Assembly: GCF_000213975.1 (NCBI RefSeq)
Contig: NZ_GL892076.1
Span: 906,235-951,352, forward strand
Direction: 5' to 3'
Length of the DNA: 45,118 nucleotides
Origin: Centipeda periodontii DSM 2778
GTDB lineage: Bacteria; Bacillota; Negativicutes; Selenomonadales; Selenomonadaceae
The position numbers and the translations under genes are program-made. Numbering within the stretch: position 1 is the first letter of the stretch; each line of letters opens with the position of its first letter. Positions 1 through 45,118 of the stretch are shown piece after piece. The notes beneath the pieces are model-generated. The model saw only the letters and a list, made by a program, of their open reading frames with translations, searched no databases and was not told the origin of the DNA.

Positions 1-47
1 CCAATTTAGTAAAAACCTGTGACTGAACGGGAGAGGGGGAGAAGATT

Positions 48-1139
48 GTGCCGATTGGTGCAGATGCAGCGTATTTTTTTACCGGCTTTTTGATTCTGCT
101 CGGCATAATCGTGAAGCGCTCACCGTTACTATATGCTATTCAGCTTATATGGATGATCTTACTGTTGGGCGGAAACACCTTCGCGTTGGACTTTCCGATC
201 AATGAGGCTTTGTATGAAGCCATTGGAAATAGTGGATACGATTTTTCCATACTGGGATTTGCTTATCAAATATCAGCAGACTATGCTAACCAATATGGAT
301 TGGAGTTTACTACCTACAACTTGCTCATATCCATATTCTCAGTTCTTCTTATTGCATGGCAGATACAAAAACACGCAAGGAATTATAATTTAGCTTTTGC
401 GTTGTTATATCTTTATCCCTTTGTGGAAATGGTCATTCAGAAGCGTTTTCTCCCAGCTATGGCGCTGAGCCTTTGGGCACTGCAATACTTAAACAGAGAT
501 GGCTGGAAAAATCAAGCGAAGTTTTTTGGCATTTTTATCTTGGCATTAGGCTTCCATAGTGCAGTCGTTTTTTATATTGTGTTTTGGCTATTAGATCGGT
601 TTACACATAAGGGATTTACGCGAAATAAAAAATTTATTATGGCACTGATATGGGGGGGATTGTGTGTAGTATCAAGCATGATTCCGTCGCTTGCAGGAAT
701 TATCTTTCCGGCGGATAAAGTGGAACTTTATTTTGAGACGTACGCGGAAAGCAGTGATATATTTAAATTTCTCTTTTGGGCGAGTCTGCATCTATCTGTT
801 GTATTCTTAGTAGCTCATATTTATCGAAAAGTCCCGCAAACAGCATATACCAACCTCGTGTTTCGATTAAATATTTATTCGCTGTTTATCATACCTCTTT
901 ATGCGTTTGATCCTGTGTTTATGCGCTATCTTCGTGCCGTATTAATTTTTAACTATATGTTTTTAGGAGATTTCTTTCCCGAACGACTTCTTGTACGTAA
1001 ACTTGATTTAAAGGCGGGTGGAGGAATCGTCTTATTGAGCATTATTTTTTGTTTAGTATGGTACTATCTAGGTATTGGGAATATGACGTATGAACGAATG
1101 GTAGCGCCCATTTTCCAACATAATATGTTTATTTCATAG
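48..1139 (+). CDS. EpsG-family membrane protein, probable polysaccharide polymerase
   Basis: The 363-residue product is almost entirely hydrophobic, with about ten membrane segments and short polar loops, as in the EpsG/Wzy-like proteins that polymerise exopolysaccharide repeat units at the cytoplasmic membrane. The middle region reads FVEMVIQKRFLPAMALSLWA followed by a hydrophobic stretch with GFHSAVVF; a comparable R-x-x-x-A...FH pattern is common in EpsG proteins. The start is GTG at 48, preceded by a GGGGGA ribosome-binding site. It is the first gene in view of a same-strand glycan locus that also encodes glycosyltransferases and a flippase, which supports a polymerase role. The assignment rests on topology and context, since such polymerases diverge strongly. 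Confidence 0.72.
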   Translation: MPIGADAAYFFTGFLILLGIIVKRSPLLYAIQLIWMILLLGGNTFALDFPINEALYEAIGNSGYDFSILGFAYQISADYANQYGLEFTTYNLLISIFSVLLIAWQIQKHARNYNLAFALLYLYPFVEMVIQKRFLPAMALSLWALQYLNRDGWKNQAKFFGIFILALGFHSAVVFYIVFWLLDRFTHKGFTRNKKFIMALIWGGLCVVSSMIPSLAGIIFPADKVELYFETYAESSDIFKFLFWASLHLSVVFLVAHIYRKVPQTAYTNLVFRLNIYSLFIIPLYAFDPVFMRYLRAVLIFNYMFLGDFFPERLLVRKLDLKAGGGIVLLSIIFCLVWYYLGIGNMTYERMVAPIFQHNMFIS

Positions 1140-1172
1140 GGTGTATGTAGTTGAGAAATGAGGTTGGGGTGT

Positions 1173-2075
1173 ATGATAGGCGTTCGTCTAAAGGGCCGGC
1201 TAGGAAATCAGTTGTTTATTTATGCGTTTGCCCGTGCCTTGCAGGAGAGAACTAGGCAGGAGGTTCTGATTTACGATCGAAAAGATGAGCTTGATACGAT
1301 GTGGCACTCCCATTTGGATCGCTATGTATTGAGTCCCTCGGTTCGTTTCACCAGTAAAAAAATCGAAGTCATGAGAATGACTTTGACAGGAAAACTGCTG
1401 TTTTTTTTCGATCGAATCTACAGCAGAAAACATAACAGTCATGAGGTGAACGAATATCAGCTTCGTCACTGGGAGAGAAATGTACGAAATGGTTTATTGC
1501 TATTGACCTATGGCTATCATCCCCTTCCGGATGAGATTCCGGAGGATATTTTTTGTGACGGATATTTTCAGTCGGCGCGCTTTATTGATGATATTCGGTC
1601 AAAATTGATTCAGGAGTTTACACCGAAGGAAGAGCCTTCACCTGACGAGAGTGAGTGGCTTAAGAAAATTGAGTCGACAAATTCTGTTTGTATTACGATA
1701 CGGTTGGGAGATTACATAGGAAACAGTATCCATCAAGTTTGCACAAAGGAATTTTATCAAGACGCAATGCACAAGATGCGTGAACTGCATCCAAACTGCA
1801 CCTTCTTTGTATTTTCAGATGAGGTAGACAAAGCTGCACAGATTTTGGACTTTCCGTATGCCGTTCATTTTGATTCGGGGCGCTCACAGGATGCAATGTC
1901 GCTTTACATCATGTCACATTGCAAACATTTTATTATATCCAATAGCAGTTTTAGCTGGTGGGCGCAGTATCTTGGCGATGCACCAAACAAAACAGTGATC
2001 GCACCCGATCGTTGGTATGCCAATGATACCGTTTGTGAGATTATGCAGGATAGTTGGATTTGCTTGAAATGTTGA
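1173..2075 (+). CDS. Glycosyltransferase family 11, probable alpha-1,2-fucosyltransferase
   Basis: The product (300 aa from ATG 1173) begins MIGVRLKGRLGNQLF, the N-terminal GT11 signature, and ends with the family's ISNSSFSWWAQYL block. GT11 enzymes move L-fucose from GDP-fucose to the 2-OH of a sugar acceptor at the cytoplasmic face. The central HxRxGDY-type motif appears as TIRLGDY, so the usual His is Thr. I prefer ATG 1173 over the in-frame ATG at 1158 because GGTTGGGG lies just before it and the family starts right at the strand containing GxLGNQ. The gmd and fcl genes downstream could supply GDP-fucose. Acceptor and linkage cannot be read from sequence. Confidence 0.85.
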   Translation: MIGVRLKGRLGNQLFIYAFARALQERTRQEVLIYDRKDELDTMWHSHLDRYVLSPSVRFTSKKIEVMRMTLTGKLLFFFDRIYSRKHNSHEVNEYQLRHWERNVRNGLLLLTYGYHPLPDEIPEDIFCDGYFQSARFIDDIRSKLIQEFTPKEEPSPDESEWLKKIESTNSVCITIRLGDYIGNSIHQVCTKEFYQDAMHKMRELHPNCTFFVFSDEVDKAAQILDFPYAVHFDSGRSQDAMSLYIMSHCKHFIISNSSFSWWAQYLGDAPNKTVIAPDRWYANDTVCEIMQDSWICLKC

Positions 2076-2085
2076 GGCAGATGAT

Positions 2086-3087
2086 ATGAAAAAATGCTGT
2101 TTTATCATACCGTATTTTGGGAAGTTTAACTCGTATTTTCAGTTTTTTCTAGATTCCTGTGGAGCAAATCCTTTGTTTGATTGGCTTATTTTTACGGATG
2201 ACAAAAGAGAATTTCGCTATCCCGATAACGTGCATGTCGTATATTGTACATTTTCCTATATTCGAGAACGAATACAGGAACAGTTCTCTTTTCCAATTTG
2301 TCTTGAACAACCGTATAAACTCTGTGACTATAGAATTTCTTATGGAGTGGTATTTAAGAGAGAACTCAGAGAATATGATTTTTGGGGATTCTGCGACAAT
2401 GATATGATTTTCGGGCAGCTGGATCATTTTATTACAGAGGCTGTTCTTGAATCGTATGACCGTATTCTCGCACGCGGACATCTTACCCTGTTCCGAAATA
2501 CCGAGCTTTTGAGAGAATTGTATAAGGCGCATAGTTCTCATCTTTTCGTTGATTATCGATATGTATTTTCGACGAAATATAGTTGCCACTTTGACGAGTT
2601 TGAACCGTGGCTTGATGTCTGCAAAGAGCATAACATTAAGCAATGGATTGAACCTGTCATGGCGGATATTGACTGTAACCGTTTACCGTTTCACTTGGTA
2701 GATAATATAAAAGATGTAGAGTATCAGATCTTTTCTTGGAATCATGGTACATTGGAGCGCCTCTATGTGGACGAGAATCAAATAAAAAAAGATGAGTGGC
2801 TATATATCCACTTTCAGAAAAGAAGAATGGACATCCAAAGTGAGTTGTTAGAGGATGTTACACAAGGAAAATATCCTCCATATCTTATGATACGAAATCA
2901 ATTTATCTGCGAAAAAGATTTAATGGTGAACGAAATCAAAGATTTTTGTCGGCAGTCTTTTTTGGAGTCCTTGAATTTAGGACGAAAGAAAGCACGACTC
3001 AAAGAGATCGTAAATAATGTTGCGAATGGTGCGTTGCATTTTCGTTGGAAAAAGTTTCTGCATAAGAGAAGGATGGAGAAATCATAA
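2086..3087 (+). CDS. DUF6625-like protein, putative glycosyltransferase
   Basis: This 333-residue soluble protein starts MKKCCFIIPYFGKFNSYF, followed by a Rossmann-like beginning and a DND triad at residues 104-106 in FWGFCDNDMIFG. That triad resembles the DxD metal and nucleotide-sugar site of GT-A enzymes. The overall pattern matches proteins labelled DUF6625, which occur in capsule and exopolysaccharide clusters. It starts 10 bp after the fucosyltransferase gene and its stop codon overlaps the start of the next glycosyltransferase (TAATG), so the three are probably co-translated. A transferase activity is inferred from the DxD-like motif and neighbours; donor and acceptor are unknown. Confidence 0.65.
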   Translation: MKKCCFIIPYFGKFNSYFQFFLDSCGANPLFDWLIFTDDKREFRYPDNVHVVYCTFSYIRERIQEQFSFPICLEQPYKLCDYRISYGVVFKRELREYDFWGFCDNDMIFGQLDHFITEAVLESYDRILARGHLTLFRNTELLRELYKAHSSHLFVDYRYVFSTKYSCHFDEFEPWLDVCKEHNIKQWIEPVMADIDCNRLPFHLVDNIKDVEYQIFSWNHGTLERLYVDENQIKKDEWLYIHFQKRRMDIQSELLEDVTQGKYPPYLMIRNQFICEKDLMVNEIKDFCRQSFLESLNLGRKKARLKEIVNNVANGALHFRWKKFLHKRRMEKS

Positions 3088-4127
3088 TGGATCTGAGTGT
3101 TATAGTAGCTGTTTACAATCACGACAAAGTGATTCGGCGTTGTGTCGAGAGTCTTTTAGGACAAAAGCAGACGGCGCTCTCAGTAGAAATCCTTTTGATT
3201 GATGACGGCTCGGCCGACGAATCAGCTGGTATATGTGACTCCTACAGCGAGCAATATGATTGGATCCATACGTTTCATAAGAAAAATGGTGGATGTGTAG
3301 ACTCAAGACGATACGGGATTGCCAGAGCGAAGGGAAACTATATTGCCTTTGTGGATGGTGATGACTATGTAGAGTCGGATTATCTGAAAAACATTGAGCG
3401 GGCACTGTTAAATCCGGCAGATTATTATATTTTTAACAATAAGAAGACGTTTTTTTTGCAGGATGGGCTTTATGTCGAGAAGAATTTTCTAAGGTCGGGC
3501 TATCTGCCGCTTGAAATTGCTGCTGAATGGGTTCTTTTGTCTAAGGCATCTGCTGTATGGGACAAACTTTTTTCTCGCCAATTTATCGAGAAAAATAATA
3601 TCTCTATTGGGGAAAATATCTCTCAAGGAGAAGATATGTATATCAATTCCAAAATACTAATGCACCGTCCTAAAATTTACGCTCAAAATACATCGTCGTA
3701 TGTACATATTGCGAATTCTCCTACGAGCATCTTTGTGATGAGTGCTAAAATCAGCCACCTAGAAGACCTTTACATCATGTATAAAACGGGGAAGGAGCTG
3801 ATCGATCAATTAGAATTATCAGACCGAAAAAGTGAATTTGAGATTCATATTTTGGGAGAGTTTGTAAAAAATATTGGATTGATGGTGCAGGGAGGAGAAC
3901 GCACGGCTGAAATAAGAGCGTTTTTTTTAAGTCATTCAGATTTATCATTTATACACTGTGTTCGTCCAAAGACCTTAAAAGGAAAAATCTTTGCATTCAT
4001 TATGAAATCAGAAAGCTATCAGCTGGCAAGAGTGATCGCAGGAGTGATTCATACCAAAATGTATTATCGTAGATTGGATAAGAAGGTAAGCGATAGAACA
4101 GTTTTGCACGCAAAGGTCATAAGTTGA
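3087..4127 (+). CDS. Glycosyltransferase family 2
   Basis: This is a 346-residue GT-A fold protein. The N-terminal strand MDLSVIVAVYNHDKVIRRCV is followed by DDGSADES (residues 39-46), which binds the nucleotide, and FVDGDDYVE (residues 88-96), which holds the DxD metal site. These are standard GT2 markers of inverting transferases that build polysaccharide repeat units in the cytoplasm. The C-terminal half is variable and probably sets acceptor choice. The start codon overlaps the stop of the preceding gene, with AAGGATGGAG upstream as ribosome-binding site. The linkage made is not predictable. Confidence 0.85.
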   Translation: MDLSVIVAVYNHDKVIRRCVESLLGQKQTALSVEILLIDDGSADESAGICDSYSEQYDWIHTFHKKNGGCVDSRRYGIARAKGNYIAFVDGDDYVESDYLKNIERALLNPADYYIFNNKKTFFLQDGLYVEKNFLRSGYLPLEIAAEWVLLSKASAVWDKLFSRQFIEKNNISIGENISQGEDMYINSKILMHRPKIYAQNTSSYVHIANSPTSIFVMSAKISHLEDLYIMYKTGKELIDQLELSDRKSEFEIHILGEFVKNIGLMVQGGERTAEIRAFFLSHSDLSFIHCVRPKTLKGKIFAFIMKSESYQLARVIAGVIHTKMYYRRLDKKVSDRTVLHAKVIS

Positions 4128-4211
4128 ACAGCTAATTGAGATACTCGAATATCATGTTGCAGAATATTTCTCGTTCAGTGATATTTGGAGGGGGTAGGGG
4201 GGGCGATCATA

Positions 4212-5144
4212 ATGCGTTGTCTTATCGTTGGCGGAACAGGATTTTTAGGAAAAAATTTGGTACGAGGTTTGTTGAAAGAAAACCACGAAGTTGTTGTATA
4301 TGCACGAGATTATAATAAACTGCATGAGGTCAAGTGTTATTTTGAAAAAGTCGAAGTGATCTGTGGCGATTTTTCCAAGGAAACTGACTTTGAATCTGCG
4401 TTAAATGGTGTAGACTGCGTATTCTTTCTTATTAGTGCAACGGGACCTGCCAATAAAAACTTGGAGTTGGACTTTGCACAAAATGTTATGCCGTCTTTTG
4501 CTCTATTTGATTGTTGTGCGAGAAAAGGTATTAAGCTGGTGTTTTTTTCATCTGGAGGAACGGTGTATGGTGAACCTCAATATTTACCCATAGATGAAAT
4601 GCACCCCACGAATCCGATATGTGCCTACGGTATGTCGAAGATGATTTTGGAAAGAACACTGGAATACTATAGAGTTATGTATGGATTGGATTATCTGGTG
4701 TTGCGCATATCAAACCCATATGGTCTGGGACAGGAGCCCGCTCGAAGACAAGGCGTAATCGCTGTTTTCCTTGCTCACGTACTTACAGAAAAGGAGATTG
4801 AAATATGGGGAAATGGAGAGACTGTACGTGATTATATTTTTGTCGATGATCTGGTAGAAGTTTGTGTGAAAATGATGTCCTATCAGGGTGATGAGCGTAT
4901 CTTTAATATTGGAAGTGGAAAGGGGGTGACTTTGAATGAGATTTTAACTGTAATTCGTATGTTGACGCGGAAGGAAATTCATGTCATATATAAAGAGAAA
5001 AGAATGCAGGATGTAAAGAGCAACATACTGGATATTTCCAAAATAAAATGCGAGATGGACTGGTATCCTGCTACGAGTTTATATGATGGAATTCAATGTA
5101 TGAGCAAAGCATGGGATTCCCAACGGGAGCAGTTTGGTTTTTGA
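4212..5144 (+). CDS. NAD-dependent epimerase/dehydratase (extended SDR)
   Basis: The product (310 aa from ATG 4212) opens with the NAD-binding loop GGTGFLG at residues 7-13. It carries the SDR active-site set: SSGGTVYG around residue 114 and Y139-x-x-x-K143 in CAYGMSK. This is the UDP-glucose 4-epimerase-like branch of extended SDRs, which interconvert or dehydrate nucleotide sugars. A TTG nine codons upstream is in frame, but ATG 4212 has the GGAGGGGGT ribosome-binding region before it and starts at the first beta strand. The gene lies between a GT2 gene and a fucosyltransferase-like gene. The substrate is not determined. Confidence 0.8.
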   Translation: MRCLIVGGTGFLGKNLVRGLLKENHEVVVYARDYNKLHEVKCYFEKVEVICGDFSKETDFESALNGVDCVFFLISATGPANKNLELDFAQNVMPSFALFDCCARKGIKLVFFSSGGTVYGEPQYLPIDEMHPTNPICAYGMSKMILERTLEYYRVMYGLDYLVLRISNPYGLGQEPARRQGVIAVFLAHVLTEKEIEIWGNGETVRDYIFVDDLVEVCVKMMSYQGDERIFNIGSGKGVTLNEILTVIRMLTRKEIHVIYKEKRMQDVKSNILDISKIKCEMDWYPATSLYDGIQCMSKAWDSQREQFGF

Positions 5145-5202
5145 GGTGTTCTTCAGACAAACTGTTAGAAAATGACTGAGCGTTAAGAAGTGGTGAGGGA
5201 AG

Positions 5203-6288
5203 ATGGTAATAAATTTCTCATTTTATAAGACTGCGGTGCGTAAATATATACAAAAAAAACTATCTGATTTTCCCAGACTTAATTATTTACAAAGAGTATG
5301 GCGAAACAGAAAAGACGATGCTTTTGTTTCTCAGGTTATGAATATAAATCATGATCCTGATGTTATTCGAATCCAGTCCTTTGGGCAGAAAAATCAAGAA
5401 AAAAACATCTATTTCATAGAGATAGACGGTGGAAAAATTGGAATGGGGGCATATCTGCGTCAAATCTTATATGCCCTGTTTGAAGCTGATCAGCTGGGAT
5501 TTGTTCCAGCTGTTAGTTTCCGACGAGAAACCTGTTTATATGCAGAAAATGAGCCTGTCGATGGGAAAGACAATCCCTTTGAATATTATTTTGATCAAGT
5601 GAGTGATATATCCATAGAAGATGTTTATCAAAGTAATCGCGTGTTTCTCTTTCATCATATGCATGCGTATCGAATAGAACGGGATTTAGGAAACTTGAAT
5701 CCGAATATGCCATGTGGATATATTGTTGATGATGTATATTTGGAAAAATTGGCCAATATTTATGGAAAGTATATACATTTGAATGCAAAGACGGCTGAAA
5801 TGTTTCGTTTAGATACGGAACAGCTATGTGCCAACTGGAAGGAAAAAAATATATTAGGAGTACATATTCGTGGTACGGATTTTGCATTAAACTGGGGAAA
5901 TCACCCCAATATGGTTACAGCGGATGAATTTATAGAAGCTATTGATGAAGCCTTGGGAGAGCATGACTATGACTATATCTTCTTGGCTACCGATGACCAA
6001 AGGAGATTGGATGTATTACGTGAGAGATATGGTTCAAAATTGCTTTATTATAAAGATGTTTTGAGAGGTGATACGGAACTGTTTATAGCGATGGAAAAAA
6101 ACGCCCGCCCTATGAATCGCTATCTAAATGGCCTGGAGGTTATTCGGGATATGTATACGTTAGCCAGCTGCGAGGGGTTTATTTGTGGACTATCTCAAGT
6201 GTCTATATTGACAAGAATTATTCGCTTGTCCAGAAAAGAATCATATACATATCTCAAGGTATTGGATAAAGGTCTTTATCAGGGATAA
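5203..6288 (+). CDS. O-fucosyltransferase-like protein of a polysaccharide locus
   Basis: This 361-residue protein contains GVHIRGTDF at residues 219-227. That resembles the H-x-R-x-x-D GDP-sugar-binding motif of the NodZ/FUT8/O-fucosyltransferase superfamily (GT23, GT65, GT68). The N-terminal 60 residues are basic and poorly conserved in appearance; the C-terminal part has a GLSQVSILTRIIRL segment where the superfamily often has a second donor-binding loop. Its position beside a GT11 gene and a GDP-fucose pathway supports transfer of fucose or a related GDP-deoxysugar. Only one motif was recognised, so the family call is moderate. It is followed 3 bp later by the flippase gene. Confidence 0.55.
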   Translation: MVINFSFYKTAVRKYIQKKLSDFPRLNYLQRVWRNRKDDAFVSQVMNINHDPDVIRIQSFGQKNQEKNIYFIEIDGGKIGMGAYLRQILYALFEADQLGFVPAVSFRRETCLYAENEPVDGKDNPFEYYFDQVSDISIEDVYQSNRVFLFHHMHAYRIERDLGNLNPNMPCGYIVDDVYLEKLANIYGKYIHLNAKTAEMFRLDTEQLCANWKEKNILGVHIRGTDFALNWGNHPNMVTADEFIEAIDEALGEHDYDYIFLATDDQRRLDVLRERYGSKLLYYKDVLRGDTELFIAMEKNARPMNRYLNGLEVIRDMYTLASCEGFICGLSQVSILTRIIRLSRKESYTYLKVLDKGLYQG

Positions 6289-6291
6289 ATC

Positions 6292-7836
6292 ATGCGAGTA
6301 GCAAATGTGTTGCACAATAGCATATACTCGATGACACTTTATGTCGTGTTAGCGCTTTTTGGCATATTGATACGGCAGGCATTTACGCGTCATTTACCTA
6401 TTGAGTTCCTTGGTCTTGAGGGGTTGTTTACCAATATAATTTCTCTATTGTCCATTGCTGAAATGGGAATCAGTGCCGTGGTCAGCTACGGCCTTTATCG
6501 AGAACTTGCAAATAAAAACGAAGCCGAAATTAATATGTTGATGAGTATCTATCGATATATCTATCTCATCATAGGCACGCTGGTTGCTCTGATAGGGGGG
6601 GCTCTGTTCTTCTTTTTGCCGTGGATTGTACGGGATAATAGTGTTGAATGGGGGTATGTCCAATTCGTTTATGTGATCCAAATTTGTACAGTTTTAAGCA
6701 CCTACTTTCTGGCATATCGACGTACGTTATTTGCTGCAGACCAAAAGGACTATATCTGTATTCGCATAGATCTTGTCTGTTCGTTTGCTGCAAACCTTGT
6801 GAAGTTCGCTACGATTGTGATCTGGGAGAGTTATACAATGTATGCACTCTCCGCACTTTGCTTTAATATTTTGGCGAATTTGATTATATCGCATCGTCTT
6901 GGACAGGAATACCCGTTTCTGTGTACTGTCAAGGTTACTATACAGGATCTGATACAACGAAAGTTTTTTGTGGATGTAAAAAATTTACTGATTCACAAAC
7001 TGTCTTATGCCGTCTATAGCGGGTGTGACGTGATTGTTATTTCGTCTGTTTTGGGGCTGCGAACGGCCGGGCTGGTGGCGAACTATATTCTCCTTTACGA
7101 TGGTGTTTATAAACTTTTGTATAAGACTTTACAGGGGATTGTTCCTTCAATCGCGAATTTACTTCATACGGCTGATGGAGAAAAGAGCTATCGTGTTTAT
7201 CGTATGTTGGATTTCGTTTATTTTTTGATTGGGGGCTATGTTGCCTGCGTCTACTTTATTGTACTTCAACCATTTGTAACTTTGTTTTTTGGAGCAGATT
7301 TCTTGCTTGAGGATGCCTATGTGGTGGCATTGACATGTAAAGTATTTCTAAGTATGCAGTTTGAAAATGCGTGTAATTTTCGAAACACATACGGCATTTT
7401 TGAAAATGATCGTGGCTATTTGGTTTTGGCTGCTGTAATGAATTTCATTCTATCAGTGATATTATCCCATTACCTCGGACTTGTCGGTGTTATGGTTGGT
7501 ACGATTATAGGGCTGTGGTTTATCACTTATAGTCGGGTGCAGTTTGTCTTTCGTGTGATCTTCCGGCGGAGTATGAAGAAATATTTGTGGAATCACGCAT
7601 GGTGGAGTGTCGTCGTTCTACTGGAAGTCTTGTTGATTGACCAAATATTAAGTGCCCCCTTTTTTTCATCAACGTACATGGGGCTAATGATCAAGTGTTT
7701 CTGCGCAGGAATTTTGATGTTGGGAATGCAGGTCATTGTGTTCCATCGACGTGAGGAGTTTCGTAGTGTCTGCCTATACATAGGTGAAGTTAGAGATATT
7801 CTTATGAGTAAGATTCAAGGGAGGAAATCTCAATGA
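6292..7836 (+). CDS. Wzx-type oligosaccharide flippase (MOP superfamily)
   Basis: The 514-residue product has 12-14 hydrophobic segments and the N-terminal pattern of polysaccharide flippases: a short amphipathic start, then [20 protein letters not shown] and [16 protein letters not shown]. Such proteins move lipid-linked repeat units across the cytoplasmic membrane for polymerisation by a Wzy/EpsG-type enzyme; a candidate for that partner is the first gene of the window. Its stop codon overlaps the gmd start (ATGA at 7833-7836), so the two are translationally coupled. The mechanism is inferred from the family; substrate specificity is unknown. Confidence 0.85.
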
Positions 7837-8864
7837 AGAAAGTTTTGATTACAGGAATTACGGGGCAGGATGGCTCCTATCTTACGGAGTTATTGTTGGA
7901 AAAGGGATATGAGGTACACGGCATCATTCGCAGACAGAGCAGCCAAAATACAGAGCGGATCGATCATATCTTGAATGATCTGGTGCTTGCCAATCGTGTT
8001 TTCCTGCACTATGGTGACATGACGGACTCGAGTAATGCCCATGCACTCATCCGCAAGATTCAGCCAGATGAGGTCTATAATCTTGCGGCGCAGTCACATG
8101 TTGCCGTATCGTTTGAGGTGCCGGAATATACGGCAGAGGCGACAGGTGTCGGTACGATTCGTCTACTTGAAGCGATTCGCCAGAGTGGGCTGCCTATTCG
8201 GTTCTATCAGGCGTCGACCTCGGAGCTTTTTGGTGGATTGCCTGAGACAGCTCCGCAGAGCGAGGTAACTCCATTTTATCCCAAGAGTCCTTATGGGGCG
8301 GCAAAGCTCTACTCATTTTGGATCACGAAGAACTATCGTGAATCTTATGGAATGTTTGCCTGCAACGGAATCCTCTTTAACCATGAGTCTCCACGACGTG
8401 GGGAGACTTTTGTAACGCGTAAAATAACGCTTGCAGTTGCTCGGATTACGAAGGGTTTGCAGGAAAAGCTGACTCTGGGAAATCTTGAAGCAAAGCGTGA
8501 TTGGGGCTTTGCGGGCGACTATGTAGAGGGCATGTGGCGTATTCTTCAGCAGGAACAACCGGAAGACTATGTGCTTGCGACGAACGAGACGCATACCGTG
8601 CGTGAGTTTGTTGAGAAGGCTTTTGCTGAGACAGGCGTTTCCATCCGTTGGGAAGGAAAAGGTGTCAATGAGAAAGGATATGATGCCAAAACAGGAAGAC
8701 TCCTTGTCGATGTGTCAGAGCAGTTCTATCGCCCCGCAGAAGTTGAACTCCTCTGGGGAGACTCGACGAAAGCTGAACGTGAATTGGGGTGGAAACGTAA
8801 AGTCGGATTCTCTGAATTGGTGTCCATGATGGTAAAAGCAGATTTGGAAAAGTACGTTCAGTAA
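7833..8864 (+). CDS. gmd: GDP-mannose 4,6-dehydratase
   Basis: The enzyme converts GDP-D-mannose to GDP-4-keto-6-deoxy-D-mannose, the first committed step to GDP-L-fucose and other GDP-deoxysugars. The 343 residues begin [17 protein letters not shown] with the Gmd-specific TGxTGQDG nucleotide loop. STSELFGG supplies the active-site Thr/Ser and Glu, and SPYGAAK the catalytic Tyr and Lys. Length and motifs are normal for the family. The substrate can come from manC further along the locus; possible users of the product are fcl and the ColD-like dehydratase. GC content begins to rise here relative to the AT-rich genes before it. Confidence 0.96.
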
Positions 8865-8895
8865 ATGTGATACAACAATATCAGGAGAATACACT

Positions 8896-9912
8896 ATGGG
8901 AAACAGAATTATTACAGAAGATATTGAATCTATATGGTCAGAAATAGACTTATCTCCTCTGGCTGGCAAAAGTGTTTTGATTACAGGGGCAAGCGGTGTA
9001 ATTGGAACCTATATGACATATTCCCTTCTTCGTTGGAATACGTTTTCTATGGATAAGATAGGGGTTTCTCTTTTGATTCACAGGGAGCTTCCAGATCATT
9101 TAAAAGAACTGGAACAAAACCCGGCTATTTCGATTTATCGTGGCGATTTATCGGACTGTCAGTTCTTTGAGACATTACCGACTTTTGATTGTATTATTCA
9201 TGCGGCGGGATATGGTCAGCCAAGCCTCCTAATGGAAAATCCGATTAAGACGATTCGCATAAAAACAATGGCAACTGATTTTTTGCTGTCTCATCTTGCT
9301 CCGTCAGGGCGCTTTCTCTTTATAAGTACGAGTGAGGTTTATAGCGGTTCGTCGGATATGCCATATACAGAGTCAACCGTTGGTACCACAATGCCGGATC
9401 ACATGCGCTCTTGTTATATCGAGGGAAGTCGTTGTGGTGAGGCGATTTGTCATGCGTATATGGGAGCGGATAAGACCATCCGAATTGGTCGGGTGTCCTT
9501 GCTATATGGTCCGGGAGGTCGCAAAACAGACAGACGCATATTTTATGAGTTTATTAGAAAAGCACTGGGGGGCTCCATTCAGATGATGGATGCGGGCAGA
9601 GGCAAACGCGTATGCTGTTATATTTCAGATACGGTGTCAATTTTGTGGAATATTCTTCTGCGTGGCAAAGAACACACCTATAATGTCGGCGGCGTGTCGC
9701 ATACGACGATTGCAGAACTTGCCAGAATGATTGGCGAAAAACTGAAGGCGCCTGTAATATGTCCCAAAGAAGAACAGGGGCTAACTGGTGCTCCGAAAGA
9801 TGTTGTTCCTGATGTCAGTCGCGCAATTTCTGAATTTGGAAAGAAGGATTTTGTTTCTTTGAACGATGGTCTCGACCGAACAATATCGTGGTATCGCGAG
9901 AATCTTTCTTGA
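8896..9912 (+). CDS. Extended SDR, UDP-glucuronate decarboxylase-like, lacking the catalytic Lys
   Basis: The 338-residue protein has a clear Rossmann start (VLITGASGVIG, residues 27-37) and the TSEVYSG block around residue 146, as in UDP-glucuronate decarboxylases and dTDP-glucose 4,6-dehydratases. The Tyr of the YxxxK motif is Y174, but the residue four positions on is S178 (CYIEGSRCGE) where the family has Lys. Either the reaction is altered, another residue takes over, or the protein has lost dehydrogenase chemistry. It sits between gmd and fcl, so a GDP-sugar substrate is possible. ATG 8896 follows a CAGGAGAA ribosome-binding site. Confidence 0.75.
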   Translation: MGNRIITEDIESIWSEIDLSPLAGKSVLITGASGVIGTYMTYSLLRWNTFSMDKIGVSLLIHRELPDHLKELEQNPAISIYRGDLSDCQFFETLPTFDCIIHAAGYGQPSLLMENPIKTIRIKTMATDFLLSHLAPSGRFLFISTSEVYSGSSDMPYTESTVGTTMPDHMRSCYIEGSRCGEAICHAYMGADKTIRIGRVSLLYGPGGRKTDRRIFYEFIRKALGGSIQMMDAGRGKRVCCYISDTVSILWNILLRGKEHTYNVGGVSHTTIAELARMIGEKLKAPVICPKEEQGLTGAPKDVVPDVSRAISEFGKKDFVSLNDGLDRTISWYRENLS

Positions 9913-9926
9913 TGGGGTGATACTGA

Positions 9927-10862
9927 ATGGAACTTTCAGATAAAATCTACGTCGCAGGGCATACAGGGATGGTTGGTTCTGCCATTGTCCGTCATCTGCA
10001 AAAGAGCGGGTATCATAATCTGCTGCTGAGAACGCATAGTGAACTTGATTTAACAGATCAACAAGCGACAAAGAGTTTCTTCAAGCAGGAACATCCGGAC
10101 TATGTGTTTATCGCCGCAGCGAAGGTCGGTGGAATACAGGCGAACAGTACATTTCCTGCGGATTTTCTCTATGTAAATTTGATGATCAATGCGAATATTA
10201 TCCATGCGGCACATGAAGTCGGTGTGAAAAAACTCTTGGCTTTGGGAAGTGCCTGTATTTATCCGAAGTTTGCAGAGCAGCCGCTGCGAGAGGAAGCCTT
10301 TTTGGATGGAAAACCTGAGCCAACCAATGAAGGCTACGCCATTGGTAAGATTACGGCGTTGGAGCTGGCGAAGTTTTTTCATCGTCAGTACAATGATCCG
10401 TTTATCAGTTGTATGCCAACGAATATTTACGGTGAGAATGATGACTTTGATTTGCAGGGATCCCATGTGATTCCGGCGATGATTCGTAAATTCCATACGG
10501 CAAAACTGGAGGGGGCGGATTCTGTTACTCTCTGGGGGACGGGGAGTCCAAAGCGTGAGTTCCTCTATGTAGATGATCTTGCGGATGCTTGTGTTTTCCT
10601 TATGGAGAATTATGATGAAGAGGAGCATATCAATATCGGCAGCGGTGAGGAAGTGTCCATGAAGGAGCTGGCAGAGGAGATTGCATCCGTTGTCGGTTTT
10701 AATGGAGAACTGATATATGATACGGAGAAGCCGGATGGAGCACCTCGCCGTCTTGTGGATTCTACCCGTATTCATGAACTTGGATGGCAGCATAAGGTGG
10801 CGTTGCGTGAGGGGCTTGAACGTTCGTATCAGTATTTTTTAAATCACTGTGTAGATAAGTAA
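9927..10862 (+). CDS. fcl: GDP-L-fucose synthase (or a ColC-like 5-epimerase/4-reductase)
   Basis: The 311-residue product matches Fcl/WcaG: GHTGMVGSAIVRHL at the NADPH site, GSACIYP with the catalytic Ser and Cys, PTNEGYAIGK with the Tyr and Lys, and GSHVIPAM with the His. Fcl epimerises C3 and C5 and reduces C4 of GDP-4-keto-6-deoxymannose to give GDP-L-fucose. The GT11 gene in the locus makes fucose the simple reading. Because a ColD-like 3-dehydratase is also present, this enzyme could instead act like ColC, a Fcl relative that finishes GDP-L-colitose; sequence by eye does not separate the two. Confidence 0.9.
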   Translation: MELSDKIYVAGHTGMVGSAIVRHLQKSGYHNLLLRTHSELDLTDQQATKSFFKQEHPDYVFIAAAKVGGIQANSTFPADFLYVNLMINANIIHAAHEVGVKKLLALGSACIYPKFAEQPLREEAFLDGKPEPTNEGYAIGKITALELAKFFHRQYNDPFISCMPTNIYGENDDFDLQGSHVIPAMIRKFHTAKLEGADSVTLWGTGSPKREFLYVDDLADACVFLMENYDEEEHINIGSGEEVSMKELAEEIASVVGFNGELIYDTEKPDGAPRRLVDSTRIHELGWQHKVALREGLERSYQYFLNHCVDK

Positions 10863-10889
10863 GCGTTTTTTGCGAAGGTGGTGTAGTAT

Positions 10890-12182
10890 ATGGAGCGATA
10901 TCGGGATCCTGTTCATGGCTTTATTGAAGTACGGCCGTTGGAGAAGAAGATTATCGATTCTGCGCCATTTCAGCGCCTTCGTCACATCAAGCAGCTTGCC
11001 ATGACAAATCTTGTGTTCCATGGGGCAGAGCATACGCGCTTTGGCCATTCACTTGGTGTGATGCACTTGGTGACGAAGGCGTTTCGTATGGCTGTTGAAA
11101 ATGGAAGTGAAGAGTATCCTTTTTCATCTGCAAAGAAAGAGTGGTATGAACAGATTCTTCGCCTTATTGCTTTAACACATGATCTAGGGCATGCGCCGTT
11201 CTCTCATGCTTCGGAATCAGTTTTTCCTGATGGAGTAGAGCATGAGGACTTCACTGAAAAAATTGTCAAACAGACATCGATAGCTGAGCACATTTCTAAT
11301 ATTGGAAATGAATTTAAGGAACAATATGGCGAAGCTTATGCTATTACTTCTGAATTGATTTGCGATATATATCGTGGCAGGATTTCTGGAATAAATTCGG
11401 AGTTCACCTTCCTTAAAAGCTTCATGGATGGGGAACTCGATTGCGATAAGATGGATTATCTTTTGCGTGATTCTCTTTACTGTGGAGTCAACTATGGAAA
11501 ATATGATCTTGATAGATTGTTGGCTTCATTGACAATTGATGGTAAAGATGGGTTTCCGCGACTTGCCATAGATTATGGAGGACTTAAGGTTTTTGAGGAA
11601 TTTGTATTGGCACGATACTTTATGTTCACCGAAGTCTATTTTCACCGCACACGTCGTTATTTTGATATTGTCTTAGGCAAGGCGCTACAACAGATCTTAC
11701 CTAATGGGAAGTATCCTAAAAAGATTTCTTCCTATTTGAAGTGGGATGATGTACGTGTATTACAAGAGTGTCGAAAAAAGATGAGTAAGGATGAATATTG
11801 TCGATATATCGTGGAAAGATATGTATACCCTTGTGTTTATGAAACATCGGCACATGCCGTAGGAGATTCTTTGGAACTGTATAAGGGGATGAAAGGGCTA
11901 CTACATAAAGATTTTGAAAAGAATCTTTTTATTGAGGATACTTCTGCTGATAAGATGCCACATAAAATTCCTGTTCAGTCTAGCATAGAGGATGAGAAAG
12001 CTGTTGTTTTGTTAAACAAGAGAATGGGGAAACGAGTTTCTATTTCGGATGAATCTCATATTATTAGGGCGTTAGCAAATAAAATTGGAATCAGGAGGCT
12101 ATATGCCCATCCAGACATAGCTGAACAAGCAAGAACCGTTGTCCGAAATTGGTATAACCCGCATGAGGAGGAAGCTCAATGA
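10890..12182 (+). CDS. SAMHD1/YwfO-like HD-domain phosphohydrolase
   Basis: The 430-residue protein shows the HD metal site H53, H97-D98 and D186, in TRFGHSLG, LTHDLGHAPFSH and DCDKMDYLLRD. The N-terminal stretch PFQRLRHIKQL...EHTRFGHSLGV closely resembles SAMHD1 and bacterial dNTP triphosphohydrolases such as B. subtilis YwfO. The expected activity is hydrolysis of dNTPs or related nucleotides in the cytoplasm. It does not belong to polysaccharide synthesis, yet it lies between fcl and a sugar dehydratase on the same strand. Its stop overlaps the next gene's start (ATGA). Past about 11.1 kb it is more AT-rich than its flanks. A housekeeping or phage-defence role are both possible. Confidence 0.85.
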   Translation: MERYRDPVHGFIEVRPLEKKIIDSAPFQRLRHIKQLAMTNLVFHGAEHTRFGHSLGVMHLVTKAFRMAVENGSEEYPFSSAKKEWYEQILRLIALTHDLGHAPFSHASESVFPDGVEHEDFTEKIVKQTSIAEHISNIGNEFKEQYGEAYAITSELICDIYRGRISGINSEFTFLKSFMDGELDCDKMDYLLRDSLYCGVNYGKYDLDRLLASLTIDGKDGFPRLAIDYGGLKVFEEFVLARYFMFTEVYFHRTRRYFDIVLGKALQQILPNGKYPKKISSYLKWDDVRVLQECRKKMSKDEYCRYIVERYVYPCVYETSAHAVGDSLELYKGMKGLLHKDFEKNLFIEDTSADKMPHKIPVQSSIEDEKAVVLLNKRMGKRVSISDESHIIRALANKIGIRRLYAHPDIAEQARTVVRNWYNPHEEEAQ

Positions 12183-12700
12183 AACTGATTGAAAAATATG
12201 CATTCCTGATAGGAGATATTTGTAAGGATCAACAGACTGGCAAGAAGAAGCTGCAGAAGCTTATGTATCTGATTGAGCGGAAAGGTGTTCAATTAGACCT
12301 AAGATATTCGATTCATTTTTTTGGTCCGTATAGTGCAAGGTTGGATCACGCTATCCATATTCTTGAAAATGAGGAGTGGCTAGATATTGATACATCTCGG
12401 CAGACACATCGGATTATCATGAAAGAATCAGCAAGCACTCAACTTGAAGAGGGAAGTGCTCTTGCAGAAGCGGAAAGTGCTCTTGTTGATGAAGTGCGTG
12501 CAGCTTTTTATGATAAATCCCCTATGGAACTTGAAGCGTTGACAACGATTGATTATGTAGCAACTACTTTGTTGCATGGGAATGCTACGAGAGCAGATGT
12601 AATAAAACAGGTGAAAATAATAAAGGGGAAGAAGTTTTCTTCTCAGGAGTTAGAAAAAGAGTATGATGTCCTGATTGAGCAAGGATATCTTTCTGCATAA
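12179..12700 (+). CDS. YwgA/Panacea-like small protein coupled to the HD hydrolase
   Basis: The 173-residue soluble protein has an N-terminal helical region KLQKLMYLIERKG followed by HFFGPYSARLDHAI. That arrangement resembles YwgA of Bacillus and, more loosely, the Panacea/SocA antitoxin-like fold (KLQK-L-Y...GP). The second half is acidic and helical. It overlaps the HD gene by four bases (ATGA), so the proteins are probably made in fixed ratio and may bind each other. From memory, B. subtilis also keeps ywfO and ywgA adjacent, which favours a conserved functional pair. No enzymatic motif is visible. A regulatory or inhibitory role for the HD enzyme is inference. Confidence 0.6.
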   Translation: MKLIEKYAFLIGDICKDQQTGKKKLQKLMYLIERKGVQLDLRYSIHFFGPYSARLDHAIHILENEEWLDIDTSRQTHRIIMKESASTQLEEGSALAEAESALVDEVRAAFYDKSPMELEALTTIDYVATTLLHGNATRADVIKQVKIIKGKKFSSQELEKEYDVLIEQGYLSA

Positions 12701-12726
12701 TCGTGTTTTAGAAGGAGAGCACAGAT

Positions 12727-13923
12727 ATGGAAAAGATTGGTGTTGGGTATGCGTATGTCAGTGATGCTGAGAAACGCTATGTCAATGAGGCATTGGATGC
12801 AGGACGTCTTTCGCAGGGGAAGATGGTTCATAAATTTGAGAAAGAGTTTGCGCGACTTCATGACCAAAAGTATGGTGTCGCTTGTAACAGTGGAACGTCT
12901 GCCCTGCACGTTTGCCTAGAGGCAATGAAAGAAGTCTACAGGTGGGAAGATGGCAGTGAAGTTCTTGTTCCTGCGATTACCTTTATTGCCACATCGAATG
13001 CCTGTATTCATGCAGGATTGAAACCTGTCTTTGTCGATGTGGATCCAATCTCGTATAACATGGATGCCTTCAAAATGGAGGAGCGCATCACGGATAAGAC
13101 CGTTGCGGCAATTCCAGTGCATACATTTGGACAGCCGTGTGAGATGGATGCAATCATGGCTGTAGCAGAAAAGCATGGTCTGCGTATTTTGGAAGACTGT
13201 GCAGAAGCGCATTTTGCAACCTATAAGGGGAAAAAGATTGGCAGCTTTGGCGACATGGCTGCGTTCAGTACCTATGTTGCGCATACGATCACCACAGGCA
13301 TCGGGGGCGTTATCACGACGAATAATCTGGTGTTGACGGAAATTTCCCGCTCGCTTATCGCGCATGGACGTGCCTGTACCTGTGAGACATGCTTGGCATC
13401 TGACCCGAGACAGGTGTGCAAGCTGCGTATGCAGACCGAGATGGACAAGCGCTTTATGATGGTGCGTATGGGCTACAGCTACCGCATTGGCGAGCTGGAA
13501 GGTGCTCTTGGGCTTGGTCAGCTCGAGAATCGTGATCTGATTATGAATACGCGCAAGGAGAACGCGCATTATCTTAGCGAGAGGTTGCAGGGAACAGAGA
13601 AGTATTTACAGCTTCCTAAGTATCCGGATTATGTCGATCATTCGTTTATGATGTATCCGATTGTCATCAAGAAAGATGCACCATTCACGCGGGATGATTT
13701 TACGCATTTCTTAGAGAAGAATAACATTGAAACACGACCGATGCTTCCGCTGTTGAACCAACCTGTTTACAAGAAACTCTTTGGCGACATCGAGCATGAC
13801 TATCCGGTTGCCGAGTGGCTGGACCATTACGGACTCTACGTTGGGTGTCATCACGGGCTGAGCAAGGAACAGCTCGATAAGCTTGTAGCGACAATTAAAA
13901 CATTTTTGCAGGATAAAGCATAA
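12727..13923 (+). CDS. DegT-fold PMP-dependent sugar 3-dehydratase (ColD/E1-like)
   Basis: The 398-residue protein has the fold-type I layout of DegT/DnrJ/EryC1/StrS enzymes, including the cofactor Asp D157 in LEDCAEAH. The position that should hold the PLP-binding Lys (seven residues before the GG of the GxGG loop) is H186 (STYVAHTITTGIGG). His at this site marks ColD and E1 3-dehydratases, which use PMP to remove the C3 hydroxyl of a 4-keto-6-deoxysugar. A cysteine cluster C217, C219, C222 and C231 follows, where the E1 enzyme has iron-sulfur ligands. With gmd in the same locus, GDP-4-keto-6-deoxymannose is a likely substrate. It would usually be annotated as an aminotransferase. Confidence 0.8.
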   Translation: MEKIGVGYAYVSDAEKRYVNEALDAGRLSQGKMVHKFEKEFARLHDQKYGVACNSGTSALHVCLEAMKEVYRWEDGSEVLVPAITFIATSNACIHAGLKPVFVDVDPISYNMDAFKMEERITDKTVAAIPVHTFGQPCEMDAIMAVAEKHGLRILEDCAEAHFATYKGKKIGSFGDMAAFSTYVAHTITTGIGGVITTNNLVLTEISRSLIAHGRACTCETCLASDPRQVCKLRMQTEMDKRFMMVRMGYSYRIGELEGALGLGQLENRDLIMNTRKENAHYLSERLQGTEKYLQLPKYPDYVDHSFMMYPIVIKKDAPFTRDDFTHFLEKNNIETRPMLPLLNQPVYKKLFGDIEHDYPVAEWLDHYGLYVGCHHGLSKEQLDKLVATIKTFLQDKA

Positions 13924-13926
13924 AAT

Positions 13927-13971
13927 ATGGAATGCGGGAGGCTTCTGTGGTAGAGGTTTCCCGTATTTCAT
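13927..13971 (+). other. Intergenic stem-loop before manC
   Basis: The arms 13927-13939 and 13959-13971 pair over 13 bases, with two G-U pairs, around a loop of about 19 nt. No run of T follows, only an AT-rich stretch leading to manC, so it is not a classical terminator. It may be an RNA processing or stability element between the dehydratase gene and manC. Confidence 0.45.
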
Positions 13972-13995
13972 AATATAATTGTGAGAGAGAATGGT

Positions 13996-15318
13996 ATGCA
14001 AATCGTATTACTTTCCGGCGGTGCGGGCAAGCGGTTATGGCCGCTATCGAATGACCTTTACTCGAAGCAGTTTCTCCGACTTCTGAAACGAGAAGATGGC
14101 ACGCGGGAGTCGATGATTCAGCGTGTCTGTCGTCAGATGCAAAACGTTGCATCGAATATACCGATTACCGTTGCGACGGGACGGGAACAGGTTTCTCTGA
14201 TTCGACGCCAGCTTGGATCGGGGGTGAATATCTCCATTGAGCCATGCAGGCGTGATACGTTCCCGGCGATTTCCTTGGTCTGCGCATATTTGCATGAGGT
14301 GCGTGGTGTTTCTCTCGATGAAGCAGTCGCAATTTGCCCTGCCGACCCTTATGTCGACGGGGATTATTTCCATGCGGTTCTCCGGCTTCTTGAGGAGGCG
14401 GAACGGGAAAACTCTGCGAACCTTGTCTTGATGGGAATTGAGCCGACATATCCGAGTGAGAAGTATGGCTATATAATTCCTGTGTCCCAAGAAGCACAGA
14501 GCATGGTGCAGTCGTTCAAAGAAAAACCGGATAAGGAAAATGCTGAGGAGTACATTGCGCAGGGAGCATTATGGAACAGCGGTGTCTTTGCATTCAAGCT
14601 TGGCTATGCGCTTGGAAAGGCACGTGAACTGCTGGACTATACGGACTATGAGGAGCTTTTCAACCGCTATGAGGAACTCACCAAAATTAGTTTTGATTAT
14701 GCCGTGGTTGAGAAAGAAAAAAATATTGCAGTTCAGCGTTATAGCGGGACATGGCTTGACATTGGTACATGGAATACGCTTGCCGAGGTGATGCCTGAGT
14801 CTTCGATCGGTCGTGTCACGATGGATGAGATGTGCAAAAATGTCCATGTTGTGAATACGCTCCCCATGCCGATCCTCTGCATGGGACTGAAGGATGTTGT
14901 GGTTGCGGCGAGTCCAGAGGGCATTCTCATTTCGGATAAGGAGCGCTCCAGCGCGATGAAACCCTATGCCGAAAAACTCCATACTCCTGTGATGTATACC
15001 GAAAAATCATGGGGCGAGTTTCGCATTATCGACGCGGAAACGGAGAGTCTCACGATCAAGATCACACTCAGTCCGGGACGTTCTCTGACCTATCACCTGC
15101 ACGAGCGACGCGATGAGACGTGGACGGTGATCGAAGGGCGCGGCTGGGTGAAGCTCGACGGCAACGAGTTCGCCGTTGCCGAGGGGCAGACTGTGCGTAT
15201 CCCACGCGGCTCGTTCCATACGATACGGGCGGAGACGCTGTTGAAGGTAATGGAGATTCAAACCGGTGAGGATATTGACGTGGATGATAAAATTATATGG
15301 GGAAACTCTAAAGGGTAG
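13996..15318 (+). CDS. manC: Mannose-1-phosphate guanylyltransferase / mannose-6-phosphate isomerase
   Basis: This two-domain enzyme (440 aa from ATG 13996) makes GDP-mannose. The N-terminal nucleotidyltransferase has LSGGAGKRLWPLSN for GTP binding and FKEKPDKENAEEYI for the sugar-phosphate site. The C-terminal cupin domain (about residues 330-440) has GRSLTYHLHERRDE and IPRGSFHTIRA, typical of the type II isomerase. The start is set at ATG 13996, preceded by GAGAGA; an in-frame GTG five codons upstream has no ribosome-binding site. It would feed gmd in the same locus. No phosphomannomutase gene is present in the window, so that step must be encoded elsewhere. Confidence 0.94.
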   Translation: MQIVLLSGGAGKRLWPLSNDLYSKQFLRLLKREDGTRESMIQRVCRQMQNVASNIPITVATGREQVSLIRRQLGSGVNISIEPCRRDTFPAISLVCAYLHEVRGVSLDEAVAICPADPYVDGDYFHAVLRLLEEAERENSANLVLMGIEPTYPSEKYGYIIPVSQEAQSMVQSFKEKPDKENAEEYIAQGALWNSGVFAFKLGYALGKARELLDYTDYEELFNRYEELTKISFDYAVVEKEKNIAVQRYSGTWLDIGTWNTLAEVMPESSIGRVTMDEMCKNVHVVNTLPMPILCMGLKDVVVAASPEGILISDKERSSAMKPYAEKLHTPVMYTEKSWGEFRIIDAETESLTIKITLSPGRSLTYHLHERRDETWTVIEGRGWVKLDGNEFAVAEGQTVRIPRGSFHTIRAETLLKVMEIQTGEDIDVDDKIIWGNSKG

Positions 15319-15389
15319 GATAAAGTGAGATGAGGTATACCCTTCCCTCAGTATTGTTTTGTTGCGTGATATATCTGGGAGGGTGTACT

Positions 15390-16364
15390 ATGAACTGCCG
15401 TACAGCTGTATTTCCTGAAAGCAGTGTATTTCTCATTACCGGCGGCGCGGGCTTTATCGGCTCGAATCTGTGCGAAGCGATCCTGTCGATGGGGCACAGG
15501 GTTCGTGTGCTGGACAATCTGTCCACGGGGTATGCAGAGAATATCGCGGGATTTCGGAGCAATCCAAAGTTCGAGTTCATCGAGGGCGACATTCGGGATG
15601 CCGACATCTGCAACCATGTATGTGATAGTGTGGACTATGTTCTGCATCATGCCGCTGGAGTGAGTGTGCCGGAGAGCATCGAGAAGCCGGTCGACTATAC
15701 GCTGACGAATATCATGGGCACGGTCAACATGATGGAGGCTGCGGCGAAAAATAGTGTGAAGAAGTTTGTCTATGCGTCGAGTTCCGCCGTCTATGGCGAT
15801 GACGAGACGATGCCGAAGCGGGAGGAGATTGTCGGGAACCGCCTTTCGACATATGCGGTGACAAAATTTGCCGCAGAGGAGTATGCGCATCAGTATACGA
15901 TGCACTACGGTCTCGACTGTTACGGGATGCGTTATTTCAACGTGTATGGTCGCCGCCAGGATCCGAACGGTGCGTATGCGGCGGTGATTCCGAAGTTCAT
16001 CGAGTGCCTGCTCCGCGATGAGCCGCCGACGATCCACGGGGACGGTGAGCAGTCGCGTGATTTTGTCTATGTGGAGGATGTTGTTCAGGCAAATCTTCTC
16101 GCGTGTGTTGCGCCGCATGAGGCGGCGGGCGAGGCGTACAATGTCGCCTCCGGGAAACGATCGAGTCTGAACGAGATGTATACGGTTCTCAGCAAGCTTC
16201 TCGGAAAAGATTTGAAGCCGATTTTCAGATCGGAACGCAAGGGTGATATTCGACATAGCGGCGCGGATATCTCGAAGATTCGGGAAAAGCTCGGCTATGA
16301 ACCGGAATATGATTTCGAGAATGGGATTAAAGAAGCAATTCAGTGGTATAAAGAAAAGTTGTAG
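15390..16364 (+). CDS. WbpP/GalE-like UDP-sugar 4-epimerase
   Basis: The product (324 aa from ATG 15390) has TGGAGFIGSNL for NAD, SSSAVYGD with the active Ser, and STYAVTK with catalytic Tyr and Lys. The arrangement fits the WbpP/TviC group that interconverts UDP-GlcNAc(A) and UDP-GalNAc(A), though UDP-Glc/Gal is possible. The chosen start follows GGGAGGGTGT; an in-frame ATG 20 codons upstream would add a hydrophobic, unconserved leader. It is the last gene of the polysaccharide locus and ends 9 bp before a strong terminator. Exact substrate not determined. Confidence 0.85.
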   Translation: MNCRTAVFPESSVFLITGGAGFIGSNLCEAILSMGHRVRVLDNLSTGYAENIAGFRSNPKFEFIEGDIRDADICNHVCDSVDYVLHHAAGVSVPESIEKPVDYTLTNIMGTVNMMEAAAKNSVKKFVYASSSAVYGDDETMPKREEIVGNRLSTYAVTKFAAEEYAHQYTMHYGLDCYGMRYFNVYGRRQDPNGAYAAVIPKFIECLLRDEPPTIHGDGEQSRDFVYVEDVVQANLLACVAPHEAAGEAYNVASGKRSSLNEMYTVLSKLLGKDLKPIFRSERKGDIRHSGADISKIREKLGYEPEYDFENGIKEAIQWYKEKL

Positions 16365-16373
16365 GAATGAAAA

Positions 16374-16418
16374 GGGCAGTTGCACGAAGTCTTATAGGCT
16401 CGTGCAACTGCCCTTTTT
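16374..16418 (+). terminator. Bidirectional intrinsic terminator of the polysaccharide locus
   Basis: A perfect 14-bp stem pairs 16374-16387 with 16400-16413, with a 12-nt loop and five T residues after it. A run of A before the left arm gives a T run on the other strand, so it can also end leftward transcription of mtnA, whose stop codon lies 15 bp away. Confidence 0.93.
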
Positions 16419-16432
16419 ACCAAGAACGAAAT

Positions 16433-17488
16433 TTATAGTTCTCTTACAAAGTCTCGCGCAAAGTTCTTAAAAATCCCCCCCTCTGTCACGATCGCCGTAA
16501 TCAGCTCGTGATCCGTGACATCAAACGCTGGGTTATAGACATTCACTCCCTTGGGAGCCATACGTTCCTTATACCACATGTCGGTGACTTCTTCTGAGGG
16601 GCGCTGTTCGATGCAGATGTTGGCGCCGGTTGCCGTGTTTCGATCGATGGTGGAGGAAGGGGCGCAGACGTAGAAGGGGATGCCGTAGTGCTTGGCGAGG
16701 ATAGCGACGCCGGAGGTGCCGATTTTGTTGGCGACGTCGCCGTTGGCAGCGACGCGGTCGCAGCCGACGAAGACGGCGTCGATCCAGCCGTTTTTCATGA
16801 CGGTGGCAGCCATGTTGTCGCAGATGAGTGTGACGTCCATTCCTGCGGCACTGAGTTCATAGGCAGTGAGACGTGCGCCCTGCAGAAGGGGGCGCGTTTC
16901 ATCGGCGTAGATTTTAAAGTTGTAGCCTTTTTTGTGTCCGAGGTACATGACGGCGGTTGCGGTGCCGTATTTGGCGGTGGCAAGCTGTCCGGCGTTGCAG
17001 TGGGTGAGAAGTCCGTAGCCGGGTTTTACGAGGGTGAGCGCGTGCTCGCCTATTTTTTTGCAGATGTCGATGTCCTCCTGCTTGATGCGGAGGGCTTCGT
17101 CACGTAGGAGTGTGCGGATCTCGGCGGTGGATTTTCCTTCTGCGTTCTTGACGATATTCTCCATGCGGTTCAGTGCCCATGAGAGGTTGACGGCAGTCGG
17201 GCGCGAGGAGTTGAGATAGTCGGCAGCGGTATGAAAACGGCGCGCAAATTCGTCGTAGTCGTCCGTGTCGATCTCAAGCGCGGCGAGGTAGATGCCGATG
17301 GCGGCAGCATCGCCGATTGCGGGAGCGCCGCGTACTTGGAGTTCGCGGATCGCTGTCCAAATTTCGCCCTGCGTTTTGAGGTGCAGGTATTCGGCTTTGT
17401 TCGGGAGCTTCGTTTGATCGATAATGACGAGGGCACGCTCCTCCTCATCGAGGGCGAGAGTTTCCATGTCAAGAATGTTTGTGGTCAT
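16433..17488 (-). CDS. mtnA: S-methyl-5-thioribose-1-phosphate isomerase
   Basis: This cytoplasmic enzyme of the methionine salvage pathway isomerises methylthioribose-1-phosphate to methylthioribulose-1-phosphate. The 351-residue product has the family block [15 protein letters not shown], the catalytic Cys in [11 protein letters not shown] and the catalytic Asp in [16 protein letters not shown]. The start is ATG with its A at 17488, preceded on the minus strand by an AGAGGAAAG ribosome-binding site; a longer in-frame start 17 codons upstream has none. It is the only confident minus-strand gene of the window, appears monocistronic and is divergent from gapA. No other methionine salvage gene is nearby. 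Confidence 0.95.
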
Positions 17489-17539
17489 AAGCTTTCCTCT
17501 TTTCATGATCGAAAATACGGGCGCGAACGTTACAGCCAC

Positions 17540-17569
17540 ATTCTACCGAAGATTTGTGTGATGTGGCAA
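17540..17569 (-). promoter_or_regulatory. Probable sigma-A promoter of mtnA
   Basis: Read on the minus strand, TTGCCA (17569-17564) and TAGAAT (17545-17540) are separated by 18 bases. Each matches the consensus at five of six positions, and the start codon lies about 50 bp downstream. Confidence 0.6.
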
Positions 17570-17628
17570 GTGAATTTTACATCTGTATAAAATCTTGCAC
17601 GAAAAGCCCTCCACGAAAGATAAAAAGT

Positions 17629-17656
17629 TTGACTTTTATTGGGAATGGTTTATAAT
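17629..17656 (+). promoter_or_regulatory. Sigma-A promoter of the glycolytic run
   Basis: TTGACT at 17629-17634 and a perfect TATAAT at 17651-17656 are 16 bases apart. The predicted start of transcription leaves a leader of about 65 nt before gapA. No obvious CggR-like operator pair was recognised. Confidence 0.85.
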
Positions 17657-17729
17657 ATAAATCGTATGAAGAGCGCAGCGGCAAGGGCACGCGGCGCCAA
17701 GAATTTGGGACTCAACAGGGGGTATTTCA

Positions 17730-18743
17730 ATGGCAGTAAAAGTTGCTATCAATGGTTTTGGCCGTATCGGTCGTCTCGCGTTCCGTCAGATGTTCGATGC
17801 TCCCGGCTATGAGGTCGTCGCAATCAACGATCTGACGAGCCCGAAGATGCTCGCACATCTCCTGAAGTATGACTCGACGCAGGGTCGTTATAAGTATGCG
17901 GACTCTGTTGAGGCCGGCGAGGATTCCATCACGGTCAACGGTAAGAAGATCAACATCTATGCACAGGCAAAGGCGGAAGAGATCCCTTGGGGCAAGCACG
18001 ATGTCGATGTCGTGCTCGAGTGCACGGGCTTCTACACGGCAAAGGCAAAGGCTGAGGCGCATCTGAAGGCCGGTGCGAAGAAGGTCGTCATCTCCGCTCC
18101 CGCAGGCAATGATCTCCCGACGGTTGTATTCAATGTCAACCACAAGACGCTGACGAAGGACGATAAGGTGATCTCGGCAGCATCCTGCACGACGAACTGC
18201 CTTGCGCCGATGGCAAAGGCACTCAATGATCTCGCTCCGATCAAGAGCGGCATCATGGCGACGATCCACGCCTACACGGGCGATCAGATGGTGCTTGACG
18301 GTCCGCAGCGCAAGGGCGATCTGCGCCGTAGCCGTGCAGCAGCACTCAACATTGTTCCGAACTCCACGGGTGCAGCGAAGGCGATCGGTCTCGTCATTCC
18401 CGAGCTCAACGGCAAGCTCATCGGCTCGGCGCAGCGCGTTCCGACCCCGACGGGCTCCACAACGCTTCTCTACGCTGTGGTCGAGGGCAAGGTTTCGGTC
18501 GATCAGGTCAACGCGCAGATGAAGAAGGAAGCGACGGAATCGTTCGGGTATAACACGGACGAGATCGTTTCGAGCGACATCATCGGTACGACGTACGGCT
18601 CGATCTTCGATGCAACACAGACGATGGTCAGCGACACGGGCGACGGCAACACGCTCGTTCAGGTGGTCTCTTGGTACGACAACGAGAACAGCTACACGAG
18701 CCAGATGGTTCGCACGATCAAGTATTTTGCGGAACTCGGCTGA
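17730..18743 (+). CDS. gapA: Glyceraldehyde-3-phosphate dehydrogenase, type I
   Basis: The enzyme oxidises glyceraldehyde-3-phosphate to 1,3-bisphosphoglycerate with NAD. The 337 residues start [16 protein letters not shown] at the NAD-binding loop and contain [10 protein letters not shown] with catalytic C153. Length is normal. The AACAGGGGG ribosome-binding site precedes ATG 17730. It heads a run with pgk, tpiA and gpmI, but a terminator lies between gapA and pgk, so gapA may be more highly expressed than the rest. Codon use is strongly GC-biased, consistent with a highly expressed core gene. Confidence 0.98.
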
Positions 18744-18824
18744 GACAAGTAAACAGAGATATACGGGACACGGATCGGAGTTGCTAGCGCTTTGATTCGG
18801 TTACCGTGTGCATACGATCTTTCA

Positions 18825-18865
18825 CGAGGTCCGGCCGACGTTTGGGCCGAACCTCGTTTTTATTT
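18825..18865 (+). terminator. Intrinsic terminator after gapA
   Basis: A 12-bp stem with one mismatch pairs 18825-18836 with 18845-18856 and is followed by TTTTTATTT. The T run merges into a fragment of the foldback repeat. Readthrough or a separate promoter is needed for pgk. Confidence 0.85.
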
Positions 18866-18897
18866 AGGGAAACACTGATACGTTCAGCGATTCCTTT
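18863..18897. repeat. Internally deleted copy of the foldback repeat
   Basis: TTTAGGGAAACACTGATA (18863-18880) and TCAGCGATTCCTTT (18884-18897) match the two ends of the 172-bp element at 22625-22796 and are separated here by only three bases. It looks like a remnant that has lost its interior, lying just before the pgk ribosome-binding site. Confidence 0.6.
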
Positions 18898-18911
18898 CTG
18901 GAGGGGACAAT

Positions 18912-20105
18912 ATGAATAAAAAGACAATGATGCACATTGATCCGCATGGGAAAAAAGTATTCGTCCGTGTGGATTTCAATGTGCCGATGGATGAGAATCA
19001 ACATATCACGAATGACACGCGCATCCGTGCGACGCTCCCGACGATTCAGCATCTCCTGAATGCGGGCGCTGCGGTCATTCTCGCCTGCCATGTCGGACGC
19101 CCGACGGAGGCGCGCGAGCCGCAGTTCTCGACGCGTCCGATCGTGGCGCGTCTGGAGGAGTGCCTCGGTCAGCCGGTAAAGTGGGCATCGGACTGCGTGG
19201 GACCCGAGGCAGAGAAGGCTGCCGCCGATCTGAAGCCGGGCGAGGTGCTGCTCCTTGAGAATCTGCGCTATCACAAGGCGGAGAAGAAGAACGATCCGGA
19301 GTTCGCAAAGCAGCTCGCCTCGCTTGCGGACATCGCAGTCGATGATGCCTTTGGCGTGGCACATCGCGCACATGCCTCGAATGTCGGCATCACGGCGTAT
19401 CTTGAGACGGTTGCGGGCTTCCTCATGGAGAAGGAGATCAACTACATCGGCAAGACGCTTGAGAATCCAAAGCGTCCGTTCGTCGCCATCATCGGCGGCG
19501 CGAAGGTCTCGGACAAGATCGGCGTGATCGAGAACATGATCGACAAGGTGGACACCATCATCATCGGCGGTGGCATGGCGCATACCTTTGACGCGTCGAA
19601 GGGCTACGCCGTCGGCGACTCCCTCTGCGAGCGCGATAAGATCGATCTCGCGAAGGAGCTGCTTGAGAAGGCGGAGAAGAAGGGCGTCAAGGTTGTTCTG
19701 CCCGTCGATCTTGTCATTGCCGACAAGTTTGCGGCAGATGCGAATACGAAGATTGTCGATGTGGACAAGGTTCCTGACGGCTGGCAGGCGCTCGACAGCG
19801 GGCCGAAGACATCCGAGGAGTATGTGAATGCCCTCAAGGGTGCAAAGACGGTGATCTGGAACGGCCCGATGGGCGTGTTCGAGTTCGACGCATTTGCAAA
19901 GGGCACAGAGGCGGTCGCGCGTGCGGTTGCACAGGCAACGAAGGAAGGCGCAGTTTCGATTGTCGGCGGCGGTGACTCCATCGCGGCGCTGAAGAAGACG
20001 GGGCTGTCCGAGAAGATCTCGCACATCTCGACGGGCGGCGGCGCGACGCTCGAGCTGCTCGAGGGCAAGGTGCTGCCGGGCATCGCGGCGCTCGCAGACG
20101 AGTAA
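18912..20105 (+). CDS. pgk: Phosphoglycerate kinase
   Basis: This enzyme transfers phosphate from 1,3-bisphosphoglycerate to ADP. The 397-residue product has RVDFNVPMD near the N terminus (substrate loop), GGAKVSDKIGVI at the hinge and VGGGDSIAALKK at the nucleotide site, all normal for the bacterial family. ATG 18912 follows CTGGAGGGG. It is 26 bp before tpiA. A GC-rich reading frame also lies open on the opposite strand, which is an effect of codon bias. Confidence 0.98.
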   Translation: MNKKTMMHIDPHGKKVFVRVDFNVPMDENQHITNDTRIRATLPTIQHLLNAGAAVILACHVGRPTEAREPQFSTRPIVARLEECLGQPVKWASDCVGPEAEKAAADLKPGEVLLLENLRYHKAEKKNDPEFAKQLASLADIAVDDAFGVAHRAHASNVGITAYLETVAGFLMEKEINYIGKTLENPKRPFVAIIGGAKVSDKIGVIENMIDKVDTIIIGGGMAHTFDASKGYAVGDSLCERDKIDLAKELLEKAEKKGVKVVLPVDLVIADKFAADANTKIVDVDKVPDGWQALDSGPKTSEEYVNALKGAKTVIWNGPMGVFEFDAFAKGTEAVARAVAQATKEGAVSIVGGGDSIAALKKTGLSEKISHISTGGGATLELLEGKVLPGIAALADE

Positions 20106-20131
20106 GAAAGACAACAGAGGAGAAAATATAT

Positions 20132-20881
20132 ATGGCAAGAACACCGATTATTGCAGGCAACTGGAAGATGAACAACACGGTCGCGTCAGGTGTCGCGCTC
20201 GTCAAGGAGCTCGCGCCGCTCGTCAAGGACGCAAAGGCGACGGTTGTGGTCTGCCCGACGGCAACGGCGCTCGCGGGTGTCACGGAGGCGGTCAAGGGCT
20301 CGAACATCGCAGTCGGCGCACAGAACGTGCACTGGGAGAAGAGCGGTGCCTACACGGGCGAGATTTCGACGGATATGCTGACGGAGCTCGGCGTCTCTTA
20401 CTGCGTGCTCGGTCACAGCGAGCGCCGCGACTACTTCGGCGAGACGAACGAGGGCGTGAACAAGCGTGCCCATGCGGCATATGCGGCGGGCATCACGCCG
20501 ATCATCTGCTGCGGTGAGTCGCTTGAGATCCGTGAGGCGGGCACGTACCTCGCCTATGTTGCGTACCAGATCGAGGCGGCGCTTGCGGGCTTTGCGGCGT
20601 CGGACGTGGCGAAGCTCGTCATCGCCTATGAGCCGATCTGGGCGATCGGTACGGGCAAGACGGCGACGTTCGAGCAGGCAGAGGAGGTCTGCGGACACAT
20701 CCGCAAGACCATCGAGGTGAAGTACGGCGCGGCGGCAGCCGAGGGTGTGCGCATCCAGTACGGCGGCAGCGTGAAGCCCGATACGATCGCGGGGCTCATG
20801 GAGAAGCCGAACGTCGACGGCGCACTCGTCGGCGGTGCGGCGCTCAAGGCAAAGGATTTCGCGGCGATCGTCAATTTCTGA
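20132..20881 (+). CDS. tpiA: Triosephosphate isomerase
   Basis: The enzyme interconverts dihydroxyacetone phosphate and glyceraldehyde-3-phosphate. The 249-residue TIM barrel starts MARTPIIAGNWKMNNTV with the catalytic Lys in NWKMN. The catalytic His is in LGHSERR and the catalytic Glu in YEPIWAIGTGK. Start ATG 20132 is preceded by AGAGGAGAAAA. The gene lies between pgk and gpmI. Confidence 0.98.
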   Translation: MARTPIIAGNWKMNNTVASGVALVKELAPLVKDAKATVVVCPTATALAGVTEAVKGSNIAVGAQNVHWEKSGAYTGEISTDMLTELGVSYCVLGHSERRDYFGETNEGVNKRAHAAYAAGITPIICCGESLEIREAGTYLAYVAYQIEAALAGFAASDVAKLVIAYEPIWAIGTGKTATFEQAEEVCGHIRKTIEVKYGAAAAEGVRIQYGGSVKPDTIAGLMEKPNVDGALVGGAALKAKDFAAIVNF

Positions 20882-20913
20882 TTTTCCCCAAGATACATAA
20901 ATGAACTTAGGTT

Positions 20914-20972
20914 GGCGCGGATTCTTTGCAGAGGCAGAGAATCTGCGCCTCCTGAGTCTTGAGCGAAAGCTC
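20914..20972 (+). other. Two stem-loops between tpiA and gpmI
   Basis: The first stem pairs 20914-20925 with 20938-20949 over 12 bases with one G-U pair. The second, at 20961-20972, is GAGC-GAAA-GCTC, a GNRA tetraloop, about 20 bp before the gpmI start. Neither has a T run, so they may act in mRNA processing, stability or translation, not termination. Confidence 0.5.
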
Positions 20973-20991
20973 TTAGAAAGATATCAATATT

Positions 20992-22548
20992 ATGGCAAAA
21001 CTTAAGAATGCACCTGTCGCCCTCATCATCATGGACGGCTTCGGCAACGGTGACCCGAACGATATGAAGTACAACGCCATTGCCATGGCGAATACGCCGG
21101 TTATCGACGGGCTGAAGAAAAAATACAAATACAATCAGATCAATGCATCCGGCGAATACGTCGGACTGCCGCACGGGCAGATGGGCAACTCCGAGGTCGG
21201 GCACACAAACATCGGTGCGGGGCGCATCGTCTATCAGCAGCTCACGCGCATTACGCGTGACATCAAGAACGGCGACTTCTTCAAGAACAAGGCGCTGCTC
21301 ACGATTGTACGCGGCGTGAAGGAGCGCGGCGGCGCCCTGCATGTCATGGGACTGGTCTCGCCGGGCGGCGTGCACAGCCATGACGATCATCTCTTCGGCG
21401 TGCTCGAACTCGCGAAGCGCGAGGGGCTGACCGAGGTCTGGATCCACGCGTTCCTCGATGGGCGCGATGTGCCGCCCAAGAGCGCGACGGAATACCTCGC
21501 GGCGGTCGAGAAAAAGGCGGCGGAGATCGGTGTCGGCAAGATCGCGACGGTCAGCGGCCGCTACTACGCCATGGATCGCGATCACCGCTGGGAGCGCGAG
21601 CAACTCGCCTACGAGGCGATTGCGCATGCAAAGGCGAAGTCGACGGCAAAGACGGCGGTCGACGGCGTGCTTGCCTCCTACGCCGACACGAGCGAGAAGC
21701 CAGAGGGTGTCACGGATGAGTTCGTTGTTCCGTTCGTGGTCGAGGGATATCTCGGTATGAAGAACGGCGACGGCGCGATCTTCTACAACTTCCGTCCCGA
21801 CCGTGCGCGTCAGCTCACGCATGCATTTGTGGATGAGAAATTTGACGGCTTCCAGCGCGATGAGTCGCTGAAGATCCCGTTTGCGACGTTCTCGCAGTAC
21901 GAGGCGGGCATGAATGCACTCGTGGCGTTCCCACCCGAGGAGATCGACAACACGTTCGGTCAGTATGTGCAGGATCTCGGCTATACGCAGCTGCGCATCG
22001 CTGAGACGGAGAAGTACGCGCATGTCACGTTCTTCTTCAACGGCGGCGTTGAGGAGCCGTACAAGGGCGAGGACCGCATCCTCGTGCACTCGCCGAAGGT
22101 CGCGACCTACGACCTGCAGCCCGAGATGAGTGCGATCGAAGTCACAGACAAGGTGGTCGAGGCGATCAAGTCAAAGAAGTACGACTTCATCATCCTCAAC
22201 TATGCGAACTGCGACATGGTCGGACACACGGGTGTTGTCCCTGCGGTTGTGAAGGCGGTCGAGACGGTCGACACCTGCGTCGGGCGCTTTGTCGATGCCA
22301 TCCGCGAGGTCGGCGGCGAGGTCTGCATCACGGCGGATCACGGCAATGCGGACAAGATGTGGGACTACGAGACGAATCAGCCGTTCACGAAGCACACGAC
22401 GAACCCCGTGCCGTTCATCGTGGTCTCTGACCGCATCAAGGAGGTGCATACGGGCGCGCTCTGCGACATCGCGCCGACGCTCCTGACGCTGGCGGGGCTG
22501 CCGATCCCGAAGGAGATGACGGGCAAGCCGCTGGTTACGCTTGCGTAA
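20992..22548 (+). CDS. gpmI: 2,3-bisphosphoglycerate-independent phosphoglycerate mutase
   Basis: This metalloenzyme interconverts 3- and 2-phosphoglycerate through a phosphoserine. The 518-residue product opens with IIMDGFGNGD (metal site) and contains GQMGNSEVGHTNIGAGR with the catalytic Ser. Later blocks HDDHLFGV, ADHGNADKM and TKHTTNPVPF carry the further metal and substrate ligands. Length is typical. It closes the glycolytic run and is followed by a strong terminator; no enolase gene follows, unlike in many other Firmicutes. Confidence 0.97.
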   Translation: MAKLKNAPVALIIMDGFGNGDPNDMKYNAIAMANTPVIDGLKKKYKYNQINASGEYVGLPHGQMGNSEVGHTNIGAGRIVYQQLTRITRDIKNGDFFKNKALLTIVRGVKERGGALHVMGLVSPGGVHSHDDHLFGVLELAKREGLTEVWIHAFLDGRDVPPKSATEYLAAVEKKAAEIGVGKIATVSGRYYAMDRDHRWEREQLAYEAIAHAKAKSTAKTAVDGVLASYADTSEKPEGVTDEFVVPFVVEGYLGMKNGDGAIFYNFRPDRARQLTHAFVDEKFDGFQRDESLKIPFATFSQYEAGMNALVAFPPEEIDNTFGQYVQDLGYTQLRIAETEKYAHVTFFFNGGVEEPYKGEDRILVHSPKVATYDLQPEMSAIEVTDKVVEAIKSKKYDFIILNYANCDMVGHTGVVPAVVKAVETVDTCVGRFVDAIREVGGEVCITADHGNADKMWDYETNQPFTKHTTNPVPFIVVSDRIKEVHTGALCDIAPTLLTLAGLPIPKEMTGKPLVTLA

Positions 22549-22570
22549 AGCATGATGAAATGAATCTGTC

Positions 22571-22609
22571 CCTCAGGACTTCTATTTCTTAGGAGTCCTG
22601 AGGTTTTTT
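22571..22609 (+). terminator. Intrinsic terminator after gpmI
   Basis: A perfect 10-bp stem, CCTCAGGACT with AGTCCTGAGG, pairs 22571-22580 with 22594-22603 and is followed by six T residues. Confidence 0.95.
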
Positions 22610-22624
22610 GTATTGGGCTCACAA

Positions 22625-22796
22625 TTTAGGGAAGCACTGATAAATTCAGCACCATCATCTTGGCGCATCTTTTTTGCCCGCACTTCGTCAGCAAATCCTC
22701 CACATAGCTCTGGCTATGCGTCCGGTTTACCTCCTTGTTCGGACGAAAAAATCTACGCCAATCTGACGGACTTCATTTTATCAGCGATTCCCTAAA
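22625..22796. mobile_element. Foldback MITE-like element, 172 bp
   Basis: The ends 22625-22644 and 22777-22796 are 20-bp inverted repeats of the form TTTAGGGAA-nnn-CTGATAAA, differing only in the three middle bases. The inner sequence also folds back: TTGGCG...TTTTTT on the left against AAAAAA...CGCCAA on the right. A perfect CATAGC-TCTG-GCTATG hairpin lies at the exact centre (22703-22718). There is no coding capacity and no clear target duplication. A related half copy and two fragments occur elsewhere in the window, so it is a dispersed repeat. Confidence 0.8.
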
Positions 22797-22836
22797 CCTA
22801 TCATCTCATCGATGTTCGTAAAAATTATTTTGATAT

Positions 22837-22938
22837 TTTAGGGAATTACTGATAAAATAGAACCTCAGATTGGCGTTGATTTTTCGTTCAAAACGAAACG
22901 GAAGGAAAACCGGACGCAGACTACTGCTCTGTGGAGGA
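22837..22938. mobile_element. Inverted half copy of the foldback element
   Basis: This segment starts with TTTAGGGAATTACTGATAAA and then follows the reverse complement of the 172-bp element (TCAGATTGGCGT-like, then ACCGGACGCA, then GTGGAGGA) as far as its central hairpin. Similarity stops near 22938, where the remnant of an upstream coding sequence begins. It therefore looks like a deletion junction. Confidence 0.7.
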
Positions 22939-23097
22939 GCGAGGGCAAAGTTTGTGACCAAGCGGCTGCCGAACGGGCACCTCTGCTCTCCACAGCTTGA
23001 GGATATGGCGCCGTTTTTGCCGGAGGAGGAATTGAAGCGCAATATGTATGTCCCGCTTGTTTTGGAGAAAGATCATACACAGGGGAGGATTCTATGA
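22939..23097 (+). pseudogene. C-terminal remnant, probably of a ThDP-dependent (acetolactate synthase-like) enzyme
   Basis: An open frame running out of the half repeat ends with KRLPNGHLCSPQLEDMAPFL and PEEELKRNMYVPL. From memory this resembles the extreme C terminus of acetolactate-synthase-like ThDP proteins found beside CDP-sugar genes (LEDM-xPFL...NMxxPL). Its TGA overlaps the rfbF start (ATGA, 23094-23097), the usual sign of an operon partner. The first 500 or so residues are missing and the frame enters the repeat, so the gene is dead. The family call is tentative; that it is a truncated tail is better supported. Confidence 0.5.
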
Positions 23098-23870
23098 AAA
23101 CAGTGCTTTTAGCAGGAGGTCTTGGAACGCGAATCACGGAGGAATCTGAACGCCGCCCGAAACCAATGGTGGAGATCGGTGGCATGCCGATTCTCTGGCA
23201 TATCATGAAGGGCTACAGTCATTTCGGTTTCAATGACTTTATTATCTGTGCCGGGTATAAGCAGCACATGATTAAGGAATGGTTTGCTGATTACTTTCTG
23301 CATACATCGGACATCACGTTTGATTTTACGCAGGAGAACCGTATGATCGTACACAATCAGCATACGGAGCCGTGGAAGGTCACTATCGTCGATACGGGGC
23401 TTGAAACCATGACGGGCGGACGCCTTCGTCGGATACGGAAATATATTGGAGATGAGACGTTCATGATGACCTACGGCGACGGCGTCTGCGACGTAGATCT
23501 CAAAAAGGTGGTGCACTTTCACAAGGAGCATGGAAAGGCTGCGACATTGACTGCCGTCATGCAGAAACAGCAGAAGGGGATCTTGGATATTGGATTAGAC
23601 AATACGGTGCACGCCTTTCGCGAAAAAGCGATGGAGGACAGTGCGCCGATCAATGCTGGGTATATGGTGCTGGAACCTACTGTGTTCGATTTAATCCAGA
23701 AAGATGATACGGTTTTTGAGCAAGAACCTCTCATGCGGCTCGCGCGGGAGAATGAATTGAAGAGCTACCTGCACCGTGGATTTTGGCAATGTATGGATAC
23801 TTTGCGGGAGAAAATAGTACTGGAAAACTTGTGGCAGACCGGCATGGCACCGTGGAAGTTATGGGATTAG
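23094..23870 (+). CDS. rfbF: Glucose-1-phosphate cytidylyltransferase
   Basis: The enzyme makes CDP-glucose from CTP and glucose-1-phosphate, the first step to CDP-linked dideoxysugars. The 258 residues begin MKTVLLAGGLGTRITEES (nucleotide loop) with KPMVEIGGMPILWHIMKGYS after it, and have the TYGDGVCDVD metal site and the ETMTGGRLRRI segment typical of RfbF. Length is normal. It now stands alone: the gene upstream is a fragment and no CDP-glucose 4,6-dehydratase is in the window. Expression may depend on transcription entering from the repeat region, since no clear promoter was seen. Confidence 0.93.
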   Translation: MKTVLLAGGLGTRITEESERRPKPMVEIGGMPILWHIMKGYSHFGFNDFIICAGYKQHMIKEWFADYFLHTSDITFDFTQENRMIVHNQHTEPWKVTIVDTGLETMTGGRLRRIRKYIGDETFMMTYGDGVCDVDLKKVVHFHKEHGKAATLTAVMQKQQKGILDIGLDNTVHAFREKAMEDSAPINAGYMVLEPTVFDLIQKDDTVFEQEPLMRLARENELKSYLHRGFWQCMDTLREKIVLENLWQTGMAPWKLWD

Positions 23871-23879
23871 GATAAATAG

Positions 23880-23909
23880 GGGCAGACGCCGTCGTGCGTC
23901 TGTCCTTTT
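23880..23909 (+). terminator. Intrinsic terminator after rfbF
   Basis: GGGCAGACGC (23880-23889) pairs with GCGTCTGTCC (23896-23905) over 10 bases with one G-U pair, and TTTT follows. Confidence 0.85.
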
Positions 23910-23913
23910 CCAT

Positions 23914-23942
23914 TTGAAAGAGTGCGGGTGGAATGGTATACT
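23914..23942 (+). promoter_or_regulatory. Sigma-A promoter for the DUF1232-topB run
   Basis: TTGAAA (23914-23919) and TATACT (23937-23942) have the ideal 17-base spacing, about 34 bp before the start codon of the next gene. Confidence 0.75.
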
Positions 23943-23975
23943 GGGCATGATGACGTGAAATGATCGGAGGTTTCT

Positions 23976-24335
23976 ATGCTGCGATTCTTGGTGCTGCTGC
24001 GTGCACTGCGGCGTGATATTGCCGTGCTGCTCTTTGCAATGCTGCGGCGTGATACGCCGCGCGCGGTGAAGTTCTTGTTCCCCCTCACGCTGCTCTATCT
24101 CGTGAGTCCGATTGACATCGTGCCTGATACGATCCCGCTGCTCGGTGCCGTGGACGACATGATTATCCTGCCGGCGGCGACGGAGTTTCTCGTACGCATG
24201 CTGCCGAAGGATGCGCGCGCAGAGGCGGAACGTAACGTGACTCACTATGGGACACTCGTACTTGTCGTGGCGTCCGTTGTTCTGATCCTCTGGCTTGTGC
24301 TCCTTGTTTGGGCGCTCACGAAGGTGTTTGCATGA
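23976..24335 (+). CDS. DUF1232 (YkvA-family) membrane protein
   Basis: The 119-residue protein contains the DUF1232 signature YLVSPIDIVPDTIPLLGAVD at residues 41-60 and a strongly hydrophobic C-terminal segment that is probably membrane-spanning. The N terminus is short and basic. ATG 23976 has GGAGGTTTCT before it. The stop codon overlaps the topB start (ATGA), so they are co-translated. The function of the family is not known. Confidence 0.85.
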   Translation: MLRFLVLLRALRRDIAVLLFAMLRRDTPRAVKFLFPLTLLYLVSPIDIVPDTIPLLGAVDDMIILPAATEFLVRMLPKDARAEAERNVTHYGTLVLVVASVVLILWLVLLVWALTKVFA

Positions 24336-26473
24336 GGCTCTATATCGCGGAAAAGCCGAGTGTCGGGCGCGCGCTCGCTGCGTGTCTGCCGGATCCGCAC
24401 CGCAAGGGGCAGGGGTGGATCGAGACGGGCGGCGGCGTGGTGACGTGGCTCTTCGGCCATGTCCTGCGGCAGGCGGAGCCGGAGGAATACGATCCAAAAC
24501 TGAAACGCTGGCGCACGGAGGATCTGCCGATCCTGCCCAAAGAGTGGTGGCTCGTCGTAAACGAGAGTGCGGCGCAGCAGTTCGCGGTCGTCAAGGGGCT
24601 GATCGAGCGCGCGGATGAGATTGTGCACGGCGGCGACCCCGACCGCGAGGGGCAGCTGCTCGTGGACGAGGTTCTGGACTATCTCGGCAATGAAAAGCCT
24701 GTACGACGCATCCTTATCAATGCACTCGACGATAAGAGTATCCACGACGCGCTTAATGATCTGCGCGACAATCGCGATTTCCTGCCGTTGAAACGATCGG
24801 CGCTCGCGCGGGCACGCGCGGACTGGCTCATCGGGATGAATCTCTCGCGTGCCTACACGCTGGCAGCACGTCGTGCGGGGCACGATCGGCTTGTGCTCCC
24901 GATCGGACGCGTCAAGACGCCGACGCTCGCGCTCGTTGTGCGCCGTGAGCGCGAGATCGAGAACTTCAAACCCGCGACATATTATCTGCTCGATGCGGTA
25001 TTTCGTCACGAGAAGTCGGGCGAATCGTTTCATGCACGATGGAAGCCGTCGGAGGAGTACACGCCGCTCGATCCAGAGGGACGGCTCGTAGACGAAAAGG
25101 CGGCACGCGCAGCTTTGGAGTCATTTGGCGGCGCGCCGCAGGACGCCCAGATCACGCGCTACGAGCGCAAGAAGAAGGAGGAGCCGCCGCCGCTCCCATT
25201 CTCGCTCTCCGCATTGCAGGTGCTTGCGGGAAAGCGCTACGGCTACGAGCCGCAGCAGGTGCTCGACACGGCGCAGAAACTCTACGAGGAGAAGCTGACG
25301 AGCTATCCGCGCTCGGATGCGGAGTATCTGCCCGTGAGTCAGCACAAGGACGCGCCGAAGATCCTTGGCAATCTCGCCGCACTTGACGGTTCGGAGCTCT
25401 CTGCATGGGCGCGTGAGGCGGATGCAAAGCAGAAGTCGCGCGCGTGGAACGACGCGAAGATCTCCGCGCATCACGCGATCATTCCGACGACCGTGCCCGT
25501 GAATCTCGCGCGGCTCAGTGAGATGGAGCGCAATATCTACGGACTGATTGCGCGTGCCTACATCGCACAGTTTCATCCGAACTACGTCTACGATCAGACG
25601 AAGGTCGAAGTCACCTATCACGGTGAGCTGTTTGCGGCGAGCGGGCGCACGGAGCGCGCGGCGGGCTGGCGCGCGATGTATCGCACGGGAAAGAGCGAGA
25701 CCGAGGACGCGGAGAAGGAGGACGAGGAGAGCGCCGTACTGCCTCCGATGAAGAAAGGAGACGCGGCGAACTACGTGTCGGCAGACCTTTCCACGCGCCA
25801 GACGAAGCCGCCCTCGCGCTTTACGCCTGCGACACTTTTGCAGGGCATGAAGGAAATCCACAAATATGTGAAGGATGAGGCGGCGAAGAAGATGCTGCGC
25901 GATGTCTCCGGCATCGGGACGGAGGCGACGCGCGCGAGCATCATCGAGGATCTGATCCGGCGCAAATTCCTGAACGCCGCCGGCAAGAAGAAGGTGCTGA
26001 CGCCGACGGCGGAGGCGTATCTCCTCATCGACGCGCTCCCCGATGCGATGACCTATCCCGATGCGACGGCAGTCTGGGAGGATCGTCTGCATTCGATGGC
26101 ACAGGGCGAGGGGACGCCCGAGGAATTCCTCGCGGGACAGGCGGCGTTTGCGCGCGAGCTCTGCGCTGCGGCATTGACGGCGACAATCTCGGGCGGCGGA
26201 GGCGTCCCCTGTCCCGCATGCGGGCGCGGCGTTATGATGAAGCGCAAGGGGAAGCACGGTGATTTCTGGGGCTGCTCCGCATTCCCTCAGTGCCGTATGA
26301 CAGCGAATGATACGGACGGTAAGCCGGACTTTACGGGGAAGCGGATCCCACGCGCCGCGAATGGAGCGGCGGGAGCGCCGTCGCCCGCGTCTGCACCTAC
26401 GCCCGTTGCGCGCGGCAGCTACACGCCGACAGCAGATGAACAGGCGGAGATGGATGCGCTGTTTTTTGATTGA
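24332..26473 (+). CDS. topB: DNA topoisomerase III (type IA)
   Basis: The product (713 aa from ATG 24332) relaxes and decatenates DNA through a 5' phosphotyrosine. The Toprim domain opens with MRLYIAEKPSVGRALA and has HGGDPDREGQ. The catalytic Tyr is about residue 325 in EKLTSYPRSDAEYL. The C terminus carries a zinc ribbon with CPAC and a later Cys pair (FWGCSAFPQC). An in-frame start eight codons upstream is possible, but ATG 24332 overlaps the preceding stop and begins at the conserved first strand. Size and domain order are typical. Confidence 0.94.
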   Translation: MRLYIAEKPSVGRALAACLPDPHRKGQGWIETGGGVVTWLFGHVLRQAEPEEYDPKLKRWRTEDLPILPKEWWLVVNESAAQQFAVVKGLIERADEIVHGGDPDREGQLLVDEVLDYLGNEKPVRRILINALDDKSIHDALNDLRDNRDFLPLKRSALARARADWLIGMNLSRAYTLAARRAGHDRLVLPIGRVKTPTLALVVRREREIENFKPATYYLLDAVFRHEKSGESFHARWKPSEEYTPLDPEGRLVDEKAARAALESFGGAPQDAQITRYERKKKEEPPPLPFSLSALQVLAGKRYGYEPQQVLDTAQKLYEEKLTSYPRSDAEYLPVSQHKDAPKILGNLAALDGSELSAWAREADAKQKSRAWNDAKISAHHAIIPTTVPVNLARLSEMERNIYGLIARAYIAQFHPNYVYDQTKVEVTYHGELFAASGRTERAAGWRAMYRTGKSETEDAEKEDEESAVLPPMKKGDAANYVSADLSTRQTKPPSRFTPATLLQGMKEIHKYVKDEAAKKMLRDVSGIGTEATRASIIEDLIRRKFLNAAGKKKVLTPTAEAYLLIDALPDAMTYPDATAVWEDRLHSMAQGEGTPEEFLAGQAAFARELCAAALTATISGGGGVPCPACGRGVMMKRKGKHGDFWGCSAFPQCRMTANDTDGKPDFTGKRIPRAANGAAGAPSPASAPTPVARGSYTPTADEQAEMDALFFD

Positions 26474-26486
26474 CTCGGAGAATACT

Positions 26487-27590
26487 ATGAGGACATTTTC
26501 ATCGCTCGGCGTGCCCGAAAACTATATCGCCGCGCTCGAAAAGCGCGGCATCGCGGCGCCGACGGAGATACAGACGGCGTTCATCCCTGCCGCACGTGCA
26601 GGGGAGAACCTCATCGGTGAGGCGCCGACGGGGACGGGCAAGACGCTCGCCTATCTCCTGCCGATCCTAGAGCGCGTCGATCCCGCCGTGCGCACGACGC
26701 AGGTGCTCATCCTCGCGCCGACGCACGAGCTCGCCATGCAGATCGCGACGGTCGCGCGCGAACTTGCACAGGCGGCAGGACTGCCGATCGGTGTGCAGGC
26801 GCTCATCGGTGGGGCGAACATCAAGCGGCAGATCGAGGCGCTCAAGAAGAAGCCAGCACTCGTTGTCGGCTCCGCGCCGCGCGTGCAGGAACTGAACCGC
26901 CTCGGCAAGCTGAAGCTCACGGGTGTAAAGGTTCTCGTTCTGGACGAGTTCGACCGACTCCTCGGTAAGCAGCATCTGGATGACGTGCGTTCCGTCATCC
27001 GGCTTCTGCCGAAGGAAACACAGATGCTCTTCCTCTCTGCAACGGCGGGGACGTCCGCCATACGCATGGCAGAGAGTCTTTGCACGCTGCGCTGCATCCG
27101 CGTGGAGGGTACGAATGATACGTATGAAAATTACTATCATATTGTATCGTTTCGTGATAAAATAAAGGCGGTGCAAAAGCTGACGCGCCGTCTGCCGATC
27201 AAACGCGGACTCGTCTTTGTCGGACGCAGCTTCGATGCAGCGCACGCACTCGAAAAGCTGCGCTTCGAGGACATCAAAGCCGTTGCACTGATCGGACAGG
27301 AACGGCGCGACCAGCGGCGCGCGGCGCTTGACGCCATTCGCACAGGACGCGCCGAGCTCCTCATCTCCACCGATCTTGCCGCGCGCGGACTCGATATCGA
27401 GGATGTGGACTATGTCATCCATCTCGATCTGCCAGAGGATGTGCGCACCTACCGCCACCGCGCGGGACGCACGGCACGTGCGGGTAAGGCGGGGGCTGTC
27501 ATCTCGCTCGTGGATGAGCGGGAGATGGACAAACTCAGGGCACTCGCCGCACGCATGGAGATTGAACTGGTGCGATTGCCGCGCGCCTGA
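26487..27590 (+). CDS. DEAD-box-type RNA helicase with DEFD motif
   Basis: The 367-residue protein has two RecA-like domains. Motif Q lies near PTEIQTAFIP, motif I is APTGTGKT (46-53), motif Ia APTHELA, motif II DEFD (153-156), motif III SAT and motif VI HRAGRTARAG. Compared with typical DEAD-box proteins, motif II is DEFD and motif Ia has His for Arg. It lacks any C-terminal RNA-binding extension. ATP-driven RNA remodelling is the likely role. ATG 26487 follows CGGAGAATACT; an upstream in-frame extension would overlap topB by more than 160 bp. Confidence 0.88.
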   Translation: MRTFSSLGVPENYIAALEKRGIAAPTEIQTAFIPAARAGENLIGEAPTGTGKTLAYLLPILERVDPAVRTTQVLILAPTHELAMQIATVARELAQAAGLPIGVQALIGGANIKRQIEALKKKPALVVGSAPRVQELNRLGKLKLTGVKVLVLDEFDRLLGKQHLDDVRSVIRLLPKETQMLFLSATAGTSAIRMAESLCTLRCIRVEGTNDTYENYYHIVSFRDKIKAVQKLTRRLPIKRGLVFVGRSFDAAHALEKLRFEDIKAVALIGQERRDQRRAALDAIRTGRAELLISTDLAARGLDIEDVDYVIHLDLPEDVRTYRHRAGRTARAGKAGAVISLVDEREMDKLRALAARMEIELVRLPRA

Positions 27591-27634
27591 GTACGCGGCA
27601 CTGCGTTATCCATTTCCAAAGGGGGAAATCGTTC

Positions 27635-28978
27635 GTGGACATATTGCCCACATTGCTTGACATATTGCTCGTTGCTTTTCTGATCTTTATGAACGGCTTC
27701 TTTGTTGCGGCGGAGTTCTGCTGTGTGAAGATGCGAACATCGCGCCTCGAGACGCTGATCGCAGAGGGGAGCAGTCGCGCGGGATACGCCAAGCAGCTCA
27801 CGGAACATCTGGACTACTCGCTCTCGGTGACACAGTTCGGCATTACACTTGCATCGCTTGGACTCGGCTGGGTGGGCGAACCTGCGATTGCGACACTCAT
27901 TCTGCCTGTGACACAGGCGGCAGGTCTGCCCGATGAGGTGGGGCACACGGCCGCACTTGCGATTGCGTTCACGATCATCACCTCGCTGCACATCGTGCTC
28001 GGTGAGCTGACGCCGAAATCCATGGCGATTGCAAACGTCGAGAACATCATGCTCGCGATCGCGTTCCCGATGGTGCTCTTCGGTCGCGTCATGCGTCCAT
28101 TTGTCTGGATCCTGAACACAGTGGCGAACTACATCAGCCGCCGCCTCGGCTATGATGTGAAGGGGGAGAATGAGGACGCGCACACGGAGGAGGAGATCCG
28201 TCTCCTGATGAAGGAGAGTTTCCGCCAAGGGCTGATCAACAGCACGGAGGCGGACTTCGTCGACAATGTATTCTCGTTTACGGAGCTGAACGCACGCGAG
28301 ATCATGGTGCCGCGCACGGACATGATCTGCCTCTATCTCGACGATACGTCTGCCGAGCGCATCAAGACCATCCTCGAGGAACAGCAGACGCGCTATCCTG
28401 TCTGTTACGAGGACAAGGATCACATCATCGGCTTTATCCACGTCAAGGACCTCCTGCCGCCGCTCATCCGCGGGGAGCGGCTGAACCTGCGCCGCTATAT
28501 CCGAAAGGCACTCGTTGTGCCTGAGAGCATGGATGGCAGTGTCCTCCTGCGTACGATGCAGGAGCAGGGCTCGCAGCTCGCGATCGTGGTAGACGAGTAC
28601 GGCGGCACGGCAGGTATGGTGACAGTTGAGGATATCATCGAGCAGATCGTCGGTGATATCCGCGACGAGTTCGACGAGGAGCGTGAGAGCGTCGAGTGGC
28701 GCGCAGGAGATGTGTGCTCTGTGGATGCGAAACTGCTGCTCGAGGAGGTTGCCGACCTCCTCGCGGTGCGGATCGAGGATGAGGATGTGGACAGCATCGG
28801 CGGCTGGCTCTATGACCAGCTCGGCGAGGCGCCGCGCGTGGGGCAGATGGCGGCCCATGCGGGAACGCTGTTCTACGTCGAGGAGGTGGACGGCGTGCGC
28901 ATTACGCGCGTGCTTGTTCATCTCCTGCATACGGTAGCGGAGGAGCAAGACGAGCCTCCGGTCCATGAGGAGGAATAG
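27635..28978 (+). CDS. CNNM/CorC-type membrane protein (DUF21-CBS-CorC_HlyC)
   Basis: The 447-residue protein has an N-terminal DUF21 membrane domain (about residues 1-190, starting with a hydrophobic helix containing FMNGFFVAAEF), then a CBS pair (about 205-330) and a C-terminal CorC_HlyC domain (about 350-430). Members are implicated in magnesium or other divalent cation export; older annotation calls them hemolysins. The start is GTG 27635 with GGGGGAAA before it. It ends 2 bp before the hexokinase gene, so the two are cotranscribed. Ion specificity is not evident. Confidence 0.9.
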   Translation: MDILPTLLDILLVAFLIFMNGFFVAAEFCCVKMRTSRLETLIAEGSSRAGYAKQLTEHLDYSLSVTQFGITLASLGLGWVGEPAIATLILPVTQAAGLPDEVGHTAALAIAFTIITSLHIVLGELTPKSMAIANVENIMLAIAFPMVLFGRVMRPFVWILNTVANYISRRLGYDVKGENEDAHTEEEIRLLMKESFRQGLINSTEADFVDNVFSFTELNAREIMVPRTDMICLYLDDTSAERIKTILEEQQTRYPVCYEDKDHIIGFIHVKDLLPPLIRGERLNLRRYIRKALVVPESMDGSVLLRTMQEQGSQLAIVVDEYGGTAGMVTVEDIIEQIVGDIRDEFDEERESVEWRAGDVCSVDAKLLLEEVADLLAVRIEDEDVDSIGGWLYDQLGEAPRVGQMAAHAGTLFYVEEVDGVRITRVLVHLLHTVAEEQDEPPVHEEE

Positions 28979-28980
28979 AT

Positions 28981-30273
28981 ATGGCATTTGATCCCGTGCT
29001 TTACGATGATATTATCGCTGCGTTTACGATAGATACGGAGCATCTGCATCAGGCGGCAGCAGCTTTTCGACAGGACATGCGCCTCGGTCTCACGGGATCG
29101 CCCGATTCCTCCCTGCGCATGCTGCCGTCCTATCTGGGACTCCCGACGGGCGAGGAGCGCGGCGACTATCTCGCACTCGACTTCGGCGGGACGAACGTGC
29201 GCGTCCTGCTCTACCGCCTTGCGGGCAACGGGAAATATGAAATGCTCTCCCACGTCGCAAAGCCGCTCAAGGTCGATGGTGTCTACGACTTCATCGGCGC
29301 GGAGGCGACGGGTGAGGAGATGTTTGACTTCATTGCAGGCCTCGTCGATGAGGTGGTTGGTGGCGATCATGAGACACCGTATCTTCTCGGACACACCTTC
29401 TCCTTTCCGTCCAGTCAGACGAATATCAACAACGCGCGCCTGATCATCTGGACAAAGGAATTTGCTGCGCGCGGCGTCGAGGGCGAGGTCGTCAACGATC
29501 TCCTGCGGGCAGCACTTGTGCGTCAGGGACTCTCAAATGTCACGCCGAACTCCGTCATCAACGACACGGTCGCCGTGCTCCTCTCGGCTGCCTACATCTA
29601 TGGCGATACGAAGATCGGTGCGATCTATGCCACGGGGCACAACACCTGCTACCTCGAGTCCTATACGGGTACGGCAAATGCACCGATGATCCTCAACATG
29701 GAGTCGGGGGGATTTTCGAAGCTCGTTCCGAACCGTTTCGACATCGCACTCGACGCTGCATCGGAGAAAAAGGGCGAGCAGCGCCTTGAAAAGATGGTTT
29801 CGGGACGTTACATGGGCGAGCTCTTCGGGATGGCACTCGCCGAGCTTCTCGGAACGAAGGAGCACATGCATGCCTTTACGAGCGTCGACATCAGCCGCAT
29901 ACTTGAGGATGTGAACGGAGATGCGCAGTCGGCGGCATCCATCGTCGAAACAGCGACCGGACAAATGCTCTCGGCAGAGGATGCCGTGTGCGTACGTGAG
30001 CTTGCGCGTACCATTGTCGTACGCTCCGTGCGGCTCATCGCGGCGACGTTTGTCGGGACGCTCTGGCAGATCACGGGTGAGGGGGAGATCCGTCCCCAGC
30101 ATATTGCCGTTGACGGTTCCGTCTATGAGAAGATGCCGCTCGTCAAGGAGACGATGGCAGACGTGTTTGCAGAGCTCCTCGGAGAGGATGCGCCGAAGGT
30201 CGATACGATCCTCGCCAGTTGCGGCTCGGGACTCGGTGCCGCGCTCGCGGCGGCGATGGTGGAGAGTGGGTAA
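28981..30273 (+). CDS. Hexokinase (eukaryotic-type fold)
   Basis: The 430-residue protein looks like eukaryotic hexokinase, not the bacterial ROK or Glk families. It has ALDFGGTNVRVLL (phosphate 1 loop, near residue 65), GHTFSFPSSQ (sugar-binding loop), SVINDTVAVLLS with the catalytic Asp, and GSVYEKMP plus ASCGSGLGAALAAA near the C terminus. The expected reaction is ATP-dependent 6-phosphorylation of glucose or other hexoses in the cytoplasm, feeding glycolysis. It is slightly shorter than typical eukaryotic forms. Gene spacing of 2 bp ties it to the CorC-type gene upstream. Confidence 0.88.
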   Translation: MAFDPVLYDDIIAAFTIDTEHLHQAAAAFRQDMRLGLTGSPDSSLRMLPSYLGLPTGEERGDYLALDFGGTNVRVLLYRLAGNGKYEMLSHVAKPLKVDGVYDFIGAEATGEEMFDFIAGLVDEVVGGDHETPYLLGHTFSFPSSQTNINNARLIIWTKEFAARGVEGEVVNDLLRAALVRQGLSNVTPNSVINDTVAVLLSAAYIYGDTKIGAIYATGHNTCYLESYTGTANAPMILNMESGGFSKLVPNRFDIALDAASEKKGEQRLEKMVSGRYMGELFGMALAELLGTKEHMHAFTSVDISRILEDVNGDAQSAASIVETATGQMLSAEDAVCVRELARTIVVRSVRLIAATFVGTLWQITGEGEIRPQHIAVDGSVYEKMPLVKETMADVFAELLGEDAPKVDTILASCGSGLGAALAAAMVESG

Positions 30274-30283
30274 GAATTAAGAT

Positions 30284-30303
30284 TTTATCAGTAATTCTAG
30301 AAA
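30284..30303. repeat. Solo end of the foldback repeat
   Basis: TTTATCAGTAATTC at 30284-30297 is identical to the reverse complement of the first 14 inner bases of the terminal repeat at 22837-22856; the outer six bases are altered (TAGAAA). No second end was found, so this is a fragment or a chance match. Confidence 0.45.
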
Positions 30304-30309
30304 TTCTTC

Positions 30310-30338
30310 TTGCGTATTTTTTAGAGATGTGATACAAT
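30310..30338 (+). promoter_or_regulatory. Probable promoter of the PTS/kinase operon
   Basis: TACAAT (30333-30338) is a good -10 box; TTGCGT (30310-30315), 17 bases upstream, is a weak -35. The weak -35 fits a regulated promoter. It would give a leader of about 155 nt before the HPr-like gene. Confidence 0.55.
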
Positions 30339-30345
30339 CGTATCA
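30330..30345. promoter_or_regulatory. Palindromic operator candidate over the -10 box
   Basis: TGATAC-AATC-GTATCA is a perfect 6-bp inverted repeat with a 4-base spacer and it covers the predicted -10 hexamer. A repressor of GntR or similar type could bind. No DNA-binding regulator gene is in the operon itself. Confidence 0.5.
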
Positions 30346-30410
30346 ATTAGAGAAGATAGGAAATTTTTTCACAACAAAATAGATTGACTACTGAATAATG
30401 TAGATGAATT

Positions 30411-30457
30411 CGGTATTACGGGATAAGGCATAAGCCTGTCCCCTAATACCGTTTTTT
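30411..30457 (+). terminator. Leader terminator (attenuator candidate) before the HPr-like gene
   Basis: CGGTATTACGGGA (30411-30423) pairs with TCCCCTAATACCG (30439-30451) with one mismatch, closed by an inner AGGC-ATAA-GCCT hairpin and followed by six T residues. It lies downstream of the predicted operon promoter and 43 bp before the first start codon, so transcripts must pass it. With a GlpP-like antiterminator encoded in the operon, it is a likely attenuation site. Confidence 0.75.
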
Positions 30458-30500
30458 ATTTGTAAAATTGTGTTCTCAGGTATGGAAAGGAGGGAAAAAG

Positions 30501-30764
30501 ATGAAAGTGACCATCACCATGGAAAATGCCTCTGGTCTTCACGCTCGGCCGGCAGTATTGATTGCCGACAAAGCATCGAAATTTCAGGCAGACGTCATGC
30601 TTCATGCAAATGGTAAGACGGCAAAGGCGACGGATGTTTTGCAGATCATGGGGCTCGGCATCACATGCGGCAGCGAGGTTACGGTTGAGGCTTCCGGCGA
30701 AGAAGAAACGGCGGCAGTGTATACCTTAGCCGGAATGCTTGCGGCGAAGGAGATCTATCGGTGA
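30501..30764 (+). CDS. HPr-family phosphocarrier protein, Asp at the Ser46 position
   Basis: The 87-residue protein has the HPr active site ASGLHARPA with phosphorylatable H14, so it can probably accept phosphate from PEP via Enzyme I. At the position of the regulatory Ser46 of Gram-positive HPr it has D45 (KATDVLQIMGLG in place of KSIMGVMSLG). HPr kinase could not phosphorylate it there, and Asp may mimic the phosphorylated state. ATG 30501 follows a strong AAGGAGG; an in-frame GTG 11 codons upstream would start inside an untranslated stretch. It heads the catabolic operon, 46 bp before the IIC gene. It may be specialised for this transporter. Confidence 0.88.
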   Translation: MKVTITMENASGLHARPAVLIADKASKFQADVMLHANGKTAKATDVLQIMGLGITCGSEVTVEASGEEETAAVYTLAGMLAAKEIYR

Positions 30765-30810
30765 GAGTCGGCAGATCTGGTAAAGATTTCTGATATCGAG
30801 GTGAACCATC

Positions 30811-32073
30811 ATGGAGTTTTTGAATCAAATTTTGGCATTGGGACCCACTGTTATGATGCCCGTGATTTTCTTTATCTTGGGGATCTGCTTCCGGCTGTCG
30901 ATCGGTCGGGCATTTGAAGCAGGGATGCTGGTCGGCGTTGGCTTTACCGGGATTAACTTGATTGTGTCCATGCTTCTGAACAGCCTGGGCCCCGCCTCGG
31001 AGGATATGGTTGAGCGGTTCGGTGCGAGCCTGACAGTTATCGATGCAGGATGGGCAACGAGTGCAGCAATTGGCTGGTCGTCTCCTCTGATTCCGATGGT
31101 TGTGCCAGGTGCCATCATTTTGAACATGGTGCTGCTGGCATTGAAGAGAACACAGATCTTAAACATCGATATTTTCAACTACTGGCTGATTCTCTTGCCG
31201 GGTTCCATGGTCTACTATGAGACGGGCAGTCTGGCTCTCGGAACGGCAGCCGCTCTTATACTCTATCTGATTGCCTTTATCATTGCGGATAAAACTGCGC
31301 CGGCGATTCAGGAAATGTACAACATCAAGGGTGTCGCTTTCGTTCATGCCACATGTGGCGTCTATGTTCCTATTGGAATTGCAGTCAATGCCGTTATTGA
31401 GCGGATACCGGGACTCAACAAGATCAATCTGAGCCCGGAGGGCGTCATCCAAAAACTAGGTGTTCTTGGAAAACCCATTACGCTTGCCACGATTCTCGGC
31501 GCGGGCATGGGCGTGCTTGCCGGTTGGGGCGTTGGACAATGTGCATTCCTTGCGGTTCAAGTGGCTGCTGTTATGATCCTCCTGCCGAAAATGGTAGAGA
31601 TTACTGTCGAGGGCGTCATGATTGTCCGCGATCAGGCGGAGACGGTGCTGAAAAAGATCTTCCCGGGACGGGAATTCAACATCGGCATGGATACGGCGCT
31701 TCTGATCGGCGAGCCATGTATTATCGCAACAGGGCTGCTGCTCATTCCTGCCGCACTTTTCATCTCGATCATTCTGCCGGGGAATCGCATGCTGCCGTTC
31801 GTCGATCTTGCATCGATCGTGTTCGTCATCTCCATGGTGGCTCCCTTCTGTAAGCGCAATATGTTCCGCATCTTTATTACGGGACTCTTTATCGTGACAA
31901 TTGCGCTCTATGCAGGAAGCAACTTGTCGGGGATTTATGGCGTTGCAGCAGATCAGGCAAATGTGAGGCTGCCAAGCAATGTTACGTCGACCGAGCTGGG
32001 CAATCTGGTGTCGTCTTACAATACACCGGCTGGCTGGGCTTTGGTAAAATTGGGTGAGATGATCGGAAAGTAA
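30811..32073 (+). CDS. PTS IIC component, galactitol (GAT) type
   Basis: This 420-residue membrane protein has about ten hydrophobic segments and the EIIC-GAT pattern, with an early RLSIGRAFEAGMLVGVGFTG and a VIDAGWATSAAIGW segment. Such proteins form the sugar channel of galactitol-type phosphotransferase systems. No IIA or IIB gene is adjacent, although both are normally required; only an HPr-like gene precedes it. Either the missing components are elsewhere or the protein works without them. The downstream FGGY kinase would fit import of unphosphorylated substrate. Substrate is probably a sugar or polyol but cannot be named. Confidence 0.88.
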   Translation: MEFLNQILALGPTVMMPVIFFILGICFRLSIGRAFEAGMLVGVGFTGINLIVSMLLNSLGPASEDMVERFGASLTVIDAGWATSAAIGWSSPLIPMVVPGAIILNMVLLALKRTQILNIDIFNYWLILLPGSMVYYETGSLALGTAAALILYLIAFIIADKTAPAIQEMYNIKGVAFVHATCGVYVPIGIAVNAVIERIPGLNKINLSPEGVIQKLGVLGKPITLATILGAGMGVLAGWGVGQCAFLAVQVAAVMILLPKMVEITVEGVMIVRDQAETVLKKIFPGREFNIGMDTALLIGEPCIIATGLLLIPAALFISIILPGNRMLPFVDLASIVFVISMVAPFCKRNMFRIFITGLFIVTIALYAGSNLSGIYGVAADQANVRLPSNVTSTELGNLVSSYNTPAGWALVKLGEMIGK

Positions 32074-32083
32074 AGGAGATGCG

Positions 32084-33121
32084 GTGCATATGAAACTCAT
32101 CGGGATAGGCGATCTCCTGATACCGGCACGGTATATCGAGGAAGGATTTGCGGGATATCGGCAGAAAGGCGTGCAGATCGAGGTGCTCGACTGGCCGCTG
32201 AAAGATTATGAGGAACTGCAGGGGATCAATCTGCAGGTGGAGACGCAGGGGAGCGAAGTCTATGACGTACCGGACGCGCTCATCAAGAAGTTGCGTGATG
32301 CGGAGATCCTCATTACGCAGTTCTGTCCGATTACAAAGAAGGTTCTGGATGCCTGTACGAAGCTCCGATTTATTGGTGTTCTGCGCGGCGGATATGAAAA
32401 TGTGAATGTGACATACGCGGCGCAGAAAGGTGTCACCGTTTACCATACCCCGGGGCGCAATGCGACTGCCGTCGCTGATTTCACCATCGGAATGATTCTG
32501 AGCGAATGCCGCAATATTGCACGTGCGCATGCAAATCTGAAAGCGGGGCGTTGGGTTCGCGACTATGTGAATGCTGCGACGGTACCCGATCTGGAGGATA
32601 AGACCGTTGGCATCATCGGTATGGGGCAGATCGGTCGGAAGGTTGCCAAGAGGCTGCATGGATTCGATGTGCGGATACTCGGCTACGATCCCTATGCGGA
32701 CACATTGCCGGATTACGTTGTACGCGCTTCTTTGGACGAACTGCTTGAACAAGCAGATTTTGTGACAATACACGGCCGCCTTACCGACGAGACGAAGGGG
32801 ATGATGAATGCGCATGCTTTCTCCTTGATGAAGCCGACAGCATATTTCATCAACACGGCGCGTGCCGGACTCGTCGACGAAGCAGCTCTGTATGCGGCGC
32901 TGAAGGAAAGACGAATTCAGGGAGCGGCGTTGGATGTCTTTGAGCATGAGCCGCTCAAAGAGGATGATCCCTTGGTCGGTCTTGACAACGTTACCATCAC
33001 ACCTCATTTGGCAGGAGGGACGGTAGATGCCTTCCTGCATTCGCCCGTATTGCTTGCTCGTGAGATGGAGGGGGCGCTCTCCGGTGATCTGACATCGCGC
33101 TGCATTGTGCGGCAGAAATGA
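32084..33121 (+). CDS. D-isomer-specific 2-hydroxyacid dehydrogenase (first of two)
   Basis: The 345-residue protein has a C-terminal Rossmann domain with GIIGMGQIGRKVAKRL for NAD. The catalytic set is Arg in NTARAGLVDEAAL, Glu in DVFEHEPL and His in ITPHLAGGT. It resembles phosphoglycerate dehydrogenase and related enzymes and shares the unusual block VLRGGYEN with the second copy at 36974. The start may be GTG 32084 or ATG 32090; AGGAG lies at 32074-32078. Its stop overlaps the next gene's region (ATGA at 33118). In this operon it probably oxidises or reduces a sugar-acid intermediate; the substrate is unknown. Confidence 0.87.
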   Translation: MHMKLIGIGDLLIPARYIEEGFAGYRQKGVQIEVLDWPLKDYEELQGINLQVETQGSEVYDVPDALIKKLRDAEILITQFCPITKKVLDACTKLRFIGVLRGGYENVNVTYAAQKGVTVYHTPGRNATAVADFTIGMILSECRNIARAHANLKAGRWVRDYVNAATVPDLEDKTVGIIGMGQIGRKVAKRLHGFDVRILGYDPYADTLPDYVVRASLDELLEQADFVTIHGRLTDETKGMMNAHAFSLMKPTAYFINTARAGLVDEAALYAALKERRIQGAALDVFEHEPLKEDDPLVGLDNVTITPHLAGGTVDAFLHSPVLLAREMEGALSGDLTSRCIVRQK

Positions 33122-33129
33122 GGTGTGCG

Positions 33130-33885
33130 ATGGATTTCGGATTACAGGGAAAAAATGCGCTCGTGATCGGAGGCACGAAAGGGCTCGGGCGAGCGACCTG
33201 TGAGCTCTTTGCACAGGAGGGAACGAACGTCATTGCGGTCAGTCGGCATGGGGATGAATGTGCCGCACTTGCAGCTGACCTGCGGGACAGATATGGAATA
33301 CGGACCGCGGGAATCGCATGTGATTTGAGCGGAAGCGGGCGCAGCGATGTCGTGCGTGAGGCGCTTGCGGCGTTCGATACGCTGGATATTCTCGTCAATG
33401 CTGCAGGCATCTGGCCGCAGGCCTATGTCCTCGATATGGAGGAGGAGGCATTTCGGCATACAATAGAGGTCAATCTGATCAGTCCATTTGTTTTATGTCG
33501 TGATTTTGCTCGGTATCTGGTCGATCAGAAGAGGCCAGGGAAGATTGTGAACGTTGTGTCACAGGCGGCGTTTACCGGGTCAACAACGGGACACGCGCAC
33601 TATGCGGCTTCCAAGGGCGGACTGGTATCCTTTACGGTGTCGCTTGCACGCGAGCTTGCGCCGCATGGTGTCAATGTCAATGCAGTTGCGCCTGGAATTA
33701 TGGATACGCCCATGATTCACGAGGTGCTGAAGACATGCAGAGAGTATTACTGTCAGCGAATTCCACTGGGCAGAGTCGCAGAGCCGGAGGAAGTCGCGTA
33801 CAGCATCCTGTTCTTGTGCTCGAATAAGGCGGACTATCTGACGGGAATCACGCTGGACGCCACGGGCGGCATGCTGATGAGGTAA
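33130..33885 (+). CDS. Classical SDR oxidoreductase
   Basis: This is a 251-residue classical short-chain dehydrogenase. It has GGTKGLGRAT for cofactor binding, NAAGIWP, the active Ser in VVSQAAF, and the catalytic YAASK. The C terminus FLCSNKADYLTGITLDATGG is typical. Reductases of this type interconvert a hydroxyl and a ketone on sugars, polyols or sugar acids. ATG 33130 follows GAGGTG; an ATG four codons upstream overlaps the previous stop codon but lacks a ribosome-binding site. Its place between a 2-hydroxyacid dehydrogenase and a kinase suggests it acts on the imported substrate before phosphorylation. Confidence 0.87.
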   Translation: MDFGLQGKNALVIGGTKGLGRATCELFAQEGTNVIAVSRHGDECAALAADLRDRYGIRTAGIACDLSGSGRSDVVREALAAFDTLDILVNAAGIWPQAYVLDMEEEAFRHTIEVNLISPFVLCRDFARYLVDQKRPGKIVNVVSQAAFTGSTTGHAHYAASKGGLVSFTVSLARELAPHGVNVNAVAPGIMDTPMIHEVLKTCREYYCQRIPLGRVAEPEEVAYSILFLCSNKADYLTGITLDATGGMLMR

Positions 33886-33907
33886 AGACACGAAAGGAGG
33901 GGCTGTC

Positions 33908-35437
33908 ATGGCAAAATATTTAATCGGAATCGATGCCGGCAACACATCGAGCAAGGCGGTCATTTTTGATGAAGCGGGAAAGGTGGTCGCTTCGTCCTCG
34001 ACGAAAAGCTCCGAGCGCATGCATCTTGCGCCGCGCGGCAGAGGATTTGAGGAGTTCGATGTCGATGAGCTCTGGCACATGGTATCGCAGTGCATCAAGC
34101 GGGCGATCGAGAAGTCCGGTGTCGCGGCAGAGGATATTGCCGGCATAGGGATTACTTCTTTTGGCAACGGCATCGTATTCCTCGATGAAAAAGGTTGGTC
34201 CATTGCGCCCGGGTGTTTTTCGCAGGATTATCGTGCCAATGATATTATCGCGCTGTATCAGCGGGAGGGCACCTATGATAAGATCAACCGCATGGTGCAT
34301 GGAACGCTGTTTGCAGGAGAGCCGGGACCGATCCTGCGCTGGTACAAGGAGCATGAGCGTGCGGTCTATGACCGAATCGGCAGCGTGTTGATGTTCAAGG
34401 ACTATCTGATGTACCGCCTGTCCGGCAAGTTTGCTACGGATCTCAATGTCATCGGTGGTTCATTCATGGTTGATATGGATACGATGGAATACTCGGAAGA
34501 ACTGATGAACGTATACGGTATTCCGGAGATGTTCGACAAACTGCCGACGTTGTATTCGAGTCCGGAGCAGATCGTCGGCACTGTGACGAAGGATGCGGCA
34601 GAACTGACCGGGCTCAAAGAGGGAACTCCGATCGCTGCAGGAATGATGGATATTCTGGCGAGTCTTGTCGGAGCCGGAGCGACAGGAGAAGGCGTGATTA
34701 CGTCCATTGCCGGATCGTGGTGTATCAACGAAACGCATTCGGATCGTGTGATACCAAATGCATCGAGTAATATGCCCTATATTCACAAAAACGAATACCT
34801 GAACTGTTCGTATACGGGGGCATCCGCGACGAACTACGAATGGTTCCATCATGTACTCGGGGATAAGGCAAGACTGACAGCCGTGTATGAGCAGCGCGAC
34901 TACTATGATGTGTTGAACGAGTGGATTCTAAAGGCAGAGCCGAATATGGATACGCCGTATTTTCAGCCGTTTGTCGCATCTCCTAGTATTCATGTCAATG
35001 CGCGTGCCGGATTCAGCAACATAAATACGCATACATCTTACGGCGAACTGTGCTATGCAGTTGTCGAAGGGATCGCGTTCATTCACAAACATCATATTGA
35101 CTTTCTTATTGATTCCGGACTGCCCGCAACGCTCATCCGATTGACGGGAGGAATGGCAAAGAGCCCTGTGTGGACGCAGATTTTTGCCGATACCATGAAC
35201 CTGCCGGTCGAAGTTGTAGAGTGTGATGAGACGGGGGCGCATGGCGTTGCTATCGTTGCCGGCATCGGTGCGGGTGTATACAAGAGCTATGAAGAAGCCT
35301 TCGAACGCTCAGTCAAGCTGAAATCGCCTGTCGTTCCCAATCCGGAAAAGGCCGCGTTCTATCAAAAGCGATATGTGGAATGGCAGCGGCAGAACCGTCA
35401 TTTGTTGGAGTATTGGAGTGAGAAGCAAGATGGCTAG
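33908..35437 (+). CDS. FGGY-family carbohydrate kinase
   Basis: The 509-residue protein starts MAKYLIGIDAGNTSSKAVIF with the phosphate-binding DxGxTxxK loop and has the FGGY two-domain layout. The central part has AAGMMDILASLVGAGA and the C-terminal signature is IRLTGGMAKSPVWTQIFADT. It phosphorylates a sugar, ketose or polyol with ATP. It looks nearest to xylulokinase/L-xylulose kinase-type members, but this is an impression. Ribosome-binding site AAAGGAGG precedes ATG 33908. A kinase beside a PTS channel is notable, since PTS substrates normally arrive phosphorylated. Confidence 0.88.
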   Translation: MAKYLIGIDAGNTSSKAVIFDEAGKVVASSSTKSSERMHLAPRGRGFEEFDVDELWHMVSQCIKRAIEKSGVAAEDIAGIGITSFGNGIVFLDEKGWSIAPGCFSQDYRANDIIALYQREGTYDKINRMVHGTLFAGEPGPILRWYKEHERAVYDRIGSVLMFKDYLMYRLSGKFATDLNVIGGSFMVDMDTMEYSEELMNVYGIPEMFDKLPTLYSSPEQIVGTVTKDAAELTGLKEGTPIAAGMMDILASLVGAGATGEGVITSIAGSWCINETHSDRVIPNASSNMPYIHKNEYLNCSYTGASATNYEWFHHVLGDKARLTAVYEQRDYYDVLNEWILKAEPNMDTPYFQPFVASPSIHVNARAGFSNINTHTSYGELCYAVVEGIAFIHKHHIDFLIDSGLPATLIRLTGGMAKSPVWTQIFADTMNLPVEVVECDETGAHGVAIVAGIGAGVYKSYEEAFERSVKLKSPVVPNPEKAAFYQKRYVEWQRQNRHLLEYWSEKQDG

Positions 35438-35993
35438 GACATTTATGCTGATCCCCTCCGTGCGGGATATACGGAATCTGGACAAGGCGCTGAAATTGGA
35501 GCGGGGCGAAATTCTGCTGAGCACGGTATCTCATATCGGAAATCTTGCCGAGCTTACGACACTATGTCATAAGAATGGGAAGGAAGTCGTTGTCAACCAC
35601 GAGCTCATTGGCGGTCTCGGAACGGATACAATTGCCTTTGAGATGCTGAAGAAAGCCTACAAGGTGGATGCCGTCATCGGCTCGAATGTATACCAGGTCA
35701 GTAGGGCGAAGGCAGTCGGGCTAAAGACCATTTGGAGGATTGCGCTCCTAGATTCCCTGTCGTTGGAGATGGCTTTCCGGTCCATTGAGGTGACAAAGCC
35801 GGATGCCATCGAGCTCAGACCTGCAATCTGTGCATATGAGTTTCTTGATGCATTCCGCAAAGTGTTTTCCGGTAAGATTTTTGCAAGCGGTTTTGTCAGT
35901 CGGGCTGATTTTGCACAGCGACTCTATCAGCGCGGATTTGATGGGATTATGACGAGTTCGCAGACGATGTGGGACTGGAATGCAGTTGACTGA
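35430..35993 (+). CDS. GlpP-family antiterminator
   Basis: The 187-residue protein, from ATG 35430, has the TIM-barrel pattern of the glycerol-3-phosphate responsive antiterminator family. Its blocks include NLAELTTLCHKNGKEVVVNH, ELIGGLGTDTIAFEML and SGFVSRADFAQRLYQRG, with a C-terminal GIMTSSQTMWDWN. GlpP of B. subtilis binds glpD leader mRNA and prevents termination when its phosphate ligand is present. The gene overlaps the kinase by 8 bp. No glycerol genes are nearby, so the ligand may be a phosphorylated intermediate of this pathway, and the terminator in the operon's own leader is the likely target. Confidence 0.85.
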   Translation: MARTFMLIPSVRDIRNLDKALKLERGEILLSTVSHIGNLAELTTLCHKNGKEVVVNHELIGGLGTDTIAFEMLKKAYKVDAVIGSNVYQVSRAKAVGLKTIWRIALLDSLSLEMAFRSIEVTKPDAIELRPAICAYEFLDAFRKVFSGKIFASGFVSRADFAQRLYQRGFDGIMTSSQTMWDWNAVD

Positions 35994-36013
35994 AGTGGCG
36001 AGGAGGGATCTAT

Positions 36014-36898
36014 ATGCCTTTGGTAAATATGAAGAAGATGTTGGCAGACGCGAGAACGGGCAAATATGCTGTCGGTGCATTTGATGTGAGCAACCTTGAT
36101 ATGGCACTGGCTGTCACGGAGGTTGCGGAAGAAAAGAAATCGCCGGTCATCTTGATGGGGTTGGCTGTTGATCTTGCGGGTGATCGGCTTTCCTATTGGC
36201 TCGGTTATTTGCGCAAAATTGCCGAGGCAGCAACCGTTCCTGTTGCAATCCATCTCGATCACGCCGTGGACCTTTCGTTTATCAAGCGTTGCATCGACGG
36301 CGGTTTTTCTTCCGTGATGTTTGACGGCTCTATGCTGCCTTTGGAGGAGAATGTTCAAAAGACAAGCGAGGTCGTCGCGTATGCACATCGTTTCGATGTC
36401 AGCGTAGAAGCGGAGCTCGGTCATGTGGGAGACGGCATTGTAGGGAGCAGCGAGATCGGTGCTGCGAAGAAGGATACCTTTGACAATCCCGATGACTTTC
36501 TTACACAGCCGAATGAATTGACAGATTTTATCGATCGCACGCAGGTGGACTGCATTGCCGTCGCAGTGGGAACGGCGCACGGACTTTACGTGCACAAGCC
36601 GAAGATCCATTTTGAACGGCTGCAAGAGCTGAACGCAATATCGACTGTGCCGATGGTGATGCATGGCGGCTCGGGAACGCCGGATGAGCTGATTCGTAAA
36701 TCCGTTGCAAACGGCATATGCAAGCTGAATATCTTTTCTGAGATGCTGACCGCGTTCAACGGAGCACTCAAGGCGGAATTGGAGAGCGCGGAGCATTTGG
36801 CGATTTGGCCGCACCAGCTTTATCAGAAGCCGCTTGCTGCCTTGCAGGAGGTCGTGCGGCAGAAGATCGATCTGGTCGGTTCGGCAGGAAAGGCTTGA
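36014..36898 (+). CDS. Class II ketose-bisphosphate aldolase
   Basis: The 294-residue TIM barrel matches class II fructose/tagatose-bisphosphate aldolases such as GatY/KbaY. AIHLDHAVD carries the zinc-binding His and catalytic Asp, VEAELGHVGDG a further ligand, and MHGGSGTP and KLNIFSEM form the phosphate and substrate loops. It cleaves a ketose phosphate to dihydroxyacetone phosphate and an aldehyde, which would link this pathway to glycolysis. AGGAGGGA precedes ATG 36014. The residue after the aldolase loop is Ile, not the usual Asp/Ala pattern, so substrate use may be unusual. Confidence 0.9.
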   Translation: MPLVNMKKMLADARTGKYAVGAFDVSNLDMALAVTEVAEEKKSPVILMGLAVDLAGDRLSYWLGYLRKIAEAATVPVAIHLDHAVDLSFIKRCIDGGFSSVMFDGSMLPLEENVQKTSEVVAYAHRFDVSVEAELGHVGDGIVGSSEIGAAKKDTFDNPDDFLTQPNELTDFIDRTQVDCIAVAVGTAHGLYVHKPKIHFERLQELNAISTVPMVMHGGSGTPDELIRKSVANGICKLNIFSEMLTAFNGALKAELESAEHLAIWPHQLYQKPLAALQEVVRQKIDLVGSAGKA

Positions 36899-36973
36899 GG
36901 CTCCATTTGTGACATGGGAGTCCCTGCCGCCATATCGGCAGGAGACTCGTCAGAAATATTGGGGGTATTGATT

Positions 36974-38014
36974 ATGGAAAAAACCAAAATCCTTTGTGTT
37001 GCGGATGGCGGCATTACCGTGCAGATGATGGAAGAACTGCGCGCATTGGAGAAATTTGGCGCGGAGATCACCATCGTCGAAGATAAAGATATGTATGCAA
37101 TGGGGCCGATTACGGATCGTATGACTCTCATTGAACATAAGGGGATTGATGCTGCTCCCACATGTGAGGCTCTGTTGGAAAACTGTGCGGATAAGGATAT
37201 TCTTGTCGTGCATGTCGCGTCCATCAACAAAGAGGTTATCGAGAAGGCAAAGCATCTCAAGGTGGCAGCCGTTCTGCGCGGCGGTTACGAGAATGCAGAC
37301 GTTCCTCTCTTAACGGAGAAGGGCGTAAAGCTCATCAATGCGCCGTGGCGCAGCGCAAATGCGGTAGCTGATTTCACTGTCGGCATGATGATTGCAGAGA
37401 ACAAGAATATTGCGCGCAGTCATCACCTCCTCATGGAAGGAAAATGGTGCAAGAAGTACGATAACCAGAGTTACATTCATGATATGCGCAAGATGACCGT
37501 TGGCATCATCGGCTATGGATACATCGGTCAGCGCGTGAGAATGCGTCTGCAGGGATTTGAATGTAAAGTTCTTGTTCATGATCCGTATGCCGATCCAAAA
37601 CAGTTCGCCGATCACAATGTTGAATTCGTAGCGCTGGATGAACTGCTGCGTCAGTCGGATATGGTGACGCTTCATCTGCGGCTCTCGGAAAAGACGGAGC
37701 ACTTCATCGGCAAGGATGAACTGTCCAAAATGAAGTCGACCGCATATCTCATCAATACGGCGCGTGCAGGTTTGGTCGATACGGCAGCCTTGGCAGACGC
37801 ATTGCGGGATCATGTGATTGGCGGCGCAGCCATCGATGTGTATGATGTGGAACCGCTGCCTGCGGATCATCCGTATTTGCGGCTTTCCAATATTACGCTG
37901 ACGAGTCATCTTGCGGGCACCTCGTGCGATACCATGATGACCTCTGTGGAGATCGGACTGGAAGACCTGAAGCGGTATCTGACTGGGGAAGAGATGGTTA
38001 ATATTCGTAATTAA
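36974..38014 (+). CDS. D-isomer-specific 2-hydroxyacid dehydrogenase (second of two)
   Basis: The product (346 aa from ATG 36974) is a paralogue of the enzyme at 32084. Both share VLRGGYEN, a VADFT-GM block, GIIG-G-IG for NAD and NTARAGLVD. Catalytic residues are present: Arg in NTARAGLVD, Glu in DVYDVEPL and His in LTSHLAGTS. Identity between the copies looks moderate, implying an old duplication and distinct substrates or opposite stereochemistry. The in-frame ATG 20 codons upstream would add an unconserved leader; ATG 36974 follows GGGGGTATT. It is the last gene of the operon, before a strong terminator. Confidence 0.87.
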   Translation: MEKTKILCVADGGITVQMMEELRALEKFGAEITIVEDKDMYAMGPITDRMTLIEHKGIDAAPTCEALLENCADKDILVVHVASINKEVIEKAKHLKVAAVLRGGYENADVPLLTEKGVKLINAPWRSANAVADFTVGMMIAENKNIARSHHLLMEGKWCKKYDNQSYIHDMRKMTVGIIGYGYIGQRVRMRLQGFECKVLVHDPYADPKQFADHNVEFVALDELLRQSDMVTLHLRLSEKTEHFIGKDELSKMKSTAYLINTARAGLVDTAALADALRDHVIGGAAIDVYDVEPLPADHPYLRLSNITLTSHLAGTSCDTMMTSVEIGLEDLKRYLTGEEMVNIRN

Positions 38015-38024
38015 CGAGTCCCAG

Positions 38025-38064
38025 CTACTGTCGATAAGCATGTGTTTATCGGCAGTAGTTTTTT
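38025..38064 (+). terminator. Intrinsic terminator of the catabolic operon
   Basis: CTACTGTCGATAA (38025-38037) pairs with TTATCGGCAGTAG (38046-38058) over 13 bases with one G-U pair, followed by six T residues. Confidence 0.95.
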
Positions 38065-38124
38065 ATACTCCAATTGAACTTTGTGCCGATCTATCGAAAT
38101 CGACGGGCCCTTGATACATTTCGC

Positions 38125-38154
38125 TTGCCACTACGCCGCTTACTGTGCTATGAT
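38125..38154 (+). promoter_or_regulatory. Sigma-A promoter of secG
   Basis: TTGCCA (38125-38130) and TATGAT (38149-38154) are 18 bases apart and each match the consensus at five of six positions. The start codon is 17 bp downstream. Confidence 0.65.
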
Positions 38155-38171
38155 AGACGGAAATAATTCAT

Positions 38172-38423
38172 ATGAGTGAAGGAAGGAGCTTTTTCTTGCT
38201 CACGCTTTTAATGGTACTTGATGCAATCGTTGCGATCATTCTCATCGCGTCCGTGCTCGGGCAGGAGGCGAAGTCTGCCGGCATGGGCGGCCTCGACGGC
38301 GGCGGAGATACGGTATTCTCGGGTAAGGCGCGCGGGATGGATGCGCTGCTCGCGCGTGTGACCATCGTCTTCGCGATTTTGTTCGGTGTGATTACGATCG
38401 TGATTGCGCGGATGTCGAGTTGA
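38172..38423 (+). CDS. secG: Preprotein translocase subunit SecG
   Basis: The 83-residue protein has two hydrophobic helices (about residues 8-28 and 60-80) joined by a Gly-rich cytoplasmic loop GMGGLDGGGDTVFSGKARGMD, the standard SecG arrangement. SecG assists SecYE in protein export. The gene order secG, carboxylesterase, rnr, smpB is conserved in many Firmicutes and supports the call. A terminator immediately downstream probably limits readthrough into the next gene. Confidence 0.92.
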   Translation: MSEGRSFFLLTLLMVLDAIVAIILIASVLGQEAKSAGMGGLDGGGDTVFSGKARGMDALLARVTIVFAILFGVITIVIARMSS

Positions 38424-38428
38424 CGAAT

Positions 38429-38464
38429 ATCCCTGTTGCCGTCTCAGCGGTGCAGGGATTTTTT
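38429..38464 (+). terminator. Intrinsic terminator after secG
   Basis: ATCCCTG (38429-38435) pairs with CAGGGAT (38453-38459), with an inner CCG-CGG pairing, and is followed by five T residues. It lies inside the secG-rnr cluster, so it may only attenuate. Confidence 0.7.
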
Positions 38465-38502
38465 CAGGTGGAAAACATGTCGGAGAGAAGGGAGAAATCG
38501 TC

Positions 38503-39252
38503 ATGCATCTTGAGGGAGCGGAGCCGTTTTTGCTGCCCGGTGGGGCGCATGGCGTGCTCCTCATACACGGATTCACGGGGCTGCCGGCAGAGCTGCGCCT
38601 CATGGGAGAATATCTGAACGCACGCGGCTTTACCGTGCTTGCCATTCGGCTCGCGGGGCACGGGACGACGGTCGAGGATCTGAGCCGCATGGAGCATGAG
38701 GACTGGATGGACTCTGTGCGCGACGGTTCTGCCATCCTCAGCGGCGTGTGTGAGCAAGTCTCCGTGGTTGGGCATTCGATGGGCGCGGTTTTTGCCATGC
38801 TCCTCTCCGTCGAGACGGACGTCGCCCACGTTGTGAGCCTCGGTGCACCCATCATGATCGCACCCGAGCAGGGGATCGAGCATCTGCCGACGCGTGAGGC
38901 GTGCGTGGATCGCTATGTGCCGAAGGCGCGGCGGAGGCTTCAGAATGTGCCGTGCGGTGCGAACAATACGTATCGGCGCATGCCGCTCGTTTCCATCCAC
39001 GAGATGATGGATGTCATCGCGATCCTCTGTGGGCAGATTGCGAAGGTTACGGCACCCATCCTGATCGTGCACGGGGAGCGCGATCACACGGCAGATCCGA
39101 AGAGCGCGGACTATCTCTATGAGAACGTCCGAAGCCCACGGTGCGAGAAATACATTCTGCCGGATGCGGGGCATTTGCTGCCGCTCGATTTGGGGATCCG
39201 GGAGCGTGTCTTTGCGCGTACGGCATCATTCCTGCTGGATGAATCGGAATAG
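38503..39252 (+). CDS. Alpha/beta-hydrolase carboxylesterase (YvaK/Est30-like)
   Basis: The product (249 aa from ATG 38503) has the oxyanion-hole segment LIHGFTGLP, the nucleophile Ser in VVGHSMGAV, Asp in HGERDHTAD and His in DAGHLLPLD, a complete hydrolase triad. It resembles B. subtilis YvaK and Geobacillus Est30, which hydrolyse short-chain esters and monoacylglycerol-like substrates. ATG 38503 follows AAGGGAGAA. It sits between secG and rnr in a conserved order. The physiological substrate is not known. Confidence 0.88.
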   Translation: MHLEGAEPFLLPGGAHGVLLIHGFTGLPAELRLMGEYLNARGFTVLAIRLAGHGTTVEDLSRMEHEDWMDSVRDGSAILSGVCEQVSVVGHSMGAVFAMLLSVETDVAHVVSLGAPIMIAPEQGIEHLPTREACVDRYVPKARRRLQNVPCGANNTYRRMPLVSIHEMMDVIAILCGQIAKVTAPILIVHGERDHTADPKSADYLYENVRSPRCEKYILPDAGHLLPLDLGIRERVFARTASFLLDESE

Positions 39253-39273
39253 GAACGGAAAAAAGAGGGACAT

Positions 39274-41982
39274 ATGGAACAGGAACAATTGGATACGTTG
39301 AAAGAGAGAATTCACGCCTTTATGCGGGAGGACGCCTATCGCCCGCTGCCGGCGGCGGAGGTTCTCACGGGACTCGGACTCTCCGCTGAGGAGGAGCCGC
39401 TTCTTTCGTCTGCACTCATGGCGCTCGAGGCGGAGGGAGCGATCATTCGGAACCGCAGCGGACTTTACGGACTGCCGAGCCGCATGAACCTCGTCGTGGG
39501 GCGGCTCTCCATGTCGCCCAAGGGATTTGGTTTTATCATCCCTGACGTGCGCGCAACGGAGGATGAGTCGGATGTATTTGTGCCCGGCTCTGCGCTTGCG
39601 ACCGCCATGCACGGCGATCGCGTCGTGGCGCGTGTGACCCCGTCCGAGATGCCGGGACGTGCACGCGAGGGCGAGATCATCCGCATCCTTGAACGTGCGA
39701 ATACGCATATTGTCGGCACGTTTGAGCGCAGCAAGGCATTCGGCTTCGTCACGCCTGACAGCGCGAAGATCGGGCGCGACATCTTCATTCTGAAAAAGGA
39801 CTTCGGCGGCGCAAAGACGGGCAGCAAGGTGGTCGTAGAGATCACGAAGTGGCCCGAGGAGCGGCGCAGCGCCGAGGGACGTGTGGTCGAGGTGCTCGGC
39901 AAGACGGGGGATCCCGGTGTGGATGTGCTCGCTGTGATGCGCGCCTATGACCTTGACGAAGCATTCCCGCCCACCGTGGCAGAGGCAGCCGCGTGCTGCC
40001 CCGAGAACCCGCTGCCCGAGGAGTATGCAGGGCGGCGTGACCGCCGTGATTTCCCCATTGTCACGATCGACGGCGAGGACACGAAGGACATCGATGACGG
40101 CATTTACGCATATGAGAAGGACGGCGGATTCTTCCTCGGCGTCTACATCGCCGATGTGAGTCACTACGTCCGCATGGGCGAGCCGCTGGATGTGGAGGCA
40201 GCGCGGCGCGGCACGAGTGTCTATCTCGTTGACCGCGTCATACCCATGCTGCCGAAGGAGCTCTCGAACGGGATCTGCAGCCTGAACGAGGGCGTTGATC
40301 GCCTCTCGATGGCGTGTGAGATGGAGATCGGTGCGGACGGTGAGGTAAAAAGCTACGAGATTGTGCCGTGTGTGATTCACGTCGCACGTCGGCTGACCTA
40401 TACACTGGTGAATAAAATCCTTGCGGGTGAGGAGCCGTTTGTTTCGGACAACGAGGACATCCACCCGATGCTTGGGACCCTGCGCCGTCTGCGCGAAGCT
40501 CTGCGTGCGAAGCGGCACCGCCGCGGCTCCATTGACTTTGAGCTGCCCGAGATCAAGGTGAAGCTCGACGCGGAGGGGCATCCCGTCGCGCTCGTGAAGC
40601 GCACGGGTTCGATCGGTGAGTCCATCATCGAGGAGTGTATGCTCATCGCGAATGAGACGGTTGCGCGCCACATGGAGCTGAAGGAGGAGCCGTTTGTCTA
40701 CCGCGTGCACGAGACGCCGAACGCCGAGAAGATCGAGCGCTTTCAGAGTCTTCTCGCCGCACTCGGACTGCGGCTGAACGTCGATGAGGATGGAAAGGTG
40801 CGCCCGCGCGACATTCAGGCTGTCCTCGACCGTGTGAAGGGCGCGCCCGAGGAGCGCATCATCGGCGCGGTTGCGCTGCGCTCCATGCAGCAGGCGCGCT
40901 ATTCGACGCAGAGCCTCGGACATTTCGGGCTCGCCGCACGCTACTACACGCATTTTACTTCGCCCATCCGCCGCTATCCCGATCTCCTTGTGCACAGACT
41001 CCTGCGCGAGACCTTTGCGACAGGGCATATTGACCCGGAGAAGCGGGAGCGGCTGCGCGCGATGCTGCCGGACGCGGCGGAACACTCCTCCGCGCGTGAG
41101 CGCATCGCCATCGAGGCAGAGCGCGAGACGACGGATATGAAGAAGATCGAGTATATGGCGCAGTTCGTCGGTGAGACGTTCGAGGGTGTTGTCAGCGGTG
41201 TCACGGCGTTCGGCATCTTCGTCGAACTCGAGAACGGCGTTGAGGGACTTGTGCACGTCTCCACAATGATCAACGATTACTACAGCTACATCGAGGAGCA
41301 GTATGCGATGGTCGGCGAACGCACGGGCGCACGCTACCGCCTCGGCGACACGGTGACCATCATCATCACGCGCGCCGACGTACAGGCGCGGACGCTCGAC
41401 TTCGTGTTGAAGGACAACGGTGTCTATGAGCCGAACATGGCGGCGCCTGTAAAGGCTCCGGCAAAGACCAAGGCGGATGAAAAAACGACCTCTTCGGGCG
41501 GGCGCGGACGCCGCTCACGCAAAAAGAAGGGCGACCGCAAGAGTGAGCCCATCATCGCCGATATTGAAGTGACACCTGCCGAGCGCCGCAAGAAGACACG
41601 CGGCGCGCACGGTACACACGGCAAGCGTGTGCAGGAGGGCGAGCGTGCGGCGCGCAAGGCAGCTGCGAGTGTCCCTGCAAAGCCGCGTGCCGCAGCGTCC
41701 AAAGCGGACGGCGGGCGCGGACAGCGTCCCACGCGGAATGACGGCGATCGTCGTGATCGTGCACGCGGCGGCAGAGGGAATGATCGCTACGGTGACGAGC
41801 GCGAGCCGCGCGACTACCACCGCGTCAGGGTGACGGGCCTCAACAGCGCCGTCTGGCCGGATCCACCGGGCTACCGTGCGCAGCGGCCGGAGGCGGAGAC
41901 AACCGAGAAGCCGCGTCGTGCCCCGCGTCCCACGCGTCGTATGAATCGCAAAACCGAGGGCGGGACGGGGAACGCCGAGTGA
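39274..41982 (+). CDS. rnr: Ribonuclease R
   Basis: This 902-residue 3'-5' exoribonuclease degrades structured RNA and works with the tmRNA system in RNA quality control. The layout is an N-terminal helix-turn-helix (about 5-65), two cold-shock domains (about 72-210), an RNB catalytic domain with TIDGEDTKDIDDGIY at 264-278 (metal-binding Asp residues), and an S1 domain from about 630 to 715. A basic, low-complexity tail of about 180 residues follows, rich in Arg, Lys and Gly. The tail makes the protein longer than most RNase R proteins. It is 9 bp upstream of smpB. Confidence 0.95.
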   Translation: MEQEQLDTLKERIHAFMREDAYRPLPAAEVLTGLGLSAEEEPLLSSALMALEAEGAIIRNRSGLYGLPSRMNLVVGRLSMSPKGFGFIIPDVRATEDESDVFVPGSALATAMHGDRVVARVTPSEMPGRAREGEIIRILERANTHIVGTFERSKAFGFVTPDSAKIGRDIFILKKDFGGAKTGSKVVVEITKWPEERRSAEGRVVEVLGKTGDPGVDVLAVMRAYDLDEAFPPTVAEAAACCPENPLPEEYAGRRDRRDFPIVTIDGEDTKDIDDGIYAYEKDGGFFLGVYIADVSHYVRMGEPLDVEAARRGTSVYLVDRVIPMLPKELSNGICSLNEGVDRLSMACEMEIGADGEVKSYEIVPCVIHVARRLTYTLVNKILAGEEPFVSDNEDIHPMLGTLRRLREALRAKRHRRGSIDFELPEIKVKLDAEGHPVALVKRTGSIGESIIEECMLIANETVARHMELKEEPFVYRVHETPNAEKIERFQSLLAALGLRLNVDEDGKVRPRDIQAVLDRVKGAPEERIIGAVALRSMQQARYSTQSLGHFGLAARYYTHFTSPIRRYPDLLVHRLLRETFATGHIDPEKRERLRAMLPDAAEHSSARERIAIEAERETTDMKKIEYMAQFVGETFEGVVSGVTAFGIFVELENGVEGLVHVSTMINDYYSYIEEQYAMVGERTGARYRLGDTVTIIITRADVQARTLDFVLKDNGVYEPNMAAPVKAPAKTKADEKTTSSGGRGRRSRKKKGDRKSEPIIADIEVTPAERRKKTRGAHGTHGKRVQEGERAARKAAASVPAKPRAAASKADGGRGQRPTRNDGDRRDRARGGRGNDRYGDEREPRDYHRVRVTGLNSAVWPDPPGYRAQRPEAETTEKPRRAPRPTRRMNRKTEGGTGNAE

Positions 41983-41991
41983 GGAATTTCT

Positions 41992-42465
41992 ATGGGGAAG
42001 AAGAACGAAAGCATTAAGATCGCCTGCGAGAACCGCAAGGCGCGGCATGACTATTTCATCCATGAGACCTATGAGGCGGGCATTGAGCTCGTGGGAACGG
42101 AGGTCAAGTCCCTGCGCGCAGGTCGTGCGAATCTGCGCGACAGCTACGCCTACATCAAGAACGGGGAAGTATTCCTCGACCACATGCACATCAGCCCCTA
42201 CGAACAGGGCAATCGGTTCAACCATGACCCGCTGCGCGTTCGCCGTCTGCTCATGCACAAGGCGGAGATTTTGAAACTCTTCGGCAAGACACGCGAGAAG
42301 GGCATGACACTCGTCCCGCTCAAGGTCTACTTCAAGCGCGGACGGGCAAAACTCGAGCTCGCACTCGCGAGCGGCAAGCACAACTATGACAAGCGTCAGA
42401 CGCTCAAGGCAAAGGACGCCAAGCGCGAGATGGAGCAGGCACTCAAGGATCGTCAGCGCGGCTAA
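41992..42465 (+). CDS. smpB: SsrA (tmRNA)-binding protein
   Basis: The 157-residue protein binds tmRNA and delivers it to stalled ribosomes. It has the family blocks [38 protein letters not shown] and [19 protein letters not shown]. The C-terminal basic tail [20 protein letters not shown] is the segment that enters the empty mRNA channel. In many bacteria ssrA follows smpB; here an amino acid permease follows after 16 bp and no tmRNA was recognised nearby. Confidence 0.97.
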
Positions 42466-42481
42466 CAATTAAGGAGTTTTT

Positions 42482-43837
42482 ATGCAGGAAAAGGAAGCAT
42501 CACCCGCGCTTCGGCGCGGGCTCAAGAACAGACATCTCCAGATGATCGCCCTCGGCGGCGCGATCGGGACGGGGCTCTTCTATGGCTCGGCATCCACGAT
42601 TGCGCTCGCGGGACCTGCGGTCATGCTCGCCTATCTCCTCGGCGGCGTCATGATCTTCTTCATCATGCGCATGCTCGGCGAGATGGCGGTCGATGAGCCG
42701 GTCTCGGGCTCGTTCAGTCACTATGCGGGCAAATACTGGGGCGACTTTCCGGGCTTCCTCTCCGGCTGGAACTACTGGTTCAACTACATCATCGTTTCCA
42801 TGGCGGAGCTGGCGGCAGTCGGCATCTACATGAACTTTTGGCTGCCTGACCTCCCGCAGTGGCTTTCCGCCCTCATCTGCCTCGCCGTCATCACCGTGCT
42901 CAACCTCACGAATGTGCGCGCGTACGGTGAGATGGAGTTCTGGATGGCGCTCGTGAAGATCACGGCGATCGTCCTCATGATTGGACTCGGCGGCTGGCTG
43001 CTCGTGACGGGTGCGCCGTTTCCCGACAATGTGAGCAATCTCTGGGCACACGGAGGATTCCTGCCGAACGGCTGGTGGGGCTTCTTCCTCGGAACCGCCG
43101 TCGTCATGTTCTCGTTCGGCGGCATCGAGCTCATCGGCATCACTGCGGGCGAGGCGGAGGATCCCGACCGCACGATTCCGCAGGCGATCAATCAGGTCAT
43201 CTGGCGTATTTTGATCTTCTATGTCGGAACGATGGCGGTGCTCATGGCACTCTGGCCGTGGAACGAGGTCGGTATGGAGGCAAGTCCCTTCGTTCAGATC
43301 TTCCAAAACGTGGGTATTCCCGCCGCCGCGCACATCCTGAACTTCGTCGTGCTCACCGCCGCGATCTCCGTCTACAACTCCGCGATCTACAGCAACAGCC
43401 GCATGCTCTACGGACTCGCACAGCGCGGAGACGCGCCATCCGTATTGAAGAGTCTCTCCGCACGCGGCGTACCCGTGCTCGGCATTCTGATCTCCTCGGG
43501 CATTACCCTCATTGTGGTATTTCTGAACTATTTCTTCCCGGGCGACGCATTCCTCTACCTCATCTCGATCGCAACGTGTGCCGCCGTCATCAGCTGGGTG
43601 ACGATCGTTGTGACGCATCTGAAATTTCGCAGCAAGATGGAGCGCGAGAGGGGGCATATCAAATTCCGTGCACCGTTTTATCCGTGGATCAACTATCTCT
43701 GCATCGTGTTCCTCATCGGCGTCGTCGTCATGATGGCGCAGATTCCGGGCATGCAGCTCGCCGTGCCGATCCTGCCCGCATGGCTGCTCGTGCTGTGGCT
43801 CGGCTATCGCTCGAAGAAGCGGCGGGAAAAAGAATAA
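42482..43837 (+). CDS. Amino acid permease (APC superfamily)
   Basis: The 451-residue protein has 12 hydrophobic segments and the N-terminal APC signature LKNRHLQMIALGGAIGTGLF, with MRMLGEMAV and the later EAEDPDRTIPQAINQV motif. It is closest in pattern to the proline/GABA/aspartate permease group (ProY, GabP, CycA relatives) that imports amino acids with protons. It starts 16 bp after smpB with AAGGAG before ATG 42482. A terminator follows the gene. The exact amino acid cannot be assigned. Confidence 0.9.
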   Translation: MQEKEASPALRRGLKNRHLQMIALGGAIGTGLFYGSASTIALAGPAVMLAYLLGGVMIFFIMRMLGEMAVDEPVSGSFSHYAGKYWGDFPGFLSGWNYWFNYIIVSMAELAAVGIYMNFWLPDLPQWLSALICLAVITVLNLTNVRAYGEMEFWMALVKITAIVLMIGLGGWLLVTGAPFPDNVSNLWAHGGFLPNGWWGFFLGTAVVMFSFGGIELIGITAGEAEDPDRTIPQAINQVIWRILIFYVGTMAVLMALWPWNEVGMEASPFVQIFQNVGIPAAAHILNFVVLTAAISVYNSAIYSNSRMLYGLAQRGDAPSVLKSLSARGVPVLGILISSGITLIVVFLNYFFPGDAFLYLISIATCAAVISWVTIVVTHLKFRSKMERERGHIKFRAPFYPWINYLCIVFLIGVVVMMAQIPGMQLAVPILPAWLLVLWLGYRSKKRREKE

Positions 43838-43878
43838 CTCCCTTATAGCCTGCCCCACATGCGGGGAAAGGACGAATA

Positions 43879-43920
43879 AGGCTGCTATGTGAAGCTGAGA
43901 ATCTCGCATAGCAGCCTCTT
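43879..43920 (+). terminator. Intrinsic terminator after the amino acid permease
   Basis: A perfect 11-bp stem, AGGCTGCTATG (43879-43889) with CATAGCAGCCT (43907-43917), encloses a 17-nt loop and is followed by CTTTATG, a weak T run. Confidence 0.75.
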
Positions 43921-43941
43921 TATGTATACTGACTTTTTCAT

Positions 43942-43970
43942 TAGACAAAAATGGCGATGTATGTTAAAAT
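43942..43970 (+). promoter_or_regulatory. Sigma-A promoter of the zinc-ribbon gene
   Basis: TAGACA (43942-43947) and TAAAAT (43965-43970) have 17-base spacing and lie about 34 bp before the start codon. Confidence 0.7.
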
Positions 43971-44004
43971 ACGTAATAAAAATTTAACAGTAAGGAGGAA
44001 TAAT

Positions 44005-44652
44005 ATGATTTGCAAGGAATGTGGTGCGAAAATCGAGGGACTTACGCGTATTTGTCCGCATTGTGGCGAGCGGGCTCTCATCGATGATGAACTTGAAACA
44101 TGGAGCTTTATTGCGGATACGGCAGAAAAGAAGAGGCGTGCCATGCCGGAGGAAATTGTGCTGAACGCCCCGGCGCCGATTCCAGAGGAGCGTTCGGCAC
44201 AGATCGACGGGTTGGAGCGGATGCGAGGGTACTTTGTACAGCACAGCAATCTCTATCAGGTGGTTGAGGATCTGGACTACATTGAAAGTGGAATGAGTCG
44301 CCCATCCATCGGTCTTTGGATGCTCGTCGGCGGACTCGTCGCGGCACTCGTCTATTTCCCGCTGTCACCGTTTCTGCCGAACTTCATCTGGGCGTACTAC
44401 TTCGTCCTCTGGGGAGTGGTCACGACGATCGGCTATCTGCGCGCCGGGCGCCGCTATGAGCATCGCAAGGCAGAGTATGCCCTTCTGCGCCGCCATGCGG
44501 AGAACGATCTGCGTGCGATGTATAACAGCTGCACGGATTGCTTCCTGCCGCTCGCATGGACACCGCCGCCGCGTATCAATCGCCTGATCGATGCACTCCA
44601 ATCGGGGGAGACGACCTCTGTGCGCGACTATATGGAACGGGAGGCGGGGTAA
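44005..44652 (+). CDS. Zinc-ribbon membrane protein of unknown function
   Basis: The 215-residue protein (ATG 44005, after TAAGGAGGAA) begins with a zinc ribbon, CKECGAKIEGLTRICPHCG, with two CxxC pairs. A polar linker and two adjacent membrane segments (about residues 100-140) follow, with a basic cytoplasmic C-terminal region after those. No enzymatic motif is visible. It has its own promoter and ends 1 bp before the DUF488 gene, so they are cotranscribed. Function unknown. Confidence 0.75.
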   Translation: MICKECGAKIEGLTRICPHCGERALIDDELETWSFIADTAEKKRRAMPEEIVLNAPAPIPEERSAQIDGLERMRGYFVQHSNLYQVVEDLDYIESGMSRPSIGLWMLVGGLVAALVYFPLSPFLPNFIWAYYFVLWGVVTTIGYLRAGRRYEHRKAEYALLRRHAENDLRAMYNSCTDCFLPLAWTPPPRINRLIDALQSGETTSVRDYMEREAG

Positions 44653-44653
44653 C

Positions 44654-45025
44654 ATGGCGGAAATTTGCATCAAGCGCATCTACGAGGCGGCAGAGCCGGA
44701 TGACGGGTTCCGCGTGCTCGTCGATCGCCTCTGGCCACGCGGCATCTCCAAGTCGCGTGCGGCACTCGCGGACTGGTGGAAGGACATTGCTCCGTCGCCG
44801 GAGCTGCGCACATGGTTCGGGCACAAGGCGGAGCACTTTGCGGAGTTTGCCGAAAAATACCGCGTGGAGCTCTCGACCGGTACGGCCGGACCAACGCATA
44901 TGGTCACCGTCGCCGAGCATCTCAAAGCAGGGGAGAATATCACATTGCTCTATGGCGCGAAGGATCCTGAGATTAATCATGCCCGTGTTTTGCGGGAGTG
45001 GATGTATGCGATGATGGACAAGTAG
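44654..45025 (+). CDS. DUF488 (YeaO-like) protein
   Basis: The 123-residue soluble protein matches the DUF488/YeaO family: IKRIYEAAEPDDGFRVLVDR, LWPRGISKSRAALADWWKDI and SPELRTWFGH, with the later LLYGAKDPEINHARVL. These small proteins are common in bacteria and have no firm function. ATG 44654 follows GAGGCGGGG, and the gene starts 1 bp after the zinc-ribbon gene's stop. It is complete before the palindrome near the window end. Confidence 0.85.
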   Translation: MAEICIKRIYEAAEPDDGFRVLVDRLWPRGISKSRAALADWWKDIAPSPELRTWFGHKAEHFAEFAEKYRVELSTGTAGPTHMVTVAEHLKAGENITLLYGAKDPEINHARVLREWMYAMMDK

Positions 45026-45033
45026 CACATACT

Positions 45034-45067
45034 GTCACTTATGTGATAAATAATTCACATAAGTGAC
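45034..45067. repeat. Perfect 13-bp palindrome after the DUF488 gene
   Basis: GTCACTTATGTGA (45034-45046) and TCACATAAGTGAC (45055-45067) are perfect inverted repeats around TAAATAAT. It could be a regulator binding site for the next gene beyond the window or an RNA stem-loop. It has no T run, so it is not a standard terminator. Confidence 0.6.
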
Positions 45068-45094
45068 GATCTGGGATGAAAATCTATAAAAAAA

Positions 45095-45118
45095 GCCGTG
45101 TTTTCGTGAGAACACGGC
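45095..45118 (-). terminator. Terminator at the window edge, probably for leftward transcription
   Basis: GCCGTGTT (45095-45102) pairs with AACACGGC (45111-45118). Seven A residues lie just to the left (45088-45094), which become a U run for transcription on the minus strand. A rightward T run, if any, lies outside the window. Confidence 0.65.

Follow-up and report, generated by a model that had tools for sequence, protein, structure and literature searches.

The 45,118-nucleotide stretch of DNA analysed here (the window), from the 2.76 Mb genome of Centipeda periodontii DSM 2778, encodes a protein that is fairly likely to be a PMP-dependent GDP-4-keto-6-deoxymannose 3-dehydratase bearing a metal cluster, most likely iron–sulfur, on four cysteines of a single loop. 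This bacterium, of a mostly anaerobic family, would probably use the enzyme to remove one oxygen from a GDP-linked sugar with the help of vitamin B6 and an iron–sulfur or other metal cluster. Judged from alignments, the four-cysteine set is unlike that of the known 3-dehydratases; if the assignment is true, the protein would be a GDP enzyme whose cluster has other ligands, a third design beside E1/SpnQ and ColD. Arguing for this assignment are the conservation of a histidine and four cysteines, the alternation of the loop with a remote cysteine, the GDP-sugar neighbours, fusions with fcl-like sequence, the fold match and the anaerobic hosts.

Gene, fold and cofactor position

The protein matched PF01041 with 323.4 bits against a gathering cut-off of 19.8, which places it in the DegT/DnrJ/EryC1/StrS fold family. 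The features of the gene, all on the forward strand of the window and located with the help of alignments, were as follows.

12727..13923, +, DegT-fold, His-type, putative PMP-dependent nucleotide-sugar 3-dehydratase of 398 aa (from alignments, tree and structure model)
13198..13203, +, codons of C158 and A159, the latter aligned with the remote cluster cysteine of E1
13282..13284, +, codon of His186, which stands in place of the PLP lysine and corresponds to the histidine of E1 and ColD
13375..13419, +, loop C217-x-C219-x2-C222-x8-C231, proposed metal-cluster ligands, invariant in alignments A1 and A2 (codon starts: C217 13375, C219 13381, C222 13390, C231 13417)

H186 aligned with the histidine of E1 (RfbH or AscC; CDP-4-keto-6-deoxyglucose 3-dehydrase, 3bcx_A) and with that of ColD (GDP-4-keto-6-deoxymannose 3-dehydratase, 2gms_A, its sequence obtained through a PDB alignment). 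In GDP-perosamine synthase (3bn1_A) the aligned residue is a lysine. An earlier sequence-only reading of this DNA had proposed a histidine in place of the PLP lysine and a cysteine cluster in the region of the E1 cluster loop. Both hold: the histidine occurs in the window protein and in 12 of 12 orthologues, no lysine was found at the cofactor position, C158, A159, C217, C219, C222 and C231 stand where that reading put them, and the alignment confirms the location of the four loop cysteines, which are invariant in A1.

A first structure model, built from 13 rows, left residues 215–251 below pLDDT 50, and a second one from 73 rows, all of them taken from the window or from related loci (mean pLDDT 94.1), was used. 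Blocks across residues 211–240 average 89, 74 and 76 in this model, of which the loop is the least confidently predicted part. The best structural matches were GDP-perosamine synthase (Z 52.3), E1 (51.4) and ColD (49.0); since Z values within 1 count as tied, the first two rank equally.

This ranking bears on the reading in which the fold survives without the 3-dehydratase chemistry and the protein works as a GDP-sugar aminotransferase or some other PLP enzyme. GDP-perosamine synthase, which acts on the same substrate as the one proposed here, was at 37% identity the top match both in structure, tied with E1, and in PDB sequence searches. It is, however, a Lys-type aminotransferase without the cysteine loop, whereas the Schiff-base lysine is replaced by histidine in all A1 orthologues, and one branch of the tree, which carries the only His/Lys change, sets the sampled Lys-type rows apart. 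Such a reading therefore appears improbable, and an ordinary aminotransferase was rejected on the basis of His186 together with the tree position of the target, outside the sampled Lys-type rows.

Conservation of the four-cysteine loop

A whole-protein search of 200 relatives gave matches in 12 genomes, that of the window included, at 13 places. All had E values of 5.5e-192 or better and none fell between there and the 1e-60 limit, a gap that makes the target group a sharp clade. In alignment A1, where the window protein is joined by the 12 orthologues from this search (67–96% identity), H186, C217, C219, C222 and C231 were invariant, and so were C138, C158 and C374. When a protein of the Solidesulfovibrio magneticus plasmid pDMC1 (L090, 37% identity) was added to give alignment A2, C138, C158 and C374 dropped out and the only invariant cysteines were 217, 219, 222 and 231. 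The same four-cysteine spacing was present in two viral-contig proteins of 34–36% identity (L142 and L146), found with patterns containing neither the histidine nor the cysteine motif. Retention of the loop cysteines at 34–37% identity, where other clade-invariant cysteines are lost, makes conservation by chance unlikely.

A pattern scan of public genomes yielded 55 loci, 57–77% identical to the target, that include Selenomonadales, Lachnospiraceae, Oscillospiraceae, other Clostridia and Treponema. The four-cysteine spacing was found in 55 of 55, a count that is biased and not independent because the scan patterns include the histidine and the first cysteine pair; the histidine was present in 54 by pattern and in the remaining one (L024) on a separate look. 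The cellular hosts that carry a name, Selenomonadaceae, Lachnospiraceae, Oscillospiraceae, Treponema and Solidesulfovibrio, are anaerobes.

Ligand arrangement relative to E1

The cysteine sets were tabulated for 164 distinct sequences from a 189-row alignment, after rows that were identical over positions 100–260 or too short had been dropped. Proteins with the four-cysteine loop all carry the histidine and lack the remote E1 cysteine (57/57), and those with three-cysteine E1-type loops, again all with histidine, keep the remote cysteine in 65 of 66 cases, although these counts are not independent and the tree shows the ligand swap in no more than two independent pairs. The E1-type rows combine the remote cysteine, which we take to be C193 in E1 numbering, with C-x-C-x7-C, longer in some viral rows. 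The single exception (L185), an E1-like protein of a viral contig, has EDCA where EDxC is usual, so that its cysteine comes one residue earlier, and may represent a natural displacement of the remote ligand. Many other viral contigs (among L154–L204) encode E1-like proteins in which C-x-C is followed by about 11–13 residues before the next cysteine, the remote cysteine being kept.

Because the remote cysteine alternates with the four-cysteine loop, the fourth ligand has apparently changed place, lying inside the loop in the target clade and outside it in E1; in terms of the proposed cluster, it would have shifted from the remote position, here A159, to C222. The sequence-only reading had proposed an E1-like cluster, and this stands for the site, which is the E1 loop, but not for the motif, as the remote position is occupied by alanine and the fourth cysteine is inside the loop.

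Four invariant cysteines in one loop would also fit zinc. In this alternative the zinc is structural and the protein is a ColD-like enzyme on GDP-4-keto-6-deoxymannose, with glutamate regenerating PMP and ammonia being released. ColD-type and viral-group proteins beside GDP-mannose genes lack the loop cysteines, so that no redox cluster is needed there, which suits a zinc site. The cysteines of the target nevertheless sit in the loop that holds the [2Fe-2S] cluster of E1 and alternate with its remote ligand, neither of which a zinc site would need, and a cysteine fills the remote position in 23/23 of the His proteins that lack a loop C-x-C, ColD included. We consider structural zinc unlikely, and an iron–sulfur cluster remains the preferred assignment for the loop. 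The Lys-type relatives had no loop C-x-C in any of 18 distinct rows, and three of the 18 had the remote cysteine.

Phylogenetic placement

A careful tree was built from 74 rows with the loop, the histidine column and columns 157–159 excluded. Two of the long rows of a quick tree (K_L016 and E_SynPh_L096) were removed and the third, ColD, was kept. The target clade received support of 100/99 and its grouping with a viral group 100/98, the viral group alone being weaker (88/66). The Solidesulfovibrio group with L015 (100/99) joined the target and viral groups at 99/89. ColD, a long branch, and L091 grouped with E1 and not with the target, the ColD and E1 types being united at 100/100, and the Lys types fell on one side (100/97). 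The tree shows one His/Lys change; its root was set on the Lys types by choice, so that the order of histidine and lysine cannot be read from it. The sequence-only reading had suggested a protein intermediate between the two known types, a view abandoned here: ColD and E1 join each other, with the target apart from them on another His-type branch, so it is not a link between them.

The nearest relatives of the target are proteins of virus-like contigs that carry the histidine without the loop cysteines (L128–L153 and L183; 44–49% identical to the target where compared). A single unbroken four-cysteine clade of the target and Solidesulfovibrio groups was rejected (AU p 0.0008; these groups were defined with a first tree already in view). 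The tree requires at least three changes of loop C-x-C, whether by gain or loss, and the loop cysteines may have been gained twice, or lost in the viral group and L015. These patterns raise the possibility, tentative and in our estimate somewhat short of an even chance, that the target is a separately evolved second metal-cluster 3-dehydratase with its own iron–sulfur ligand set, which arose possibly twice (in this and the Solidesulfovibrio clades), and that electron-driven and glutamate-driven deoxygenation were swapped at least two or three times.

The viral sisters provide a point against the cluster, since they mostly lie beside gmd and fcl-like or SDR genes and yet lack the loop cysteines. 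Their occurrence in a like setting implies that the pathway can run without a cluster in some hosts. Together, the target and its cluster-free sisters would offer a testable natural series for the question of how an enzyme that uses B6 acquires or sheds a cluster for electron transfer and switches its reductant.

Gene neighbourhood and nucleotide-sugar context

The target is surrounded in the window by gmd, fcl-like and manC-like genes, in agreement with the GDP-sugar substrate that had been suggested from the sequence. The order is gmd, an SDR gene and a GDP-fucose-synthase-like SDR gene, followed after an insert of two genes by the target and then by a mannose-1-phosphate guanylyltransferase-like gene.

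7833..8864, +, gmd, GDP-mannose 4,6-dehydratase, which would make the proposed substrate (TIGR01472, 544 bits, over the cut-off of 415)
8896..9912, +, SDR-family protein, probable sugar reductase or epimerase (PF01370 and neighbours)
9927..10862, +, GDP-L-fucose-synthase-like SDR, which may follow the dehydratase in the pathway as a 5-epimerase/4-reductase (NF047922, 465 bits, below the cut-off of 500)
13981..15318, +, mannose-1-phosphate guanylyltransferase-like protein, which would supply GDP-mannose (TIGR01479, 216 bits, below the cut-off of 373; PF00483, PF01050)

The 55 loci came from motif patterns and so do not sample contexts blindly; both flanks reach 4 kb or more in 31 of them. Among these 31, where neighbours were labelled by BLAST with identity thresholds, gmd was within 4 kb in 23, an fcl-like gene in 30 and a manC-like gene in 18. 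An fcl-like sequence lies in frame ahead of the dehydratase in 9 of the 55 loci, all of Selenomonadales: six have 311–331 extra codons, two (L025 and L031) are cut by the contig end, and one (L026) has its fcl-like part in two frames. Such fused enzymes might give a one-protein route to 3,6-dideoxy GDP sugars. Relatives of the SDR at 8896..9912 adjoin gmd or target-like genes in L060 and several viral contigs. The window further encodes, at 1158–2072, a GT11 (fucosyltransferase-type) protein; members of its single-linkage cluster were present in 27 of 59 sources, counting the window.

RfbH was detected over its cut-off in 18 of 60 relatives and not in the window's own genome. Of 12 RfbH loci from the same class, four were examined and all four have CDP-glucose 4,6-dehydratase, with glucose-1-phosphate cytidylyltransferase next at 3/3 of those tested for one. 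Given the GDP-mannose neighbours on one side and the CDP-glucose neighbours on the other, the target enzyme and RfbH seem to serve two different nucleotide sugars. This weighs heavily on the reading of the target as an RfbH/E1 orthologue acting on CDP-4-keto-6-deoxyglucose, which draws on RfbH (NF011936) being the best NCBIfam match (254.9 bits) and on the shared histidine and cysteine loop. That score is far below the cut-off of 423, one genome (G001) carries both RfbH and a target orthologue, and a clade uniting the target, Solidesulfovibrio and E1 groups was rejected (p 8e-34). An identity with E1 is thus highly improbable, and orthology was rejected on the grounds of cut-off, neighbours and tree.

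The search for an E3-type reductase at the 55 loci with a ferredoxin-motif regular expression flagged only three small ORFs, all at L044; one of these was run against Pfam and gave no match. The same expression flagged nothing in 12 RfbH regions (RfbH was recovered in 11 and not called in L212). Since the RfbH regions were equally blank, the absence of a reductase near the target is uninformative, and it was dropped as an argument against the cluster.

Proposed reaction and comparison with known enzymes

Gmd dehydrates GDP-mannose to GDP-4-keto-6-deoxymannose, and the window gene assigned to this family would provide this step. We infer that the product is the substrate of the target, that the reaction is deoxygenation at C3, that the metal is Fe–S rather than Zn, and that electrons come from a general ferredoxin or flavodoxin. 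By analogy with E1 and ColD, PMP would condense with the 4-keto group to a Schiff base, His186 would take the PMP proton and the C3 hydroxyl would leave. The cluster could then pass electrons from the general donor and reduce the 3,4-ene intermediate, giving GDP-4-keto-3,6-dideoxymannose with PMP staying in place, and because PMP would be retained, glutamate would not be needed. The adjoining or fused fucose-synthase-like SDR may subsequently make GDP-L-colitose or a related sugar, and at loci with a split transketolase a two-carbon branch may be added.

The target and E1 share the DegT fold, the histidine in place of lysine and a cysteine-rich loop in the same place, and 3-deoxygenation chemistry is expected in common. 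They differ in that E1 has C-x-C-x7-C with a remote cysteine whereas the target has C-x-C-x2-C-x8-C with alanine at the remote position, in their GDP-mannose or CDP-glucose neighbours, and in their separate branches on the tree. ColD resembles the target in the histidine, the GDP-mannose setting and the next enzyme, which is fucose-synthase-like and presumably of the ColC type. ColD, however, has neither loop cysteines nor a cluster and groups with E1, in contrast to the four invariant loop cysteines of the target.

Compared with SpnQ (dTDP-4-keto-2,6-dideoxyglucose 3-dehydratase), the histidine is common to both, and SpnQ has a [2Fe-2S] cluster and a dTDP sugar. Two RfbH-annotated Streptomyces proteins of dTDP-sugar clusters, taken as stand-ins for SpnQ, showed the E1-type motif. 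A review counts E1, ColD and SpnQ as the well-characterised 3-dehydratases, among which the GDP enzyme lacks the cluster, mentions the residues H220 and H188, and has SpnQ taking electrons from ferredoxin or flavodoxin pairs (PMC8987622). No cluster-bearing GDP-type enzyme was found among the matches listed by title or opening of the abstract, mostly from outside subscription journals, and this counts as weak evidence of novelty.

Additional observations at related loci

A Clostridium-type orthologue (L067, 9001–10185) has no fcl-like gene or gmd within 4 kb and a gmd-like gene farther off; it adjoins a large protein with weak radical-SAM similarity, so that its setting may differ.

Split transketolase genes lie beside gmd and target genes at L220 (10318–12088), L221 (6516–8286), L019 (3166–4994) and L090 (4985–7008). 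Transketolase halves were within 4 kb in 8 of the 31 well-flanked loci and in 13 of all 55, whatever the flank length, and their place is taken in the window by the SDR at 8896–9912. Some strains may accordingly make a branched GDP sugar, the 4-keto sugar being branched afterwards. A split-gene transketolase has been proposed for ketone branching in other pathways (PMC12247030).

The insert at 10890–12700 of the window comprises an HD-domain (dGTPase-like) gene and a SocA/Panacea gene resembling the DarG C-terminus. The pair recurs at the same place in genome G063 (L221; 77% and 71%), whereas G001 (L220) has a Panacea-like ORF there that is shortened to 119 aa. The pair is possibly a toxin–antitoxin or defence pair inside the sugar operon.

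Finally, the virus-like contigs L128–L138, L148, L153 and L183 carry a His-type relative mostly together with gmd and fcl-like or SDR genes, the L153 stretch being without gmd. These assemblages amount to a GDP-sugar cassette in probable phages, whose His-type proteins are the nearest sisters of the target clade.
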